A DNA stretch of 64,000 nt from Beduinella massiliensis. Its GTDB lineage: Bacteria > Bacillota > Clostridia > Christensenellales > Aristaeellaceae. The DNA lies in the NCBI RefSeq assembly GCF_900199405.1, contig NZ_LT963430.1:372001-436000 (forward strand). Reading direction: 5' to 3'. The first letter of the stretch is position 1. The number at the start of each line of letters is the position of its first letter. The notes under the pieces were generated by a model, which ran no database searches, was not told where the DNA came from, and worked only from the letters and a program-made list of their open reading frames with translations. Made by a program: the position numbers and the translations under genes. This document shows, piece by piece, positions 1-64,000 of this stretch.

Positions 1-1
1 G

Positions 2-328
2 GACATGACGGCGGAGCGCCAGGACGATTCGCCGCTTCGCAGCGCGGAGCTCGCGCGCACGTTCGGCACGCCGGAGGAGCTGATCGACTCGGACAACGAC
101 CTGTTCGCGGCCGCCCAGCGGCTGATCGAATCGGACAGGCCGCGGCCTGAAATCTTCGTCGCCTGCGGCACGGAGGACTTCCTCATCGAAGAGAACCGCG
201 CCTTTAAAAAGTACTTCGGGGACGAGCTGAACATCCATTACGAGGAGAGCCCGGGCGCGCACACCTGGGAATTCTGGGACGACAAGATTCAAAAGGTGCT
301 GAAATGGCTGCCTCTGGAGGAGCGATGA
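2..328 (+). CDS. Alpha/beta hydrolase (esterase), C-terminal fragment
   Basis: The reading frame is open to the left edge, so only the last ~109 residues are present. The piece carries the end of an esterase-D/tributyrin-esterase-like alpha/beta hydrolase: a GTEDFL segment that would supply the catalytic Asp and a PGAHTWEFWDD segment that would supply the catalytic His. The nucleophile Ser lies outside the window. Its stop overlaps the start of tlyA by four bases (ATGA at 325-328), so the two are translationally coupled. Family is inferred from the C-terminal pattern only; the substrate cannot be told. Confidence 0.75.
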   Translation, partial: DMTAERQDDSPLRSAELARTFGTPEELIDSDNDLFAAAQRLIESDRPRPEIFVACGTEDFLIEENRAFKKYFGDELNIHYEESPGAHTWEFWDDKIQKVLKWLPLEER

Positions 329-1185
329 AGAAAAAGGGAAAGCGCCTCCCCGCGTGGGAGCGCATGGTGCAAGAGGGGATGGTGGCGGACCGCGCCGAGG
401 CCGAGCGCTGGATTCTCGCGGGCAAGGTGCACGCGGGCGCGGTGCCGGTGAGGAGCGCGGGCGAATTGGTGGAGCTTTTCAGGCCCCTTACCGTGCAGGG
501 CCTCTTCGACCGCTACATCTCCAAGGGCGGCTACAAGCTGGAGGGGGCGATCCATGCCTTTTCGATGGATCTCACGGGCCGCGTCGCCATCGACGCGGGC
601 GCGTGCACCGGCGGCTTTACGGACTGCCTGGTGCAAAGCGGCTGCGCGCGCGTCTACGCGGTGGACGTGGGCTTCGGCCAGCTGCACGGCAGCCTGCGGC
701 AAAACCCCGCCGTCGTGAACCTGGAGCGCACCAACATTTCGGACGAGAAGCTGCTCTCGCTCGACCCCAGGCCCAATCTGGGCACGGTGGACCTCTCCTA
801 CCTGTCGCTGCGCAAGGGCATTCCCGCCTTTTCCGCGATTCTGCACGGGGAGGGCGAGCTGCTCTGCCTGGTGAAGCCGCTGTTTGAGATCGACGACCCC
901 GCCGCCCGGCGGGAAGGGGTCATCGCGCCGGATGCTTACGCGCCGCTACTCGCGGCGCTGTGCGCGGACATCGAGCGGGAGCGCAGCGGTTTCGTCACCG
1001 GGATCACGCATTCGCCCGTCACGGGCAACGGCGGCACGGTCGAGTTCTTCCTGCGCGTGAACCTTTCGTGCGGCGACGCGGCGCTTCGGGGCGCGTCGCT
1101 CGCCGGAGCCATCGACGCGGCGGTCGCCACCGGGCTGTCGCTGGAACGCTTCCGTAAGGGCGAAAAGCCGCCGGAAACCCGCTAA
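325..1185 (+). CDS. tlyA: TlyA-type S4-domain 2'-O rRNA methyltransferase
   Basis: The 286-residue protein begins with an S4 RNA-binding domain (about 8-60) and continues with an FtsJ/RrmJ-like Rossmann methyltransferase. The SAM-binding segment DAGACTGGFTD (90-100), the preceding KGGYKLEGA with Lys71, the DVGFGQLHG segment and the LVKPLFE strand are hallmarks of TlyA. Characterised TlyA proteins 2'-O-methylate 16S and 23S rRNA; the old name hemolysin is historical. I chose ATG 325 over ATG 304 because GGAGG at 316-320 is correctly spaced for 325 and 325 gives the ATGA overlap with the upstream esterase. In many Clostridia tlyA sits with DNA repair and sporulation genes; here it is followed by an unrelated promoter. 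Confidence 0.92.
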   Translation: MKKKGKRLPAWERMVQEGMVADRAEAERWILAGKVHAGAVPVRSAGELVELFRPLTVQGLFDRYISKGGYKLEGAIHAFSMDLTGRVAIDAGACTGGFTDCLVQSGCARVYAVDVGFGQLHGSLRQNPAVVNLERTNISDEKLLSLDPRPNLGTVDLSYLSLRKGIPAFSAILHGEGELLCLVKPLFEIDDPAARREGVIAPDAYAPLLAALCADIERERSGFVTGITHSPVTGNGGTVEFFLRVNLSCGDAALRGASLAGAIDAAVATGLSLERFRKGEKPPETR

Positions 1186-1227
1186 TTGTGCACATTGACA
1201 GAAATTTGACGAATTGGTTCCTTTGCC

Positions 1228-1256
1228 TTGAAAGGCGGCGCGGGTTGTGATATGCT
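1228..1256 (+). promoter_or_regulatory. Sigma-A promoter of first flavoprotein gene
   Basis: TTGAAA (1228-1233), a 17-bp spacer and TATGCT (1251-1256) preceded by TG, an extended -10. It lies 60 bp upstream of the start codon at 1316. Confidence 0.65.
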
Positions 1257-1315
1257 GTTGCGCAGCGAAGCGGGCCTGTCCCCGTTCGCAAATTCGCAGC
1301 AAGGGAGAAAACAAC

Positions 1316-3049
1316 ATGATGAAGAAGTTGCTTTCCTGTATCCTGACGCTCGCGCTCGTGCTTTGCGGCACGGGGGTGATGGCCGAGGGCTTCACGGCCG
1401 GTACCTATACGGGCACGGCGCAGGGATTCGGCGGCGAGATCGCCGCGACCGTCACCCTGTCGGACAGCGAGATCACCGAAATCAGCATCACCGGAGACGG
1501 CGAGACCGCCGGCATCGGCAGCGAGGCGATCAAGAGCCTGCCGGGCAAGATGCTGGAGGCGCAGAGCCCGAACGTGGAAGCCATGTCGGGCGCGACCGTG
1601 ACCTCCGCCGCCATCGTCGAGGCTGTCACCGCGGCGCTGAAGGAGGCGGGCGTGGATGCCGCCGCCCTCACGCCGAAGGCGCCGGAGACGGGCGATAGGA
1701 CCGAGGAGACGATCGAGGCCGACGTCGTGATCGTGGGCGCAGGCGGCGCGGGCATGTCCGCGGCGATCACCGCCGCGAACGCGGGCAAGACCGTCGTCGT
1801 CGTGGAAAAGGCCGCTATCGCGGGCGGAAACACCACCCGTGCGACGGGCGGCATGAACGCGGCCGAGACCTCCGTGCAGAAGGCCGCGGGCGTGGAGGAC
1901 TCCGTGGAGCTCTTCGTCGAGGACACGATGAAGGGCGGCAAGGAGATCAACGACAAGGCGCTCGTCACCACCCTGGCGGAGAACTCCGCCGCGGCCATCG
2001 ACTGGCTCGATTCCATCGGCGCGCCCCTGCCGGATCTGACCATGCTGGGCGGCTCCTCCGCCAAGCGCGCGCACCGTCCCGAGGGCGGCGCGGCGGTCGG
2101 CAGCTACCTGGTGCCGATCCTGCTCAAGAACTGCGAAAACAGCGACAAGATCACCATCCTTTACGAGACCCCGGCGACCCAGATCGTCATGAAGGACGGC
2201 GCGGCGGCCGGCATCAAGGCCTCCAGCGCGGCGGTCGATTACACGATCAACGCGGGCGCGGTCGTGCTGGCCAGCGGCGGCTTTGCGGCCAGCGAGGAGA
2301 TGTACACCAAGTATCAGCCCAGCCTGAAGGGCTTCGTCACCACGAACGCGCCCGGCATGACCGGCGACGGCATCGTGATGGCGGAGGAAGTCGGCGCGGC
2401 GACGGTGGACATGGAGCAGATTCAGATTCACCCGACCGTGGAACAGAGCACCAGCGCGCTCATCACCGAGGGCCTGCGCGGCGACGGCGCGATCCTCGTG
2501 AACGCCGAAGGCAAGCGCTTCATCGACGAGCTCGAGACGCGCGACGTGGTTTCCGCGGCGGAGCTTGAGCAGACGGGCGGCTATGCCTTCCTGCTGTTCG
2601 ATCAGGACCTGCGCGATCGCGTCAGCGCGGTCAACTCCTACGTGAACAAGGGCCTCACCGTGCAGGGCGACACCGTCGAAGAGCTGGCGGCCGCCATGGG
2701 CGTGGACGCGGCCGCGCTCAAGGAGACGGTGGACGGCTGGAATGCCGCGATCGAGGCGGGCAAGGACGAGGCCTTCGGCCGCACGAGCCTTGAATACCCG
2801 GTCGTCACCGCGCCCTTCTACGCGGTGAAGGTCGCCCCGGGCGTGCACCACACCATGGGCGGCGTGAAGATCGACCCGGAGACCCAGGTCATCGACGTGA
2901 ACGGAAACGTGATCCCGGGCCTGTACGCGGCGGGCGAGGTCACCGGCGGCGTGCATGGCGCGAACCGACTGGGCGGCAACGCGGTGGCGGACGTCATCGT
3001 CTTCGGCCGCATCGCGGGCGAGAACGCGGCGGCGTACGCAAGCAAGTAA
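1316..3049 (+). CDS. Secreted FMN_bind/FAD fumarate-reductase-like flavoprotein 1
   Basis: 577 residues: Sec signal peptide (1-23, cleavage after VMA), FMN_bind domain (about 28-112) with the flavinylation motif SGATVT (91-96, predicted FMN ester on Thr94), then an FAD-binding reductase domain starting with GAGGAG (141-146). The region keeps the residues expected of fumarate-reductase-type active sites: HPT, EGLRG, HHTMGG and GANRLGGNA. By analogy with flavocytochrome c and extracytosolic flavin reductases it should reduce an alpha,beta-unsaturated acid such as fumarate outside the membrane, with electrons arriving through covalent FMN. The flavin transferase (ApbE) needed is not in the window. 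Start at ATG 1316 is set by AAGGGAG at 1301-1307 and the signal peptide. First of three paralogues. Confidence 0.88.
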   Translation: MMKKLLSCILTLALVLCGTGVMAEGFTAGTYTGTAQGFGGEIAATVTLSDSEITEISITGDGETAGIGSEAIKSLPGKMLEAQSPNVEAMSGATVTSAAIVEAVTAALKEAGVDAAALTPKAPETGDRTEETIEADVVIVGAGGAGMSAAITAANAGKTVVVVEKAAIAGGNTTRATGGMNAAETSVQKAAGVEDSVELFVEDTMKGGKEINDKALVTTLAENSAAAIDWLDSIGAPLPDLTMLGGSSAKRAHRPEGGAAVGSYLVPILLKNCENSDKITILYETPATQIVMKDGAAAGIKASSAAVDYTINAGAVVLASGGFAASEEMYTKYQPSLKGFVTTNAPGMTGDGIVMAEEVGAATVDMEQIQIHPTVEQSTSALITEGLRGDGAILVNAEGKRFIDELETRDVVSAAELEQTGGYAFLLFDQDLRDRVSAVNSYVNKGLTVQGDTVEELAAAMGVDAAALKETVDGWNAAIEAGKDEAFGRTSLEYPVVTAPFYAVKVAPGVHHTMGGVKIDPETQVIDVNGNVIPGLYAAGEVTGGVHGANRLGGNAVADVIVFGRIAGENAAAYASK

Positions 3050-3066
3050 AGAACCCGATCCTCAGA

Positions 3067-3096
3067 GGGGCACCGGCATCCGGCCGGTGCCCCTTT
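3067..3096 (+). terminator. Rho-independent terminator
   Basis: GGGGCACCGGC pairs with GCCGGTGCCCC (stem about 3067-3077 / 3082-3092) and is followed by TTTT, 17 bp after the flavoprotein 1 stop. Confidence 0.85.
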
Positions 3097-3219
3097 TGGC
3101 GTAAAGGCCGGCAGATGTACGCGCTTGAAAAGGCAATGACAGAAAATCGTAAAATATCCATTCAAAAAAGCTGCAAATCCCCAGCTTGTGTCTTATAATA
3201 GATACGATGGGGTGAGCAT

Positions 3220-4023
3220 ATGCGCTATAAAATTCACGAGGCCGCCAAGATGCTGGGCATCAGCCCGCAGACGCTGAGGTTTTATGAACAATACGGCATC
3301 CTGACGCACGAACGCACCGGCGAGGGCGGATACCGGCAGTACACCGACGTGAGCATGGACCTGCTGATGAGCCTGCGCAAGTGCCGCAACTGCGGCTTTA
3401 CGGTCGCCCAGACCGCGGAGATTCTGCGCGAGGAGGACGGCGGGCGGATCGGCGAGGCGCTGGAGGCGCGCGCGGAGACATTGGAGCGCCAGGCGGAGAT
3501 GCAGCTTCGCATCGCGAAAAGCCTGCGCGCGACGGCCGTCCTGGCCCGCCGGGGCGACGAGGGAATGGACCGGTATGAAGAGCGTGAACGGCCGGAGAGC
3601 TTCGCGATGGTCGTCAAGCGGGCGGGCGCGAAACGCCCGGAGCCGCACGCCATGGATCAGGTGGGCATCTGGGCGGAATGGCTGCCGCTGGTGCGCTGGA
3701 TGATCCGCTATCAGCCGGACGACCTGGAGGCGGGCGAACGGCCGGACTTGGGGTTCATCGTGGATGCGCAGAATGCCGCATTCCTGGGCGTGGAACGGCT
3801 GCCTGGCATCGAGCGCATCCCCGCCTGCCCCTGCCTGTACACCCTGATGCGCTGGCGGACGGGAACGGGGGAATTGCTGGATTGCCTGCGCCGGGGCGCC
3901 GGGGAGGCGGCGCGGCGCGGATGGGTGCTTTGCGGCGCGCCGGTCGTCAGCACGCTGTGGAACGCCGGGGCGAAGGAAGAGCCCGTCAGCCGCGGAGAAT
4001 TTTGGTTTCCTATCGGAAAATGA
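3220..4023 (+). CDS. MerR-family transcriptional regulator
   Basis: 267 residues. The first ~70 are a MerR winged helix (HEAAKMLGISPQTLRFYEQYGIL, then GGYRQYT) and residues ~75-110 form the dimerisation helix. Residues ~125-267 are an effector domain that looks like a GyrI/SOUL-type ligand fold, so a small-molecule inducer is likely. ATG 3220 follows GGGGTGAG. A TATAAT at 3194-3199 provides its -10, the -35 being weak. The gene directly precedes flavoprotein 2, whose promoter has the 19-bp spacer typical of MerR-activated promoters, so that gene is its probable target. The inducer is unknown. Confidence 0.88.
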   Translation: MRYKIHEAAKMLGISPQTLRFYEQYGILTHERTGEGGYRQYTDVSMDLLMSLRKCRNCGFTVAQTAEILREEDGGRIGEALEARAETLERQAEMQLRIAKSLRATAVLARRGDEGMDRYEERERPESFAMVVKRAGAKRPEPHAMDQVGIWAEWLPLVRWMIRYQPDDLEAGERPDLGFIVDAQNAAFLGVERLPGIERIPACPCLYTLMRWRTGTGELLDCLRRGAGEAARRGWVLCGAPVVSTLWNAGAKEEPVSRGEFWFPIGK

Positions 4024-4044
4024 CACAGAATTATCAAAAGCCTG

Positions 4045-4075
4045 TTGACCCTCATATACCTTTAACCTTTATAAT
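4045..4075 (+). promoter_or_regulatory. Promoter with 19-bp spacer, probable MerR target
   Basis: TTGACC (4045-4050) and a perfect TATAAT (4070-4075) are separated by 19 bp. Such a long spacer is poor for RNA polymerase alone and is the signature of MerR-activated promoters. No long dyad is evident in the spacer. Confidence 0.65.
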
Positions 4076-4084
4076 AAGGGAAAA

Positions 4085-4106
4085 GGGCGGGAACAAGCGC
4101 CCGCCC
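4085..4106 (+). other. 5'-UTR hairpin before flavoprotein 2
   Basis: GGGCGGG (4085-4091) pairs with CCCGCCC (4100-4106) immediately upstream of the AGGAGG at 4111-4116. With no T tract, it probably stabilises the transcript or modulates initiation. Confidence 0.5.
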
Positions 4107-4125
4107 AAAGAGGAGGAATGACAGG

Positions 4126-5928
4126 ATGATGACAAAGAAGACGCTCAGCATGCTGCTGGCGCTGGTGATGACGCTCTGCCTGGGCGTGACGGCCTTTGCA
4201 GAGGACTACACGGCGACGGCCAAGGGCTTTGGCGGCGACGTCACCGTGACGCTGACGATTGAGGACGGCAAGCTGACGAACGTGCAGGCAGAGGGCCCGG
4301 ACGAAACCGCGGGCATCGGCACCATGGCGATCGAGCAGCTGCCCGGCGCGATGGTCGAAAGGAACAGCGTCGAGGTGGACGCCGTCGCGAGCGCGACGGT
4401 CACCAGCACGGCGGTGCTGGCCGCTGCGGCGGACGCGCTGGGTCAGTCGGGCGTGACGCTGGAGGCCGCGCAGCAAGCCGCTCCCGCGGAAAAGGAGAGC
4501 GTAAAGCCTGCCTTTGAAAACCCGGACGTCATCGTGATCGGCGCGGGCTTTTCGGGCATGAACGCGGCCCTGGAGGCTGCGGAAAACGGCGCGAAGGTCT
4601 ACCTGATCGACAAGAACAACGCCATGGGCGGCTCCATCCGCTTCGCGGGCGGCACCACCTCCGCGGCGGGCGCCAAGATGCAGATCGCGGCGGGCGTGGA
4701 GGATTCACCGGAAAACTTCCAGGCGGACATCGTCCGCATGGGCGGCGGCACCAACGTGGAAGAGCTGACGCGCAAGCACACCGAATGCGCGGCCGCGGCC
4801 ATCGACTGGCTGGACAGCCTGGGCGCGGACTTCGGTGACCGCGAGCCGAAGATGTCCTCCTCCTACGACGCGTTTAACGTGCCGCGCGAGTACCGCGTGC
4901 AGGGCGGCGGAAACGCCATGGTCGAGCTGGTGAAGCCGCTGATCGAGCAGCACGTGGAAAAGGGCGACATCGCCCTGCTGCTGGAGACCGAGGTCGCGGA
5001 CATCATCGTCGAGGACGGCGCCGTGAAGGGCGTCGTGCTGACGGACGGCAGCGAGTACCGCGCGGCCGCTACGATTCTGGCGACGGGCGGCTACGGCCAC
5101 AACGAAGAGCTGCTGCACCGCTACAATTACAAGAACGTGCTGACCATGTCGCCCTCCTTCGTGACCGGCGACGGCTATAAGTTCGCCGAGAAGGCGGGCG
5201 CGATCTTCAACAACATGGACTACCTGCCCGCTTATCCGGGCGGCGTGCCGGTCGGCGGCTTCGACGTTTCCTGCACGGCCTCCGTGCAGTACCCGGGCGT
5301 CATCTGGGTGGACAACACCGGCAGCCGCATGGTCAAGGAGCTGGGCAGCCTGGACAGCGAGCGCAAGGCGGCCTATGCGGGCGCGCCGGAAAACCTCGTG
5401 TACATGATCCTCACCCAGCAGATGAAGGACACGCAGGATCCGATCCTGAGCGTCGGCGGCGGCTTCTCCGGCAAGCCGGACGAGGGCTGGGCCTACTTTG
5501 ACGAGCTGCTCGCCTCCGGCAACTGCGTGTACAAGGGAGAGACGCTGGAAGAGCTGGCCCAGAACGCGGGCATCGACGCGGCGGGCCTCGCCGCGACCGT
5601 CGAAGCCTACAACGGCTACGTGCAGGCGGGCGAGGACAAGGAATTCGGCCGCGCGGCGGACACCCTGGCAAAGCTCGAGGGTCCGTTCTACGCCATCAAG
5701 ACCTGCCCGTACGTGATGCTCACCAAGGGCGGCCCGCTGATGAACCCCGACGCTCAGACGCTGAACGCGGATCACGAGCCCATCCCGGGCCTGTACCAGT
5801 GCGGCGAGCTGACCGGCGGCGCCAACGTCGGCGGCAGCGCGAACATCGGCGGCCTGGCGAATACCAGCTGCATCGTGTGGGGCAAGATCGCGGGCGCGAA
5901 CGCCGCGGCCTACGCGCTGGGGAAGTAA
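4126..5928 (+). CDS. Secreted FMN_bind/FAD reductase-like flavoprotein 2
   Basis: 600 residues: Sec signal peptide (1-26, cleavage after AFA), FMN_bind domain (about 27-105), FAD-binding domain beginning GAGFSG (139-144). It differs from paralogue 1 in two ways. The flavin-attachment motif reads DAVASAT (85-91) rather than D-x-x-SGAT. The fumarate-reductase signatures HPT, EGLRG, HHTMGG and GANRLGGNA are absent; the corresponding C-terminal segments are KGGPLMN and GGSANIGGLAN. The fold and location point to an extracytoplasmic reductase, but the substrate must differ from fumarate. AGGAGG at 4111-4116 supports ATG 4126. It follows a MerR gene and is closed by a bidirectional terminator. Confidence 0.85.
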   Translation: MMTKKTLSMLLALVMTLCLGVTAFAEDYTATAKGFGGDVTVTLTIEDGKLTNVQAEGPDETAGIGTMAIEQLPGAMVERNSVEVDAVASATVTSTAVLAAAADALGQSGVTLEAAQQAAPAEKESVKPAFENPDVIVIGAGFSGMNAALEAAENGAKVYLIDKNNAMGGSIRFAGGTTSAAGAKMQIAAGVEDSPENFQADIVRMGGGTNVEELTRKHTECAAAAIDWLDSLGADFGDREPKMSSSYDAFNVPREYRVQGGGNAMVELVKPLIEQHVEKGDIALLLETEVADIIVEDGAVKGVVLTDGSEYRAAATILATGGYGHNEELLHRYNYKNVLTMSPSFVTGDGYKFAEKAGAIFNNMDYLPAYPGGVPVGGFDVSCTASVQYPGVIWVDNTGSRMVKELGSLDSERKAAYAGAPENLVYMILTQQMKDTQDPILSVGGGFSGKPDEGWAYFDELLASGNCVYKGETLEELAQNAGIDAAGLAATVEAYNGYVQAGEDKEFGRAADTLAKLEGPFYAIKTCPYVMLTKGGPLMNPDAQTLNADHEPIPGLYQCGELTGGANVGGSANIGGLANTSCIVWGKIAGANAAAYALGK

Positions 5929-5945
5929 CGCAAGCCCCTTCTCAT

Positions 5946-6018
5946 GAAAAAAACCGCCTCTGGAGACGGCGGCCGGCAATCGTCCGGCTGGCCCCCGTCT
6001 TCAAGGGGCGGTTTTTGC
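5946..6018. terminator. Bidirectional terminator between convergent genes
   Basis: AAAAAACCGCC near 5948 pairs with GGGGCGGTTTTT near 6006-6017, with an inner stem GGCCGG/CCGGCT. A-rich and T-rich flanks allow it to serve flavoprotein 2 (plus) and the PucR-type regulator (minus). Confidence 0.8.
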
Positions 6019-6024
6019 TGCGCT

Positions 6025-7233
6025 TCATTCGAGATAGTCGAGAAGGCGCAGCGAGAGCGCCAGGGCAAAGCGCGTCTGTTCGTCCTCCAGGTCGAGCGCG
6101 TAGAGCGCCTCGATGCGGGAGAGGCGGTAGAGCACGGTGTTGACGTGCACGAACAGCCTTCCCGCCGTGCGCGACGCCTTGAAAGCGCACTGCGCGTGCG
6201 CACGCAGGGTTTCAAAGAACTGCGTACCCTCCCGCTCGTCGTCCGCGCGCATCCTGAGCAGCTGCGGGTGGCAGTAGGAGCGCAGGATTTCAGGCGACAG
6301 CCCGGATTCGTAAAAAAGGCCGCACTCGGCGTGATCCTCAAAGAAGACGACGCTGCCCGCCTGCGCGCGGCGGAGCGCGGGCAGGGCCAGCATGCGTTCG
6401 TGCTCGCGGGCGCAGCCAAGTAGGTCGCTGAAGACGGGCGAGACGCAGGCGGCGCATTGGCTCTTGCCCAAAAGGGCCGCGAGGCGGCCGTCCAGCAGCA
6501 CGGCGCCGCGCGCGGGCGTGCGTTCTGCACGCAGCAGCGCGCAGGCGCAGTCCTCCGCGGGCGTCATCCAGCAGCCGGGGTAGAGCGCCTCCAGCGAGCG
6601 GCGCAGCAGCGGATAGACGTATTCGAGCACGCCCCCGCGCATCACCACCGTCAGCAGCCGGTAGCGGGCGTGCTCCTCCGGCGCGGGCGCGGCGGATTCG
6701 ACCATCAGGCGCGTTAACGTCGTGATCTTGCGCCCGAGCAGCGCGCTCAGCAGCTCGTCCGGCGAGAGCATCTGGTGGCTCATGCCCGCCGCGACGCAGG
6801 CGAGGCCGACGAAGCGGCTCGCGAGGCGGATGCGCTCGTCGTCGATCTCCTCCAGCGGCGTTTCCAGCTCCAGCACCGAGATGTGGCCGAAGAAGGTCCT
6901 GCCGATGTGAACGTAGCACAGCTTCAGCCGGTGCGTGTAGGAATCGACGATGAAGGGGCGGTCCCAATGCTCGCGCCGGTACCGCTCGGAGATGAACTCC
7001 AGGTAGCGGTCGCTGCCCAGGGGCTTGTCCTTGGGGTAGATGGAGTCGAGCAGCTCCTGAAAGTCCGCCTGCGGATAGCCGCCGGATTTGACGCTCTTCT
7101 CCGGCGCGCCGACGGGGGAAAGGCGCACCGGCGTGCCCAGGTATTCTTCGCAGGCGTCGAGCATCTGTTTGATCGTGCAGCCGTCGAAGGTGAGGCGCAT
7201 GAGGCGCTCGGCGCCGGCAAGCGATGGGGTCAA
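6025..7233 (-). CDS. PucR/CdaR-type transcriptional regulator
   Basis: 402 residues. The last ~60 form the PucR C-terminal helix-turn-helix: a LFVHVNTVLYRLSRIE segment followed by a LALSLRLLDYLE helix. The N-terminal ~300 residues would be the sensory part, with no motif I can name. The start is a TTG at 7233, supported by AGGAGG (7241-7246 on the plus coordinates) seven bases upstream; the later ATG at 7200 lacks a site. It is transcribed divergently from flavoprotein 3 and their promoters overlap, so it probably controls flavoprotein 3. Regulators of this family usually respond to small metabolites such as purines, sugar acids or amino acids. Confidence 0.85.
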   Translation of the reverse strand: MTPSLAGAERLMRLTFDGCTIKQMLDACEEYLGTPVRLSPVGAPEKSVKSGGYPQADFQELLDSIYPKDKPLGSDRYLEFISERYRREHWDRPFIVDSYTHRLKLCYVHIGRTFFGHISVLELETPLEEIDDERIRLASRFVGLACVAAGMSHQMLSPDELLSALLGRKITTLTRLMVESAAPAPEEHARYRLLTVVMRGGVLEYVYPLLRRSLEALYPGCWMTPAEDCACALLRAERTPARGAVLLDGRLAALLGKSQCAACVSPVFSDLLGCAREHERMLALPALRRAQAGSVVFFEDHAECGLFYESGLSPEILRSYCHPQLLRMRADDEREGTQFFETLRAHAQCAFKASRTAGRLFVHVNTVLYRLSRIEALYALDLEDEQTRFALALSLRLLDYLE

Positions 7234-7347
7234 GCAAAGCCCTCCTCTTGGGGAAAATCACAAGCGCCGCGCGCGTGAGGCGCAAAGGCCGACTGACGCG
7301 GAACTTGATTGTGAAGAAACACAAACAAGACGCTTGAAGTTAAGACG

Positions 7348-7376
7348 ATTATACGACGCATTGAGGCAAAATACAA
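7348..7376 (-). promoter_or_regulatory. Promoter of PucR-type regulator
   Basis: On the minus strand TTGTAT (7376-7371), a 17-bp spacer and a perfect TATAAT (7353-7348). It overlaps the upstream half of the divergent flavoprotein 3 promoter. Confidence 0.6.
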
Positions 7377-7385
7377 TGCTATAAT
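7377..7385 (+). promoter_or_regulatory. Extended -10 promoter of flavoprotein 3
   Basis: TGCTATAAT (7377-7385) is a perfect extended -10. No good -35 is present, so an activator is plausible. Its -35 region coincides with the -35 of the divergent regulator promoter. Confidence 0.6.
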
Positions 7386-7467
7386 GTCTTCGCTACGAAA
7401 GGAAATCGTCGAAAAAGAGACAAACTTGATTTCTGGCGGTTTTCACAAGCGACAAGGAGGAAGAAAC

Positions 7468-9342
7468 ATGAAGGAGAACATGAAGCGCTTTGCCGCGCTG
7501 CTGCTTAGCGCGATGATGGCGCTGTGCATGCTGCCGGCGCTGGCGGAGGACGCCGTGTTTGAGGACACGGTGGACTGGGACGGCGAGTACGACGTAGTCG
7601 TCGTGGGCTTCGGCGGCGCGGGCGCGGTGACGGCGATCACCGCGGCGGACGCGGGCGCGAAGGTGCTGCTGCTGGAAAAGGCGCCGGAAGGCGAGGCGGG
7701 CGGCAACACGCGCTATGCGGCGCAGATCATCCTCTGCCCGACGGACCGCGAAGGCGCGATCACCTACTTCAAGGCGATGCGCGGCGGCTTTGACAACCAG
7801 AGCGACGAGGTGATCGAGACGATCGTCGACGGCGCGATGGCCGTTCCGGAATTCCTCGAAAAGCTGGGCGCGGACCCGGAGAAGTTCGGTCATTACCCGC
7901 TGATCGAGTACCCGGAGCTCCCCGGCAGCGAGTCCATCAGCACCGTGGAGGTGGACGGCGAGCTGTGGACCAGCAAGTTCTGGCAGCTGCTGCTGAAGAA
8001 CGTGAACGAGCGCACGGTCGCGGAGAACATCGACCTGTGGTACGAGGCCCCGGCGACGGACCTGATCCAGGATCCGGCGACCCGCATCATTCACGGCGTG
8101 AAGGTGGCGAAGGACGGCCGGGAGCTGAACATCCGCGCCAGGAACGGCGTGGTGCTCTGCTGCGGCGGCTTTGAAAACAACGAGGACATGATCGAGAACT
8201 ACGTGCAGATGCCCGAGGCGTATTCAAAGGGCGCGCGCTACAACACCGGCGACGGCATCAAGATGGCGATGGCGGTGGGCGCGGACCTGTGGCACATGAG
8301 CACGCTCTCCGGCCCGGACGTCAACTTCGTGAATCCTGAGACGGGCGTGGCGCCCGGCTACTTCGGCGTGACCTCCACCAAGAGCGGCGCGTACACCGGC
8401 TTCACCCAGATGAGCGCCATCGTCGTGGGCGCGGACGGCACGCGCTACATGAACGAGACGGTCACCCCCAGCCACGGACACGTGAACTTCCACGGCATGT
8501 GGGTTTCCCAGATCATCCCCAATCCCTCCTACATGATCTTCGACGAGAAGGCGCGCCTGGCAGCGCCGGTCTATCCGTCCTGGAGCGAGGGCAATGCGGA
8601 TGAGATCGAAAAGGGATGGATCATCAAAGCGGATACGCTGGACGAGCTGAACGATAAGCTCGGCCTGCCGGCGGGCTCGCTCGCGGCCACGGTCGAAAAG
8701 TACAACGGCTACTGCGCGGCGGGCGAGGATCTGGAGTACGCGACCATCCCGGAATACCTGGTGGCGCTGGACGAAACCGGGCCCTACTACGCGCTGCCGC
8801 TGAAGGCGACCTTCACCAACACCCAGGGCGGCCCGAAGCGCAACGTGCAGTGCGAGGTGCTCGACACCAAGGGCAGGGCGATTCCGCACCTTTACAGCGC
8901 GGGCGAACTGGGCAGCTTCTACTGCGACATTTACAACGGCGGCGGCAACCTGGCTGAATGCGTGTTCAGCGGCCGCGCCGCAGGCGCGAACGCCGCGGCG
9001 GCCAAGAGCGACGTGGCGGCCAAGTCCGTGATGGAAGGCAAGACCGCTTATGTGCCCGAAAAGAAGGAAAGCGCCGTTTCCCTCTCCGAGAACGAGCGCA
9101 TGGGCGAGGCCCAGGGCATGGGCGGCACACTGAGCGTGAAGGTGACGATGGACGGCGAAAAGATCGCCAAGGTCGAGGTGGTTTCGCACACCGAGACGGC
9201 GGGCATCTCCGACGGCGCCATCGAGAAGATTCCGGCGGCGATCGTCGAGAAGCAGTCCACCGACGTGGACACGGTTTCCGGCGCGACGGTGACCAGCAAG
9301 GCGATCATTGAAGCGGTGAACGCGGCGCTCGCCGAAAAGTAA
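7468..9342 (+). CDS. Secreted FAD/FMN_bind flavoprotein 3, permuted domain order
   Basis: 624 residues: Sec signal peptide (1-27, cleavage after ALA), FAD-binding domain beginning GFGGAG (47-52), then a C-terminal FMN_bind domain (about 540-620) whose motif DTVSGAT ends at Thr607, the predicted covalent FMN site. The domain order is the reverse of paralogues 1 and 2. Near the active site it has TQGGPKRN and YNGGGNLAEC instead of HHTMGG and GANRLGGNA, so it is unlikely to be a plain fumarate reductase; urocanate- or enoate-reductase-like roles are possible. AAGGAGG (7454-7460) fixes ATG 7468; the upstream in-frame ATG at 7384 lies within the promoter. It is divergent from the PucR-type regulator. 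Confidence 0.87.
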   Translation: MKENMKRFAALLLSAMMALCMLPALAEDAVFEDTVDWDGEYDVVVVGFGGAGAVTAITAADAGAKVLLLEKAPEGEAGGNTRYAAQIILCPTDREGAITYFKAMRGGFDNQSDEVIETIVDGAMAVPEFLEKLGADPEKFGHYPLIEYPELPGSESISTVEVDGELWTSKFWQLLLKNVNERTVAENIDLWYEAPATDLIQDPATRIIHGVKVAKDGRELNIRARNGVVLCCGGFENNEDMIENYVQMPEAYSKGARYNTGDGIKMAMAVGADLWHMSTLSGPDVNFVNPETGVAPGYFGVTSTKSGAYTGFTQMSAIVVGADGTRYMNETVTPSHGHVNFHGMWVSQIIPNPSYMIFDEKARLAAPVYPSWSEGNADEIEKGWIIKADTLDELNDKLGLPAGSLAATVEKYNGYCAAGEDLEYATIPEYLVALDETGPYYALPLKATFTNTQGGPKRNVQCEVLDTKGRAIPHLYSAGELGSFYCDIYNGGGNLAECVFSGRAAGANAAAAKSDVAAKSVMEGKTAYVPEKKESAVSLSENERMGEAQGMGGTLSVKVTMDGEKIAKVEVVSHTETAGISDGAIEKIPAAIVEKQSTDVDTVSGATVTSKAIIEAVNAALAEK

Positions 9343-9361
9343 AAGCATTCGTGGGGCACAC

Positions 9362-9414
9362 AAAGGCCGGCCGGAGCGGTCCGCAATCATGCGGGCGGCT
9401 CCGGCCGGCCTTTT
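9362..9414. terminator. Bidirectional terminator
   Basis: AAAGGCCGGCCGGAGC (from 9362) pairs with GCTCCGGCCGGCCTTTT (to 9414). The symmetric A and T flanks suit both flavoprotein 3 and the convergent GntR gene. Confidence 0.85.
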
Positions 9415-9421
9415 GGCTTCA

Positions 9422-10897
9422 TCAGGCGAGACAGCCCGCCGCGTCCAGAGGGGCGGGCAGCCTGTCCGGGTCGGCGCCGAAGGCGACCAGCTTGTCGTGG
9501 GCCGTCCGGTAAATCAGGACGAACAGCTCCCTGACGCCCTCCGAAAAGGCGGCGATTTCCCCCCGGACGAGCGTGCCGGGCAGCGGGGCGAACCGTTCCG
9601 CCGCAAGGCGCCCGGCGTCCGCCCAGGCATCCGGCTTCGCACGGGACAGGTAGTAGCCCCAGATGAGCAGATCGTCCAGCTCAGTCAGATACCGCGCGAG
9701 GCAGTCGTGGGGGGCGTGCTCCCTGAAAAGCTCCAGGAGCGTGCGGATGATGGGGGCGCTGCCCCGCGCGGAGCAGCTTTGCAGGCGGGCCGCGGCTTCT
9801 TTGCGCTCCGCCTCGCAAAGCCCGGACATGATCCGTTCGCTCAGGCGTCCGGCGCTGCACGCCAGAATCTGCAGGGCGCTCAGGAAGAGAATCAGGTGTT
9901 CCAGAATGCTTTCCCGGCTGAGGCGGAGCGGCGCGTTGGGCGAGCCGGGCGGCGCGAGCGACGTCCCCCTCTTGCGATGCATCCGCACGACGCCGATGTC
10001 GGAAAGGAGGGCGACGGCGCTGAGCGCGGTCGCCTGCGAGATGCCGTATTCGCTCATGAGCTCCGGCAGCGAGGGGATATACCTCCGCCCGTCAAATTCT
10101 CCGGCTTGTATCCGGCGAAAGAGCCGTCGCGCGACGGCGGTATATAGGGGGTGATGGGCCTTTTCGCCGGGCTCCGCCGGAAGCGGCGTGACCGAAAGGT
10201 CCGGATACCTTTGCTCGAGCGCGTCAAAGAAGCGTTCGGTCCAGGCCATGAAGCCCAGGTACAGCGCCCTGAGCATCCGGGCGACGCCCGGGTAGTCCTT
10301 TGCGCAAAGCGCATCCAGCAGGGCGGTGAAAGCTTCTCCCGCCTGCTCGGGCGAAAGGCGGCCGGTGCTTTGAGCGGCGAAGCAGGGCGGATAGGGAACG
10401 TGCGCATGGCGGCTCACGTCCACCTGCAGATCGATGAGGAGGCGGTTGCGGTAGGGCGCGAGGAGTTCCGTAAAAAAGAGCGATACGCGCTCGAAAAATC
10501 TCTCCGGTTCCAGCTCCGTCTTGAACGAGTCCACCAGGGCTTTCAGCGCGTCCAAGTTTGAAAGCCGCGCAGCGCCCAGGGCCTGCAGGGGGGCGAGCAC
10601 CGGCTCGAAGCTCTGGAAGCGCGCAAGAACCGCGGTCTTGTATTGCAGGACGGCGGCGGCATACGACCGCTCGTCCGCCTGGTAAAGGACGGTCGCGCGC
10701 TTCCGCGGGGCGGTGGCGATGAAGCCGTCCGCTTCCAGCATTTTCAGGGTTCGGCGCACCGTCGTGATGCCGACGTTGTACTGACGGCACAGCGCCTCCT
10801 GCGAGGGGAGGGGCGCCCCGAAGCGATACCGGCCGGCTTCGATTTCCGCCGCGATGGCCTGGTACAGATAGCCGTATAACGTGGATTCGCCGTTCAT
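9422..10897 (-). CDS. GntR-family regulator with two winged-helix domains
   Basis: 491 residues. A GntR winged helix occupies about 6-73 (GAPLPSQEALCRQYNVGITTVRRTLKMLE region), followed by a helical domain. A second GntR-like winged helix occupies about 248-317 (YIPSLPELMSEYGISQATALSAVALL region), again followed by a helical domain. The protein therefore appears to be an internal duplication of a FadR-like unit, which is unusual for GntR regulators. ATG 10897 follows GGAGGACATCG; earlier in-frame codons lack a site. It is convergent to flavoprotein 3 and divergent from the histidine kinase, so either may be its target. Ligand unknown. Confidence 0.85.
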   Translation of the reverse strand: MNGESTLYGYLYQAIAAEIEAGRYRFGAPLPSQEALCRQYNVGITTVRRTLKMLEADGFIATAPRKRATVLYQADERSYAAAVLQYKTAVLARFQSFEPVLAPLQALGAARLSNLDALKALVDSFKTELEPERFFERVSLFFTELLAPYRNRLLIDLQVDVSRHAHVPYPPCFAAQSTGRLSPEQAGEAFTALLDALCAKDYPGVARMLRALYLGFMAWTERFFDALEQRYPDLSVTPLPAEPGEKAHHPLYTAVARRLFRRIQAGEFDGRRYIPSLPELMSEYGISQATALSAVALLSDIGVVRMHRKRGTSLAPPGSPNAPLRLSRESILEHLILFLSALQILACSAGRLSERIMSGLCEAERKEAAARLQSCSARGSAPIIRTLLELFREHAPHDCLARYLTELDDLLIWGYYLSRAKPDAWADAGRLAAERFAPLPGTLVRGEIAAFSEGVRELFVLIYRTAHDKLVAFGADPDRLPAPLDAAGCLA

Positions 10898-11003
10898 CGA
10901 TGTCCTCCGCATCTGCGATTTCTTGTCGTTCGTGTCCCGTTTGCCGGTCAAACCCGCGCAGTCTGCCGGTGCGGAATCCGGATGTGGATTGATTCTGTAA
11001 ATT

Positions 11004-11031
11004 ATTATACCATGCGCGCCGCCGAAAGCAA
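11004..11031 (-). promoter_or_regulatory. Promoter of tandem-GntR gene
   Basis: Minus strand TTGCTT (11031-11026), 16-bp spacer, TATAAT (11009-11004) with an extended TGG. It stands back to back with the kinase promoter, the two -35 elements being 7 bp apart. Confidence 0.7.
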
Positions 11032-11038
11032 ACACCGC

Positions 11039-11067
11039 TTGCGCTTTCCGTTCCGATGCGTTACAAT
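11039..11067 (+). promoter_or_regulatory. Promoter of hybrid kinase gene
   Basis: TTGCGC (11039-11044), 17-bp spacer, TACAAT (11062-11067). Confidence 0.65.
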
Positions 11068-11135
11068 GGGGAAGAAATCTAATAGCTAAATAGAAGAAGG
11101 ATGCGCGGGGCCGGAGCGCGGAGAGGGCTGACAGG

Positions 11136-13511
11136 ATGTCTGAAGTGGAAAAAAAGGATTATGAGTACACGACGCTCATGAATATGCTGCACGTCAGCGT
11201 CAGCAAGCACCTTTTGGACGAGCATTTCACCCTGGTGTGGGCGAACCCTTTTTACTACGACCTGATCGGGTATACGAGGGAAGAGTACGAGCGCCTTTAT
11301 CAGAACCTGTGCGACCGCTACTACGCCGGCGATCCGGAGGAGTGGCGCCGAATCGGCGCGGTGGTCACCAAGACCATGGAGGAGGGGAAAAAGGCGTACA
11401 GCATCTCCTCCCGCATGCGCAGAAAGAGCGGAGAGTACATCTGGGTTCGGATGGCGGCCACGTTTGTCGACGAGTACATCGACGGTCACCAGGTTGCCTA
11501 TACGGTGATGACGGACATCAACGACATCATGCAGATGAAGATCGAGCAGTCCGTCACCTACGACAACCTGCCCGGCTTTGTGGGGAAATACAGGGTGCAA
11601 AGCGGCCCGCGCTTTACCCTGCTCGCGGCGAACGACCGTTACGTCGACTTCTTTGGCGAGGGCTGCTGGCGGGAGATGGAAGACCCGCTGTACCGCGACA
11701 ATTTCGTCCGGAATCAGGAAATCTTCAAGGCGCATGAGCGCTCTTTTCTGGCGGGAGAGCCCGCGCATTTTATCGTTAAGATGAAGGAGCACCACGGGAA
11801 AGAAGCCTTTTTGCAGGTCAACGCGAGCTGCGTGGACTGGCAGGACGGCGATCCGGTCTATCTCGCGATCTTCATCGATGTAACCGACGAGACGGAGCTG
11901 CGCCAGATGCAAAAGCGCCTGGAGGAGCAGGCGGTGCAGCTGAAGGAGGCGCTGGCCTCGGCGGAGCGGGCCAACCGCGCGAAGACGGACTTCCTCTCGC
12001 ACATGTCGCACGACATCCGCACGCCGATGAACGCGATCATCGGCATGACGGACATCGCCCGCGCGCATATCGAGGAGCCGGAAAAGCTGCGGGACTGCCT
12101 TCGGAAGATCTCCCTGTCGAGCCAGCACCTGCTGGGGCTGATTAACGACGTGCTGGATATGAGCCGCATCGAAAGCGGGAAGATGATCATCAACAGCGGC
12201 GTGATGTCCCTGCCGGAGCTCCTGCGCAACGTCGTGGCGATCATGCAGCCGAACATCAAAGCGCGCGGGCAGCAGTTTTCGATTCACCTGCGCCGCGTGA
12301 AGCATGAATGGGTGTTTTCGGATTCGCTGCGCCTGCGGCAGATTTTCATCAACATCCTCTCCAACGCCTCCAAATTTACGCCGTCGGGCGGCAATATCAG
12401 CATCTGCGTGGAGGAGGCCTCGGACGGCGCGCCCGGGCAGGCGCGCTTCCGCTTCATTTTCACGGACACGGGCAAGGGGATGCGGCCGGAATTTATACGC
12501 CACCTGTTCGAGCCCTTTTCCCGCGAGCAGGACAGCCGCGTGGACAAGACGGAGGGCTCCGGCCTGGGCATGGCCATTACGCAGAAGCTGGTCGCCCTGC
12601 TGGACGGCGAAATCGAGGTGCGCAGCGAGGTCGGCAAGGGAACGACCTTCCTCGTCACCCTGCCGATGCGCATCGAGCAGGCGCCGTATTCGCCCGGACG
12701 CCTGCCGGATTTGCGAATCCTCGTGGTGGATGACGACGACGTGATGTGCGAGCACATGATGCAGACGCTGGGCGAAATCGGCGTCAGGGTGGAAAGCGCC
12801 AACAACGGAGAGGGCGCGCTTGCGCTGCTGGAGGAGGTGCGTCGCAAGGGCGGCGCCTTTGACGCCGTGCTGCTGGACTGGAAGATGCCCGGCATGGACG
12901 GCCCGCAGACGGCCAGACGAATCCGGCAGGCGTACGGAGAGCAGCTGCCGATCCTCATCGTCTCCGCCTACGACGTTGCGGACATCGAGGGCGAGGCGCT
13001 GGCTTCCGGGGTCAACGGTTTTATCACCAAGCCCCTCTTCGTTTCCACGCTGTGCGAGGCGCTGAGGCGTTACGTGTTGGGCGAGCGGGCCGAAACGGAG
13101 GAGGAGGCGCGCGCGGGCGCGCAGGAATTCGCCGGGCGCCGCATTCTGCTCGTGGAGGACAACGACCTTAACCGTGACATCGCCGTGGAGCTGCTGGGCA
13201 GCGCAGGCGCGCAGATTCAGTGCGCGTGCGACGGGGCGCAGGGCTGCGAGGCGTTCCGCGTCTCGCCCGTGGGCTATTACGACCTGATCTTAATGGACGT
13301 GCAGATGCCCACGATGAACGGGTACGAGGCCACGCGGCGCATTCGGCAGATGGCGCGCGCCGACGCGGAGACGGTGCCGGTCGTCGCGATGACGGCGGAC
13401 GCCTTCTCCGAGGACATCGTAAAGGCGAGGGAGGCGGGGATGAACGGGCACCTGGCAAAGCCGCTGGACGCGCAGACCCTGAAGCGGGAAATCCGCAAAA
13501 TTCTCTCGTGA
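11136..13511 (+). CDS. Soluble hybrid histidine kinase with two receiver domains
   Basis: 791 residues and no membrane segment. Domains in order: PAS with PAC (about 8-130), a second PAS-like domain (about 135-255), a coiled linker, HisKA with the phospho-accepting His292 in SHDIRTP, HATPase_c with N-box NILSNASKF, DTGKGM and GSGLGMAI, REC1 (about 527-645, phospho-Asp581 in LLDWKMPG), and REC2 (about 668-790, phospho-Asp721 in LMDVQMP). The PAS domains suggest sensing of a cytoplasmic signal or redox state. No output regulator lies next to it, so the phosphorelay partner is elsewhere. It is divergent from the tandem-GntR gene. Confidence 0.92.
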   Translation: MSEVEKKDYEYTTLMNMLHVSVSKHLLDEHFTLVWANPFYYDLIGYTREEYERLYQNLCDRYYAGDPEEWRRIGAVVTKTMEEGKKAYSISSRMRRKSGEYIWVRMAATFVDEYIDGHQVAYTVMTDINDIMQMKIEQSVTYDNLPGFVGKYRVQSGPRFTLLAANDRYVDFFGEGCWREMEDPLYRDNFVRNQEIFKAHERSFLAGEPAHFIVKMKEHHGKEAFLQVNASCVDWQDGDPVYLAIFIDVTDETELRQMQKRLEEQAVQLKEALASAERANRAKTDFLSHMSHDIRTPMNAIIGMTDIARAHIEEPEKLRDCLRKISLSSQHLLGLINDVLDMSRIESGKMIINSGVMSLPELLRNVVAIMQPNIKARGQQFSIHLRRVKHEWVFSDSLRLRQIFINILSNASKFTPSGGNISICVEEASDGAPGQARFRFIFTDTGKGMRPEFIRHLFEPFSREQDSRVDKTEGSGLGMAITQKLVALLDGEIEVRSEVGKGTTFLVTLPMRIEQAPYSPGRLPDLRILVVDDDDVMCEHMMQTLGEIGVRVESANNGEGALALLEEVRRKGGAFDAVLLDWKMPGMDGPQTARRIRQAYGEQLPILIVSAYDVADIEGEALASGVNGFITKPLFVSTLCEALRRYVLGERAETEEEARAGAQEFAGRRILLVEDNDLNRDIAVELLGSAGAQIQCACDGAQGCEAFRVSPVGYYDLILMDVQMPTMNGYEATRRIRQMARADAETVPVVAMTADAFSEDIVKAREAGMNGHLAKPLDAQTLKREIRKILS

Positions 13512-13712
13512 CGGCGAAACGCGCGCGGGCATCACGGAAGCGGTTTCCCGCCGACGGCACCCAGGAATTGCCCTGCGGCAAACGCCCCGCCGGAGCGAGC
13601 CGGCCGGTCGATGCGATTGCGGGGAAAGGCAGCCCTTCGCGCGTTCCTTCTTACAGTTGCATATCCCGCGCCGGCCTGCGGCCGTCTTCGCGAAAGCGGA
13701 GGCGGCCTTCTT

Positions 13713-13741
13713 GTATATTTCCCCAGCGCGTGCACATACTA
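13713..13741 (+). promoter_or_regulatory. Sigma-G-type (forespore) promoter of gerABC
   Basis: GTATA (13713-13717) and CATACTA (13735-13741) are separated by 17 bp. Both fit the Bacillus sigma-G pattern (GHATR, 17-18 bp, CATNHTA) exactly. The expected start is about 20 bp before the gerA ribosome site. Confidence 0.7.
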
Positions 13742-13769
13742 CCTGCCAGAAGAAACCGGAGGGATGGAA

Positions 13770-15287
13770 ATGGCGAGCATCGCGCAGTCCATGAACCAGA
13801 ACCTGACCCGCTCGCTGGCGGAAAATCTGCGCGCCTTCAAGGACATCCTGCGCATGCCGCGCAACAAGGACGTGATCGTGCGCGAGTTCACCGCGGGCGA
13901 CTTTCAGGCGGCGGTGCTGTGCATGGACGGCATGGCGAACACCGACATGATCGACGAGAACATCCTCAAACCGGTCATGCGCCTTGAGGGCCCGGTCGAC
14001 TGCGACGAACAGGATCGGTGTACCTACCTGGTGTACAACGTGGTCTCCGTCGCGCCCGCGGGGGACACGCAGAGCTGCGACGAAGGGCTGCAGGCCGTTC
14101 TGGACGGGCAGACGCTGCTGCTGTGCGACGGATGCGACACGGGCTGGATCTTCGATACGCGGGGCTACGAGCGGCGCAGCGTCGGCAAGCCCGAAAACGA
14201 GGAGGTCGTGTTGGGCCCGCACGAGGGCTTTACCGAAAACCTGCGTACGAACATCACGCTCGTGCGCCGCGTGGTGCGCACCCCCCGGCTGGTGACGGAG
14301 ATGGTCAGCCTGGGCACGGGCGTGCCCACCAAGTGCGCGGTGCTCTATCTGGACGGCGTGGCCGAAAAATCCGTCGTGGACGAGGTGTTCCGCCGCCTGA
14401 ACGGCATCGCGGCGGACTATGTCCCGGGCACGGGGCAGCTGGAGCAGCTCATCGAGGATCACCCCTTCGCGCTGCTTCCCCAGACGATCAACACCGAGCG
14501 GCCCGACCGCGTGGGCTCCTTCCTGCTGGACGGACAGGTCGCGCTGCTGGTGGACGGTTCGCCCTATGCCCTGGCGCTGCCCGCGACGCTGTTTCATCTG
14601 CTGCACACGCCGGACGACACGTTCATGCGCTGGCAGTACGGCACGTTCCTGCGCATCGTGCGCATGCTGGGCATCTTCGTGTTTCTCTTCCTGCCGGGGC
14701 TGTACATCGCGGTGCTGCGGTTTCATCAGGAGATTCTCTCGCCCATGCTGCTCACCAGCGTCTATGAGTCGCAGGCGCGCGTGCCCTTCCCGATCTATTT
14801 GGAGGCGCTGCTGATGACGTTCGCGTTCTTCCTCATCAACGAGGCGGGCGTGCGCGCGCCGGGCTCCCTGGGCAACGCCCTGGGCATCGTCAGCGGCCTG
14901 ATTCTGGGGCAGGCGGCGGTCTCGGCGGACCTGGTGAGCCCGCTGCTGCTGATCGTGGTGGCGGCCAGCGGACTGGGCGGCTTCGCGGTGCCCAATTACA
15001 GCCTCAGCCTCGGCTTTCGCATCGCGCAGCTCGTCGTGATGACGGCGGGCGCGGTCTACGGGCTGTACGGCATCCTGCTGGTGACGTTCGTGTACGGCGC
15101 GCTGCTGTGCCGCATGACCTCGCTGGGCGCGCCGCTGCTGGCGCCCGCCGCGCCCAAGCGGCCAGGGAACGCGGACCTGCTTTTGCGCATGCCGATCTGG
15201 TGCCAGCGCACGCGCGGGTTCTTCTCGACGCCCGCGTACATGGCGCGCGTGCGGGGGCGCGTGCGCGCCTGGGAACGCAAGAAGTAA
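13770..15287 (+). CDS. gerA: Spore germination protein GerA (A subunit)
   Basis: 506 residues. The N-terminal ~290 form the soluble GerA/SpoVAF-type domain. Hydrophobic segments follow, for example LGIFVFLFLPGLYIA, LLMTFAFFLINEAG and ALGIVSGLILGQAA, then a basic cytoplasmic tail. In Bacillus and Clostridia the A subunit forms the nutrient-gated channel of the germinant receptor in the spore inner membrane. GGAGGG at 13758-13763 fits ATG 13770 better than ATG 13764. It is the first gene of a gerABC operon behind a sigma-G-type promoter, as expected for forespore expression. Confidence 0.93.
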   Translation: MASIAQSMNQNLTRSLAENLRAFKDILRMPRNKDVIVREFTAGDFQAAVLCMDGMANTDMIDENILKPVMRLEGPVDCDEQDRCTYLVYNVVSVAPAGDTQSCDEGLQAVLDGQTLLLCDGCDTGWIFDTRGYERRSVGKPENEEVVLGPHEGFTENLRTNITLVRRVVRTPRLVTEMVSLGTGVPTKCAVLYLDGVAEKSVVDEVFRRLNGIAADYVPGTGQLEQLIEDHPFALLPQTINTERPDRVGSFLLDGQVALLVDGSPYALALPATLFHLLHTPDDTFMRWQYGTFLRIVRMLGIFVFLFLPGLYIAVLRFHQEILSPMLLTSVYESQARVPFPIYLEALLMTFAFFLINEAGVRAPGSLGNALGIVSGLILGQAAVSADLVSPLLLIVVAASGLGGFAVPNYSLSLGFRIAQLVVMTAGAVYGLYGILLVTFVYGALLCRMTSLGAPLLAPAAPKRPGNADLLLRMPIWCQRTRGFFSTPAYMARVRGRVRAWERKK

Positions 15288-15315
15288 CAGGGAGAATGAA
15301 GGGAGCGGTGAGCGG

Positions 15316-16470
15316 ATGGTAGCGGGCAGACGGCAGCGGCGAAACGCGCAGCCAAAGACGAAGGGCGCGCAGAAGGGGCAGCGCGTGCAGGCGGCGGTGC
15401 TGGCGCAGGGCGCGCTGGTGGGCACGATGGCCGCCTGCCAGCTCTTCTTGGACGGTACGGGGCGCATGCTGCCGGGCGCGGGCGGCGCGCTGTGGTGGGC
15501 GGCGCTGCTGTGCCCGGTCGGCGCGCTGCTGCTGGTGCTCCCCATCTCGCGCATGCGCAGGGACGCGGACGGGCAGGAGCTGTTTTCCATCGCGATGGAC
15601 GTGCTGCCCTACCCGGTCGCGGCGGCGCTCTGCGCGCTTTGCGCGCTGACGCTGCTGGCGGACGCGGCGGTGGCACTGCAGGGGCTGACGGAGCTCGCGC
15701 ACGCTTCCCTGCTGCCGGAGGGCGATCCGTTCATGATCACGTCGCTGACGCTGCTGGCGCTGCTGCTGTCCGGCTACGCTGGGCTGACGGGCATGCAGCG
15801 GCTATCTTACCTGCTGCGCCTGGCGCTGCCGGTGCTGCTCTTCGCGTGCGCAGGGTGGACGCTGTGGGGGCGTCCGGTGGAAAATCTCCTGCCCCTCGCA
15901 GGCTACGGCATGACGCAGAGCCTTTCGCTGGGGCTGGGCAGCCTGGGCGCGGCGGCCTGTACGCTGGGGCTCGGGTTCCTGCCCGGCGGCGTGCGGGAAT
16001 GCCCCACGGTGGACGCGCGCGAGAACTGCGCCTTCGCCCTGTCCGGCCACATGCTGGCGGTGCTGCTGCTGCTCGGCTTTTCGCTCTCCGCCCCCTACAG
16101 CCTTTGGCAGCTCGCGGGGGGCTGGGGCCAGCGCATGATCCTGCACGGCCGCGCGGCGCTGTACAACGGCATCCTCTACCGCTTCATGACGATTCTTGAG
16201 CTCACGGCGATGCTGCTCGGCGCGGGCGGCGCGCTGCTCTTCTCCGCGCACGCAGCTTCCCGCATCACGCGCGCGCCGCACGACCGCATCGCGTTTACCG
16301 CCGTGTTTGCGCTGCTTTGCGCCGCGATGGGGATCGGGCGGTTTACCGGCATGGAGTGGATCTTTCAGGTGATGCCCTGGCGGTACGCGGCGGCGCTCCT
16401 GGTGGTATGGATTCCGTTCGCCGCCCAGCGCGCCGCGCGAAAAAAGCATCTGAAGGGGGAGAGCGCATGA
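15316..16470 (+). CDS. gerB: Spore germination permease-like protein GerB (B subunit)
   Basis: 384 residues with about ten hydrophobic segments spread over 35-375, in the APC-superfamily layout of GerAB permeases, and a basic N-terminus. In known receptors the B subunit binds the germinant, often an amino acid. It starts 28 bp after gerA behind a GGGAGCGG site, and its stop overlaps gerC by four bases (ATGA), which is the standard operon order. Confidence 0.92.
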   Translation: MVAGRRQRRNAQPKTKGAQKGQRVQAAVLAQGALVGTMAACQLFLDGTGRMLPGAGGALWWAALLCPVGALLLVLPISRMRRDADGQELFSIAMDVLPYPVAAALCALCALTLLADAAVALQGLTELAHASLLPEGDPFMITSLTLLALLLSGYAGLTGMQRLSYLLRLALPVLLFACAGWTLWGRPVENLLPLAGYGMTQSLSLGLGSLGAAACTLGLGFLPGGVRECPTVDARENCAFALSGHMLAVLLLLGFSLSAPYSLWQLAGGWGQRMILHGRAALYNGILYRFMTILELTAMLLGAGGALLFSAHAASRITRAPHDRIAFTAVFALLCAAMGIGRFTGMEWIFQVMPWRYAAALLVVWIPFAAQRAARKKHLKGESA

Positions 16471-17648
16471 AGAGAGCGCTGCTGATCCTCATGCTCGCGC
16501 TCTGCCTGCCGCTGCTTTGCGCCTGCGGGGACGGGATGGAAATTGAAGAGCACGCGTTCGCGCTCTCCATGGCGATCGACCGCACCGGGCTGGGGCAGAT
16601 CCGCGTCAGCCTGCAGGTGCTGTCGGGCAGCCAGGGGGCGGGCGACGGCGGCGCGCAGGAGAAGAAATCGGAAGACGGCGGCGAGGACGAGCCCGCGCTC
16701 GTGCAGGACGGCTACCTGCTCGTCTCGGCGGAGGGCGTGGATTACCCGCACGCCATGGCGCTGATGGCCGCGACGCTGCCGCGAAAGCTCAGCCTTTCGC
16801 ATCTGCGCGAGGTCGTCGTCAGCGAGGAAATCGCCCGCACGGAGGACTTTTACCCGCTGCTCCTGCAGATCCAGTCCTCCTATGAGGCGGAGGAGAACGC
16901 TTTCCTCGTCGTCAGCCGGGAGGAAGCCCGCAGCCTCATCGCGGCGCAGCGTCCGTACATCGGCTCGCGGCTGTCGCGTTATCTGGAGCTGCTCTTCGAG
17001 TATTACAGCGATCTGGGCTACATCCCGCAAAGCCGCCTGGGCGACGTGCTGCGCGCGATGACCGCGCGCGTGGGCGATCCGGCGGTGATCTACGCGGCGG
17101 TGCACGACCCGGACGCCCCGGCGGACTATGCGCCGGACGACGCGCTCAACAGCCTGCCGGGCAACCTGCCCCGAAAGAGCGCGAGCGAGCTGGAATTCCT
17201 GGGCGCGGCGGTGTTTTCGGGGAAGCGGATGGTAGGCGAACTCACGGGCAGGCAGGTGCAGCTGCTGCGCGTGCTGACGGGATCCTTCACCCAATGCACG
17301 TATTTCCTGGGCGGCGAGCCTTATATGCTTCGCCAGACGAAAAAAAGCCGCCTCGGCTTGCGCTTTGACGGCGGACAGGCGACGCTTACGGCGCGCGTCT
17401 ACCTGACGGCGGAGCACGAACTGCCCGCCTCTAAGGGCGAGGACGCGCTGCGCGTGGAGCTCGAGCAGGAGCTGCGGGCGCTGCTTTCAAAGCTGCAGGC
17501 GTTCGGCAGCGACTGCGCGGGCTTTGGGCGCTACGCGATCCGGCGCTGCGCGACCGTCGGGGCGTGGGAGCAGTCGGGGTGGCCGCAGGCGTACGCGGCC
17601 GCCCCCGCGCAGATCGACGTGCATTTGCTCGTCCGGGCGGGAAACTGA
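16467..17648 (+). CDS. gerC: Spore germination lipoprotein GerC (C subunit)
   Basis: 393 residues with a lipoprotein signal ending LCAC (lipidated Cys20), then a Ger(x)C-family extracellular domain including LSHLREVVVSEEIAR, typical of the family's N-terminal domain, and a C-terminal domain starting near 210. It anchors to the outer face of the spore inner membrane in the germinant receptor. ATG 16467 overlaps the gerB stop. It ends one base before the convergent ArsR-family gene, with no terminator visible between. Confidence 0.93.
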   Translation: MKRALLILMLALCLPLLCACGDGMEIEEHAFALSMAIDRTGLGQIRVSLQVLSGSQGAGDGGAQEKKSEDGGEDEPALVQDGYLLVSAEGVDYPHAMALMAATLPRKLSLSHLREVVVSEEIARTEDFYPLLLQIQSSYEAEENAFLVVSREEARSLIAAQRPYIGSRLSRYLELLFEYYSDLGYIPQSRLGDVLRAMTARVGDPAVIYAAVHDPDAPADYAPDDALNSLPGNLPRKSASELEFLGAAVFSGKRMVGELTGRQVQLLRVLTGSFTQCTYFLGGEPYMLRQTKKSRLGLRFDGGQATLTARVYLTAEHELPASKGEDALRVELEQELRALLSKLQAFGSDCAGFGRYAIRRCATVGAWEQSGWPQAYAAAPAQIDVHLLVRAGN

Positions 17649-17649
17649 T

Positions 17650-18747
17650 TCAGCCGAGCTCGCGCTGCAGGGCGGCGAGCAGCGCCTGGACACGGTCGCG
17701 GCGGAGGGTGTAGCGGAAACGCACGCCCTCCTTTTGAATGTCCACCAGCTCCTCGTTCAGGAGTTCGCTCATGTGGTGCGAGACGGTCGCGCCTGTAAGG
17801 CCCGTGCTGCGGACGATCTCCTGCGCGTAAAGCGGGCCCTTGGCGAGCATGAACAGGATTTGCAGTCGCCGCCTGTCGCTCAGCGCCTTGAGCGGGGCGC
17901 AAAGCGTTTCCACCGGGTCGCGGCTCGCCTCCGCCTCGCCCATGGCGCAAAAGAGCACCCCGACGCACAGCAGCAGGCTCTCCGAGAAGCCCAGCTCCTG
18001 CGCGAAGAAGGCGTCGCTCACGAGGCCGATGGAGGTCGGGGTAAAGGCTGTCGGCTGCGCGGTGATGGCGTCCGCGTCGAGCTTTAAGCCGAGCGATTCC
18101 AGATAAGCCCGCGCGCCTCCGGCCTGCCGGAAGGCCTCGCCGAGCTGCTTAGAAAAACGGCTCAGCAGGGGATTCAGAAGCGCCGAATGCTCGCAAAACA
18201 GGGGCTTCACCTGTGCAAGCCGGTTCATCACGCCGTCGCGCCGCTCGTCGTATTGCAGGGAGAATTCGTAGATTGACCACTTGACGGCGTCCGAAAGGTC
18301 GCAGCGCATCAGCGCCGCGCCCAGGTCGCCCTGCGTGACGCACGAGAGCTGATCGTCCGGAACCGCATCAAAGAAGGCAAGGATGAGCTGCGCAAGCAGG
18401 TCGCGCTGCGATACGGCGGCGCCTGCGGGAACGCGCCTGAGCATGCGCTCGATGTGCAGCACCATCTGCGCGGGGGAAACGCGCGTGCCGGGCAGAAGGA
18501 CGAAGTCGCGCGCGAGCGCCTCGCGGGGGAAGGGGAGTCGCGCGACGACCGCGTCGTAGACCGCCTCGAGCGGGCCGAAGCAGGCGTCCGCCTGGCCGCT
18601 CGAAAGGGAGAATATGCGCGCGTAGTGCGCGCGAAGCTTCGCGGGCGGACAGGGCAGGCCGGGCTCGTCGCCGTCGTTTACAAAGGCCGCGAGCAGCGAC
18701 AGGCACTCCATTTCCGGGTCAAAGGCGGGCAAAAGGTTGAATTCCAT
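17650..18747 (-). CDS. ArsR-type regulator with long N-terminal extension
   Basis: 365 residues; only the last ~80 form an ArsR winged helix (LSDRRRLQILFMLA, then QEIVRSTGLTGATVSHHMSELL). Classical ArsR repressors are ~100 residues, so the ~270-residue N-terminal part is probably a ligand-sensing domain I do not recognise. It follows the MFS exporter gene on the same strand with an 87-bp gap containing its own extended -10. It is the natural candidate to bind the palindrome at the exporter promoter. Confidence 0.8.
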   Translation of the reverse strand: MEFNLLPAFDPEMECLSLLAAFVNDGDEPGLPCPPAKLRAHYARIFSLSSGQADACFGPLEAVYDAVVARLPFPREALARDFVLLPGTRVSPAQMVLHIERMLRRVPAGAAVSQRDLLAQLILAFFDAVPDDQLSCVTQGDLGAALMRCDLSDAVKWSIYEFSLQYDERRDGVMNRLAQVKPLFCEHSALLNPLLSRFSKQLGEAFRQAGGARAYLESLGLKLDADAITAQPTAFTPTSIGLVSDAFFAQELGFSESLLLCVGVLFCAMGEAEASRDPVETLCAPLKALSDRRRLQILFMLAKGPLYAQEIVRSTGLTGATVSHHMSELLNEELVDIQKEGVRFRYTLRRDRVQALLAALQRELG

Positions 18748-18807
18748 CCCAAGAACCTCCTGATGTTCGCGGACGCGGGCGACATCCTCGCCGTCAAACT
18801 TTTTTCC

Positions 18808-18816
18808 ATTATACCA
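18808..18816 (-). promoter_or_regulatory. Extended -10 promoter of ArsR-type gene
   Basis: On the minus strand TGGTATAAT spans 18816-18808; the -35 is weak. Confidence 0.5.
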
Positions 18817-18834
18817 CGGACGCGGGGCGGCGCG

Positions 18835-20139
18835 TCACGAAAAATCGGAGGTTTCGGGCGCTTGGGGCGCGTCCTCCGCCTGGGCGCCCTCCCCCAGACG
18901 GTCGAGGCTCCCGACGCGGTAGAGCAGGAGGTAGAGCAGGAGGGAGAGCGCGCCCGCGAGCAGCACGATCGTCTCCACCCGCAGAAACCTCGCGGCCGCG
19001 GAACAGAGGAACGCGCCCAGAGGCATCGCGGCGCAGAGCACGGCGTTGGAAAGCCCGCTCGCGCGCCCCATCATCTCCGACGGTACGTTGTGCATGAACG
19101 CGGAGGAAAAGAGGACGCTTTCCACCCCAACCCCCGCCCCGAGGCACAGCAGCAGCAGGACGGCTACGCCGACGCGCGCCGCGTAGCGGGGGACAACGGG
19201 CGCGAGGCCCAGGGCAGCGAGGCTCGCGGCGCAGAGCAGCCCCGCGAGCAGAAAGAGCGTGCGCCCCCGCAGGCGCAGCTTCGGCGTCGCAAACGCGCCC
19301 AGCGCCATGCCCGCGACCAGCGCGAGCTGCACGGCGGAGAGCGTCGCGGGCCCCGCGCCCAGCGAATCCATCACGTAGGGCGTGCCGAGCACGTTCAAGG
19401 GGACCATCACGAAGTTCATCATCGCGCCGATGCAGAGCAGCACCAGCAGGAAGCGGTCGCCGCTCAGCGCGTAGCGGATGCCGGAGGCAAAGCCCTCGCG
19501 CACGTCGCGTAGCGTGGTGCGCGCGCCGCCGGGGGCCTCCTCCACGCGGAGACGGGAGACGAGCAGCGCGGAAAAGAAAAAGGTCGCCGCGTCGATCATC
19601 AGCGCGCCGCCCGCGCCGATCAGGGCGACGATGCCGCCCGCCACGCACAGGCCCACGATCTCCGCCGCCCGGCACAGGCTGCCCGAGAGCGCCGCGCCGA
19701 GGGTGTACTTGTCCTCGTCCAAGAGCTTGGGGAGGATGGCCGCGCCGGCGGGCGCGCGCAGCGCTTCGAGACATGAGTTTGTCACCGTGAACACCGCGAG
19801 CAGGGCGGGCGTGAGGCGCGAGGCGGCGTACAGCGCCGCGGTGAGCAGCACCACCGTCCCCCGGCCCAGATCGCACAGCGCCATCATGCGCCGCTTGTTC
19901 ACCCGGTCGGCCCAGACGCCGGAGAGCGGCTGAAGCAGGATCGTCGGCAGATAGTTCACACCCAGCAGCAGCGCCATCAGCGACGCGCTGCCCGTCACCG
20001 CGTACATCATCAGCGAATAGGCGATCGCGTCCAGCGAGTCCCCGAAGCGGCTGACGACGTCCGCTGCCGTCATCTGGAGAAACGCCCGCTGCGTGCGGAG
20101 CGCCCGGTAACCTTTTTCGTTAGATGACAATCGAAACAC
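18835..20139 (-). CDS. MFS exporter (macrolide-efflux-like)
   Basis: 434 residues with about twelve hydrophobic segments and the MFS loop GVWADRVNKRRMM after the second helix, resembling Mef-type drug exporters. It probably extrudes a hydrophobic compound. The start is GTG 20139, behind AAAGG. A sigma-A promoter (20164-20192) and a 9-bp inverted repeat overlapping its -10 precede it, and an ArsR-type regulator follows. Substrate unknown. Confidence 0.88.
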   Translation of the reverse strand: MFRLSSNEKGYRALRTQRAFLQMTAADVVSRFGDSLDAIAYSLMMYAVTGSASLMALLLGVNYLPTILLQPLSGVWADRVNKRRMMALCDLGRGTVVLLTAALYAASRLTPALLAVFTVTNSCLEALRAPAGAAILPKLLDEDKYTLGAALSGSLCRAAEIVGLCVAGGIVALIGAGGALMIDAATFFFSALLVSRLRVEEAPGGARTTLRDVREGFASGIRYALSGDRFLLVLLCIGAMMNFVMVPLNVLGTPYVMDSLGAGPATLSAVQLALVAGMALGAFATPKLRLRGRTLFLLAGLLCAASLAALGLAPVVPRYAARVGVAVLLLLCLGAGVGVESVLFSSAFMHNVPSEMMGRASGLSNAVLCAAMPLGAFLCSAAARFLRVETIVLLAGALSLLLYLLLYRVGSLDRLGEGAQAEDAPQAPETSDFS

Positions 20140-20141
20140 AA

Positions 20142-20166
20142 CCTTTCATCGATGCTTGATGAAAGG
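20142..20166 (-). promoter_or_regulatory. Operator palindrome at MFS promoter
   Basis: CCTTTCATC (20142-20150) and GATGAAAGG (20158-20166) form a perfect 9-bp inverted repeat with a 7-bp centre. It overlaps the -10 and the start of transcription, a repressor position. Confidence 0.7.
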
Positions 20167-20192
20167 ATAGCACTTTGTTAGACTTGCGTCAA
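20164..20192 (-). promoter_or_regulatory. Sigma-A promoter of MFS gene
   Basis: Minus strand TTGACG (20192-20187), 17-bp spacer, TATCCT (20169-20164). Confidence 0.7.
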
Positions 20193-20198
20193 TAATGA

Positions 20199-20216
20199 AT
20201 TAGATAATAATCTAAT
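20199..20216. repeat. Second palindrome upstream of MFS promoter
   Basis: ATTAGAT (20199-20205), AATA, ATCTAAT (20210-20216): a perfect 7-bp inverted repeat just upstream of the -35. It may be a further operator, or part of the 3' end of the neighbouring L,D-transpeptidase gene, whose stop is here. Confidence 0.5.
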
Positions 20217-22230
20217 GATTTCGCCGAGTCCTCAGCCCACCGCGTTGCCCGGGAGGTCGGCATCCACGGGGATGAGCGTGGGCGCTCACGCCGGAGCCCG
20301 CGGCCTGCGGGGGCGCGGTGGGCGCGGGCATCGCGGACGGCAGATCGGGTGTGACGGCCGCGGGCTCCGGCGTGAGGGCGGGCAGGGCGGTGGGGTTCAG
20401 CGACGGGTCGTAGAGCGCGGCGAGCGTGTCCTTGCCCGCGACGCCGTCCGTGGAGAGCCCGTGGTCCTTTTGAAAGGATTTGACCGCCGCGATGGTGCCC
20501 GCGTAGTACCCGCCGGTGACGGTGCCGCCGTAGTAGCCCAGGTCCTTGAGGCGGCGCTGCAGGAAGTAAACGGCCTCGCTCTCTACGCCCTTTTTGAGCA
20601 GCCCGGTGTACGCGGGGAAGTTCACGCCGTCGTAATAGGGCTCGGCCGTGGGCTGGGGCGTCACGCTGGGCAGCAGGGTGTCGTAGTCGAGCGCAGGGGG
20701 CTTGAGCGACTCCGTGAGCTCCGGATCCGCCTCGCCCTCGAAGATGCGGATGACCGTGCCCGCCTGGCAGTTGTCGTAGATCCACTTCGCATCCGCGACG
20801 AGCAGGCGCACGCATCCGTGCGAGGCGCGCTCGCCGAGCTTCTTGTACGAGCTGACCGAAAGCGCGCGTTCGTTGGGCGCGCTGTAGAGCACGGAATGAA
20901 AGGCGTTGAGCGAGTCGATGCGCGTCAGGTACTGGGCGTGCGAGTCCCACTCCGGGAAGTAGCCCCAGCGCGCGCGCTTGCTGGGCATCGTGACGGTTTC
21001 GATCGGCGTGGGATTGCTCTTCGTGCCGGTGGAGCAGATCATCCGGCGCACGACGGTTTTGTATTCCCCGTTTGCGTCGAGCCCATAGGCGGTGGTGATC
21101 TGGTTGGTCACATCCACCTCCAGCAGGTAGGGCATGGGCGCGGGGGTCGCCGTCGGGCGCGGGGTGGCGTCTGCGGGTACGGGCTGCGGGTCGGCGAAGA
21201 GCGCCTCCTGCGTGTCACGCCCGGCGACGCCGTCCACCTTGAGGCCGTTGTTCTTCTGAAAGGCGCGCACGGCGGCGCGGGTCTGCTTGTAGTAGCCGCC
21301 GGTGATCTTCGCGTCGTAATAGCCCAGCTCCGTAAGCCGCTGCTGCAGGCGGGACACGTCGTCGCCCGTGGAGCCGTACTCCAGCTTTTTCGTGTAGGAA
21401 AAGGGCTGCGGCTCCTGCGTCGGCTGGGGCGTCGTGGGCACCGAGGCGGGGCGAAGCCCCTCCTGTGGCCCGGGCGTTTGAAGGTCGGGGGCGTTCACGG
21501 GCTTTGCCGCCGAGCCGTCCTTGCAGACGGCCGCGCCCATCATCGCGTTCCAGGTGCCGCTGCCGACCACGCCGTCCTCCCGAAGGCCGTTCTTCTTTTG
21601 AAAGGCCTCCACCGCCTGCGTCGTCTTGTCGTAATAGCCGCCGGTGAATTTTTCCTTGAAGTAGCCCAGCTCCGCCAGGCGCATTTGCACGGCCTTTACG
21701 TCGTCGCCCTGCATGCCGTAGGTAAGCGTGCGCGTGAGGGTGACGCCCTCGTAGAGCGCCGTGCCGCCCTCAGGCGCGGGCGTCGCCGTGGCGGGGACGA
21801 TCCAGCCGGCGGTGTCCTGCGGTGCGGCCGTGGGCGGCATCGCCTGCGTCGTGCCGCCGATGGAGGCGGCGTTTTCGTCCATCAGCGTGTTCCAGGTGGT
21901 GGTGTTGACGCGCCCGGTCTGCGCGAGGCCGGTGCGCTGCTGGAAGGCGAGCACGGCCTGCGCCGTGGCCGCGTCGAATACGTCGCCGGAGCCGTCCGCG
22001 AGGTAGCCGAGGGCGAAGAGGCGGCTGCGCACCATCGAGACGGCCTCGCCCGTCGTGCCCTCGTAGAGCGCGGCGAAGGGCGTGGGCGCGGGTTCGGCGT
22101 CCGCGTCGTCGCTCACGGAGAAGTCGGACAGCGGGTTTCTGTATTCCTCGGGGATGACGATGGCGTCCTCCGCATGTACGGCGGGGACGCACAGGAGCAT
22201 CAGGCATACGATTGCGGCGGCTCGTTTCAT
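20212..22230 (-). CDS. Secreted L,D-transpeptidase with four peptidoglycan-binding modules
   Basis: 672 residues: Sec signal peptide (1-20), then PG_binding_1 modules at about 55-115, 165-225 and 280-345, a YkuD catalytic domain at about 365-505, and a fourth PG-binding module at about 535-608. The active-site segment SHGCVRL contains His471 and Cys473. Linkers rich in Pro, Thr and Ala separate the modules. It should make 3-3 peptidoglycan cross-links or attach proteins to the wall. Modules on both sides of the catalytic domain are uncommon. The last ~60 residues are low in complexity. ATG 22230 follows GGAAGG. It has its own promoter at 22268-22296. Confidence 0.9.
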   Translation of the reverse strand: MKRAAAIVCLMLLCVPAVHAEDAIVIPEEYRNPLSDFSVSDDADAEPAPTPFAALYEGTTGEAVSMVRSRLFALGYLADGSGDVFDAATAQAVLAFQQRTGLAQTGRVNTTTWNTLMDENAASIGGTTQAMPPTAAPQDTAGWIVPATATPAPEGGTALYEGVTLTRTLTYGMQGDDVKAVQMRLAELGYFKEKFTGGYYDKTTQAVEAFQKKNGLREDGVVGSGTWNAMMGAAVCKDGSAAKPVNAPDLQTPGPQEGLRPASVPTTPQPTQEPQPFSYTKKLEYGSTGDDVSRLQQRLTELGYYDAKITGGYYKQTRAAVRAFQKNNGLKVDGVAGRDTQEALFADPQPVPADATPRPTATPAPMPYLLEVDVTNQITTAYGLDANGEYKTVVRRMICSTGTKSNPTPIETVTMPSKRARWGYFPEWDSHAQYLTRIDSLNAFHSVLYSAPNERALSVSSYKKLGERASHGCVRLLVADAKWIYDNCQAGTVIRIFEGEADPELTESLKPPALDYDTLLPSVTPQPTAEPYYDGVNFPAYTGLLKKGVESEAVYFLQRRLKDLGYYGGTVTGGYYAGTIAAVKSFQKDHGLSTDGVAGKDTLAALYDPSLNPTALPALTPEPAAVTPDLPSAMPAPTAPPQAAGSGVSAHAHPRGCRPPGQRGGLRTRRNH

Positions 22231-22267
22231 CCGGCCGACACCTTCCTTCCGGACGTAGATTGTCTTT

Positions 22268-22296
22268 ATTGTATCTGGGCGCGGCGCTTTTTGCAA
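22268..22296 (-). promoter_or_regulatory. Promoter of L,D-transpeptidase gene
   Basis: Minus strand TTGCAA (22296-22291), 17-bp spacer, TACAAT (22273-22268). Confidence 0.7.
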
Positions 22297-22334
22297 GGTT
22301 TGTCGAAAAATGGCAAACGGATGGCGGGAAACGC

Positions 22335-22376
22335 AAAAGCCCCGCCCAACTTCTCGGCCGTGAAGCAGGGCGGGGC
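22335..22376 (-). terminator. Terminator of tetR operon
   Basis: Read on the minus strand, GCCCCGCCC pairs with GGGCGGGGC and runs into TTTTGCGTTT, just after the DUF2871 stop at 22386. Confidence 0.8.
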
Positions 22377-22385
22377 GAAAGGTTC

Positions 22386-22802
22386 TCATTTGTCCTGGGC
22401 GAGGCCTCGCAGCATGGTGAAGAACACCACCAGCCCGGCGCCGGTCATGATGTGGCCGATGCCCGCGATGCCGGAGATCGAGGCGTCGAGCGCGCTGGCG
22501 ACGGGTACGGACAGCACCTGCAGCACCCCGCGCGCGGCCAGCATTGCCGCCGTCACGCAGACGCCCGCGTTGTATAGGCCGTAGAAGAGGCGGAAGCGCC
22601 TGTGCGAGAGGAGGGGAAGCGCCCGGCTCAGCAGCGCGGCGACGAGAAAGAAGAGCATGCCCAGCAGGAACAGGTGCGTGTGCACGAGGCCGAGGCTGGT
22701 GCGGCCCGCAAAGCCATTGAACTTCGTAAACTCCCGGTAGAAGACGCCGCCCGCCATCGCGGCGATGGCGTAGATAAAGGACGTGTTGACCATCTTTTTC
22801 AT
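22386..22802 (-). CDS. DUF2871 membrane protein
   Basis: 138 residues with four hydrophobic segments. The N-terminal NTSFIYAIAAMAGGVFYREF and the HTHLFLLGM segment are characteristic of DUF2871. The conserved histidines within membrane segments hint at metal or heme binding, but no function is established. It is the last gene of a three-gene minus-strand operon (tetR, membrane protein, DUF2871), 15 bp after the preceding gene. Confidence 0.85.
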   Translation of the reverse strand: MKKMVNTSFIYAIAAMAGGVFYREFTKFNGFAGRTSLGLVHTHLFLLGMLFFLVAALLSRALPLLSHRRFRLFYGLYNAGVCVTAAMLAARGVLQVLSVPVASALDASISGIAGIGHIMTGAGLVVFFTMLRGLAQDK

Positions 22803-22817
22803 GTTTCTCTCCCCCTC

Positions 22818-23477
22818 TTACTTGGCGTTTTTTCGCATGTCCTGGTAGCCCATGACCACGATCCAGACGTATGCGAGCGTCTTGGGAATCATGAGCACGC
22901 CCACCAGCGGATAGAGGCCGGAAAAGAGCACCACGGGGATGTACATCGCGAAGCTGAGCGTGATCGCCAGCGGCATGGGCGAAAAGGCCCTGTCGCCGCG
23001 CGCGCGGGTTTCCTTGTAAAACAGGTAGATGATGAGGCCGCCCAGAATGGCGAACGGCACGTTGCGCAGCACGCCGAAGAGCAGCGGCTGGCGGTAGGCG
23101 AGCCAGTCGTTCTGCGGCAGCAGGCACAGCAGGACGCGCACCGCCGCGAGCACGTAGACCGCGAGGGTGACGTTCTTCTCCCGCTTTTCGTAGCGCAGGC
23201 AGTAGACGTGGTAGAGCAGCACGTAGAACACGGTCATCGTGATGGAGGTGACGAGCTTGCCCACGCCCAGCGCGGCGGCGTGCGCCTCAAGGCCCGTGGT
23301 GCACAGTGCGATGGCGCGCGGCACGAGGTGGAACGAGTCGCCCGCGCCGAGGATGACGGCCATCAGCCCGAAGAGCCGGTGCTCGCGCTTCTTCCCGTTC
23401 TTGAGCATGAGCACGCCCAGCACGACGACGCCGACGAGGTAAAAGATGTCGAATAAGGTTTCCATGATCGCTTGCAT
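22818..23477 (-). CDS. Uncharacterised integral membrane protein in tetR operon
   Basis: 219 residues with about seven hydrophobic segments (first at 8-24, last ending near 210). I do not recognise a family. Features are a conserved-looking GDSFHLVPRA segment after helix 2 and a KTLAYVWIVVMGYQD end. ATG 23477 uses AAGGAG (23488-23493), which lies inside the end of tetR, so the two genes are coupled; the longer open frame upstream is a shadow of tetR. Its place between tetR and DUF2871 suggests that the two membrane proteins act together under TetR control. Confidence 0.75.
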   Translation of the reverse strand: MQAIMETLFDIFYLVGVVVLGVLMLKNGKKREHRLFGLMAVILGAGDSFHLVPRAIALCTTGLEAHAAALGVGKLVTSITMTVFYVLLYHVYCLRYEKREKNVTLAVYVLAAVRVLLCLLPQNDWLAYRQPLLFGVLRNVPFAILGGLIIYLFYKETRARGDRAFSPMPLAITLSFAMYIPVVLFSGLYPLVGVLMIPKTLAYVWIVVMGYQDMRKNAK

Positions 23478-23482
23478 TGGGT

Positions 23483-24070
23483 TCAATCTCCTTTTTGATG
23501 GGGTTGGGATGGATAGAGAATCCGCTCTAACAGGCACAGCAGGAACGCGCAGTCGTTCTTCCCCGCCTTCAGGCGCGTCAGCATCGTCGTCAGCACGTGC
23601 TCGCACAGCGCTTTTTGCGTGAAGCTTTCGGAGAATACCGCGGGATCGACGGCCTCGTCCTGCGAGAGCGCCAGCAGCAGGCCTTCCTCCATGTGCGCGT
23701 AGTATCGGCGCTCCAGCGAGAGGCCCATGGCGCGCTGCTCGTCCGAGAGCGAGGCCATGCGCAGCAGCAGCCCGTCCCGAAAGCGGCGCACCCGGTCCAG
23801 CAGCGCGGCGTACAGCTCGCAGAGGTAGTCCGTGAAGCGCTGGTGGGGCGGCGGCGCGCAGACGGCACCGTGCAGCATGCTGCGCCAGAAGTGCTCGATG
23901 ACCGCGACCACCAGCTCCGACTTGGAAACGAAGTAGTTGTACACCGTGCCGACGGCGACGCCGCACTCCGCCGCAAGGCGGCGGATGGACAGCGCCTCGA
24001 ACCCTTCGTCAGAGACGACGCGCTCCGCCGCGTCGAGCAGGGCGTCGCGGGAGGCGGCAGCGTGGTTCAT
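23483..24070 (-). CDS. TetR-family repressor
   Basis: 195 residues with a TetR helix-turn-helix at about 10-55 (IRRLAAECGVAVGTVYNYFVSKSEL region) and a helical ligand-binding domain. AGGAGG precedes ATG 24070. Upstream are a consensus promoter and two abutting 15-bp palindromes, so it is autoregulated and likely represses the two downstream membrane-protein genes in the same operon. Confidence 0.9.
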   Translation of the reverse strand: MNHAAASRDALLDAAERVVSDEGFEALSIRRLAAECGVAVGTVYNYFVSKSELVVAVIEHFWRSMLHGAVCAPPPHQRFTDYLCELYAALLDRVRRFRDGLLLRMASLSDEQRAMGLSLERRYYAHMEEGLLLALSQDEAVDPAVFSESFTQKALCEHVLTTMLTRLKAGKNDCAFLLCLLERILYPSQPHQKGD

Positions 24071-24093
24071 GTGATTTCCTCCTGTTCGTCAAA

Positions 24094-24123
24094 ATGAACG
24101 ATGTTCATATGAACTATGTTCAT
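24094..24123. promoter_or_regulatory. Tandem TetR operators
   Basis: ATGAACGATGTTCAT (24094-24108) is followed without a gap by ATGAACTATGTTCAT (24109-24123). Each is a 6-bp inverted repeat with a 3-bp centre, and they sit immediately downstream of the -10. Confidence 0.85.
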
Positions 24124-24150
24124 TTTAACGCGGCCTCCGCGTCCTGTCAA
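24122..24150 (-). promoter_or_regulatory. Promoter of tetR operon
   Basis: Minus strand TTGACA (24150-24145), 17-bp spacer, TAAAAT (24127-24122); the -10 touches the operator pair. Confidence 0.85.
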
Positions 24151-24162
24151 GAGGGGAAAGAC

Positions 24163-24200
24163 AAAAAAACGGCCCGCGCGCAAAATTTTCTGCGCGCGGG
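24163..24200 (-). terminator. Terminator of HD-domain gene
   Basis: On the minus strand CCCGCGCGCA pairs with TGCGCGCGGG around an A/T loop, followed by a run of T. Confidence 0.85.
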
Positions 24201-24213
24201 TCCAAGCGTTTCC

Positions 24214-24798
24214 TTACAGCCCCAGCTTTGCCATGGCCTCGTTGATGGCGTCTTCGTCGGGCTTCATGTGCTCCAGGGTATCCGAAAGCAGCCTGTCCAG
24301 ATCCCAGCCGAGCATCTGCGCGCCGTTGGCGATCACTTCGCGCGAGCAGCCCGCGGCGAAGGCGGGGGACTTGTACTTCTTTTTCAGGCTCTTCAGCTCC
24401 ATGTCCTGAATGCTGCCGGAGGGGCGCATCTTGCCCGCCGCGCCGATGAGGCCGGTGAGCTCGTCCGCGGCGTAGAGCACCTTTTCCATCTCATGCTCCG
24501 GCGCGATGTCCGAGCACAGGCCGTAGCCGTGGCAGGCGACGGCGCGCACGAGGCGCTCCGGCAGATGCTCCGCGCGCAGGATCTCCAGGCACTTCTTGCA
24601 GTGCTCCTCGGGATAGCGCTCGAAGTCGATGTCGTGCAGCAGCCCCACGACGCCCCAGAAGTCGCGCTCCTCGCCGTAGCCCAGCGCGTCCGCGTAGCGG
24701 GCCATGACGGCCGCGACGGTCATCGCGTGGCGCAGGTGAAAAGGCTCCTGGTTGTATTTCCGAAGCAACGAAAACGCCGATTCGTACGTCAAATCCAT
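24214..24798 (-). CDS. HD-domain metal-dependent hydrolase
   Basis: 194 residues. His24, the HD pair His55-Asp56 in GLLHDIDFE and a later AADELTGL segment fit a small single-domain HD phosphohydrolase. Such proteins act on nucleotides or other phosphoesters; the substrate is unknown. ATG 24798 follows AGGAGG. It has its own promoter (24868-24896) and terminator, so it is monocistronic. Confidence 0.88.
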   Translation of the reverse strand: MDLTYESAFSLLRKYNQEPFHLRHAMTVAAVMARYADALGYGEERDFWGVVGLLHDIDFERYPEEHCKKCLEILRAEHLPERLVRAVACHGYGLCSDIAPEHEMEKVLYAADELTGLIGAAGKMRPSGSIQDMELKSLKKKYKSPAFAAGCSREVIANGAQMLGWDLDRLLSDTLEHMKPDEDAINEAMAKLGL

Positions 24799-24867
24799 AG
24801 GGGAAGACCTCCTGTTTCTCGCTTTCAGCTTTGGTTTTCCGGGAAAGGCGACCCGCATTTTGTGAAA

Positions 24868-24896
24868 AGGATACCAGCGCCGCCGCCTTTTGTCAA
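24868..24896 (-). promoter_or_regulatory. Promoter of HD-domain gene
   Basis: Minus strand TTGACA (24896-24891), 17-bp spacer, TATCCT (24873-24868). Confidence 0.75.
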
Positions 24897-24929
24897 GCCG
24901 GATTCGCGCAAAGAAACCAGGCCGGGCTG

Positions 24930-24958
24930 TTGCGAATTGAAGGAGCATATACTATAAT
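24930..24958 (+). promoter_or_regulatory. Promoter of small membrane protein/GNAT operon
   Basis: TTGCGA (24930-24935), 17-bp spacer, TATAAT (24953-24958). The 5' UTR begins with a GGGGC/GCCCC stem at about 24967-24982. Confidence 0.75.
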
Positions 24959-25016
24959 GAAGCCAAGGGGCGATTGCGCCCCGTCCGGCGGGGCCGGAAA
25001 AGACAGGAGAATGGAT

Positions 25017-25220
25017 ATGAAACACCTATACCGCCTTTTCATGCTCTTCATGGCGCTGCTGCTCGCGGCAGGCATTTACCTGGCCGTCGCGGGCGCGCGC
25101 GAACATAAAAACAGGCCGCTCGTGCCGAGAGGGAGGGGCATCGTCGCAAGCGAGATTTGGCTTGCACCGTCCTACCATAGCGGGGCGGCGGAAGGGACGC
25201 GCGATGTTCCGAGCGTTTAA
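25017..25220 (+). CDS. Small single-span membrane protein
   Basis: 67 residues: basic start MKHLYR, one hydrophobic helix (about 7-26), then a basic tail. CAGGAG at 25004-25009 is well placed for ATG 25017 and too close for ATG 25011. A consensus promoter lies 60 bp upstream. It overlaps the next gene by 17 bases. I do not recognise it; the good promoter and ribosome site are the main argument that it is real. Confidence 0.55.
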   Translation: MKHLYRLFMLFMALLLAAGIYLAVAGAREHKNRPLVPRGRGIVASEIWLAPSYHSGAAEGTRDVPSV

Positions 25221-25794
25221 CGGCAGCTTTTTTGCGCTGCCCCCCATCGAGACGCCGCGCCTGCTGCTGCGCAAGATCACCATGGCGGACGCCAGGGACA
25301 TCTTTGCGTACAGCCGGGACGAGGAAGTCGCCCGCCACGTGCTTTGGGAGGCGCAGCGCAGCATTCGCGACGCGCGCGAGTACGTGCGCTATTTGCAGCG
25401 CCTCTATCGAAACGACCAGCCCGCGAGCTGGGGCATCATCGACAAGGCGACCGGCCGCCTCATCGGCACGGTCGGCTTCATGTCCTACAGCGCGGATCAC
25501 AACAGCGCGGAGATCGGCTACTCCCTCGCGCGCGATTACTGGAACCGGGGCATCATGACCGAGGCGGTGCGCGCGGTGCTGCGCTACGCGTTTGAGAAGA
25601 TGCAGCTCCACCGCGTGGAGGCGCAGTTTGAGCTGGACAACCCCGCGTCCGGGCGCGTGATGGAGAAGGCGGGCATGCAAAAGGAAGGCGTGCTGCGCGG
25701 GCGGCTTTACAACAAGGGGCGCTACGTGGACGTCGCCCTCTACGCGATACTGCGCGAGGACTACATGAGCAAAACGCACGGAGGACACGCATGA
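25204..25794 (+). CDS. GNAT N-acetyltransferase (RimJ/RimL-like)
   Basis: 196 residues of the RimJ/RimL-type GNAT fold: start ETPRLLLRKIT, acetyl-CoA-binding strand and loop IGYSLARDYWNRGIMTEA, and C-terminal NPASGRVMEKAGMQKEG. Family members acetylate protein N-termini or small amines; the substrate here is unknown. ATG 25204 follows GAAGGGA. It overlaps the small membrane protein upstream and the HAD gene downstream (ATGA), so all three form one operon. Confidence 0.9.
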   Translation: MFRAFNGSFFALPPIETPRLLLRKITMADARDIFAYSRDEEVARHVLWEAQRSIRDAREYVRYLQRLYRNDQPASWGIIDKATGRLIGTVGFMSYSADHNSAEIGYSLARDYWNRGIMTEAVRAVLRYAFEKMQLHRVEAQFELDNPASGRVMEKAGMQKEGVLRGRLYNKGRYVDVALYAILREDYMSKTHGGHA

Positions 25795-26588
25795 TTCGTT
25801 TGATCGCCAGCGATATGGACGGGACGCTGCTCGACAGCCGGAAGAATATGCCGCCCCGCTTTGAGGACGCCGTTCGCGCGCTCGCCGCGCGGGGCGTCCG
25901 TTTTGCCGTCGCGAGCGGCAGGCAGTACGAATGCCTGCTGCGCGACTTTGAGCAGGTGCGGGACGACATCCTCTTTATCGCGGAAAACGGCGCGCTGGTC
26001 ATGGACAGGGGGAGACGCCTGCTCGTGGACCCCGTACCCGCGGGGCAGCTTCCGGGCGTGATCGCCACGGTGCGCGCGATGCCCGGCGCTTACCCGATCC
26101 TCTGCACGGCCGAGGGCGCGTTCATCGAAGACCGGGAGCCTGTCTTCATGCAAAACGCGCTGATGTATTACGCCCGCTGCGAGATCGTCCCCGATCTTTT
26201 GGCCCTGTGCGCGCGGGAGGACGTGTGCAAGATCGCCGTGTTCGACCCGCTGGGGGCCGAGCATTGCAGCAATCCGGCGCTGCGCTCCGCCTTCCCGGCG
26301 CTTTCGGTCATCCTCTCCGGCGAAATGTGGTCGGACATCATGCGCCCCGGCGTGAACAAGGGCACCGCCATGCGCGCCATTCAAAGGAGCCTTCACATCT
26401 CCCCCGAGGAATGCATGGCGTTCGGGGACTATTTGAACGACCTAGAGCTCATGCAAACCTGCGCGCACAGCTACGCCATGGCGAACGCCCATCCGCTGCT
26501 GAAGGCGGCGGCGCGCTTTGAGGCCCCCTCCAACGACGAAAACGGCGTGCTGCGCGTGATCGCCGATGCGCTGGGCATTCCGCTCTGA
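25791..26588 (+). CDS. Cof-type HAD phosphatase
   Basis: 265 residues. Motif I is DMDGTLLDS with nucleophile Asp8 and Asp10. A type IIB cap follows, and the C-terminal GVNKGTAMRAI and FGDYLNDLELM carry the motif III/IV residues. Cof-like enzymes dephosphorylate sugar phosphates, pyridoxal phosphate or FMN with broad specificity. It starts inside the GNAT stop (ATGA) and is the last gene of that operon. Confidence 0.92.
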   Translation: MIRLIASDMDGTLLDSRKNMPPRFEDAVRALAARGVRFAVASGRQYECLLRDFEQVRDDILFIAENGALVMDRGRRLLVDPVPAGQLPGVIATVRAMPGAYPILCTAEGAFIEDREPVFMQNALMYYARCEIVPDLLALCAREDVCKIAVFDPLGAEHCSNPALRSAFPALSVILSGEMWSDIMRPGVNKGTAMRAIQRSLHISPEECMAFGDYLNDLELMQTCAHSYAMANAHPLLKAAARFEAPSNDENGVLRVIADALGIPL

Positions 26589-26601
26589 GACGCTTTCACC
26601 C

Positions 26602-26630
26602 TTGCTTTTGCCGCTTCGGTCTGCTATACT
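26602..26630 (+). promoter_or_regulatory. Promoter of lacI-type gene
   Basis: TTGCTT (26602-26607), 17-bp spacer, TATACT (26625-26630) with an extended TGC. Confidence 0.75.
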
Positions 26631-26641
26631 GAGGGCGATCG

Positions 26642-26651
26642 AAAACGTTTT
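26642..26651. promoter_or_regulatory. LacI-type operator
   Basis: AAAACGTTTT is a perfect 10-bp palindrome centred on CG, as LacI-family sites are. It lies 12 bp after the -10, where the regulator could repress its own transcription. Confidence 0.6.
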
Positions 26652-26668
26652 AGATGGGGGCGAAGGAC

Positions 26669-27688
26669 ATGGCCGCGACCATCAAAGAGCTGTCTCAGTA
26701 CTGCGGGCTCTCCATCTCCACGGTTTCCAAGGCGCTCAACGGCTACGCCGACATCAGCGAAAAGACGCGCGCGGCGGTGCTGCGCGCGGCCGAGGAAATC
26801 GGCTATCACCCCAGCGCCATCGCCCGCGCGCTCAAGACGAACCGCACGTACAACATCGGCGTGCTCTTCGTGGACGAGAACGAGAGCGGGCTGACGCACC
26901 ACTACTTTTCCGCGGTGCTCGACAGCTTCAAGCGCGAGGCCGAGCGGCGCGGCTACGACATCACGTTCATCAACCACAACATCGGGCGCACGCAGATGAC
27001 GTATCTGGAGCACAGCCGCTACCGCAACGTGGACGGGCTGTGCCTGGCCTGCGTGGACTTTTACTCGCCCGAGGTGGTGGAGCTGAGCCGGAGCGACCTG
27101 CCGCTGGTGACCATCGACCACCCGTTTATGGGGCACACCTGCGTCCAGTCCCAGAACGAGGCGGGGATGCGCGAGCTGGTGCGCTACGTGTACGGCAAGG
27201 GCCACCGGCGCATCGCGTTCGTGCACGGCGGGCGTTCGACGGTGACGGACCTGCGCATCTCCGGGTTTTACACCAGCATGGGGGAGCTGGGGCTGGAGGT
27301 TTTTGCGCCCTACATCGCGGGCTGCTCCTACTGCAACCCCTCCAGCGCCTACGTCGAGGTAAAACGGCTGCTGCGCCTTAGCACGCCGCCCACGTGCATC
27401 CTCATGTCGGACGACTACGCGGCGCTGGGCGCCTTGCAGGCGGCGGAGGAAGCGGGCCTTCGGGTGCCGGAGGACCTGTCCGTCGCGGGCTACGACGGCA
27501 TTCAGCTCACGCAGCTGCTGCGCCCGCGGCTCACGACCCTGCGTCAGGACACGGAGCGCATCGGCTGCGAGGCGGCCGCGCGCCTGGTCGACCGCATCGA
27601 GCAGCCGGAGGCGTTCTGCCCGCCCTTCGTGTTCGTGCCGGGTGAGCTGATCGAAGGGCAGACGGTGGCGGACATAGCGGGAGCGTAA
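26669..27688 (+). CDS. LacI-family transcriptional regulator
   Basis: 339 residues. The helix-turn-helix at 1-50 (TIKELSQYCGLSISTVSKALNG region) is followed by a periplasmic-binding-protein-like sugar domain to the end. ATG 26669 is preceded by GAAGG, whereas ATG 26654 has no site. No sugar genes are adjacent, and the only visible site is the palindrome in its own leader, so its targets may be elsewhere. It ends 2 bp before the convergent metallo-beta-lactamase-fold gene. Confidence 0.92.
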   Translation: MAATIKELSQYCGLSISTVSKALNGYADISEKTRAAVLRAAEEIGYHPSAIARALKTNRTYNIGVLFVDENESGLTHHYFSAVLDSFKREAERRGYDITFINHNIGRTQMTYLEHSRYRNVDGLCLACVDFYSPEVVELSRSDLPLVTIDHPFMGHTCVQSQNEAGMRELVRYVYGKGHRRIAFVHGGRSTVTDLRISGFYTSMGELGLEVFAPYIAGCSYCNPSSAYVEVKRLLRLSTPPTCILMSDDYAALGALQAAEEAGLRVPEDLSVAGYDGIQLTQLLRPRLTTLRQDTERIGCEAAARLVDRIEQPEAFCPPFVFVPGELIEGQTVADIAGA

Positions 27689-27690
27689 GA

Positions 27691-28521
27691 TCAGATTTCC
27701 ACCGTCATTCCGTCGTAGGCGATGTCAAACCCTTCGGGATTCATGCGCGCGCACATCTCCTCGTGCAGCATGCCGCCGTTGTGCGAAAAGTGGTGGCAAA
27801 TGAAGCGCGCGCCGGGCTGGACGAGGCCCGACCGCTCCATGCGTTCCTTCACCTGCAGGTTTTGCGAAAAACCCATGTGGCCCGTGTAGTCCGAGTGCGT
27901 GGGGCCGAACGTGCAGTCCAGGCTGACGGCGGAAAGCCTCCCTTCGGACGCGAGATGCGCCCACGCCTCCTCGCCCCAAAGGCCCGTGTCGTGCGCGTAC
28001 AGGAGAGAGCGGCCCTCCTCCTCGATGCGGTAAAAGAGGCTGCCCGGGCAGCCGTGCACCGCGGGGTAGGCGGTGACGCAGAGCGTATCCGCCCGGAATC
28101 GCTCGAAGGGCGCGACCTCGTGGAAGACGACGTGGTCCCCGAGCGGTTCGCAGGCGTCGGAATGCGCGTATTCCTCGAAGAACGCCCGCGTATGCGCGCT
28201 GCCGTACAGGTGCAGGGGCCCGTGATGTGCGATGTGCGCGTAGCCGGGCAGGTAGTTTTCCAGCGTCTCGCGGTAGAAGTGATCGGAGTGCGCGTGCGTG
28301 ATGAGCACGTGACGCACGCGGCTGAGGTTCAGGCCGAGCCGGAGCTTCATCGCGTACAGGTCGGCGGACAGGTCGATGAGCACGCGGTCGTTTACGATCG
28401 CACCCGAGCGGTGGCGGATGTTCCGGCCCCCGCGGCGCGCGGCCTCCAGGCACGCGGGGCACTCGCAGAAGATGGCGGGCCAGCACTCCGCGGCGGCGGT
28501 TCCGAGGAATTGCAGTTTCAT
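27691..28521 (-). CDS. Metallo-beta-lactamase-fold hydrolase (PhnP-like)
   Basis: 276 residues. The metal site THAHSDH (75-81) and later DTGLWGE and CHHFSHNGG segments show a metallo-beta-lactamase fold. An N-terminal Cys cluster (19, 21, 24 and the region IFCECPAC) resembles the structural zinc site of PhnP-type phosphodiesterases. It may cleave a cyclic phosphodiester or similar ester. Start ATG 28521 behind GGGAGG; own promoter at 28570-28598. Confidence 0.85.
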   Translation of the reverse strand: MKLQFLGTAAAECWPAIFCECPACLEAARRGGRNIRHRSGAIVNDRVLIDLSADLYAMKLRLGLNLSRVRHVLITHAHSDHFYRETLENYLPGYAHIAHHGPLHLYGSAHTRAFFEEYAHSDACEPLGDHVVFHEVAPFERFRADTLCVTAYPAVHGCPGSLFYRIEEEGRSLLYAHDTGLWGEEAWAHLASEGRLSAVSLDCTFGPTHSDYTGHMGFSQNLQVKERMERSGLVQPGARFICHHFSHNGGMLHEEMCARMNPEGFDIAYDGMTVEI

Positions 28522-28569
28522 GGGGCGACCTCCCTGTTTGTTTGATGCGGACGGCGTATTTCACGCATC

Positions 28570-28598
28570 ATTGTACGGCCCGGGGCGCATCCTGTCAA
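28570..28598 (-). promoter_or_regulatory. Promoter of metallo-beta-lactamase-fold gene
   Basis: Minus strand TTGACA (28598-28593), 17-bp spacer, TACAAT (28575-28570). Confidence 0.8.
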
Positions 28599-28624
28599 TC
28601 GGGCGCGGAATTTGGCGCGGCGCA

Positions 28625-28654
28625 TTGACAAGGACGCGTCCCGGCATTTATAAT
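28625..28654 (+). promoter_or_regulatory. Promoter of T-box/metG transcript
   Basis: Consensus TTGACA (28625-28630), 18-bp spacer, consensus TATAAT (28649-28654). Confidence 0.85.
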
Positions 28655-28660
28655 AAGGCA

Positions 28661-28902
28661 AGCAATGAAGAAGAGAGTAGCGCTCTGCATCCCCCTTCAA
28701 GAGAGCCGGGCTGGGTGAAAGCCGGCAGGGCGGGCGGCGTGAACATGGCTTTGGAGCATCCGCGACGAACGCAGGCCACGGCGGTCTGTCTGAGGCGCGG
28801 CGGCAGGCCCCGTTATAGGCCGCGCGAGGCATCCCATGGGGTGCGAAGCAGGGTGGTACCACGGTAGATCCGTCCCTTGCCGTTTGGCGGGGGACGTTTT
28901 TT
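28661..28902 (+). promoter_or_regulatory. T-box riboswitch, methionine-specific
   Basis: The conserved T-box segment AGGGTGGTACCACG spans 28850-28863. Downstream a terminator stem (CGTCCC from 28871 to GGGACG at 28896) is followed by TTTTTT. Stem I contains a specifier loop with GAAC-ATG-G; ATG at 28745-28747 reads methionine, matching the downstream metG. Uncharged tRNA-Met would stabilise the antiterminator and raise metG and tatD transcription. Confidence 0.92.
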
Positions 28903-28920
28903 CATGAGGAGGAAAAGACA

Positions 28921-30900
28921 ATGTGTAAGGACTGCGAAAAGAAGACGTTTTACATCACCACGCCGATCTACTACCCCAGCGACAAGCTGCACATCGGCCA
29001 CAGCTACTGCTCCACCGCGGCGGACACCATGGCCCGCTTCAAGAAGCTGACGGGCTACGACGTGTACTTCCTGACCGGAACGGACGAGCACGGCCAGAAG
29101 ATCGAGCGCAAGGCCGCGGAAGCCGGCGTCACGCCCCAGCAGTACGTGGACAGGATCGTCGCGGGCATCAAGGACCTGTGGAAGCTGATGGACGTCGATT
29201 ACGACGACTTCATCCGCACCACGGACGAGCGCCACGTGAAGGGCGTGCAGCGCTGGTTTAAGCAGCTGTACGACCAGGGCGACATCTACAAGAGCGAATA
29301 CGAGGGCTGGTACTGCACGCCCTGCGAGTCCTTCTGGACGGAGCTGCAGCTCAAGGACGGCTGCTGCCCGGACTGCGGGCGTCCGGTCGAAAAGACGCGC
29401 GAGGAGAGCTACTTCTTCCGCCTGTCGAAGTACCAGGACTGGCTGATCCAGTACATCGAAGAGCACCCGGACTTCATCCAGCCGCCATCCCGCACGGCGG
29501 AGATGATCAACAACTTCCTGAAGCCCGGCCTGCAGGATCTGTGCGTGTCGCGCACGTCGCTCAAGTGGGGCATCCCGGTGGACTTTGACCCCAAGCACAC
29601 GGTGTACGTGTGGGTGGACGCGCTGACCAACTACATCAACGCGCTCGGCGCGGGCACGGAGCACGACGAGCTGTACCGCAAGTACTGGCCCGCCGACATT
29701 CACCTGGTGGGCAAGGAGATCGTGCGCTTCCACACGATCATCTGGCCGATCATGCTGCACGCGCTGGGCCTGCCGCTGCCCAGGCAGGTATTCGGCCACG
29801 GCTGGCTGGTCATCGACGGCGGCAAGATGTCGAAGTCCAAGGGCAACGTGGTGGATCCCGTGAAGCTGTGCGAGCGCTACGGCTCCGACGCGGTGCGCTA
29901 CTTCCTCATGCGCGAGGTGCCGTTCGGCTCGGACGGCGAGTTCACCAACGAGGCGCTCATCAAGCGCATCAACTCCGACCTGGCCAACGACCTGGGCAAC
30001 CTGGTCAGCCGCAGCGTCGCGATGATCGAGAAGTACTTCGGCGGCGTGGTGCCCGCGCAGGCGGAGCTGGATGACCTGGATAAAGCCCTCATCGCGCAGG
30101 CCGAAGCGCTGCCCGCGCTCGTGGAAAAGCACATGAACGCGCTGCAGTTCTCGCTCGCGCTTTCGGAAATCTGGAAGCTCGTGTCGGAGTGCAACCGTTA
30201 CATCGACCTGACGACGCCCTGGATCCTCGCCAAGAACGAGGCGGACAGGCCGCGCTTGGGCACGGTGCTGTACAACCTGCTGGAGTGCAGCCGCATCGTG
30301 GCCGTGCTGGTTGGGCCCTTCATGCCCAGGACGCCCGAGCGCATCTTCGCGCAGATCGGCGTCGCGGAGTGCGGGCTCAAGACCTGGGATTCCCTCGGAA
30401 AGTTCGGCGGGGCCGTGCCGGGCAGCCGCGTGTGCAAGGGCGAGGCGCTCTTCCCGCGCATCGACGTGCAGAAGGAGCTGGAGCTGCTGGAGGCGGAGCG
30501 CCAGGCGGCGATCGCCGCGGCCGCAGCGCCCGCGGAGCCGGAGAAGCCGAAGCCCGTCTTCGAGCAGAAGGCGGAGATCGCCTTCGACGACTTTGAAAAG
30601 CTCCAGCTCGTGGTCGCCAAGGTGCTCAAGTGCGAGAAGGTGCCCAAGGCGGACCGCCTGCTCAAGAGCACGCTCAAGGTCGGCGACGAGGAGCGCGTGG
30701 TGGTCAGCGGCATCGCGGAGCACTACACGCCCGAGGAGATGGTGGGCAAGAAGGTCGTTCTGCTGGCGAACCTCGCCCCGCGCAAGATCCGGGGCATCGA
30801 ATCGCGCGGCATGCTGCTGTGCGCCGCGAACGACGCGGCAGGCGAGCTCAAGCTGCTGAGCGTCGAGGGCGACATGGACGAGGGGTGCGAGATCGGCTGA
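28921..30900 (+). CDS. metG: Methionyl-tRNA synthetase
   Basis: 659 residues charging tRNA-Met. Class I signatures: HIGH at 24-27 and KMSKS at 302-306. Four cysteines in two C-x2-C pairs (YCTPCESF and CCPDCGRP) form the zinc knuckle. An anticodon-binding helical domain follows (about 370-520), then a C-terminal tRNA-binding EMAP-like domain (about 555-659). Length is normal for the long bacterial form. Expression is under the T-box leader. Its stop overlaps the tatD start (TGATG). Confidence 0.97.
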   Translation: MCKDCEKKTFYITTPIYYPSDKLHIGHSYCSTAADTMARFKKLTGYDVYFLTGTDEHGQKIERKAAEAGVTPQQYVDRIVAGIKDLWKLMDVDYDDFIRTTDERHVKGVQRWFKQLYDQGDIYKSEYEGWYCTPCESFWTELQLKDGCCPDCGRPVEKTREESYFFRLSKYQDWLIQYIEEHPDFIQPPSRTAEMINNFLKPGLQDLCVSRTSLKWGIPVDFDPKHTVYVWVDALTNYINALGAGTEHDELYRKYWPADIHLVGKEIVRFHTIIWPIMLHALGLPLPRQVFGHGWLVIDGGKMSKSKGNVVDPVKLCERYGSDAVRYFLMREVPFGSDGEFTNEALIKRINSDLANDLGNLVSRSVAMIEKYFGGVVPAQAELDDLDKALIAQAEALPALVEKHMNALQFSLALSEIWKLVSECNRYIDLTTPWILAKNEADRPRLGTVLYNLLECSRIVAVLVGPFMPRTPERIFAQIGVAECGLKTWDSLGKFGGAVPGSRVCKGEALFPRIDVQKELELLEAERQAAIAAAAAPAEPEKPKPVFEQKAEIAFDDFEKLQLVVAKVLKCEKVPKADRLLKSTLKVGDEERVVVSGIAEHYTPEEMVGKKVVLLANLAPRKIRGIESRGMLLCAANDAAGELKLLSVEGDMDEGCEIG

Positions 30901-31706
30901 TGGAGCAGGCAGAAAACGGAGCGCTTTTTCCGCTGTTTGACACGCACGCGCACCTGAACGACGAGCGCTTCACGTTTGACGGCGGGCAGGAAGCGCTGAT
31001 CGAGGCGCTTTCGCCCGCGGGGGTTCAGCTTTGCACCTGCGTGGGCGCGGACATGGCCTCCAGCGCCGAGGTGGTCGCGCTCGCGCGCCGGTACGATTTC
31101 CTCTACGCGGCGGTGGGCGTGCACCCGCACGACGCCAAGGCGTTTTCCGAGGCGGACGTGCCGCAGCTCACGCGCTGGCTGACGGAGGAAAAAAAGGTGC
31201 GCGCGCTGGGCGAAATCGGGCTGGACTACTACTACGACCTCTCCCCGCGGGACGTGCAGAAGGAGGTCTTCTCGCGCCAGCTCGACCTGGCGTACGAGCT
31301 GGGCGTGCCCGCCTGCCTGCACGTGCGCGACGCGCACGGCGACACGCTGGACCTTCTGCGCGCGCACCGGGGGCGGCTGCCCGTGATGGTGCTGCACTGC
31401 TGCTCCGCGAGCTGGGAGAGCGCAAAGGTTTATTTGGATCTGGGCTGCTACATCTCGTTTGCGGGCCCCGTGACCTTCAAAAAGTCCGTGAACCTGCAGG
31501 AGGTCGCGAGCAAGGTGCCGTCGGATCGGCTGCTCATCGAGACGGACAGCCCCTATCTCGCGCCGGAGCCCGTGCGCGGGCGGCGTAACGACCCGCGAAA
31601 CGTCGCGCACATCGCGCGGCGGGTGGCGGAGATTCGCGGCGAGGAGCCGAAGGCGCTCGCGGAACGGACGTTTGAAAACGGCAAGCGGTTTTACGGCATA
31701 GATTGA
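30900..31706 (+). CDS. tatD: TatD-family metal-dependent deoxyribonuclease
   Basis: 268 residues. Metal ligands: DTHAHLND at the N-terminus, GEIGLDYYY, HVRDAHGDT, LHCCSAS and ETDSPYLAPEP. TatD proteins are 3'-5' exonucleases/DNases on single-stranded or damaged DNA. It begins at the last base of the metG stop and is co-transcribed with it, a conserved Firmicutes pairing. Confidence 0.93.
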   Translation: MEQAENGALFPLFDTHAHLNDERFTFDGGQEALIEALSPAGVQLCTCVGADMASSAEVVALARRYDFLYAAVGVHPHDAKAFSEADVPQLTRWLTEEKKVRALGEIGLDYYYDLSPRDVQKEVFSRQLDLAYELGVPACLHVRDAHGDTLDLLRAHRGRLPVMVLHCCSASWESAKVYLDLGCYISFAGPVTFKKSVNLQEVASKVPSDRLLIETDSPYLAPEPVRGRRNDPRNVAHIARRVAEIRGEEPKALAERTFENGKRFYGID

Positions 31707-31720
31707 TGCAAAATCAAGAT

Positions 31721-31766
31721 AAGGGCCCTGCAGTCCTCCGATTCTTCGGCGGCTGTAGGGCCCTTT
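31721..31766. terminator. Bidirectional terminator
   Basis: AAGGGCCCTGCAGTC (from 31721) pairs with GGCTGTAGGGCCCTTT (to about 31766). It lies between tatD and the convergent AraC-type gene. Confidence 0.85.
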
Positions 31767-31786
31767 GCGTCCTTGACAGGCTTGCG

Positions 31787-34063
31787 TCAGGATACGCTGA
31801 TGTTCTTCCATTGCAGGGGGGTCACGCCCTGCACTTTTTTAAAGGCCACCCTGAACGTATGCGTCAGCGCGTAGCCGGAAGCCGTTGCGACTTCGTTGAT
31901 ACTCAGGTCCGTCGTCCGGAGCAGCTCGCAGGCGTAGGCGATCCGCTTGTTTTCAATGTAGCTGCTGATCTTCTCGTTGGTCTGCTCCTTGAAGAGCTGG
32001 GAGAGGTACTTGTCCGAGATGCCCAGGTGCTGCGCGATGCCGCTAACGCTCAGCAGCGGGTCCGTGAACTGCTCGTCGATGTGCCGCAGAACATTTTGCA
32101 GCAGTTCGCTCTGCACGCTGCGGCCGCGGTTCATGTTTCGCTCGCAGACCCTGATGCAGTACTGCTGAATTTCCTCAAAAAAACCGTCGAAATTCTTCGG
32201 GTGGTCGATCACGGAGTCCATCCTGTCCCGCAGCCTGACGAGGAATCGGCTTCGGTCCTCGCCTTGGTGCGCGTCCGTCCCGATGTGGCTGGCCAGGCGG
32301 TACAGGTCGTAGGCAAAAAAGCGCAGCACGTGTGCGGCGTGCACGCTATGCTTCATGCTGTTTTCGTACAAATCGTCGAGGATTTCCCGCGTGCTTTGAA
32401 CGTTACCCGCCGCGATGCTGTTGCACAGCTTGGTCTCGGTGTACTGGCCATACTCGAAATTATAGAGCGCGTCGTCCTGATACAGGTCGCCGTACCAGAG
32501 CAGCTCGCCTATCCCGCTCTGCGGCATACGGGCCATGACCCGCACCTCCCGGTAAGCGCGGGGGACATCCATTGCGCTAAGCACTGTGCTGCTGGCAAAA
32601 CAGGTCACGCCGAGCCTTTGCGCGAGAAGGCTCGCCACAGACTCCACGCTCTCGCGAAGCTCTGCCTCCTCCATCATGAGTAGGCAGGCCACGCTGCCCG
32701 CGTTCATCTCCGCCATGCGGATATGCTCCTGCCCAAACTCGGAACACATGACTCCACTGATCTCGCGCATGGCCTGCTCGTCGGCGTCTTCTGCCTGCCT
32801 GAAGACGAGCAGCAGCACTAGGTAGCAGGCTCCCTCAAGCGAGACGCCCGCCATGTGCTGCTCCCTTATCAGGTCGGATTCCAGCATGAACTCCCCCCGG
32901 AGCAGACGCCTGAGAAAGATATCTTGCAGCAGGCTCTGCTGCTGGTCGGCGTGCGCGGAGAGCAGCGCCTCGCGCCGCTGAGAAGAGCGGATCGCCTCCT
33001 GCATGTACTCGAAGACGTTCGTCGCGCTGGCAGACTGGTTTTCCGGCGCAATGCTGTCCATAACCCCCTGCACGGAATTGACGTTTCTGTGGGTGGAGAT
33101 CACCGCCACCGTCACGGACAGCAGCGCTACGAGGACGGATAGCAGCAGCATGCCCTTGTTGTAGTCGTAGACGCCCCGAAAAGCGTTTACCCTGGGCTGC
33201 GCGGTGACGATCCTGCTTGTCCGTCCCTCGGCAACGGTCACCAGGTATTCCTGCCCGTCGCCGAGGCGCAGGGTATGGACGCCCGCCGGCCGCCCGGAGA
33301 CGTCCGCCAACAGGGATTCGACCGCCCCCTCATCCCAACGTGCGCTATCGCCTCGGCTGATGAGCCGTCCACCGCTGTCGTCTGCCAACAGGCACACGGA
33401 GTCCTCATCCGCCAACCCTTCGCTCAGCCGCTCGCGGAGCGCGGCCTGATCCAACGTGAAGAGGATTACGCCCCGGGGCGACTGGGTTGGGTCGGCGGGC
33501 AAGGTTTGTGCGATGACCCAGGTACGGTATACCTCGTCCAGATAGCCGACCTCTACGTCCGGCAGCACCGTTCCCGAGCAGTAAGCTGCGGTAAAGCGTT
33601 GCTTAAAATCGGCATAGTCCTCGTTGTTCAGCCGGAAGTAGCGCTCGAACAGCTCCTTTGCCTGATGCAGCGTGCTGCTCTGCGAAATCGCCCGATCCTC
33701 CTCAAACAGGAACACGAAGCCTCGACTTACCGCCGGATTTAAAAGGCTCTCCGTGTTGAGCTGCAAATAGGTCATCTGATCGATGGTGCTGCGATATAGA
33801 GCCAGCTGATTTCCCTTGCCGGCATCCACCTTGTCGATCTGGATAGCCAGGTTGGAAGCGTTCAGCCGAATCTGTTCCAGCAGCATGTCCATGTTTTCAG
33901 CAATGCTCTCCGCCACGCGCAGATTACTCTTTTCAACGTCCTGCTGCATGGCCTCTATCCCCCGGCTGTGCGTATAGAAGATCAGCCATACGGCCAGCAG
34001 CAATATCACCAGGGAAGGAATCAGCAGGGCGGCAAAATAGCGCCATTGTATTTTGTGGTGCAT
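31787..34063 (-). CDS. Membrane-bound AraC-type regulator
   Basis: 758 residues. A membrane segment at about 11-31 and another at about 308-328 enclose a ~275-residue extracytoplasmic sensor, which looks Cache-like. A cytoplasmic region follows, and an AraC/XylS DNA-binding domain ends the protein (about 655-755, with SGIAQHLGISDKYLSQLF and INEVATASGY helices). Proteins of this plan are common next to LplABC-type oligosaccharide importers in Clostridia and Paenibacillus and activate them. It is divergent from such an operon here, so extracellular sugar sensing is inferred. Confidence 0.9.
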   Translation of the reverse strand: MHHKIQWRYFAALLIPSLVILLLAVWLIFYTHSRGIEAMQQDVEKSNLRVAESIAENMDMLLEQIRLNASNLAIQIDKVDAGKGNQLALYRSTIDQMTYLQLNTESLLNPAVSRGFVFLFEEDRAISQSSTLHQAKELFERYFRLNNEDYADFKQRFTAAYCSGTVLPDVEVGYLDEVYRTWVIAQTLPADPTQSPRGVILFTLDQAALRERLSEGLADEDSVCLLADDSGGRLISRGDSARWDEGAVESLLADVSGRPAGVHTLRLGDGQEYLVTVAEGRTSRIVTAQPRVNAFRGVYDYNKGMLLLSVLVALLSVTVAVISTHRNVNSVQGVMDSIAPENQSASATNVFEYMQEAIRSSQRREALLSAHADQQQSLLQDIFLRRLLRGEFMLESDLIREQHMAGVSLEGACYLVLLLVFRQAEDADEQAMREISGVMCSEFGQEHIRMAEMNAGSVACLLMMEEAELRESVESVASLLAQRLGVTCFASSTVLSAMDVPRAYREVRVMARMPQSGIGELLWYGDLYQDDALYNFEYGQYTETKLCNSIAAGNVQSTREILDDLYENSMKHSVHAAHVLRFFAYDLYRLASHIGTDAHQGEDRSRFLVRLRDRMDSVIDHPKNFDGFFEEIQQYCIRVCERNMNRGRSVQSELLQNVLRHIDEQFTDPLLSVSGIAQHLGISDKYLSQLFKEQTNEKISSYIENKRIAYACELLRTTDLSINEVATASGYALTHTFRVAFKKVQGVTPLQWKNISVS

Positions 34064-34096
34064 GCGTGTGCCTCACCTCGTCTCATCATGCGTTAA

Positions 34097-34105
34097 AGTA
34101 TACCA
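34097..34105 (-). promoter_or_regulatory. Extended -10 promoter of AraC-type gene
   Basis: Minus strand TGGTATACT (34105-34097), with a weak -35. Confidence 0.55.
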
Positions 34106-34228
34106 TGTTCGAGGCAAAAAGGACGAAAAACATGGTATTTTGTCCGCTGGGACGAAATTTATCCCCTCCGTTTCTAGGAAAAACGCCCATTTTCTGCGGA
34201 TTTTTCTCTTTCGGCATGGCTGATTTGA

Positions 34229-34237
34229 TGATATATT
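34229..34237 (+). promoter_or_regulatory. Extended -10 promoter of first ABC sugar operon
   Basis: TGATATATT (34229-34237) about 55 bp before the first permease start. The lack of a -35 fits dependence on the divergent AraC activator. Confidence 0.5.
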
Positions 34238-34292
34238 TGCAATGCGAACTAGGAAAAAGGGGAAAAGATCTTCCTTTAAGGAGGGATACCAC

Positions 34293-35228
34293 ATGGTGCG
34301 TCCATCGGTGAAGACCCAACCCGCGCACAGCCTGGGCAAACGAATGTTTAAAGCCCGCTGGTTTTACGCACTGATGCTGCCGGGCCTGCTTTATTTCATC
34401 ATCTACAAGTACATTCCCATGTTTGGGCTCGCCATGGCCTTTCAAGATTATTCTCCCAGCCTGGGTTTTTTGCAAAGCCCTTGGGTGGGGCTCAAGCACT
34501 TTAAACAGTTCTTTCAATACGGCTCCTTCGAGCTGCTGTTCAGCAACACGCTGATCCTTTCCCTGCTGAGCCTCGTGTTTTCCTTTCCCGCGCCGGTGAT
34601 CCTGGCACTGTTCCTCAACGAGATCCGCCACAAGACCTACAAGCGGGTGACACAGACGTTGATGTACCTGCCGCACTTCCTTTCCGCCGTGGTGGTCTGT
34701 TCCATCGCTTATCAGATGTTCTCGGTGGAGTCCGGGGTGCTCGCAAAGCTGCTCGGCCTCATGGGCCTGCCGCCGGTCAACATCCTGATGAACGCCTCCG
34801 CCTACCGGCCGCTCTTCGTAGGGCTGGGCGTGTGGCAGGGCACCGGCTGGGGTACGATCATCTATCTGGCCGCCCTGTCCAATGTGGACGTGCAGATGTA
34901 CGAGGCCGCCATGCTGGAGGGCGCGGGCCGCTGGAAGCAGATGTGGTATATTACCATTCCGTCGATCCTGCCCATCATCATGGTGACGCTGGTGCTGCGC
35001 ATGGGGGATTTGCTGGATGTGGGCCTTGAAAAGACGCTGCTGCTGAGCAACGCCATGAACCGCTCCGTTGCGGAGGTTTTTGACTCCTACGTATATCAGC
35101 GCGGCGTGGTAGACGGCAAGTACAGCTTTACGGCCGCCGTCGGCCTGTTCAAGTCCGTCGTAGGACTGATTCTGGTCGTCACCGCCAACTGGCTGAGCAA
35201 AAAGGTCACCGATGAGACCATCTATTGA
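34293..35228 (+). CDS. Sugar ABC transporter permease, LplB-like
   Basis: 311 residues, six membrane helices starting YALMLPGLLYFIIYKY, and the EAA loop EAAMLEGAGRWKQMW that contacts the ATPase. LplB/YtcP-type permeases import oligosaccharides or polygalacturonate fragments. AAGGAGGG (34278-34285) sets ATG 34293. First gene of an operon permease-permease-binding protein-SGNH esterase. No ATPase gene is present, so a shared MsmX-type ATPase is implied. Confidence 0.92.
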   Translation: MVRPSVKTQPAHSLGKRMFKARWFYALMLPGLLYFIIYKYIPMFGLAMAFQDYSPSLGFLQSPWVGLKHFKQFFQYGSFELLFSNTLILSLLSLVFSFPAPVILALFLNEIRHKTYKRVTQTLMYLPHFLSAVVVCSIAYQMFSVESGVLAKLLGLMGLPPVNILMNASAYRPLFVGLGVWQGTGWGTIIYLAALSNVDVQMYEAAMLEGAGRWKQMWYITIPSILPIIMVTLVLRMGDLLDVGLEKTLLLSNAMNRSVAEVFDSYVYQRGVVDGKYSFTAAVGLFKSVVGLILVVTANWLSKKVTDETIY

Positions 35229-35242
35229 GAAGGAGGCGCACC

Positions 35243-36103
35243 ATGCAGCTCACAGTGAAACACGCCCGGAAGCGCTTTACCCCTGGCGACGCCTTCATCT
35301 ACGGCGTCGTCGGGCTGTTCACCCTGCTTTGTGTCGTGCCCTTCTGGTACGTCATTGCCTCGTCCTTTTCTAAAAACCCTGGTTTTTTGATTGACGAATT
35401 CACGCTGGACAGCTACAGGTACATCTTTTCCACCAGCACCCTGATGCGTAGCCTGGGTAACACCGCCTACATCACCGTCGTGGGCACCCTGCTCAAGCTT
35501 CTGTGCACCAGCCTGATGGCCTATGCCCTTTCCGAGATGATACCCGGACGCAAGCTGATCCTGAACCTGGTGATCTTCACCATGCTGTTCAGCGGCGGCA
35601 TGATCCCCACCTACTTTGTGGTGAAGGGCACGGGGCTGATGAACTCTCTGTGGTCGCTGGTAATCCCGGGCCTGATCAGCCCTTTCAACCTGATCGTTAT
35701 GAAGAACTTCTACCAGAACATTCCACCGGATTTAAAGGAGAGCGCCCGGATCGACGGCTGCCACGAGGTCGTGCTGCTGTTTCGGATTATCCTGCCCCTT
35801 TCCACCGCTTCCCTCGCCACCTTCGGCCTGTTCTACGCGGTGGGATTGTGGAACACCTACATGTCGGCGCTGCTGTACATCCCCAACAACGCCAAGTGGC
35901 CCATTCAGGTGCTGCTGCGCCAGATCGTCTACGTGTCCTCCAGCATCGGCGACGAGGGCACGGTTGAAAGCGAGGTCGCGCTGCTCTCTCAGGGCATCAA
36001 AATGGCGGTCATCATCGTTGCGACGCTCCCCATCGTCTGTCTGTACCCCTTCCTGCAAAAGCATTTTGCAAAGGGCATCATGGTGGGAGCCGTTAAGGGC
36101 TGA
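35243..36103 (+). CDS. Sugar ABC transporter permease, LplC-like
   Basis: 286 residues with six membrane helices and the EAA loop ESARIDGCHEVVLLF. It is the partner of the preceding permease; the conserved C-terminal KHFAKGIMVGAVKG is typical of the family. AAGGAGG precedes ATG 35243, which lies 14 bp after the first permease stop. Confidence 0.93.
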   Translation: MQLTVKHARKRFTPGDAFIYGVVGLFTLLCVVPFWYVIASSFSKNPGFLIDEFTLDSYRYIFSTSTLMRSLGNTAYITVVGTLLKLLCTSLMAYALSEMIPGRKLILNLVIFTMLFSGGMIPTYFVVKGTGLMNSLWSLVIPGLISPFNLIVMKNFYQNIPPDLKESARIDGCHEVVLLFRIILPLSTASLATFGLFYAVGLWNTYMSALLYIPNNAKWPIQVLLRQIVYVSSSIGDEGTVESEVALLSQGIKMAVIIVATLPIVCLYPFLQKHFAKGIMVGAVKG

Positions 36104-36161
36104 ACATCTGCGCGGGCAGCGCGTCCCGTGCATTGTGTAAATTTATCAAGGAGGAGTACCC

Positions 36162-37649
36162 ATGAAAACAACTGCCCCCAAAATCCGCCGATTTCTTGCG
36201 ATCGCCCTGGCGGCCTGCCTGCTTCTTGGCGCCTGCGCCGCTGCGGCGGAAGAACCTCTGACGGTTACCATGTACCTGGGCTGCGGTGTGGTCGAATTCC
36301 CGCCGGACGGCAACGAGATTGAGAAAATCATCGAGGACTACACCGGCGTGGACATGAAGATCAACGCTTATTCCGGCTCCGTGCTGCACGAGATGATGCC
36401 CACGCTGATCGCGGGCGGTGACCTGCCGATGGTAGTCAACGTCGGCGGCAGCCAACTTAGCAAGAGCTACCTGATCAACGCCATGGAGGCCGGTGAATTC
36501 TGGGATGTGACGGATTATATCAGCAGCCTGGACAACTTTAAGGACATCAACCCTTTGGCGCTGAGCAATTACGCGATCGAAGGCCGCCTTTACGGCCTGC
36601 CCCTGGAGCGAGGCCTTTCGCGAGACGCGCTGACCTACCGCTACGACTGGCTGGAGAATCTGGGGCTCGACGACCCCAAAACCGTTGACGACCTGGTGAA
36701 CATGTGGCTCGCCTTTACCAAGGACGACCCGGACGGCAACGGCATAGACGACACCTACGGCGTCGTGACCAGCGGTCTGACCTTCCTCAACCAGGTCGCC
36801 CTGCACCTGGGCGCGCCCAATAACTGGCTGTACGAGGACGGGAAAATGATCAAGATGCAGCTGACCGAAGCGTACGGCGAGGCGCTGGACATCTGCCGCA
36901 TGCTCTACGCGGAGGGCGCCATTCATCCCGAGTTCGCCATCCGCGAGCGCGCGGATTACGAGGGCGACTTTGTAAACGGCAAGGCAGGCAGCTATTATGA
37001 CGTGAGCACGGGCATCACCGCCTTTCAGGACCGCATCACCGATCCGAACGCGGTACTTCACGCCAGCAACCTGTTCGCGAATGCGGAAGGTGAAATCTAT
37101 ACCTCGGCCGGCCGCGGCAACAACGGCGTGCTGCTGTTCAGCAAGAAGGCCATCCCGGACAAGGAAACCCTGGACAGGGTCATCAACATCTTTGATCGTC
37201 TTGCGGACGAGGAGATGTGCAATCTGCTGGCTCTGGGGGTAGAAGGAATCAACTACGAAGTGGTAGACGGCGTGGCCCACATGATTCCCGAGAACAACAC
37301 CTATTGGCAGGAAAAGATCAACAGCCCCTACTCCATTCCGCTGGCCGTGCGCTGGCCCATCCTGCGCACCATGCCCGTAGAATACGATTACGGCGATCAG
37401 CGTAACCTGGAGATTATTCAGGAGAACGCGCCTTACGCCGTCGCTGACCCGACGCTGGGGCTGATCTCCGAGCTGTACAACGATATCGGCAGCGACCTGG
37501 ACACCCTGCTGAGCGACGCCGCGACGCTGTACATCATGGGCGAGATCGACAAGGACGAATACAACAACCGCATGGAGCAGTGGAAGCGGCAAGGCGGGGA
37601 GGACATCGCCGCGGACTATGCCCGCCTGTATCAGGAAAAGAATCAGTAA
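36162..37649 (+). CDS. Extracellular solute-binding lipoprotein, LplA-like
   Basis: 495 residues. A lipoprotein signal ends in LGAC with lipidated Cys25, and the mature part is a family 1-like binding protein with motifs such as DPDGNGIDDTYG, usual in LplA-type proteins. It should capture the oligosaccharide for the two upstream permeases. AAGGAGGAG precedes ATG 36162. A GC-rich stem-loop follows its stop. Confidence 0.92.
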   Translation: MKTTAPKIRRFLAIALAACLLLGACAAAAEEPLTVTMYLGCGVVEFPPDGNEIEKIIEDYTGVDMKINAYSGSVLHEMMPTLIAGGDLPMVVNVGGSQLSKSYLINAMEAGEFWDVTDYISSLDNFKDINPLALSNYAIEGRLYGLPLERGLSRDALTYRYDWLENLGLDDPKTVDDLVNMWLAFTKDDPDGNGIDDTYGVVTSGLTFLNQVALHLGAPNNWLYEDGKMIKMQLTEAYGEALDICRMLYAEGAIHPEFAIRERADYEGDFVNGKAGSYYDVSTGITAFQDRITDPNAVLHASNLFANAEGEIYTSAGRGNNGVLLFSKKAIPDKETLDRVINIFDRLADEEMCNLLALGVEGINYEVVDGVAHMIPENNTYWQEKINSPYSIPLAVRWPILRTMPVEYDYGDQRNLEIIQENAPYAVADPTLGLISELYNDIGSDLDTLLSDAATLYIMGEIDKDEYNNRMEQWKRQGGEDIAADYARLYQEKNQ

Positions 37650-37656
37650 CCATTTC

Positions 37657-37692
37657 GCGGGCGGCCGCGGCGATAAGGCCGCAGCCGCCCGC
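37657..37692 (+). other. Intercistronic stem-loop after binding-protein gene
   Basis: GCGGGCGGC (37657-37665) pairs with GCCGCCCGC (37684-37692), with inner pairing GCGGC/GCCGC and no T tract. It is likely an mRNA-protecting or partial-terminator hairpin that raises the binding-protein message over the esterase. Confidence 0.6.
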
Positions 37693-37720
37693 ACGCTGTT
37701 AAAACAAGGAGGCTGTTATC

Positions 37721-38380
37721 GTGAAACCCTTGATTCTCTTTCAGGGAGATTCCATTACCGATGTGAGCCGCAATCGCGACAACGATCATTACGCAGGCCA
37801 CGGCTATCCCACGCTGGTGAAGGCGCGGCTGGGCTACGACGCACCGGGACGGTACGAATTTCTCAACCGCGGCGTCAGCGGTAACCGGGTAGTGGATCTG
37901 TATGCGCGGATAAAGATGGACATCATCAATTTAAAGCCGGATTACCTTAGCATCCTCATCGGCGTCAACGATGTTTGGCACGAGGTGAGCCGGCAAAACG
38001 GCGTGAACGCTGCAAAGTTTCGCAGGGTCTACGACATGCTTCTGTGCGAGGTGCGGGAGGCGCTGCCGGGTATTCGCCTGTTGATTCTGGAGCCCTTCGT
38101 GTTGCCGGGCACCGCCACCATGGACACGGAGGAGGCGCCGGACCGCCTTACGACCTTTCAGCGGGAGGTCGCCCTGCGCGCTGAAGCCGCGCGCGAAGTG
38201 GCCGCGGTGCACGGCGCCTGCTTTGTGCCGCTGCAGCGCCGTTTCGACCAAGCGGTTTGGGGCATGGATCCCGCATACTGGCTGATAGACGGCGTGCACC
38301 CTTCCGCCATGGGGCACGAGTTGATTGCACGCGCCTGGATGGAGGGATTTAAATCCCTTTGCGCAGGAGAAGAGATGTAA
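37721..38380 (+). CDS. SGNH/GDSL esterase
   Basis: 219 residues, no signal peptide. Block I FQGDSITD with nucleophile Ser11, GVSGNR, GVND, and block V DGVHPSAMGH with Asp190 and His193. Cytoplasmic SGNH esterases beside sugar importers usually remove acetyl groups from imported oligosaccharides, which is the likely role here. GTG 37721 follows AAGGAGG. It ends 9 bp before the IS element. Confidence 0.9.
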   Translation: MKPLILFQGDSITDVSRNRDNDHYAGHGYPTLVKARLGYDAPGRYEFLNRGVSGNRVVDLYARIKMDIINLKPDYLSILIGVNDVWHEVSRQNGVNAAKFRRVYDMLLCEVREALPGIRLLILEPFVLPGTATMDTEEAPDRLTTFQREVALRAEAAREVAAVHGACFVPLQRRFDQAVWGMDPAYWLIDGVHPSAMGHELIARAWMEGFKSLCAGEEM

Positions 38381-39300
38381 CGGGGAAGGTGGACTGTATC
38401 CGGTTGAACGGACAGGGAAATAAAAGGATATTGTAGAATTACGCAACCTAACGCGGCGTTGCACCTGATTTCATAGGGAGTAAGGCCGTATTTCAGGTTA
38501 ATGCGTTCGAAGTTGTAGAAGTGGGCATATTGTGCAACCAATTCCTCTACCTCTGCGCGAGTAGAATAATGGGCACGATAAAGGCATTCCGATTTAAGCG
38601 TTCCGAAGAAATTCTCCATAGCAGCATTGTCGTATGGACATCCGGGACTGGACATAGAGGGTTGAAAGTGATATTCTTTGCTTAGGTCGAAGTATGCTTC
38701 GGAGGTGTATTGAGATCCCTGGTCACTGTGGAGCGCGAGTCCATCAGTGACCTTCTCTGTTATCATAGCGTCTCGGATCGTCTGAGTAACCAGCGATGCG
38801 GCCATGTCGCCACCAATGCGATAGGCCAACACCATTCGACCACAAAGGTCAATCACCGCACACATATACAGCATTCCCTGTGGTGTGGGGATATAGGTGA
38901 TATCTGTTGACCAGAAACGATTTGGCTGTTGCTGTTCAAAGGCACGCTGCAATAGGTTTGGGTATTTGTACACGTTTTGCTGATGTTGAGTATATCTTCT
39001 TTGCCGCCGAATCTGTGCAAGCAGATTGGTCTTGCGCATGACGCGCAGAAGTGCTTTAAGATTTACATTTTTTCTTTTCTTCCGCTGGATCCAGAGACGA
39101 ACACGGCGGATGCCGCAGGTCTGGTTGCACTGCTGTTGACATTCCACAATCAGATCGACCAACCACTGATCTTTCGGCGTCTTTTCTTGCTTTTTACGCC
39201 AAGCATAATACCCACTTCGGCAAACTTCAAATACTTTACACATTGTGACGATAGGATAAATGTTGCGAAAACGTTCTATAACCCGATATTTCAATTTCAC
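38158..39300 (-). CDS. IS3-family transposase OrfB, reading out of the element
   Basis: 380 residues. The first ~300 are an IS3-type DDE transposase: HTH_21 region, then rve core with Asp in STDITY, Asp in LHSDQGSQY and Glu in MENFFGTLKSE. It starts with GTG 39300, overlapping the OrfA stop (GTGA); a -1 frameshift fusion is an alternative. No stop occurs before the left end of the IS at 38390, so the frame runs 232 bp into the flank, antisense to the SGNH esterase, adding about 77 foreign residues. A one-base shift would give a TAG directly after the natural-looking end CNAA. Confidence 0.85.
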   Translation of the reverse strand: MKLKYRVIERFRNIYPIVTMCKVFEVCRSGYYAWRKKQEKTPKDQWLVDLIVECQQQCNQTCGIRRVRLWIQRKKRKNVNLKALLRVMRKTNLLAQIRRQRRYTQHQQNVYKYPNLLQRAFEQQQPNRFWSTDITYIPTPQGMLYMCAVIDLCGRMVLAYRIGGDMAASLVTQTIRDAMITEKVTDGLALHSDQGSQYTSEAYFDLSKEYHFQPSMSSPGCPYDNAAMENFFGTLKSECLYRAHYSTRAEVEELVAQYAHFYNFERINLKYGLTPYEIRCNAALGCVILQYPFISLSVQPDTVHLPRYISSPAQRDLNPSIQARAINSCPMAEGCTPSISQYAGSMPQTAWSKRRCSGTKQAPCTAATSRAASARRATSR

Positions 39301-39599
39301 CTCCTTCCAACTTCTAACAGAAAATTTTGCAGCAGTTCCACCTGCATACGCAGTTTTACCAATTCATTATTCTGCTGGGTTTCCCCGTTCTCCGGCATTT
39401 TACGCGGACGGCCTTTAGGGCGAGGTACATCGCCCTGTGCGATGAATCGTTCTCTGCGGTTTTCTCGATTGACTAGTTGCTCAGCCTGTTTCTTCGTTAG
39501 CCCAAGGCTGGCTCCGATTTCACGATTCGTTTCGCCCGTGATTTTCCGCTCGCGTATTGTTTCAACAAGGCCTTGTACCTTCGTGTATTTTTGCCTCAT
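39297..39599 (-). CDS. IS3-family transposase OrfA
   Basis: 100 residues: helix-turn-helix (RERKITGETNREIGASLGL) and a C-terminal leucine-zipper-like helix (NNELVKLRMQVELLQNFLLE), as in OrfA proteins of this family. The start ATG 39599 has an AGGAGG that is buried in a 13-bp hairpin. The stop overlaps the OrfB GTG. Confidence 0.88.
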   Translation of the reverse strand: MRQKYTKVQGLVETIRERKITGETNREIGASLGLTKKQAEQLVNRENRRERFIAQGDVPRPKGRPRKMPENGETQQNNELVKLRMQVELLQNFLLEVGRR

Positions 39600-39607
39600 A
39601 CAATAAA

Positions 39608-39648
39608 CCTCCTGTTGTAGTTTGCTTCTTACATTCTACAACAGGAGG
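39608..39648 (-). promoter_or_regulatory. RBS-sequestering hairpin of the IS
   Basis: CCTCCTGTTGTAG (39608-39620) and CTACAACAGGAGG (39636-39648) are perfect 13-bp complements. On the minus-strand RNA the downstream arm contains the OrfA ribosome site, so transcripts entering from outside would fold and hide it. Confidence 0.75.
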
Positions 39649-39688
39649 TCTCTTATTTCATTGTCCGTTTATCGGGATACAGTCCAAT

Positions 39689-39725
39689 GGCGGTGCCGCA
39701 GATTTTTTTAATCTGCAACACCGCC
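39689..39725. terminator. Terminator-like hairpin right of the IS
   Basis: GGCGGTG-CCGCAGATT pairs with AATCTGC-CACCGCC around a T-rich loop, then TTCTTCTTTT on the plus strand. It may be the original terminator of the SGNH operon before the IS inserted, or serve the LysR gene. Confidence 0.55.
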
Positions 39726-39757
39726 TTCTTCTTTTGGCATTGCAGGAACCGTAGGTC

Positions 39758-40627
39758 TTATTGCATGCTCCTCGAGATATCTTGTAGTATATCCATAAAC
39801 TTTTCCACCGCGTTAGAAGGGCCGCGCTCTGGATTGCGATATAAATACGTGTGGCGCTCCAATTTAAAATCCGGTAAAGCCAGCAAAGCGATGTCAGGAC
39901 TCATGCGATGTTTCCATGTCTTAGAGGGAATATAAGCGATGCCCATATTGTCGGTAACGTATTTCAGCACATAAAAGGGATCTTCACAGACAAATGTAAT
40001 GGTGGGGGTAAAATGATAGTGTTTTCCCAGTGCAAGCAGCGCATTTTCAAAACTTTTGCTCTTCGCCAACGTGATATAGTTCGCTTTACGCAGTGTCTCG
40101 GGGGTAATTTCATCGTGTACCGTCGTAAGCATCTGACGGGAGATGGCTATTTTAAAGTCCTCGTCGAGAAGGTGCAGCTTTGGAAAACCGTCAAAAACGG
40201 GATCTTCCCCGCTGATAATCAGGTCGGCGGATTCCAGATTCACTTTCTGAAGATTATGTTCAAAGATAACTTCTACGTCTGGACAGGTGTGGTGAAATAA
40301 GGCTATACAGGTGGAAACCATGTCGCGATTGGACAGCGCAAGAAGGTAAAGCGTCTCATGCGAACGCGCGGTCGATTTGGCAACGGCAGCAACCCCTTCG
40401 TCAATTGCGGAAATAGCGGAAGATATATGGGCGTAAAAAACAGCGCCTTGTTTGTTGATGCAGACCCGATTTCCGAGCCGGTCAAAAAGCTGTGTTCCCA
40501 ACTCATTTTCAAGCTTTTTGATGGTCTGTGAAATGTTCGAGACAGGAACACGATAAATTTTTGCCGTGGTTGTGAAGTTTTGTGTTTTCGCGGCGCTCAA
40601 AAAATAACGCAGCTGAAGCAGCTCCAC
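39758..40627 (-). CDS. LysR-family transcriptional regulator
   Basis: 289 residues with a LysR winged helix at 1-60 (LLQLRYFLSAAKTQNFTTTAKIYRVPVSNISQ region) and a periplasmic-binding-protein-like effector domain from about 90. It is transcribed divergently from the second ABC importer, with their -35 elements about 30 bp apart, so it is the likely regulator of that operon. Base composition is clearly AT-richer than the rest of the window. Confidence 0.9.
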   Translation of the reverse strand: MELLQLRYFLSAAKTQNFTTTAKIYRVPVSNISQTIKKLENELGTQLFDRLGNRVCINKQGAVFYAHISSAISAIDEGVAAVAKSTARSHETLYLLALSNRDMVSTCIALFHHTCPDVEVIFEHNLQKVNLESADLIISGEDPVFDGFPKLHLLDEDFKIAISRQMLTTVHDEITPETLRKANYITLAKSKSFENALLALGKHYHFTPTITFVCEDPFYVLKYVTDNMGIAYIPSKTWKHRMSPDIALLALPDFKLERHTYLYRNPERGPSNAVEKFMDILQDISRSMQ

Positions 40628-40658
40628 ACGTATCCCACCTTTACCGGCTTATGTTGGG

Positions 40659-40687
40659 ATTATATGTGGAAAGAAGGTTACTGTCAA
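40659..40687 (-). promoter_or_regulatory. Promoter of LysR gene
   Basis: Minus strand TTGACA (40687-40682), 17-bp spacer, TATAAT (40664-40659). Confidence 0.85.
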
Positions 40688-40716
40688 GCATAATGTTAGT
40701 GCATGTTATTTGGTTA

Positions 40717-40745
40717 TTTACAATTTTATTTGGAAATGATAGGAT
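40717..40745 (+). promoter_or_regulatory. Promoter of second ABC operon
   Basis: TTTACA (40717-40722), 17-bp spacer, TAGGAT (40740-40745). The stretch between the two divergent promoters (ATAATGTTAGTGCATGTTAT, from about 40690) has imperfect ATAA/TTAT symmetry that a LysR protein could use. Confidence 0.6.
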
Positions 40746-40810
40746 GTTTTTAACGATATGGCGAAACAAAATGTATGCTAATGGACAAAAATGTTGAGGA
40801 GGAAGAAAGA

Positions 40811-42082
40811 ATGAGGAAAAAATGGGAAGTTTTATTGGGCGCCGCCCTGGCATTGTTAATGGTATGCAGCGGCTGCATAGCCGAGACGCACGATCCGGTG
40901 ACTTTGGAAGTGTGCATCGTCGATACGAATTGGGCCGATGCCTGGCTTGACATGAAGGCGTCTTTTGAAGCGCAGTATCCTTGGATTACCGTTGAGTCCG
41001 TAGGAAGCGATCAGAACATTACGGAGTTTATCTCTGCCCGTATCGCTGCAAATGATTTGCCGGGCGTCATCAAATTGACCATTTCCGACATCTATTTGGA
41101 TATGATCGAGGGTGGTTTGATCAAGGACATGACGGGCATGGAGTGCACGAAGAACGTCCCGCAAAAATATCTGGATGCCTTTACCTATGCGGACGTGCTG
41201 GCCGGCATTACGCAGGGAGCGTCCTTTTCCGCGATGTACTGCAACATGGATGCGCTCAAAGAAGCCGGATGGGAGAACGTACCCAATGACTTCGACGAAT
41301 TTCTGCAATGCTGCGAAGACATTAAACAGAAAACGAATTACGCGCCGTTGCTCATTAACGGCGACCACCACACCATCTGCTATATGCTTTATGAACTCAT
41401 GCTGGCAAATTGCTTCAAGTCTGAGGAGGAAGCGAAGGCTTACGAAGACGGCATGAAGGACGGCACGTTCGACTTTGCGGCCTATCCAGAGGCGATGGAA
41501 AAGCTGAAGAAGGTCATTCCGTATTTAATGACGGGAAGCTCTTCAACTACGCAGGACGACGCTGTCGCAATCATGGCGGAGGGAGGCGCGGCAATGCTGC
41601 TTGGCGGTAACTGGGTTTCATCCGGCGCTCTTTCTGCGATCGACAAGCACTGCGGACACGATGGGGCAGGAAAAGCGATTTTTCCGCCGTTCAACAATCC
41701 GGGCAAGGAACTCTGGATCAGCACATCTACCGAAGTCGCCTTTGCGCTGACAGAGCAGAAGGATCAAGCGACCGCTAACGCGGCTGAAACGTTCGTCAAC
41801 TGGGTTTTCAAGCCGGAAAATTTCAGGATTATCCAGAATGCGCGCGGTACGGTTCCTGTTCTGAACGATATGCCAGTGGATATGATCGTCCTGCCGGACG
41901 GCATTATCGATTTGGTGCCGGAGGTGTCGAAGTACGATTCTGTAGCCATGGGATATAACCTCTACGGCGCGGAATTTAAAGACGGCGGGATGACCGCGCT
42001 GCGCGACGCTTATTCCGGCAACAGCACTGTGGAGGACGCGATCGCGGCGATGACCTCTATTCTCAGCCGCTACGCCCGTTGA
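40811..42082 (+). CDS. Extracellular sugar-binding lipoprotein
   Basis: 423 residues. A lipoprotein signal peptide ends VCSGC (lipidated Cys22) and the rest is a family 1 extracellular solute-binding fold. GAGGAGG upstream of ATG 40811 is strong, whereas ATG 40775 has none. It supplies the substrate to the following two permeases. A perfect 13-bp hairpin separates it from them. Confidence 0.92.
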   Translation: MRKKWEVLLGAALALLMVCSGCIAETHDPVTLEVCIVDTNWADAWLDMKASFEAQYPWITVESVGSDQNITEFISARIAANDLPGVIKLTISDIYLDMIEGGLIKDMTGMECTKNVPQKYLDAFTYADVLAGITQGASFSAMYCNMDALKEAGWENVPNDFDEFLQCCEDIKQKTNYAPLLINGDHHTICYMLYELMLANCFKSEEEAKAYEDGMKDGTFDFAAYPEAMEKLKKVIPYLMTGSSSTTQDDAVAIMAEGGAAMLLGGNWVSSGALSAIDKHCGHDGAGKAIFPPFNNPGKELWISTSTEVAFALTEQKDQATANAAETFVNWVFKPENFRIIQNARGTVPVLNDMPVDMIVLPDGIIDLVPEVSKYDSVAMGYNLYGAEFKDGGMTALRDAYSGNSTVEDAIAAMTSILSRYAR

Positions 42083-42098
42083 GATGTCTGGGAGACGC

Positions 42099-42128
42099 AC
42101 CTGTAGGCCGGAAAACCGGCCTACAGGT
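42099..42128 (+). other. Intercistronic hairpin between binding protein and permease
   Basis: ACCTGTAGGCCGG (42099-42111), AAAA, CCGGCCTACAGGT (42116-42128): a perfect 13-bp stem with a tetraloop and no T tract. It probably protects the binding-protein mRNA and lowers permease expression. Confidence 0.7.
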
Positions 42129-42154
42129 ATATTATGAGGGAGGTGAAAGCTGCA

Positions 42155-43054
42155 ATGCGCAAAAAAAGCACGGCCTGGCAAAGAAACAGAACCATTACGG
42201 GCGTAGTATTTCTTGTCCCTTTCTTTTTCGTTACGGCAGTTTTTATACTCTGTCCGCTGTTCAGCGTAATTCGCTACAGCTTCTATAACTGGAACGGCAT
42301 CGGAAAGCCGAAGTTTGTCGGCTTGGATAATTACAAAATGCTCCCTACGACAGAGGGGTTTTGGACGATGGCCGGGGCGACACTGATCTATGCGGTAGGG
42401 GTAACCGCAATGGTCGTCGTGTTAGGCTATCTGCTGGCGCTGATGCTCGACCAGCAGGGGAGGCTGCGGATTAATAGGACGCTGATGAGAGTTTTCTGGT
42501 TTTTTCCGTGTCTGTTGAGCGGGATAATCGTCGGCATTATCTGGCACATCATGTATAACTACAACAGCGGGCTTGTGAATTACATCCTCCACGCGATCGG
42601 CCTGCCCAGGGTGAATTGGCTTGAAACCTACGGCGTTACGATGTTCGCGGTTATCGTCGCAAGCGTCTGGAGCCAGTTGGGCATGTGTGCGATTATCTTC
42701 CTTGCGGGGCTGCAGGGGATTCCGACGGATATACTAGAAGCTGCTTCCATCGATGGGGCAAACAGATGGCAGCGGGAGGTAAAGGTGGTATTGCCCATTA
42801 TGGCGCCGTCCATCACGATCAACGTGATAACGACCAGCATAGCAGCTTTTAAGGCATATGAGCTGCCCTTCACGGTTTCAAACGGATTGCCCGGATACTC
42901 TACAAGGTTGTTGACGCAACGGGTCTATTTTTATTCGTTTGAGACCAATAAATACGGTATTGCATCAGCGCTTTCGGTTCTTCTAATCGTTGTCATTACA
43001 ATTTTCTCCCTGTTGCAGTTGGTCGTATTGAAAAAAAGGGAGGACATTTATTAA
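42155..43054 (+). CDS. Sugar ABC transporter permease (UgpA/MalF-like)
   Basis: 299 residues, six membrane helices, EAA loop EAASIDGANRWQREV. GGGAGGTGA is spaced for ATG 42155 rather than ATG 42134. It is coupled to the next permease (TAATG at 43052-43056). Confidence 0.92.
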   Translation: MRKKSTAWQRNRTITGVVFLVPFFFVTAVFILCPLFSVIRYSFYNWNGIGKPKFVGLDNYKMLPTTEGFWTMAGATLIYAVGVTAMVVVLGYLLALMLDQQGRLRINRTLMRVFWFFPCLLSGIIVGIIWHIMYNYNSGLVNYILHAIGLPRVNWLETYGVTMFAVIVASVWSQLGMCAIIFLAGLQGIPTDILEAASIDGANRWQREVKVVLPIMAPSITINVITTSIAAFKAYELPFTVSNGLPGYSTRLLTQRVYFYSFETNKYGIASALSVLLIVVITIFSLLQLVVLKKREDIY

Positions 43055-43887
43055 TGGAAATGAAAAAGAAAGCTGTTACGCTAGCCGGGGAACTGCTTTT
43101 TTTCGCCGTGACGATTATCGCCTGGATTCCGATTTACTATTTTGTTATTGGCGCGTTTAAAACCCGTGAGGATATCGTCATGTATCCCTTTACGGTGAAT
43201 TTTGAGCGAATGAGCGTCCAGAACTTCATCTACGTTTGGAAGAACATGAATATCGGAAGTGCGATAAGAAACACAGGGCTCATTACCGCGGGTGCCTTGG
43301 CGATCATTGTTTTGATCAGTTCGTTAGCCGGATTTTCGCTGGCCCGCATCGACGGAAAATTTTTTAGAGTCAGCTATCAGTATGTGGTAACGCTGATGGT
43401 CGTGCCGTTTATTAGCTGCCTGCTGATGCTGGTCAGACTGTCGACGAAGCTGGGAACATATAATACGGTCTGGGGAAGCATGCTCATTCACGCGGCGTGG
43501 CACGTTCCTTTCTGCACGTTTCTGTATACGGGCTTCATGAAGTCTATTCCGGTCGATCTGGAAGAGGCCGCTTATATTGACGGATGTTCGACGTTTAAAA
43601 TCTACAGGATCGTATTTCTTCCGCTACTCGCTCCTGTTACGGCTACCTGTTGCATTCGGTCGGGCATTACGATATGGAACGATTATCTTGTTAGCAAAAC
43701 ACTGCTTAACAGTGTTCGTACACCGACCTTGATGGTGAGCATCAGTTCTTTCTTTGGCGAATATGTCAGCGAGTATGGCTATGCATTTGCAGGTATCGTC
43801 ATCGCTTCTCTCCCGATAACTATTATTTTTGTGTGCCTGCAAAAATATTTTATAAAAGGCCTTACGGCCGGAGCCGTAAAAGGATGA
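43054..43887 (+). CDS. Sugar ABC transporter permease (UgpE/MalG-like)
   Basis: 277 residues, six membrane helices, EAA loop EEAAYIDGCSTFKIY and family C-terminus FIKGLTAGAVKG. It completes the membrane part of the importer. There is no ATPase gene in the operon. Confidence 0.92.
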   Translation: MEMKKKAVTLAGELLFFAVTIIAWIPIYYFVIGAFKTREDIVMYPFTVNFERMSVQNFIYVWKNMNIGSAIRNTGLITAGALAIIVLISSLAGFSLARIDGKFFRVSYQYVVTLMVVPFISCLLMLVRLSTKLGTYNTVWGSMLIHAAWHVPFCTFLYTGFMKSIPVDLEEAAYIDGCSTFKIYRIVFLPLLAPVTATCCIRSGITIWNDYLVSKTLLNSVRTPTLMVSISSFFGEYVSEYGYAFAGIVIASLPITIIFVCLQKYFIKGLTAGAVKG

Positions 43888-43894
43888 GGCAAAT

Positions 43895-44758
43895 ATGAGA
43901 AAAGATTTGAAGATCACGGTAAAACGGGAAGCGATTGCGCTGATAGGTGATATTACGTATAAAAATGAGGCGGCATGGTATGGAGAAAGCGAAAGGCCGT
44001 TGAAAATGAGCCTTTTGGTTCCAAAACATAAGGAACGGCATGCAAAGCCGTTGCCGCTGCTTCTTTGGCTTTGCGGCGGAGGCCTGCGCGTTGTGGATCA
44101 CAATATTTGGCTGCCGCAAATGATTTCGATTGCGGAAGCCGGGTTTATCGTCGCCAGCGTCGAATATCGAACGATCAACGACGCCGCGCTGCCGAAGCCT
44201 CTGATCGACGTAAAAGCAGCTATTCGTTATCTGCGCGCGCACGCCGAAAAATACTGTATCGATCCTGAACGCGTATTTATCATGGGGGAGTCTGCGGGCG
44301 GAATGCTGGCCAGCCTCGCGGCCGTGACGCCGGATAACCCTGAATTCGAAATAGGGGATTATCTGGACATGAGCACGCGGGTCAGTGCGGCAATCGATAT
44401 CTACGGCATTACGGATTTGAACGCTTCCTACGAATTTGCAGCGCAGCTTAATCTGATTCGGGGGATAGAACAGCTTCAAAAGGCGGGAATAACGGACATG
44501 GCGGACACAAAGAGCCTGAATCGGTTTAGCGCTATACGATACGTGAAGGAAGATACCGTTCCGTTTCTCATCCTGCATGGTACGGAGGACGAAAAGGTTC
44601 CGATTTCGCAGAGCGAGCGTTTTTATAAGGAACTAAAGGCAAAGGGGGTATATTGCGAATTCTATCGGCTGGAAGGGTGCGCGCATGGCGTAGATGAATT
44701 TTATCAGCCAGAGATCATGGAATTGATTTTGAACTTTATGAGAAAGCACTTGTCATAA
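43895..44758 (+). CDS. Alpha/beta-hydrolase esterase
   Basis: 287 residues without a signal peptide. The oxyanion segment is LWLCGGG instead of the usual HGGG. The nucleophile elbow is GESAGG with Ser133, the acid lies in HGTEDEKVP and the His in GCAHGVDEF. It resembles acetyl-xylan or feruloyl-type intracellular esterases that deacylate imported sugars. It lies 7 bp after the permease in the same operon, which supports that role. Confidence 0.88.
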   Translation: MRKDLKITVKREAIALIGDITYKNEAAWYGESERPLKMSLLVPKHKERHAKPLPLLLWLCGGGLRVVDHNIWLPQMISIAEAGFIVASVEYRTINDAALPKPLIDVKAAIRYLRAHAEKYCIDPERVFIMGESAGGMLASLAAVTPDNPEFEIGDYLDMSTRVSAAIDIYGITDLNASYEFAAQLNLIRGIEQLQKAGITDMADTKSLNRFSAIRYVKEDTVPFLILHGTEDEKVPISQSERFYKELKAKGVYCEFYRLEGCAHGVDEFYQPEIMELILNFMRKHLS

Positions 44759-44800
44759 AATTTTGTCATGCCGCAGGGCGATAAAGCTAAGGGGAGAAGG

Positions 44801-45712
44801 TTGAAGGTGAAGCGTGGATATGCGTATGCGGCCATAACGGGCGTGCTGTTTTCCTTGCTGGAACCGATAAGCAAAATTATTGCGGACGATGTGGATGCTT
44901 TTTCGATAACCGTTATCCGTTTCTTTATTGGGGCGATCTGTCTTCTGCCGTCCACGGCTATAGCCCTGAGAAAAAATCCGGCATCGGTAAAGAAAAAGGA
45001 TTTGGTACTGCTTAGCATCACGGGCATCATCATGGTGGCTTTATGTATGCCCTGCCTTCAGATTGCCGTTCAAACTGCGGATTCCCCGGCAACCATTGCG
45101 ATTGTCTTTTCCGGAAATTCGCTGTTTACGATACTCCTGTCCGCACTGTTTTTGCATGAACGGATTCGGCCTTTACAGGCGGCAGCCATCGTGCTTTGCG
45201 CAGTCGGCATCGCTATTTGCGGGTATCCCATGGCTCCGCAAAACGTAAAGTCGATCGGCATGGCCTTGCTCGCAGCGTGTCTATTCAGCCTGTACACCGT
45301 CATTACGAAAAAATATCTAGTTCATGTGAACAGCGCTATCAGCATATCCCTATCCTTTCTGCTGGGGAGCGTCGTCCTGCTTCTCATAATGTCCTGTACA
45401 CGGTCGTTTTCTCAAATTGCGATTACTCCGCGGGTTGCGATATGCATTACGATTTTAGGCGTGGCGGTTACGGGCGCAGGCTACCTGGCTTACTTTGCTG
45501 CGATAAAGAACGGCGGGGCCTCGACAGCAGCCTTTGCTTTTTTTATCAAGCCCATTTTAGCGCCGCTTACTGCGTTTCTTATCAACGGCGCGGTTCCGAC
45601 ACGCAGCGTATTTTTTGCGATCCCCTTCGTCTTGCTGGGGCTGGCACTAAGTTCTTACAGTGTGCGGCAACAAGAACCTGCTTGGAGAAAAACGGATCCG
45701 GAAAGTAGCTGA
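44801..45712 (+). CDS. DMT-superfamily (EamA) transporter
   Basis: About 303 residues in ten membrane helices as two EamA repeats (about 1-135 and 145-290). The start is uncertain: GGGGAGAAGG at 44791-44800 favours TTG 44801 or GTG 44807, whereas ATG 44768 has no ribosome site. EamA proteins export or import small metabolites. At the end of a sugar operon it may expel an unused product. AT-rich codon use matches the LysR-to-DMT block. Confidence 0.85.
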   Translation: MKVKRGYAYAAITGVLFSLLEPISKIIADDVDAFSITVIRFFIGAICLLPSTAIALRKNPASVKKKDLVLLSITGIIMVALCMPCLQIAVQTADSPATIAIVFSGNSLFTILLSALFLHERIRPLQAAAIVLCAVGIAICGYPMAPQNVKSIGMALLAACLFSLYTVITKKYLVHVNSAISISLSFLLGSVVLLLIMSCTRSFSQIAITPRVAICITILGVAVTGAGYLAYFAAIKNGGASTAAFAFFIKPILAPLTAFLINGAVPTRSVFFAIPFVLLGLALSSYSVRQQEPAWRKTDPESS

Positions 45713-45788
45713 GCGCCTAAGCGGCGGGCTGCGGACATCGGAGCGAATCTTTTTAGGCACACGAAAGGCTAAAAAGGCATATTAATTT

Positions 45789-45856
45789 AGACAAATGTAT
45801 AAAATCCTCTTGACAATCATTTTAGACGGATGTAGTATATTGAAAGACAAACGTCT
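45789..45856. promoter_or_regulatory. Three BlaI-type operators before S41 protease gene
   Basis: AGACAAATGTAT (45789-45800), AGACGGATGTAG (45824-45835) and AGACAAACGTCT (45845-45856) match an AGAC-N4-GTCT palindrome fully or in the left half. They bracket the -35, overlap the -10 and cover the start of transcription. Confidence 0.7.
45810..45838 (+). promoter_or_regulatory. Promoter of S41 protease operon
   Basis: TTGACA (45810-45815), 17-bp spacer, TAGTAT (45833-45838). Confidence 0.75.
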
Positions 45857-45881
45857 AAAATGATTGTGGGAGGATTTTTTG

Positions 45882-47459
45882 ATGAAACGCTGGATTTTCT
45901 TCGCCTGCCTCACGCTCGCGCTGTGCGTCTTCGCGGGGGGCGTACAGGCGGAACTGCCGCCGGAGCTCGCCGCGCGCATCGAGGCGGCGCGCGCGCCCTT
46001 TTTTGCGCCTGTGGACGCACAAAAGCTGTCGCTTGTACGCGAGCACCTGACGCCGGAGGCGGCGGACGAAGCGGACGCGCGCATTGCGGGCATGCTGTCA
46101 AAGGAACCGGGCCTCGTGGGCGCGGCGGCAAGGCGGACGGTGACGCCTGAAGAGGCGCTTGCGGACGCAGGGTTCCTCTTCGATTACCTGCGCTGCGGAT
46201 ACGCGGGCTATCAGCACCTGGGGGGCGACGAAACGTTCCTTCCGCTGCGCGCGCAGGTGGAAGCGGACATCAACGCCTGCGGCGGCGACCTTTCGCCTGA
46301 GGACTTTGAAGCGCTGATCACGGCGCGCCTGCGGCCCGTCATGCGCGATTGCCACTTTTCTTTGGGGGAAACCAATTTTGCCTCCTTCGTCTCCGAGACG
46401 ATCTATTATTCAAACGACGAGCTGTTCTTTCAAAAGGAGGGCGGCGCTTACGTGACGGAGCTGGACGGACGCACCTGGCGGCTCGTCTCGGCAAACGGCG
46501 GCGCGCCGGAGGCGATGCTGCGGCCCACGCTCGATCCGGACGGCGGGTTCTGCTACGCGCTGGGGATGAACGCGGGCGAATCGGAGGAGATCGCGATGGA
46601 ACGGACCGTCCCCATCGCGCTCGAATGCGGCGCGGAAGCGCAAACCCTGGACGCGGTGCTTTCGCTCAACTATCGCTCGTACATGGGCTGGCCCGCCTAC
46701 AACCGTTACGAGCGGGACGGGCTGACGGTCCTGGAAAACCGCAGCATGTACCCCGAGAGCGACGAGGAAGAGGAGGAGCTTTCGCGCTTCACGCAGGACG
46801 CGCTCTCCCTCTCTCGCGAGGACGTGCTCATTCTGGACATCCGCGGAAACAGCGGCGGAAGCGATGAGTATCCCTCGAACTGGGTGCGCAACTTCACGCG
46901 CCTGTCCTATCAGCCGTGGAATCACGTGTTCTCGAGCACCCTGGACACGCGGACGAGCATCCTCGTCCGCCTGATGGGGCTGGTGGAGGGCTGCGACCCG
47001 CGGGACGGGGAAGCGCTGCGCGAATGCCTGCAGACGGGGTTGGGTTCGCTGCTTCACCTGCAGATGGGCGTCCTGGAGGGATGGTCGGCGGTGGAATACG
47101 AGCCGGTCGTGGAGCGCATCCCCAGCGACACCCTGGTCTTCGTGCTCATCGACCAGGGCGTGGCCTCCTCCGGAGAGACGTTCGTAAACCTGCTCAGCCG
47201 CATGGAGAACGTGATCTTCGTGGGCACGAGCACCTGCGGCATGTACACGGTGGCCAACAACCGCACCGTATCCCTGCCAAACAGCGGTCTTGCGTTGTAC
47301 TGCGGCGACACGCTCTTCCTGCCTCCGGACCTTGAGGACATCGAAGGGCGCGGCTTTGAGCCGGACCTGTGGGTAAATCCGGACGGCAGCGACGAGATTC
47401 TCGAGCGCATCGTGAAGTTTATCGACCGTTACGACCTGCGGGGAGGCGTGCTGAAATGA
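45882..47459 (+). CDS. Secreted S41-family serine protease
   Basis: 525 residues with a Sec signal peptide (1-23, cleavage after VQA). The C-terminal half is an S41 (tail-specific protease-like) domain: DIRGNSGG at 319-326, and QGVASSGET with the predicted nucleophile Ser430, followed by FVGTSTCGMYT. The N-terminal ~270 residues have no PDZ domain I can see. It would act outside the membrane. GGGAGGA sets ATG 45882. It overlaps the next gene (ATGA) and is preceded by BlaI-type operators, so it appears to be the effector of the BlaI/M56 system downstream. Confidence 0.88.
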   Translation: MKRWIFFACLTLALCVFAGGVQAELPPELAARIEAARAPFFAPVDAQKLSLVREHLTPEAADEADARIAGMLSKEPGLVGAAARRTVTPEEALADAGFLFDYLRCGYAGYQHLGGDETFLPLRAQVEADINACGGDLSPEDFEALITARLRPVMRDCHFSLGETNFASFVSETIYYSNDELFFQKEGGAYVTELDGRTWRLVSANGGAPEAMLRPTLDPDGGFCYALGMNAGESEEIAMERTVPIALECGAEAQTLDAVLSLNYRSYMGWPAYNRYERDGLTVLENRSMYPESDEEEEELSRFTQDALSLSREDVLILDIRGNSGGSDEYPSNWVRNFTRLSYQPWNHVFSSTLDTRTSILVRLMGLVEGCDPRDGEALRECLQTGLGSLLHLQMGVLEGWSAVEYEPVVERIPSDTLVFVLIDQGVASSGETFVNLLSRMENVIFVGTSTCGMYTVANNRTVSLPNSGLALYCGDTLFLPPDLEDIEGRGFEPDLWVNPDGSDEILERIVKFIDRYDLRGGVLK

Positions 47460-48181
47460 AACGGGGATACATCCTGGCGGCCGCGCTCGCCGCGCTGCTG
47501 ATGCGCTTTCCGGCGCTGGCTGCGGAGCCGCAGGCAAAGCCCGCCGCGCTGGCGGAGGAGCGCGCATTGCTCGCGCAATACGCGCCGTTTGGCCTCACGA
47601 GCGAGGCAGGGTGCCTGTATTACGAGGGAGCGCGCGTCCGTTACTTCTTTGACGGTTATGAGCTGGAGGAAGGGATCTTTGCCGTCCGCTACGAATACGT
47701 CGATGCGGCGGGTACGGTGGACGTACACACGGTGCGAAGCGTCCTTCAAAATGAAGACGGAAGCGTGGACGGCTTCGGGGAACTGACCGCGATTTCCCCG
47801 TACAGCGAGGAGGAATTTGCCCGGCGCGACATCGGCGCGCTCCTGGAGCCCCGGGAACGGGTTGCCTGTACGGAGGCGGAACCGGTAGAGGACGCCGGAC
47901 TGAAGTCGGACGCCGCGACGTGCGTGGCGGACGGCAGCGCCTGCGGAGCGGACGGGATCACGCTTTCGCAGCGCTTTGAGCGCTATGCGGACTACGGCCT
48001 GCGCTTCGAGGCGCAGAGCGGGAACAAAGGCACACTGTATTACGAGGGGGAGCGCGTCGGCAGGTTCATAGACGAGGGGCCCGGGGGCGTGTTCACCTAT
48101 ACCTCGCGGGAGCCGGGCGGGCTTACGGTGCGCGTTCGCTACGACGAGCAGGGGCGGCTTGCGGGTCTGGACGCCGCGTGA
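47456..48181 (+). CDS. Secreted protein with two YYEG repeats
   Basis: 241 residues with a Sec signal peptide (about 1-22). Two related segments, LYYEGARVRYFFDG near 60 and LYYEGERVGRFIDEG near 195, suggest a repeated beta-rich module; similar YxxGxxV-F-D segments occur in C-terminal domains of M56 sensors. Function is unknown. Its start lies in the S41 stop (ATGA), so the two secreted proteins are made together; it may be a substrate, inhibitor or cofactor of the protease. Confidence 0.75.
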   Translation: MKRGYILAAALAALLMRFPALAAEPQAKPAALAEERALLAQYAPFGLTSEAGCLYYEGARVRYFFDGYELEEGIFAVRYEYVDAAGTVDVHTVRSVLQNEDGSVDGFGELTAISPYSEEEFARRDIGALLEPRERVACTEAEPVEDAGLKSDAATCVADGSACGADGITLSQRFERYADYGLRFEAQSGNKGTLYYEGERVGRFIDEGPGGVFTYTSREPGGLTVRVRYDEQGRLAGLDAA

Positions 48182-48191
48182 AGCGAAGCGC

Positions 48192-48220
48192 TTGACAAAG
48201 CGTCGTTTCCGGCGCACAAT
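48192..48220 (+). promoter_or_regulatory. Promoter of blaI-like gene
   Basis: TTGACA (48192-48197), 17-bp spacer, CACAAT (48215-48220). Confidence 0.65.
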
Positions 48221-48227
48221 ATGGAAC

Positions 48228-48239
48228 AGACGGATGTCT
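48228..48239. promoter_or_regulatory. BlaI-type operator before blaI-like gene
   Basis: AGACGGATGTCT, a perfect AGAC-N4-GTCT palindrome about 8 bp after the -10. It shares its left eight bases with the operator at 45824. Confidence 0.75.
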
Positions 48240-48267
48240 TAAATGTGAAAAAAAGGGGCGATGCGGC

Positions 48268-48642
48268 ATGCGCAGGCTGCCGGATGCGGAATTCGACGTG
48301 ATGAAGGCGGTGTGGGCGCTTGACCCGCCCGTCTCCGCGGGCCGAGTGCTGGAACAGCTCTCGGGCGCCAAACAGTGGCGCGTGCAGACGGTCATCACGC
48401 TGCTTGGGAGGCTGGTGGAGCACGGCTTTTTGCAGACGGAAAAGAAGGGCAAGGAGCGCACCTACGTCCCGCTGGTGGGCAAGGAGGAGTACCTGCGATT
48501 TGAGACGGGCTGCTTTATCGAGCAGTACCACGAAAGCTCGCTGACGAACCTGGTGAACACCCTGTACGGCGGAAAACAGATCACCGACGAGGACGTAAGC
48601 GAGCTCATCGCCTGGGCGAAGCAGCAGAAGGAGGGGCTATGA
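48268..48642 (+). CDS. BlaI/MecI-family repressor
   Basis: 124 residues: winged helix at 1-75 (PDAEFDVMKAVW, then VQTVITLLGRLVEHGFL) and a C-terminal dimerisation helix pair, the length and pattern of BlaI/MecI/CopY repressors. These are inactivated by a partner M56 protease. The start lies behind AAAAGGGGCG. It overlaps the M56 gene (ATGA) and has the AGAC-N4-GTCT operator in its leader, so autoregulation and control of the S41 operon are inferred. Confidence 0.92.
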   Translation: MRRLPDAEFDVMKAVWALDPPVSAGRVLEQLSGAKQWRVQTVITLLGRLVEHGFLQTEKKGKERTYVPLVGKEEYLRFETGCFIEQYHESSLTNLVNTLYGGKQITDEDVSELIAWAKQQKEGL

Positions 48643-49742
48643 CGCGTTTTCTTGGCATGCTCGCCGTTTCCTCCGCGAGCATGACGGTCCTGACGCTCGC
48701 GCTGCACGCGGCGCTGCCATGGCTGCTTTCGCGCTACCGCGCGCGGACGCTCAGCGCCCTGTTTACCCTCCTGTGCCTCGGCTTCGCGGTGCCGCTGCGC
48801 CCGGCCCTCGGCCCTGCGGCGCAGAGGGCTGCGGCCTCCGCCGCAGGCGCGGCGCGAGCGTTTCCCCTTATGGAGGTGCTCTTCGCAGTCTGGCTTTTGG
48901 GCGCGGCCTCGGCGCTCCTGCTGGCGGCGGGGCGTCACGCGCGCTTTCTCAGGACGGTTCGCCGCTGGAGCGAGCCCCCGCGGGCGGAAAGGACGCGGCT
49001 GGCCTACGCCTTTGCCTGCTCGGACATGGGCGTGAAGGACGCGCCTGCGCTGCGCATCTGCCCGCCCGTGCGCGTGCCCATGCTGCTGGGCGTCAGGCGG
49101 CCCGTGATTCTGCTGCCGGACGAGGGGCTGTCCCTTCAGGAGACCCGTCTGCTGCTGCGTCACGAGCTCGCGCACCTTCAGCGCAGAGACGTCTGGGGCA
49201 AGGCGCTCGCGCTGGCCGCCTGCGCGGTGCACTGGTTCAACCCCGCCGCGCGCCTGGCGGCGCACGACATGGGGGTGGCCTGCGAGATCGCCTGCGACGA
49301 GGCGGCGGTGCGCGGCGCGACGCCCGAGCGGAGGCTTCGCTACAGCGAACTGCTGATTCACACCGCCCGTGAGGGCGCGTGCAGCGCGGCTCCGCTCGCC
49401 GCGCACTTTCTATCGGGCAAGGAGGGCGTGAAGCGGCGCGTGGCGGCCGTGATGGGAGCAGGCGGCGCGCGCCGGGGCGCCTGGCTGCCCGCGCTTTCCC
49501 TCGCGGTCGCGCTGTGCGCGTGTCTGCTGCTGCCGGGAAACGGCGCTGCGGGCAGGACGCTGGTCATGGACGCCTCGTCCGAGACGGGCAACCATCTGAT
49601 GGCCGTCTCCGACGTGAGAGGAGAGGGAGAGACCACAACCTACGACGTGCAGGGGGACGCCGCATTTTCGTCGCCGGTCCGCTACGTTGCCCAGGAGAGC
49701 ACGAACGAGTCGATGGAATCGGAAGACGGCGCGGCGCGGTAG
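48639..49742 (+). CDS. M56-family (BlaR1/MecR1-like) membrane metalloprotease
   Basis: 367 residues with hydrophobic segments near 8-30, 38-54, 80-98 and 280-300. The zinc motif is HELAH (175-179), with EIACDEAAVR supplying the third ligand. A short extracellular tail (~60 residues) replaces the penicillin-binding sensor domain of BlaR1, so the signal is unlikely to be a beta-lactam. It should cleave the BlaI partner on stimulation. A strong terminator follows. Confidence 0.9.
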   Translation: MTRFLGMLAVSSASMTVLTLALHAALPWLLSRYRARTLSALFTLLCLGFAVPLRPALGPAAQRAAASAAGAARAFPLMEVLFAVWLLGAASALLLAAGRHARFLRTVRRWSEPPRAERTRLAYAFACSDMGVKDAPALRICPPVRVPMLLGVRRPVILLPDEGLSLQETRLLLRHELAHLQRRDVWGKALALAACAVHWFNPAARLAAHDMGVACEIACDEAAVRGATPERRLRYSELLIHTAREGACSAAPLAAHFLSGKEGVKRRVAAVMGAGGARRGAWLPALSLAVALCACLLLPGNGAAGRTLVMDASSETGNHLMAVSDVRGEGETTTYDVQGDAAFSSPVRYVAQESTNESMESEDGAAR

Positions 49743-49769
49743 GATTTGGCAAATTTCAGCGGTTGAACA

Positions 49770-49805
49770 GGCCGCCGTTTCCTCAGAGGGAGCGGCGGCC
49801 TTTTT
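49770..49805 (+). terminator. Terminator of blaI/M56 operon
   Basis: GGCCGCCG (from 49770) pairs with CGGCGGCC (49793-49800), followed by TTTTT. Confidence 0.88.
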
Positions 49806-49891
49806 AGCCTTGCAGAAAGGATGAGCAGCAGACGAGACGAAGAGGCGCAGTACGAGGTCTCCTGTTCGGAGCGGGAGGCGGGTACTGTCCG

Positions 49892-50998
49892 CTACCGCTG
49901 CCAGGTGATGTATTCAGGCAGGGGGAGTGCACGTTCGCTGCGCCGGTAGGAGAGACCGTCGATATATTCGCCGGTCTGCGCATTGAAATAATGCCGGTTG
50001 TACGCCTCGGGCACGACAAGGCCGCCGTCCTTGCCCGTATAAGGCAAGACCTGTTCGTCGTTCGGATTCTGTGTATAGCCGCCGGTAACCTGCCAGACGG
50101 GGAAGAGGTACCACTTTCCATCCTCGAAGCAGGCAAGGGTGCCAAAGGCAAGCGCATCCACGCCGCGCAAGTTGCCCGCGTTAATGAACGATTCCAGCTT
50201 TTCAATAAAGGAATCAAAGGAAAGAAGCGGCAGATCCTCCTCGCGCACCAGAACCTCCTTGGAGCAGGCGAACTGAAAGTAGAAGTACTGCGGGTTGCAG
50301 TAGCCGTAAAGTAGACGGCCGCCGGGAACCGCACCGTTTTTTCCGAACGAGTCGAGGATGGGGAGCCCGCGGATATGCTGAACCGCTTCCAACGTGTACT
50401 GGCCCATGACGCTGGCCTGCGCTCCACGGCGAGCCTCGCCGTCTCTCTTGTCGGTTTCATACGCCATGCCGGTTACGATAACCTGACGGATGGAAAAGGT
50501 GTCGAGGGAAAGGCCCGTCAGACGGTTGAGGTCGCCGTCGATTCGTTCGAGAAACTCCGCGTAACTCAGATCGACGTTTTCTGGGGGGAGCGGCGGCACT
50601 GCCCCATCCAGATACAACTCATCCTGATCCAGCCAGATGTCGCCGCGCAGGTGATTCCCCTTCGGATATACGGTGTGCTCGTCAAGCACGTCTACGTTGA
50701 TGGCGCAGGGTAGATTGTAGATACTGCTGCCGCGCATCTGTCGGTAGACGTCAAACAGCGCGTCGTCTATTTCGCTGCCCAGACCCTCCACCTGCACGAG
50801 CGGGCATGTCTTTGCCTCGGGCAGGGGCGCGACATCCGCATCAGCGACGACCTCGCGGCCGTTTGCCTGATAGATTTGGTGCCAGCCTTGCGTGGCCTGC
50901 GTGCGCAGGACGGGCAGAGAGACGTAATTCTGCGCGCCAGCAAGGGCGATGGTCAAACACTGGATAGACACGAGCAATAGAAACAGCGTTTTTTTCAC
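49892..50998 (-). CDS. Secreted protein of the ECF sigma operon
   Basis: 368 residues with a Sec signal peptide (1-21, VKKTLFLLLVSIQCLTIALA). No domain I recognise; the N-terminal ~190 and C-terminal ~170 residues could be two modules. Start GTG 50998 is chosen for GGAGGAGG four bases upstream; ATG 51028 has none. It follows the anti-sigma gene by 61 bp on the same strand, so it is likely part of, or a target of, the sigma system. Confidence 0.75.
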   Translation of the reverse strand: MKKTLFLLLVSIQCLTIALAGAQNYVSLPVLRTQATQGWHQIYQANGREVVADADVAPLPEAKTCPLVQVEGLGSEIDDALFDVYRQMRGSSIYNLPCAINVDVLDEHTVYPKGNHLRGDIWLDQDELYLDGAVPPLPPENVDLSYAEFLERIDGDLNRLTGLSLDTFSIRQVIVTGMAYETDKRDGEARRGAQASVMGQYTLEAVQHIRGLPILDSFGKNGAVPGGRLLYGYCNPQYFYFQFACSKEVLVREEDLPLLSFDSFIEKLESFINAGNLRGVDALAFGTLACFEDGKWYLFPVWQVTGGYTQNPNDEQVLPYTGKDGGLVVPEAYNRHYFNAQTGEYIDGLSYRRSERALPLPEYITWQR

Positions 50999-51059
50999 GA
51001 AGCCTCCTCCTCTAGAGGGTAGGAACACAGAAGGGGAGTCCCACCCGCGTCAGCAGAAA

Positions 51060-52307
51060 TTATTGGAGTACAATCTCCTCGTCCGGCCGTTCGCCGCTTT
51101 GTTCGCGCACGGGGCGCAGCTTCAGATCCTCAAAGGACTCGGGCAGGTCAAAGCGCACGTTGAGCGCATAGGTATCGTTTCCGAAACGCCGGAGGCCGCC
51201 GTCCAGATTCGGCAGCGCTGCGCCGTCCGCGACGAGCAGATAATTGCAGACGTAGTCGTCTTCGGCATTGTAATCGCCAACCCACGATTGGTACCAGCTC
51301 GGCGGCGCGGTGATTTCGACCTCGCCAGAGATATCTATGTCTGACTTTTTCAGCGAGGCTTTGGCGCTGTACGCGTCAAAGGCGGCGCTGCCGGCAAGCG
51401 CGTTGGTTTGACCGTTCACGTCAAGCGTCAGCGGAAGCTGCAACATGCCGCGGTTCTCGGGCTGCAAGACATACGCGCGATGCACGCCCTTTTCATCCTG
51501 AAGAACGGCTTCGCTGCCGTAATGAAGGGTAAAGACGAGGTCGAGCTTTTCATTTTCTGCGGCTCCCTCGGGCAGAAGGACCTCCTGATAGCCGCGTCGG
51601 GTGTGCCCGTCCACCCACTCATAATCGCTATCCACGATCGTGAGCACCGTTCCGTCTGCGAGATCCGCGCCGTCTCCGAGCGAAAACCAATCGTACCAGG
51701 CGAAGCCGACCGCATGCCGGGCCATCCAGTCGGCGACCTGCTTCAGCTGGTCGTTGTCGCAGTACGGGACTGCCTCAGCATAGGTCTCGCCAGGCTCCTC
51801 TCTTTCCCACACGTCAAAGCCTGTGGGCGGCTCTTCCTGGAAGCCTACGCCTAAGTCGGGAGTCGTCAAGGTATAGGTATAGTACAGACGATTTCCGTCG
51901 CAATAGGACTGATCGAGGGTCATCTTGAACGAGCGTCCGTACTGCCGGGCTAAGAGCTTTTCCCGATCTGTGGCGGCCTCGGCGAGGGGATCTTCGGCTT
52001 CAGGCGCGCGAACCGACAGTGTGATGCCCACGTCGCTGGCCGCCTCGTCGAGGCGCAGCAGCCGCTCCCCGCTGCTGTCCTTCGCCTGCGTGCCGAACTG
52101 GCCGAACAGGCCCAGTCCTGCCGCCAGCGCGAAGCCACCGAGCGCGAGAGAGAACGCGACGACGCATGCGAACGCCAGGGTAATCTTTGTTTTCATGATC
52201 TGTTTTCCTCCTCTGATCTGTTTCAGCACCGCCTGCTGTTCCGCCTGCGAGAAATCGGCCCCGGAAAGGCAGGCCTTCAAGGCACGTCTGAGCTCTTCAT
52301 CCTTCAT
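51060..52307 (-). CDS. Anti-sigma factor, membrane-anchored
   Basis: 415 residues. The N-terminal ~36 form a cytoplasmic, sigma-binding-like helix region. One membrane helix (about 40-62) and a large extracytoplasmic domain follow, the plan of RsiV/DUF4179-type anti-sigma factors. It overlaps the upstream ECF sigma gene by 11 bp, the usual coupling. The extracellular domain would receive the signal; the ligand is unknown. Confidence 0.82.
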   Translation of the reverse strand: MKDEELRRALKACLSGADFSQAEQQAVLKQIRGGKQIMKTKITLAFACVVAFSLALGGFALAAGLGLFGQFGTQAKDSSGERLLRLDEAASDVGITLSVRAPEAEDPLAEAATDREKLLARQYGRSFKMTLDQSYCDGNRLYYTYTLTTPDLGVGFQEEPPTGFDVWEREEPGETYAEAVPYCDNDQLKQVADWMARHAVGFAWYDWFSLGDGADLADGTVLTIVDSDYEWVDGHTRRGYQEVLLPEGAAENEKLDLVFTLHYGSEAVLQDEKGVHRAYVLQPENRGMLQLPLTLDVNGQTNALAGSAAFDAYSAKASLKKSDIDISGEVEITAPPSWYQSWVGDYNAEDDYVCNYLLVADGAALPNLDGGLRRFGNDTYALNVRFDLPESFEDLKLRPVREQSGERPDEEIVLQ

Positions 52308-52824
52308 CCAAATCCCACCTTTCCAACGTCTTCTTTAATCGCTGTTGGGCCTTTTCGAGCCGTCTGTACACGCTGGACGGGCTCAGCGCCAGTGCCCCAG
52401 CTATTTCGGATACGTCCAAGTCCTGATAGTAGCGCAGCAGGACGACCTCGCGATACTTCCCCGGTAACGACTGGACGGCCGCGAAGAGGCGTTTGTCTTC
52501 GTCGTTTACCTCGTTCGCCGCGTCAGGAAGCATTTCCGGGGTCACGTGTCTGTCCACATAGCGGGACCATTTTGCGCGCCGCTGATCCCGGCAAAGGTTA
52601 ACAGCAATACGCGCGAGCCACGCCTTTTCACTGCCGTCGCTCTTGGCGCGTAGAGCGTCCATCTTATAATAAGCTTTGATGAACGTTTCCTGCGTAACAT
52701 CCTGCGCAAGCTGTGCGTCGCCGAGCATAGCGGTGCAAAGGCCCACAAGCATGCCGCCGTAGGCACGCATCATTCGGCAAAGTTTCGCTTCTCGGGCCTC
52801 GTCAGGTGCCTTGACGCTCTCCAT
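52297..52824 (-). CDS. ECF-type RNA polymerase sigma factor
   Basis: 175 residues: region 2 (about 20-90, with GDAQLAQDVTQETFIKAY) and region 4 (about 115-165, with LPGKYREVVLLRYYQDLDVSEIAGALALS). It directs polymerase to an extracytoplasmic stress regulon when the overlapping anti-sigma protein is inactivated. The start follows AGGAGGGGAGG. I could not find a convincing -35/-10 pair of the ECF type upstream. Confidence 0.92.
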   Translation of the reverse strand: MESVKAPDEAREAKLCRMMRAYGGMLVGLCTAMLGDAQLAQDVTQETFIKAYYKMDALRAKSDGSEKAWLARIAVNLCRDQRRAKWSRYVDRHVTPEMLPDAANEVNDEDKRLFAAVQSLPGKYREVVLLRYYQDLDVSEIAGALALSPSSVYRRLEKAQQRLKKTLERWDLDEG

Positions 52825-53176
52825 CCGCCTCCCCTCCTTTACCTATAAGACGGAAAAAAGCAGGGCGATTTCGCGCAGCGCCACAAGTTTTTTCCGGCAC
52901 GAAACGGGGAAAGCGGTCGGACGGGCAAACGGAACGGCCGATGTCTTTTTTCATCTGTGCCTGTATAAAAGGAAAATATTTTTAGCATACTTTCTTCAAC
53001 AAAAGGGCGGGCCGAAGCGTCTGTATAGAGAATCGGAATCAGACCTTTTTGTCCTCCCTTGACAGGGGGGCCCACATGTTCTACAATGAAATAAACTAGG
53101 AATCGTATCGATTTTTGTCGCCAAACGGCGTCTTTGAGATTCCTGGCCGTAACAGAAGGGAGGAGGGAACGCGCGC
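52825..53176. other. Intergenic region between sigma and Ig-like protein genes
   Basis: 352 bp without a credible gene. It contains the ribosome site of the sigma gene near its left end, a sigma-A promoter (53059-53087) for the plus-strand gene, and AT-rich stretches that may hold the sigma operon promoter. No strong hairpin is seen. Confidence 0.6.
53059..53087 (+). promoter_or_regulatory. Promoter of Ig-like membrane protein gene
   Basis: TTGACA (53059-53064), 17-bp spacer, TACAAT (53082-53087). Confidence 0.8.
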
Positions 53177-55552
53177 TTGCGTTCCTGCATTGCTATGAGA
53201 AGCAGGTCTATTGGATGGGGGCTTGTGCTGGCGCTCGTAATGGCGCTGCTGCTGGCCCTGCCTGCGTCGGCGGCGGACTACGACCCCATCACCACGTCTT
53301 CCGCGTGCGTGCCCAAGACGCTGGTGGAGCCGGGCGAGGTGGAAGTCACCATCAAGGTGTACAACGGCGGGGAAGAGGACATGCAAAGCCCCATGACGCT
53401 GTACGATCCGGATGGAAACGCCGTCAGCGATTTCACCGATGTCACGCTCAAAGCGAAACAGTCCCAGAGCTGGAACGGCACGTGGAACGTCACCAAGGAA
53501 CAGATGGAGGAGGGGAAGCTTCGCTTCGCGCTGCGCTACGAGCTCTCGGCGGGCGAGGGGGACCCCGTTCAGGTCAACAAGACCATCGCGGTCGCCATTC
53601 AGCAGGACGCGCCCACGCCCAAGCTTACGGCGAGCTACTCCGTGACGCCCAACCCCGCGCAGGCGGGGCAGGAGGTCGTGCTTACCTACACGCTGTCCAA
53701 CACGGGCAACGTCGCGGTGACCAACGTGCAGATCACCAACACGAAGCTGACCAACGACAAGATCAACGTCAGCCGCATCGAGCCGGGCGACAAGGTGACG
53801 CGCGAGTATACCTATACGATGGGCAAGAAAAAGGTGACGTTTAAGCCGAAGGTCACCTACCGCGCCGAGGGCTCGGACAAGGTGCTCACCATCGCCAACA
53901 TGGCCCAGAAGACGCTGGAGGTCGCGACGGGCGGCCTGGATCTCACGCTCACGGGCGAGAACGTCACGGGCGTAATGCCCGGCGACAAGGCGAAACTGGT
54001 GCTCAAGCTCAAGAATACCGGCAACATCACCTACACCGGCATGCAGATCACGGACAGCGTGCTGGGCGTGATCGAATCGGGCCTGGAGATCAAGCCCGGC
54101 GAAGAAAAGACGGTCGAAAAGGAATTCACCGTGCAGGAATCCGCCGACCACTCGTTCACGGTGACGGGCGACAGCAGCGCGGGCGGCACGATTGAAAACG
54201 CGTCCAACAAGGTGAGCGTCGTCGCGCTGGACACGGACCGGGCGCTGAACCTAGAGGTCACGGCGCAGGCCGGGCAGACGGTCATCCGCGACAAGCCCGC
54301 GACGGTCGCCTTCGCGGTGACGGTCAGGAACATCGGCACCGTGGACGGAGCGAATATCGACTTGTACCAGGGCAAGACGAAGGTGGCGACCATCGAGTCG
54401 CTGCCCGCGGGCGAGGAAGCGCAGATCGTCCGCGAATTCACGGTCAGCATGGAAGGCACATTCCAGTTTACCGCCGTGTACAAATTGCAGGTGGAGGGGC
54501 AGGAGGAGGCGGTCGAGCAGCGGTTCAGCTCGCCTGAGCTCATGATCGCCTACGTGGCGCCCACGGCGGAGCCCGTGACCCCGCCGCCGACCATCGCCCC
54601 GATCGTGACCCTCGAGCCGGAGCCGACGGCCGCCCCTGAGAAGACGGGTTCCATCGGCTTGACGATCCTCTACGTGGTGGCGGGCCTGCTCGTCGTGGCG
54701 CTGGCGGCGGTGCTGGTGCTCATCCTCGCGGGCAGGCGCAAATCTTCCGGCACGCACGCCGCGGCGATGGACGGCTTTGAACGCGGCGGGAGCCGCAGAT
54801 ATACCAGCCGTCCCGGCGCGCAGCGGCGCAGGCGCCCGCAGCGCGAGCGCGTGGACCTCGGCGACGTGGAGCGCGAGGACTGGGGCGAGGACGCCCGTGA
54901 GGCGCAGGCGCTTGACGCGTCCGTGGAAGAGGAAGCGGACGAAGGCTCGGAAAGGCCGCAGCGCGGACGCACCCGGCCCATTGAGGACGCCACCGGCCGG
55001 CAGCCGGAGGACGGCGAGGCGGAAGCCGAAGCGGACGATGACGCGCAGGCATCTGCGGCGGACGAACCGGGCTCTGACGGGGCGGAGGAAGACGAGGACG
55101 ACTACGACGAGGAGCCGGCGCGTCCGGCACGGGAAAGGACGGCGCTGCGCGCCGGAAAGCAGGGCGCGGCGAAGGAAAAGAAGGGGCTCTTCGGCGGTCT
55201 GTTCGGAAAGAAGAAGTCTGCGGACGACTTTATCGACGACTACGAGGACGATTACGAAGAGGAAGGCGCGGAGCAGCCTGAAACGCCGCCGGAGGACATG
55301 GACAAGACCGTGCTCTACGACCGTGAGCTGCTCAGCCGCATCCGCGAGAGCGCCAAAAAGGAAGGCGAACTCAGCGAGCAGGACAAGCTGCTCATGCAGG
55401 GCGGCACGGGCAGCTACCGGCTGACCCGCAGCGAGCCGAAGGCGATTCCGGCGAAAAAGACGGACGACGAATGGCTGGACGACGGCCCGTACGAGGAAGA
55501 CCCGTATGAGGACGGGGAGCCGGACGCGAAGCGCGGCCGCCGCAGAAAGTAA
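53177..55552 (+). CDS. Membrane-anchored multi-Ig-like protein with acidic cytoplasmic tail
   Basis: 791 residues: Sec signal (about 7-33), then four beta-sandwich CARDB/DUF11-like repeats (about 35-135, 140-250, 255-350, 355-465), recognisable by NTGN and NIGT turns. A Pro/Thr-rich linker and one membrane helix (about 490-515) follow. The ~270-residue tail is extremely acidic, with basic patches such as KEKKGLFGGLFGKKK and repeated DDYEDDYEE. The extracellular part looks like a spacer or adhesin stalk. The tail is on the cytoplasmic side and matches nothing I know. The start is TTG 53177 because GGAGGG lies 9 bases upstream; ATG 53195 is too far. Confidence 0.8.
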   Translation: MRSCIAMRSRSIGWGLVLALVMALLLALPASAADYDPITTSSACVPKTLVEPGEVEVTIKVYNGGEEDMQSPMTLYDPDGNAVSDFTDVTLKAKQSQSWNGTWNVTKEQMEEGKLRFALRYELSAGEGDPVQVNKTIAVAIQQDAPTPKLTASYSVTPNPAQAGQEVVLTYTLSNTGNVAVTNVQITNTKLTNDKINVSRIEPGDKVTREYTYTMGKKKVTFKPKVTYRAEGSDKVLTIANMAQKTLEVATGGLDLTLTGENVTGVMPGDKAKLVLKLKNTGNITYTGMQITDSVLGVIESGLEIKPGEEKTVEKEFTVQESADHSFTVTGDSSAGGTIENASNKVSVVALDTDRALNLEVTAQAGQTVIRDKPATVAFAVTVRNIGTVDGANIDLYQGKTKVATIESLPAGEEAQIVREFTVSMEGTFQFTAVYKLQVEGQEEAVEQRFSSPELMIAYVAPTAEPVTPPPTIAPIVTLEPEPTAAPEKTGSIGLTILYVVAGLLVVALAAVLVLILAGRRKSSGTHAAAMDGFERGGSRRYTSRPGAQRRRRPQRERVDLGDVEREDWGEDAREAQALDASVEEEADEGSERPQRGRTRPIEDATGRQPEDGEAEAEADDDAQASAADEPGSDGAEEDEDDYDEEPARPARERTALRAGKQGAAKEKKGLFGGLFGKKKSADDFIDDYEDDYEEEGAEQPETPPEDMDKTVLYDRELLSRIRESAKKEGELSEQDKLLMQGGTGSYRLTRSEPKAIPAKKTDDEWLDDGPYEEDPYEDGEPDAKRGRRRK

Positions 55553-55568
55553 GAGGACAACGCATTTA

Positions 55569-55604
55569 GCGCGCCGCAGCAAAACTGCGGCGCGCTTGCG
55601 TTTT
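55569..55604 (+). terminator. Terminator after Ig-like protein gene
   Basis: GCGCGCCGCAG pairs with CTGCGGCGCGC around CAAAA, followed by TTGCGTTTT. Confidence 0.82.
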
Positions 55605-55737
55605 GGGCGCGCGGGGACAAGTCGCACAAAAAAGACCGCAAGATGTCTGCTTGCGCAAAAGGCCTGGTTGCAATACAATGAATGTGTTTACGGGCGCGCA
55701 CGCGCGGCTCACCCCCCTGTACGCGGCGCGCGAAAAA

Positions 55738-55746
55738 TGGTATAAT
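55738..55746 (+). promoter_or_regulatory. Extended -10 promoter of DUF2461/PMM/tkt operon
   Basis: TGGTATAAT (55738-55746), with a weak -35. Confidence 0.6.
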
Positions 55747-55810
55747 GCGCATGTTTGGGCTGCCGCCGCGCAGGCGTCGGAGCGGCCTATCATACGGAAG
55801 GAGGCGCGGC

Positions 55811-56512
55811 ATGTTTGAGGGGTTTCCGCAGGAAATGATCGGATTTCTGCTGTCGATCCGCTTTAACAACAGCACGGCATACTTTCAGGAGCATCGCGCG
55901 GAGTACGAGCGCTATGTGAAGCGCCCGCTGTACGCGCTGTGCGAGGCGCTCACCCCGGTGATTCAGGAGATCGACCCGGAGCTGGACACGCGGCCCTCGG
56001 GCGTCTGTTCCCGGCTCCGGCGCGACACGCGCTTTTCGCGCGACAAGTCGCCCTACCGCGACCACGTATGGATCGGCTGGCGCTGCGCGGGCGAGCCGCG
56101 CAGCGAGATCTTCGGCCTGTACTGGGACGCATATCCCGAGTCGAGCAGCTGGGGATGCGGCGCGTATGCCGCCAACAAGCCCGTGATGGACGTGCTGCGC
56201 GCGCGGATGCTGAGCCATCCGGAGGAAATGCTGGCGATCCTGAACGCGGAGGACTTCGCGGGCCGCTTCGTGCTCGAGGGGCCGGACTATAAAAAGCTCG
56301 CCGTCCCGGAGGCGCTGCCCGAGCAGCTCAAACCCATCTACAACAAGAAGGGCTTTTACTTTCATCAGGCCACGAATCCGGAGGAAGACCTCTCGCTCAT
56401 CTTCTCCGGCGAGATCGTGGAGCGGCTCCGTCGCGACCTGCGCGCGCTTGCGCCGCTGTACCATTACATGCGCAGGATGCAGTCCATGGTGCCGGGCAGG
56501 CAGCAGGACTGA
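55811..56512 (+). CDS. DUF2461-family protein
   Basis: 233 residues. The N-terminal FLLSIRFNNSTAYFQEHRAEYERYV and the central RLRRDTRFSRDKSPYRDHVWIGW are hallmarks of DUF2461 (TIGR02453). No biochemical function is established. GGAAGGAGG sets ATG 55811. It lies 22 bp before the phosphomannomutase gene, probably in one operon. Confidence 0.88.
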   Translation: MFEGFPQEMIGFLLSIRFNNSTAYFQEHRAEYERYVKRPLYALCEALTPVIQEIDPELDTRPSGVCSRLRRDTRFSRDKSPYRDHVWIGWRCAGEPRSEIFGLYWDAYPESSSWGCGAYAANKPVMDVLRARMLSHPEEMLAILNAEDFAGRFVLEGPDYKKLAVPEALPEQLKPIYNKKGFYFHQATNPEEDLSLIFSGEIVERLRRDLRALAPLYHYMRRMQSMVPGRQQD

Positions 56513-56534
56513 AATAAGACCGGGAGGTTACGAC

Positions 56535-58040
56535 ATGCACGAGGAATGGCTTTCCCTGAAGAGCGGTACGGACGTGCGCGGCGACGCGGTGGCGCGCGAG
56601 GGGCACCCCGCCGTGCTGACCGAGGCGGCGGCGCGCGCGCTGGGGGCGGCGTTCATCCGCTTCCTGCGAAGCAGCGGCTGCGCGAAGGAACATCCGGTCG
56701 TCGCGGTCGGGCGCGACTCGCGCGTGACGGGCGAGCCGCTCGCGCTGGCCGCCGCGCAGGGCCTGACGGCGGCGGGTGCGAAGGTGCTCTCCTGCGGGCT
56801 TTGCACGACGCCCGCGATGTTCATGACGACCGTGACGGAGGGCTTCATGGCCGACGGCGCGGTCATGATCACCGCCAGCCACCACCCCTGGTACCGCAAC
56901 GGGCTCAAGTTCTTCACCGCGCGCGGCGGGCTCGTGGGCGCGGACATCGAGGCGATGCTGCGGGACGCAGAGGACGTGCCGGAGGGCCCCGCAGACGCGC
57001 GGGAGATCGACTTCCTTTCCGTCTACGCGGGGCAGCTCGCGGCGTGGGTGCGCGGCGCGCTCGGCGGCGGGGAGCGTCCCCTTTCCGGCCTGCACGTTGC
57101 GGTGGACGCGGGCAACGGCGCGGGCGGGTTTTACGAGCGGCTGCTGCGGGAGCTGGGCGCGGACACGCGCGGCAGCCAGTACCTGGAGCCGGACGGGCGC
57201 TTCCCGAACCACATTCCCAACCCCGAGGACGAAGCGGCGATGCACGCCGTCTCGCGCGCGGTGAAGGAAAGCGGGGCGGATCTGGGCGTCATCTTCGACA
57301 CGGACTGCGACCGCGCGGCCATCGTGGATTCCGCGGGGCGCGAAATTAACCGCAACCGCCTGATCGCGCTCATCTCGGCCATCCTGCTCAAGGAGCGCCC
57401 GGGCATCACGGTCGTGACGGATTCGGTCACCTCTTCCGGGCTCGCCGCGTTCATCCGGGAGCGCGGCGGCGCGCATCACCGCTTCAAGCGCGGCTACCGC
57501 AACGTCATCGACGAGGCGGTGCGGCTGAACGAGGCGGGCGTGGACTGCCCGCTCGCCATCGAGACGAGCGGCCACGCGGCGCTGCGCGAAAACTATTTTC
57601 TGGACGACGGCATGTACTTGGTGACGCGGCTGATCGTCGCAGCCATGCAGAAAAAGGCCGCGGGCGGCGACATTGGGGACTTCATCGCCGGGCTTTCGGA
57701 GCCCGTGGAGGCCCGCGAGGTGCGCATCGACATCACCGCGCCGGACTTCCGCGCGGCGGGGCAGCGCGCGGTCGAGGCGTTTACCGCCTACGCGCCCGCG
57801 CACGGCGGCCGCCTCGCGCCGGACAATTACGAGGGCGTGCGCGTGTCGTTCGACCTGGACGGGAAGACGGACGCCGGCTGGGTGCTCGCGCGCCTTTCGG
57901 TGCACGATCCGGTGCTGCCGGTCAACTGCGAGTCGGACGTTCCGGGCGGCGCCCGAAGGATGCTGGGGCTGCTGCTGGACGCGCTTTCGGACTGCGAAGG
58001 GCTCGACCTTTCGCCGCTCAGGCGGACGATAACGGCATAA
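56535..58040 (+). CDS. Phosphomannomutase/phosphoglucomutase
   Basis: 501 residues of the alpha-D-phosphohexomutase family. The phospho-Ser115 loop is ITASHHPWY, the metal-binding loop DTDCDRAAI, the sugar-binding loop ETSGHAAL, and a C-terminal domain binds phosphate. It interconverts hexose 1- and 6-phosphates for cell-wall or glycogen precursors. The metal loop reads DTDCDR instead of the common DGDGDR. GGGAGG precedes ATG 56535. It lies between DUF2461 and transketolase genes. Confidence 0.9.
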
Positions 58041-58080
58041 ACGCGACAGAGAAGACGGACAAGAGAAAGGGAGTTTTGAA

Positions 58081-60063
58081 ATGACACCGATGGACAAGCG
58101 CTGCATCGACACCATCCGCGTGCTGGCGGCGGACACCGTGCAAAAGGCCAAATCCGGCCATCCGGGCGCGCCGATGGGCATGGCGCCCATGGCCTACGCG
58201 CTGTGGCAGAAGGAAATGCGCCATAACCCCAAGAACCCGAGCTGGCAGAACCGCGACCGCTTCGTGCTCTCCTCCGGCCACGCCTCGGCGCTGCTCTACA
58301 CGCTGCTGCACCTGTACGGCTACGGCCTGACGATGGACGACCTGAAGCAGTTCCGTCAGTGGGGCTCCAAGACCCCCGGCCACCCCGAGTACCGCCATAC
58401 CGCGGGCGTGGAAACCACGACCGGCCCGCTGGGCCAGGGCGTGGCGAACGCCGTCGGCTTCGCGATGGCCGAGGCGCACCTGGCGGCGAAGTTCAACCGC
58501 CCGGGCTATGAGATCGTGAACCACTATACCTACGCGGTCTGCGGCGACGGGTGCATGATGGAGGGCATCTCCTCCGAGGCGGCTTCGCTGGCGGGCACGC
58601 TGGGCCTTGGCAAGCTGATCCTGCTGTACGACGACAACGAGATTTCCATCGAGGGCGACACGGACATCGCCATGCGCGAGGACGTGCCCGCGCGCTTTAG
58701 CGCCTACGGCTGGCACGTGCAGAAGGTTTCGGACGGAAACGACGCGGACGAGATCGCCGCGGCGGTCGAGGCGGCGAAGCAGGACGCGCGCCCCTCGCTG
58801 ATCGTGGTGCCGACGGTCATCGGCTACGGCTGCCCGGCCAAGGCGGGCAAGGCGAGCGCGCACGGCGAACCGCTGGGCGAAGAAAACCTCGCCGCGACGA
58901 AGGCGTTCCTCGGCATGCCGCAGGAGAGCTTCGCCGTGGAGGACGCGGTCTACGCGCACGCGGCGGAAAAGATCGCCCAGGGCGCGCAGGACGAAGCCGA
59001 ATGGGACGCGCTGTTTGCCCGCTACGCGGCGGAATATCCGGAGCTCGCGAAGGAATGGGCGCTCTGGCACGCGGACAAGCTGCCGGTCGACATCGAGGCG
59101 GAAGCGGACCTGTGGCGGTACGAGGGGCCGGCGGCGACGCGTGCGACCTCCGGCACGGCGCTCAACAAGCTGAGCCAGATGGTGCCCAACTTCTTCGGCG
59201 GCTCCGCCGACCTGGCGCCCTCCAACAAGAGCGACATCAAGGGCGCGGGCGACTTCTCCAGGGAGAATTACGCGGGCGGCAACATCCACTTCGGCGTGCG
59301 CGAGCACGCGATGGCCGCGATCTGCAACGGCATCGCCCTGCACGGCGGGCTTCGCGCCTACGCGGCGACCTTCTTCGTGTTCAGCGATTACATGAAGAAC
59401 GCTATGCGCATGAGCGCGCTGATGAAGATTCCGGTCACCTACATCCTCACGCACGATTCCATCGGCGTGGGCGAGGACGGCCCGACGCACGAGCCGGTGG
59501 AGCACCTGGCGGGCCTGCGCGCGGTGCCGGACCTGCTGGTCTTCCGCCCTGCGGACGGCAAGGAGACTACCGCGGGCTGGGAGGTCGCGCTGCAAAACGG
59601 CCTGCCGACCTGCCTGGTGCTCACGCGCCAGAACCTGCCGCAGTACGAGGGCAGCGGCAAGGCGGCCCTGAAGGGCGGCTACGTGCTCGCGGACAGCGAG
59701 AAGGCGACGCCGGACGTGATCTTGATGGCCTCCGGCTCCGAGGTGGAGCAGGTGATGGGCGCGCGCGAGCTGCTGCGCGCAAAGGGCGTGGACGCGCGCG
59801 TGGTGTCGATGCCCTGCATGGAGCTGTTCGACGCGCAGGACGCGGCCTACAGGGAGCGCGTGCTGCCCTCCGCCGTGCGCGCGCGCGTGGCGATGGAAGC
59901 GGGCGTTTCGATGCCCTGGTATAAGTACGTCGGCATGGACGGCGCGGTGATCGGGCTGGATCACTACGGCGCTTCGGCTCCGGCGAAGGTACTGTTCGAG
60001 CAGTTCGGCTTCACGGCCGAGCACGCCTGCGAGGAAGCGCTGCGGGTGCTGGGCAGGTCATAA
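58081..60063 (+). CDS. tkt: Transketolase
   Basis: 660 residues, the full-length bacterial form. The thiamine-diphosphate motif runs [13 protein letters not shown]...DDNEIS, the N-terminal [10 protein letters not shown] and the [15 protein letters not shown] segment are active-site elements, and the C-terminal domain is complete. It transfers two-carbon ketol units in the non-oxidative pentose phosphate pathway. GGGAG precedes ATG 58081, 40 bp after the mutase stop, with no terminator between. Confidence 0.96.
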
Positions 60064-60197
60064 AGAAAAGTGGACGGGCGTGGGGCGCTGCCCCGCGACC
60101 CGCTCAAGGGGCGGGCCTCTTGGTCGTTCCTTCCGGGGATCTCGTGCAGGCGGATGCTCATTTTGCGCGAAATCCCCGGATTTTTGTCGTCTTTTGG

Positions 60198-60226
60198 TTG
60201 ACAAAAAAACTTTATGATGGTAATAT
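60198..60226 (+). promoter_or_regulatory. Promoter of ABC-2 exporter operon
   Basis: TTGACA (60198-60203), 17-bp spacer, TAATAT (60221-60226) with an extended TGG. Confidence 0.8.
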
Positions 60227-60275
60227 ATCTTTCCTTGTCTTGTAACGAACGCTTTTTTGTGAAGGGGGGATTGAC

Positions 60276-61250
60276 GTGATCGAGCTTTCGGGGATCAACA
60301 AGACGTTCCGGGTGGCCCGCCGGGACGCGGGCTTCGGCCGGGCGGTCAAGGCGCTGTTCCACCGCGAGTACACGCGGATCGAGGCGCTGCGGGACGTGTC
60401 CTTCAAAATCGGGGACGGCGAGATGGTGGGCTACATCGGCCCCAACGGCGCGGGAAAGTCCAGCACCATCAAGGTCATGAGCGGCATCCTGACGCCGGAC
60501 AGCGGAACATGCGTGATCGACGGCCGGACGCCCTGGAAGGAGCGCCGCGAGCACGTGGCGCACATCGGCGTGGTGTTCGGCCAGCGGAGCCAGCTCTGGT
60601 GGGACGTGCCCGTGATCGACAGCATGGAGCTGCTGCGCGACATCTATCGCGTGGACGAAAGGACATTCCGGCGGAATCTGGACGAGCTGACGCAGATGCT
60701 GAACCTTTCGCAGATCCTCAGGACGCCCGCGCGCCAGCTCTCGCTGGGCCAGCGCATGCGCTGTGAAATCGCCGCTTCGCTGGTGCACAGCCCGCGCATC
60801 CTCTTCCTGGACGAGCCGACGATCGGTTTGGACGCCGTCTCCAAGCTCGCGGTGCGCGACTTCGTGCGCCGCATCAACCGCGAGCGCGGCACCACCGTCA
60901 TCCTCACCACGCACGACATGCAGGACATCGAGGCGCTGGTCGAGCGCATCCTGCTCATCGGCAAAGGGCGCATCCTGCTGGACGGCTCGCTGGAATCGCT
61001 GAAGGCGCGCTATTCGCAAAAGCGCACCCTCACGATCACCTACGGCACGGGCGCCGTCGTGCCCGTGCCGGGCATGCGGGTGCTGAGCGACGAGCAGGGC
61101 CGCGCCGCGGTGGAGGTGGACACGCAGACGCTCGCCGTCTCCGGGGCGATCGAGGCGATCTCGCGCACGGCGGAGATTCAGGACCTTTCCGTGACCGGCT
61201 CCTCTGCGGAGGAAATGGTCGCGCGGCTCTACGAGGACTTCCACATATGA
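60276..61250 (+). CDS. ABC-2 exporter ATP-binding protein (COG4586-like)
   Basis: 324 residues. Walker A GPNGAGKSS (55-63), signature LSLGQRMRCEIAASL, Walker B ILFLDEPTIGLD and switch His in TTHDMQDIE. The N-terminal extension and length fit the COG4586 class that works with two permeases of the COG4587 and COG3694 classes, which follow here. GTG 60276 follows GAAGGGGGG. The stop overlaps the first permease (ATGA). Cargo is not known. Confidence 0.92.
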   Translation: MIELSGINKTFRVARRDAGFGRAVKALFHREYTRIEALRDVSFKIGDGEMVGYIGPNGAGKSSTIKVMSGILTPDSGTCVIDGRTPWKERREHVAHIGVVFGQRSQLWWDVPVIDSMELLRDIYRVDERTFRRNLDELTQMLNLSQILRTPARQLSLGQRMRCEIAASLVHSPRILFLDEPTIGLDAVSKLAVRDFVRRINRERGTTVILTTHDMQDIEALVERILLIGKGRILLDGSLESLKARYSQKRTLTITYGTGAVVPVPGMRVLSDEQGRAAVEVDTQTLAVSGAIEAISRTAEIQDLSVTGSSAEEMVARLYEDFHI

Positions 61251-62050
61251 AAAAGTATCTGAGCTTTTTCCGCATCCGCTTTTCCGCGGGGCTCCAATAC
61301 CGCGCCGCAGCCGCCGCGGGCGTGGCGACCCAGTTCGCGTGGGGCGCGATGGAAATCCTGCTGTTTCGCGCGTTTTATCAGGCCAGCCCCGCCGACTTCC
61401 CCATGGGGCTTTCGCAGCTTTCGGCCTACATTTGGCTGCAGCAGGCGTTTCTGGCGCTGTTCGCCCCCTGGATTTTCGACAACGAAATCTTTGAAATCAT
61501 CACGCGCGGCAACATCGCCTACGAGCTTTCGCGTCCGCTCGACCTGTACGGCATGTGGTTTACGAAGAACATCGCCCTGCGGCTCAGCCGCGCGGTGCTG
61601 CGCTGCGCGCCGATCCTCGTCGTGGCGGCGTTTTTGCCCGCGCCCTACGGCATGTCGCTGCCGGACGGCGCGGCGGCGTTTTCCATGTTCCTTCTGACGA
61701 TGGCGCTCGCCGCGCTGCTGGTCAACGCCTTTTGCATGCTGGTGTACATCGCCACGTTCTACACGCTCAACCCGCTGGGCATCCGCATCGTCGCGCTGTC
61801 GCTGACCGAATTTCTGACCGGCGGAATCATTCCGCTGCCCTTCCTGCCGGATCGGGTGCGGCACATCGTGGAGCTGACGCCGTTTGCGGGCATGCAGAAC
61901 CTGCCCTTTCGCATCTACAGCGGCAACATCGCGGGCGCGGAGATGGCGCGCGCGGTGTGCCTGCAGGTGTTTTGGCTCGCGGCGCTGCTGGCGCTCGGCG
62001 TTGGGCTGATGCGCGTCTCGCTGCGCCGCGTCGTCGTACAGGGAGGCTGA
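61247..62050 (+). CDS. ABC-2 exporter permease (COG4587-like)
   Basis: 267 residues with six hydrophobic segments. The segment RGNIAYELSRPLDLYGMWF after helix 2 and the GGIIPLPFLPD region before the last helices are typical of this permease class. It forms a heterodimer with the next gene product. Confidence 0.88.
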   Translation: MKKYLSFFRIRFSAGLQYRAAAAAGVATQFAWGAMEILLFRAFYQASPADFPMGLSQLSAYIWLQQAFLALFAPWIFDNEIFEIITRGNIAYELSRPLDLYGMWFTKNIALRLSRAVLRCAPILVVAAFLPAPYGMSLPDGAAAFSMFLLTMALAALLVNAFCMLVYIATFYTLNPLGIRIVALSLTEFLTGGIIPLPFLPDRVRHIVELTPFAGMQNLPFRIYSGNIAGAEMARAVCLQVFWLAALLALGVGLMRVSLRRVVVQGG

Positions 62051-62054
62051 TGCC

Positions 62055-62831
62055 ATGAAAATCTACCTTCGATACCTGTCCATCCACCTCAAGAGCCAGA
62101 TGCAGTACCGGACCTCCTTTCTCCTCACCGTCGTGGGGCAGTTTCTGACCTCGTTCACCGCCTTTTTAGGCGTGTACTTCATGATGACCCGCTTTCACGC
62201 CGTGCAGGGCTTTTCGTTCAGCGAGGTGCTGCTCTGCTTCGCGGTGGTGCTGATGGCCTTTTCCCTCGCGGAGTGCTTCGTGCGCGGATTCGACACGTTC
62301 GCGCAGATGATCGGCAACGGCGAGTTCGACCGCATCCTGGTGCGCCCCCGAAACGAGGTCTTTCAGGTGCTCGCCTCCAAGGTCGAGCTGTCGAAGGTGG
62401 GCAGGCTTTTGCAGGCGCTGCTGATCTTCTGCTACGCGCTGCCCGCAAGCGGCGTCGCGTGGACGGCGGACCGGGTGGGCGTGCTCGCGCTGATGGTGCT
62501 CTGCGGCACGGCGGTCTTTTCGGGGCTGTTCGTGCTGTACGCGGGGCTGTGCTTCTTCACGACCGACGGGCTGGAGTTCATGAACATCTTCACGGACGGC
62601 GGCCGGGAGTTCGGCATGTACCCGCTTTCCGTCTACGGCGAAAGCGTGCTGCGCCTGCTCACGTTCACCGTGCCGCTGGCACTGTTTCAGTATTATCCGC
62701 TGCTCTACCTGACGGGCAGGCAGCAAAGCCTGCTGAACGCGCTGTGCCCGCTGCTTTCCCTCTGGTTTCTGCTGCCCTGCTACGGCGTGTGGCGGCTGGG
62801 CATGCGCCACTACCGCTCCACGGGCTCGTGA
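62055..62831 (+). CDS. ABC-2 exporter permease (COG3694-like)
   Basis: 258 residues with six hydrophobic segments and the conserved GNGEFDRILVRPRNEVFQVLAS loop, the paralogous counterpart of the preceding RPLDLY loop. It is the second half of the permease pair; 4 bp separate the genes, and no terminator is obvious after it. Confidence 0.88.
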   Translation: MKIYLRYLSIHLKSQMQYRTSFLLTVVGQFLTSFTAFLGVYFMMTRFHAVQGFSFSEVLLCFAVVLMAFSLAECFVRGFDTFAQMIGNGEFDRILVRPRNEVFQVLASKVELSKVGRLLQALLIFCYALPASGVAWTADRVGVLALMVLCGTAVFSGLFVLYAGLCFFTTDGLEFMNIFTDGGREFGMYPLSVYGESVLRLLTFTVPLALFQYYPLLYLTGRQQSLLNALCPLLSLWFLLPCYGVWRLGMRHYRSTGS

Positions 62832-62868
62832 AAACGGCCGCGCGGGGGCGCCAGGCAGCATTTCCCCC

Positions 62869-62898
62869 TTGCCAAAGCCCCTTCGCTTGTATTATCCT
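62869..62898 (+). promoter_or_regulatory. Possible promoter of right-edge GNAT gene
   Basis: TTGCCA (62869-62874), 18-bp spacer, TATCCT (62893-62898); TATTAT at 62890 with a 15-bp spacer is the alternative. Confidence 0.4.
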
Positions 62899-62924
62899 TG
62901 TGATAAAGAGAGGGGCTTATTCTT

Positions 62925-64000
62925 ATGAACAGAAACAGCATCCGGGAAAGGCTTACCCTGAAGCACGTGACGAAGGAGCACCTGACGCAGTTCAACGCGC
63001 TGCTGCGCTATGCGTTTCAGGTTACGGATAAAGAGCTCAAGAGCATCGGCTGGGATGAAGAGGAGATTCGCCAGTCGAAATCGCCCGTCCTAGACCGGGC
63101 GAACGTGATCGGCTGGTTTGACGGGGACAAGCTGGCCTCGCAGATCGCGGTGTATCCCATGAAGGTGAACATCCACGGCAGGATTTACGACATGGGCGGC
63201 ATCACGGGCGTGGCGACCTACCCCGAATACACCAAGATGGGCCTGATGCACGCACTGGTGCGCCGCGTGCTGGAGGAGATGCGCGAAAACCGCCAGACCA
63301 TCTCCTTCCTGTACCCGTATTCCATCCCCTTCTACCGCAAGATGGGCTGGGAGATCATCTCCGACAAGATGAGCTACACCATCAAGGACACGCAGCTTCC
63401 CAAGTTCGTGGACGTGCCTGGCATGGTGGAGCGCGTCAGCGACAACCACCCCGACTACCTGGAGCTGCACGACCGCTATACGCGCCAGCGCCATGGCATG
63501 CTGCTGCGCGACGACCTCGCGTGGGAGGAATACTGGCGCTGGGACACGGACGACATCGTCGTCGCGCTCTACTACGACCAGGAGCACGTGGCGCAGGGCT
63601 ATGTGGTCTACCTGCTCGAGGAGGACGTCTTCAAGATCAAGGAGCTGATCTACCTGAGCCAGGAGGCGCGCCACGGCCTGTGGAACTACGTGGGCGCGCA
63701 CTTCTCGATGATCGAAAAGGTCAAGGGCTACAACTACACCAACGAGCCCATGGCCTTTCTGCTGGAGGACAGCGAGATCTACGAGAGCATCCGCCCCTAC
63801 TTCATGGCGCGCATCGTGGACTTCGAGCGCTTCATCCTCGACTACCCGTTCGCCATGCGGCCCAGCGGGCGCAAGCTGCACTTTTTCCTCGAAGACCCCA
63901 TGGCCGAGTGGAACCGGGGCGACTTCTCCGTCACCTGGGACGACGAGGGCAACACCGTCTGCCAGCGGGACTGCACCGAGGGCCTCAACGTTGCGCTCTC
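62925..64000 (+). CDS. Eis-like GNAT acetyltransferase, cut by right edge
   Basis: 358 residues are visible and the frame is open at the window end. The N-terminal GNAT domain (about 10-150) has the acetyl-CoA loop GVATYPEYTKMGLMHALV and LYPYSIPFYRKMGWE, as in Eis-type proteins. A second GNAT-like domain (about 165-290) follows and the start of an SCP2-like domain is visible. Eis proteins acetylate aminoglycosides, polyamines or protein lysines; which applies here is unknown. GAGAGGGG precedes ATG 62925. Confidence 0.88.
   Translation, partial: MNRNSIRERLTLKHVTKEHLTQFNALLRYAFQVTDKELKSIGWDEEEIRQSKSPVLDRANVIGWFDGDKLASQIAVYPMKVNIHGRIYDMGGITGVATYPEYTKMGLMHALVRRVLEEMRENRQTISFLYPYSIPFYRKMGWEIISDKMSYTIKDTQLPKFVDVPGMVERVSDNHPDYLELHDRYTRQRHGMLLRDDLAWEEYWRWDTDDIVVALYYDQEHVAQGYVVYLLEEDVFKIKELIYLSQEARHGLWNYVGAHFSMIEKVKGYNYTNEPMAFLLEDSEIYESIRPYFMARIVDFERFILDYPFAMRPSGRKLHFFLEDPMAEWNRGDFSVTWDDEGNTVCQRDCTEGLNVAL

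Follow-up and report, generated by a model that had tools for sequence, protein, structure and literature searches.

Two flavoproteins with their own regulators lack the fumarate-reductase Arg/His/Arg clamp and probably take other acceptors

In a window of 64,000 nucleotides of Beduinella massiliensis DNA (the whole stretch that was analysed), two of three neighboring flavoproteins lack the residues with which fumarate reductases hold and protonate their substrate, and we consider it likely that both are separately induced, extracytosolic, ApbE-flavinylated FAD reductases, which belong to two old clades and take acceptors that are not bound in the manner of fumarate. The domains, the lost residues, the clades, the pairing with regulators and a promoter block can be read directly from the sequence. 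The three proteins are named FP1, FP2 and FP3 (flavoproteins 1, 2 and 3), with FP1 lying outside the 4126-9342 span, and the locus is laid out as follows.

1316..3049, + strand: FP1, FMN_bind and FAD_binding_2, fumarate-reductase type (domain search, motifs)
3220..4023, + strand: MerR-family regulator, 5′ of FP2 and on the same strand as FP2 (domain search)
4045..4075, + strand: promoter-like block TTGACC-N19-TATAAT between the MerR gene and FP2 (cross-genome comparison)
4126..5928, + strand: FP2, FMN_bind then FAD_binding_2, triad replaced by L409, M531 and N573 (domain search, alignment)
4390..4407, + strand: FP2 flavinylation site ASAT, expected acceptor T91 (motif reading, alignment)
4840..4866, + strand: FP2 R239 to Y247 (alignment)
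5287..5292, + strand: FP2 Q388-Y389 (alignment)
5350..5364, + strand: FP2 L409 (catalytic Arg402 site) to R413, four residues further (alignment)
5716..5844, + strand: FP2 M531 (His504 site) to N573 (Arg544 site) (alignment)
6025..7233, - strand: PucR/CdaR-type regulator with PucR C-terminal HTH, divergent from FP3 (domain search)
7468..9342, + strand: FP3, FAD_binding_2 then C-terminal FMN_bind, triad replaced by P334, T450 and Y489 (domain search, alignment); the open frame begins at 7384 and the gene is taken from 7468
8473..8475, + strand: FP3 H336 in E-x5-H-G, candidate acid near the Arg402 site (alignment)
8932..8946, + strand: FP3 Y489 to G493, Y-x3-G (profile alignment with ketosteroid dehydrogenases)

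All three proteins combine PF00890 and PF04205 in one chain, above the Pfam cut-offs, and FMN_bind is N-terminal in FP1 and FP2 and C-terminal in FP3. The motifs on which the original prediction was built are all present and occupy corresponding places in the alignments, namely HPT (2429-2437), EGLRG (2468-2482), HHTMGG (2846-2863) and GANRLGGNA (2957-2983) in FP1, KGGPLMN (5725-5745) and GGSANIGGLAN (5830-5862) in FP2, and TQGGPKRN (8821-8844) and YNGGGNLAEC (8932-8961) in FP3. The catalytic Arg402 site (E-x-x-T-R-D, "ETRD") was missing from that motif list.

The comparison with structurally known reductases was run against Fcc3, whose numbering is used for the triad Arg402/His504/Arg544, and UrdA as a second reference, while methacrylate reductase was compared through published text. 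FP1 keeps every substrate-holding and protonating residue (H372, E385, R388, R409, H511 and R551), and these are missing from FP2 and FP3: the triad reads Leu409/Met531/Asn573 in FP2 and Pro334/Thr450/Tyr489 in FP3, Glu378 is absent from both, and the proton-relay Arg381 site holds no Arg, being Gln388 in FP2 (Lys in both close orthologs) and Lys or Thr, depending on the alignment, in FP3. Catalytic Arg or His residues kept at displaced positions, the outcome named beforehand as contrary to the prediction, were not found in the alignments of FP2 and FP3. In the portions of the sources consulted (PMC7921117 among them), both arginines and the His are retained by the reductases described for fumarate, urocanate and methacrylate, and the UrdA variants R411A and R560A are reported as inactive in the consulted part of PMC7921117. 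As to the claim that FP2 and FP3 do not act on fumarate, the conclusion that they should not be fumarate reductases is thus well supported by inference. In themselves, HPT and EGLRG do not mark catalysis: in UrdA a Tyr takes the place of that His and that Glu is missing, while the second Arg is kept as Arg390 (PMC7921117, in part).

Among 63 aligned sequences, which were chosen by likeness to FP2 or FP3 together with three PDB, three E. coli and two plasmid sequences and are no census, 37 have the whole triad, 24 have none of its residues and two are mixed. The triad was present in the E. coli controls SdhA, FrdA and NadB; row L102, with NRLGGNA at the Arg544 site, was counted as complete, L032 and L082, frames with one internal stop, entered through their open part alone, and L008 was left unscored and excluded from the counts. 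Triad absence is common to the own clades of FP2 and FP3, which are separate and supported in the trees, although support for the deep branching order among the clades is weak (62-89). On the tree with all 58 rows, three changes of the triad label are required, and L028up and L044 account for two of these; seven rows, mostly long branches, were omitted from the second tree (L006, L040, L098, L083, L043, L044 and L028up). A recent, locus-specific loss was rejected, as both clades lack the residues throughout. Because FP2 and FP3 belong to different clades, any loss of the triad is old, and the complete-or-absent pattern together with the clade-wide absence indicates a difference that goes beyond drift. 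Therefore, the residues that had been described as lost are indeed absent, but the word holds only for an ancient change in separate old clades.

FP2 and FP3 share the FAD domain and clamp-domain fold of the Shewanella Fcc3/Ifc3 proteins and the flavinylated fumarate reductases, while FMN_bind stands in place of the Fcc3 haem domain. Against the flavocytochrome c fumarate reductase model TIGR01813 (cut-off 285.45), FP1 scores above at 504.1, and FP2 (268.8) and FP3 (157.1) fall below. The predicted FP2 structure (pLDDT 80.8) has UrdA 6t86 as its best PDB match in VIA-align (Z 40.0, rmsd 2.5 over 440 residues), so the predicted fold is kept; the best PDB match by sequence is 1qo8. UrdA also resembles FP2 in its covalent-FMN domain and in the Tyr at the His365 site (UrdA Tyr373, FP2 Y370). 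However, UrdA keeps Arg411, His520 and Arg560 and uses Asp388, where FP2 has Leu409, Met531, Asn573 and Ser386, so that this Tyr is all that FP2 retains of the urocanate reductase set; the UrdA-type Arg/His/Arg is absent from FP3 too. Besides the Arg triad, FP2 also lacks the ketosteroid-type Tyr in the alignment. R239 and Y247, the latter aligned with the UrdA lid residue Phe245, are invariant in the six-member FP2 clade, and Y389 aligns with UrdA Phe391.

For FP3, the family profile found the ketosteroid dehydrogenase 7p18 as its top PDB sequence match, level with Fcc3 (2.1e-52 versus 2.3e-52), and aligned Tyr489 and Gly493 of FP3 with Tyr487 and Gly491, by which the 3-ketosteroid Δ1- and Δ4-dehydrogenases (KSTDs) bind the ketone. 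In contrast, FP3 lacks a Tyr equivalent to KSTD Tyr318 and has His336 nearby; the Tyr of 7p18 SPYLEF aligns with 4c3x residue 338, which would equal Tyr318 assuming a 20-residue tag. FP3 further differs from the KSTDs by its extra FMN_bind domain and Sec-type N-terminus, and it scores 172.1 and 150.6 against the NCBIfam models PRK12844 (cut-off 789) and PRK07843 (788), far below both. His336 lies two residues past the Arg402 site; seven of the nine family rows share the His-Gly, and in the remaining two the His comes one residue earlier. The predicted FP3 structure is weak (pLDDT 66.7, active-site stretches below 50) and its matches are nearly tied, with 4at0 at Z 33.9, UrdA at 33.6 and Fcc3 at 33.1; 4at0, a superfamily member that lacks the triad residues, uses ketosteroids. 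On a Lactiplantibacillus plasmid, the gene next downstream of the FP3-family member encodes a DASS anion symporter.

FP2 and FP3 were each found in one of 150 other genomes of the order (E ≤ 1e-100) and one of 347 others of the phylum (1e-90). In a phylum search at 1e-70, 20 of 338 genomes gave matches to the FP2-clade profile, but the triad is present in 24 of the 26 further relatives that were scored from this search; tblastn of FP2 against plasmids gave 169 records, all below 60% identity, and the PHROGs search returned no useful match. Literature listings on characterised relatives name no substrate for the clade of FP2 or that of FP3, which counts as weak evidence. The Eggerthella lenta cardiac glycoside reductase Cgr2, compared by description, resembles FP2 and FP3 as a PF00890 protein that is predicted to be secreted and lacks the fumarate and urocanate residues; according to the part of its literature consulted, it diverges at six of seven fumarate and four of five urocanate residues, uses cardenolides, and tolerates loss of the Tyr common with KSTDs, only the Gly mattering. 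It is described there as needing [4Fe-4S] clusters and as having a predicted Tat signal, whereas FP2 and FP3 carry FMN_bind domains. The vinyl phenol reductase VprA, a related enzyme whose substrate has no carboxylate and which has its own LysR-type regulator (PMC10295242, in part), is a weak NCBIfam match (NF053717, cut-off 600; FP2 154.9 and FP3 127.8 bits).

Sec-type N-termini were recognized by eye in the translations of FP1, FP2 and FP3, and FP2 and FP3 are probably secreted; on reading, the L. plantarum plasmid members of the FP3 family have no signal peptide, which counts against this. The flavinylation motif [S/T]GA[S/T] occurs as SGAT in FP1 and FP3, while the ASAT of FP2 is non-canonical but retains the acceptor Thr. 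The genome has one ApbE gene (PF02424), FMN_bind in seven of its eight domain-spanning PF00890 genes (L008 being the eighth), and an Rnf cluster that includes an RnfG-like protein with eight FMN_bind domains.

Each of the two genes has an adjacent regulator of its own, MerR for FP2 and PucR for FP3. The MerR regulator is 57% and 38% identical to those adjoining the two close FP2 orthologs (L028 and L029, respectively), and the promoter block is identical at 26 of 31 bases in the three genomes, where the best of 30 shuffles reached 12; the MerR gene and the 19-bp-spacer promoter are thus kept at three FP2 loci. The block contains no dyad of five or more, a second 19-bp-spacer match (10/12) upstream of the MerR gene itself counts against the reading, and no MerR gene was seen next to L030, a more distant relative. 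An adjacent divergent regulator was present at all eight FP3-family loci read.

Based on these findings, we infer secretion, flavinylation, electron route, reaction direction, substrate class and inducer as follows. A membrane donor, plausibly Rnf with its eight-FMN-domain RnfG-like protein, would reduce the covalent FMN of FP2 and FP3, which would pass electrons to FAD, and a hydride from FAD N5 would reach an activated double bond of the acceptor. This acceptor is probably not an α,β-unsaturated carboxylate held in the fumarate manner, because the Arg/His/Arg clamp, including the catalytic arginine, is absent. In FP3, Tyr489 and the backbone of Gly493 would probably hold a ketone, lactone or similar carbonyl in the KSTD manner, with His336 as the candidate acid, and in FP2 another pocket would have tyrosines conserved in the clade (Tyr370, Tyr247, and Tyr389 or its Phe) replacing the arginines. 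The own regulator would switch on each gene, presumably when the acceptor is present. Somewhat doubtful, and offered tentatively, is the further idea that the FP2 clade represents a third mode of holding the acceptor, besides the carboxylate clamp and the ketosteroid-type Tyr, with a tyrosine-rich pocket and an acceptor class that is as yet undescribed for flavinylated reductases and is sensed by a dedicated MerR activator; the MerR part concerns the source genome and two close relatives. This pocket would comprise the same three tyrosines and Asn, Ser or Thr at the Arg544 site.

FP2 and FP3 could instead still reduce unsaturated carboxylates through a clamp rebuilt from displaced residues, Arg413 and Arg239 in FP2 and His336 with nearby basic residues in FP3. 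Arg413 and His336 may do new work: the former is Arg or Lys in four of six clade members, Arg239 is invariant in all six, His336 is close to the Arg402 site, and the plasmid symporter gene also speaks for this reading. However, no displaced residue aligns with Arg402, His504 or Arg544, the Arg413 position is non-basic in L024 and L025, and the carboxylate reductases compared, or described in the source portions consulted, keep the triad, which makes a rebuilt clamp unlikely. It also seems quite improbable that the two enzymes work oxidatively, adding a double bond beside a carbonyl in the way that ketosteroid and cyclohexanone dehydrogenases do, even though the fold and sequence neighbors of FP3 include 4at0, 7p18, 4c3x and the 8am-series cyclohexanone dehydrogenase and the Tyr-x3-Gly is shared with KSTD, since a covalent-FMN domain combined with a Sec-type N-terminus agrees with an enzyme that receives its electrons from a respiratory chain (PMC8238504, in part), and both the missing Tyr318 and the low family scores of FP3 point away from a KSTD. 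Catalytic degeneration of one or both into mere flavin electron carriers would agree with the loss of the known catalytic residues and the altered FP2 flavinylation motif; yet FAD-domain and clade-specific pocket residues are invariant in six FP2-clade and five FP3-family rows, and the regulator beside each gene, joined by a conserved promoter in the case of FP2, also makes it very improbable.

In conclusion, we favor reductases acting on acceptors other than fumarate, and the undescribed specificities suggested for FP2 and FP3 are possible, although divergence of this kind already has precedent in Cgr2 and the ketosteroid dehydrogenases. The triad rule splits the sampled relatives cleanly, and so tells which paralogs merit a fumarate- or urocanate-type label and argues against labeling genes of the FP2 and FP3 type as fumarate reductases, while the paired regulators and the conserved FP2 promoter offer a direct route to the acceptor via inducer screening.

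Three flavoprotein genes, FP1, FP2 and FP3, are interspersed with two regulator genes, and the domain assignments from Pfam are as follows.

1316-3049, plus strand: FP1, open frame; FAD_binding_2 with an N-terminal FMN_bind domain
3220-4023: MerR gene, between FP1 and FP2
4126-5928, plus strand: FP2, open frame; FAD_binding_2 with an N-terminal FMN_bind domain
6025-7233, minus strand: PucR-type gene, divergent from FP3
7468-9342, plus strand: FP3, open frame; FAD_binding_2 with a C-terminal FMN_bind domain

The FP3 frame is open already from 7384, but 7468 is the likelier start, being preceded by a good ribosome-binding site, with a TATAAT further upstream near 7380. Judged by eye, all three proteins begin with a Sec-type signal sequence. 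The putative FP2 flavinylation motif (4390-4407) reads ASAT, compared with the [S/T]GA[S/T] consensus, and the two close orthologs carry SSAT and ASAT.

The substrate-binding triad is Arg402, His504 and Arg544 in the numbering of flavocytochrome c3 fumarate reductase (Fcc3), and we take the last two to be the sites of His520 and Arg560 in urocanate reductase (UrdA). By alignment, FP1 retains the full set (His372, Glu385, Arg388, Arg409, His511, Arg551), whereas the Arg402, His504 and Arg544 sites hold Leu409, Met531 and Asn573 in FP2, in which Tyr370 is present, and Pro334, Thr450 and Tyr489 in FP3. The FP2 pairing was the same in an HMM alignment of its clade with UrdA, and Arg/His/Arg was seen in all three aligned controls, E. 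coli SdhA, FrdA and NadB. UrdA is described as sharing with Fcc3 the contacts Arg411 (Fcc3 Arg402, the proton donor), His520 and Arg560, as having Tyr373 in place of Fcc3 His365, and as inactive when mutated to R411A or R560A (PMC7921117); both arginines and the histidine are also reported in methacrylate reductase (PMC4427408). The motifs quoted in the original prediction were each found where it had placed them, and the loss of substrate-site residues that it claimed for FP2 and FP3, but not FP1, proved stronger than claimed. The EGLRG that it named contains Glu378 and Arg381; UrdA keeps this Arg (Arg390) and lacks the Glu. The catalytic Arg402/Arg411 lies outside EGLRG, falling within E-x-x-R-R-D by residue count along UrdA. 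Since the conserved substrate-site residues are missing, we infer, as rightly predicted, that FP2 and FP3 do not act on fumarate; they may act on other substrates, as was also proposed.

Relatives came from the same genome and from others, with two plasmids and two MAG contigs in addition, and the triad was complete in 37 of 63 aligned rows, absent in 24 and mixed in two, namely the reductase upstream of MerR-FP2 in locus L028 (Asp/His/Arg) and the L044 row (Ser/His/gap). The former, a MAG protein (L028 2510-4522) with Asp at the Arg402 site and His504 and Arg544 retained, is intermediate. In a 58-row tree, one branch of 36 (support 96) united all 34 triad rows with the two mixed rows, while FP2 fell within a six-member clade (support 100) and FP3 within a seven-member clade (support 99). 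With seven rows left out and E. coli proteins as root, a single change of triad state was enough, with low deep support (62 for the triad branch). Judged from these sequences, triad absence in FP2 and FP3 is neither drift nor recent. Eight PF00890 matches in the genome span the domain; seven carry FMN_bind, three with the triad (FP1 and two others) and four without. The eighth (L008, C3, at about 325 kb) has no FMN_bind and, on reading, a clearly different domain layout.

The predicted FP2 structure is fair (pLDDT 80.8); Fcc3 chains headed the Foldseek E-value ranking, and FAD-bound UrdA was closest by VIA-align (Z 40.0, rmsd 2.5, 440 residues). Tyr370, Tyr247, Tyr529, Arg239 and Arg254 are retained throughout the six-member clade, Arg254 being invariant also in a ten-row alignment that includes FP1, and the UrdA lid residues Phe245 and Phe391 align with FP2 Tyr247 and Tyr389. 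The residue at the Arg381 site is unlikely to be catalytic, because it is Gln in FP2 and Lys in both close orthologs; Arg413, four residues past the Arg402 site, is Arg or Lys in four of six members. CcdA-like and thioredoxin-like genes, recognised by reading, come after the distant FP2 relative L030 (L070 6581-8253), and hint at a possible thiol-based electron route there.

All nine rows of the FP3 family carry Tyr at the Arg544 site. NTQGGP is found in seven of them, and seven have a His-Gly six residues past a conserved Glu, while the remaining two place this His one position closer to the Glu. The predicted FP3 structure is poor (pLDDT 66.7), with nearest folds tied. Among PDB sequences the family profile matched 7p18, a ketosteroid dehydrogenase, best, with Fcc3 on a par; for FP3 as a single sequence the best match was another such enzyme, 4at0. 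In the profile alignment, Tyr-x3-Gly of FP3 pairs with Y-P-G-A-G of 7p18, whose Tyr would be the Tyr487 site of KstD1 since the Y-x3-G spacing matches. In KstD1, Tyr487 and Gly491 are reported to promote keto-enol tautomerisation while Tyr119 and Tyr318 take the proton (PMC5348764). By alignment, FP3 has counterparts of Tyr487 and Gly491 but not of Tyr318. The FP3 Tyr should be read with caution, as in the Eggerthella lenta cardiac glycoside reductase Cgr2 the matching Tyr is described as dispensable and the Gly is not. Two Lactiplantibacillus plasmids (L116 4887-6731; L117 4983-6767) carry FP3-family genes, each with a divergent LysR; in one of the two a DASS anion symporter gene comes next. 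By reading, no signal peptide was found in either protein.

Two MAGs encode FP2 proteins with 87% and 81% identity to this one, each preceded by a MerR gene related to that of the window (57% and 38% identical). The MerR-FP2 gap carries TTGAC(C/T)-N19-TATA(A/C)T in all three genomes; 26 of its 31 bases are shared by all, whereas 30 shuffles reached no more than 12. This block has a single match in the window and none in 100 shuffles, and MerR-family promoters are reported to be marked by a 19- or 20-bp spacer (PMC1526738, PMC11049809). At L076 and L068, two further paralogs in the genome of the window that adjoin MerR genes, the block is matched at 10/12 positions, again across a 19-bp spacer; such matches number eight in 306,012 strand-bases, including those of FP2, L076 and L068 and one upstream of the window's own MerR gene. 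Upstream of FP1 the best match is only 9/12, with a 17-bp spacer. The L068 promoter (5757-5989), at a paralog beside a divergent MerR, has within its spacer a perfect 8-bp dyad, CTGTCAAG-CGA-CTTGACAG; the FP2 spacer has no dyad of five or more. A divergent regulator was present at 8/8 FP3-family loci read (nine rows, L082 outside the count): Pfam identified PucR at one and AraC at another, record annotation names LysR at two, and the remaining four were read as MerR, TetR and, twice, LysR.

The genome encodes one ApbE and 19 FMN_bind matches, and its Rnf cluster (C3, about 2.070 Mb) comprises RnfC, an Rnf-Nqr membrane subunit and, at the RnfG position, a protein with eight FMN_bind domains (L067 5887-8664). 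By its domains this protein is of the same sort as the multi-flavinylated RnfG reported in lineages including Christensenellales, for which a second route to extracytosolic acceptors was suggested (PMC8238504). Rnf could supply electrons to FP1, FP2 and FP3.

In conclusion, the kind of enzyme that FP2 and FP3 represent is already known; the residue set of the FP2 clade is unlike that of every characterised enzyme compared in this analysis.
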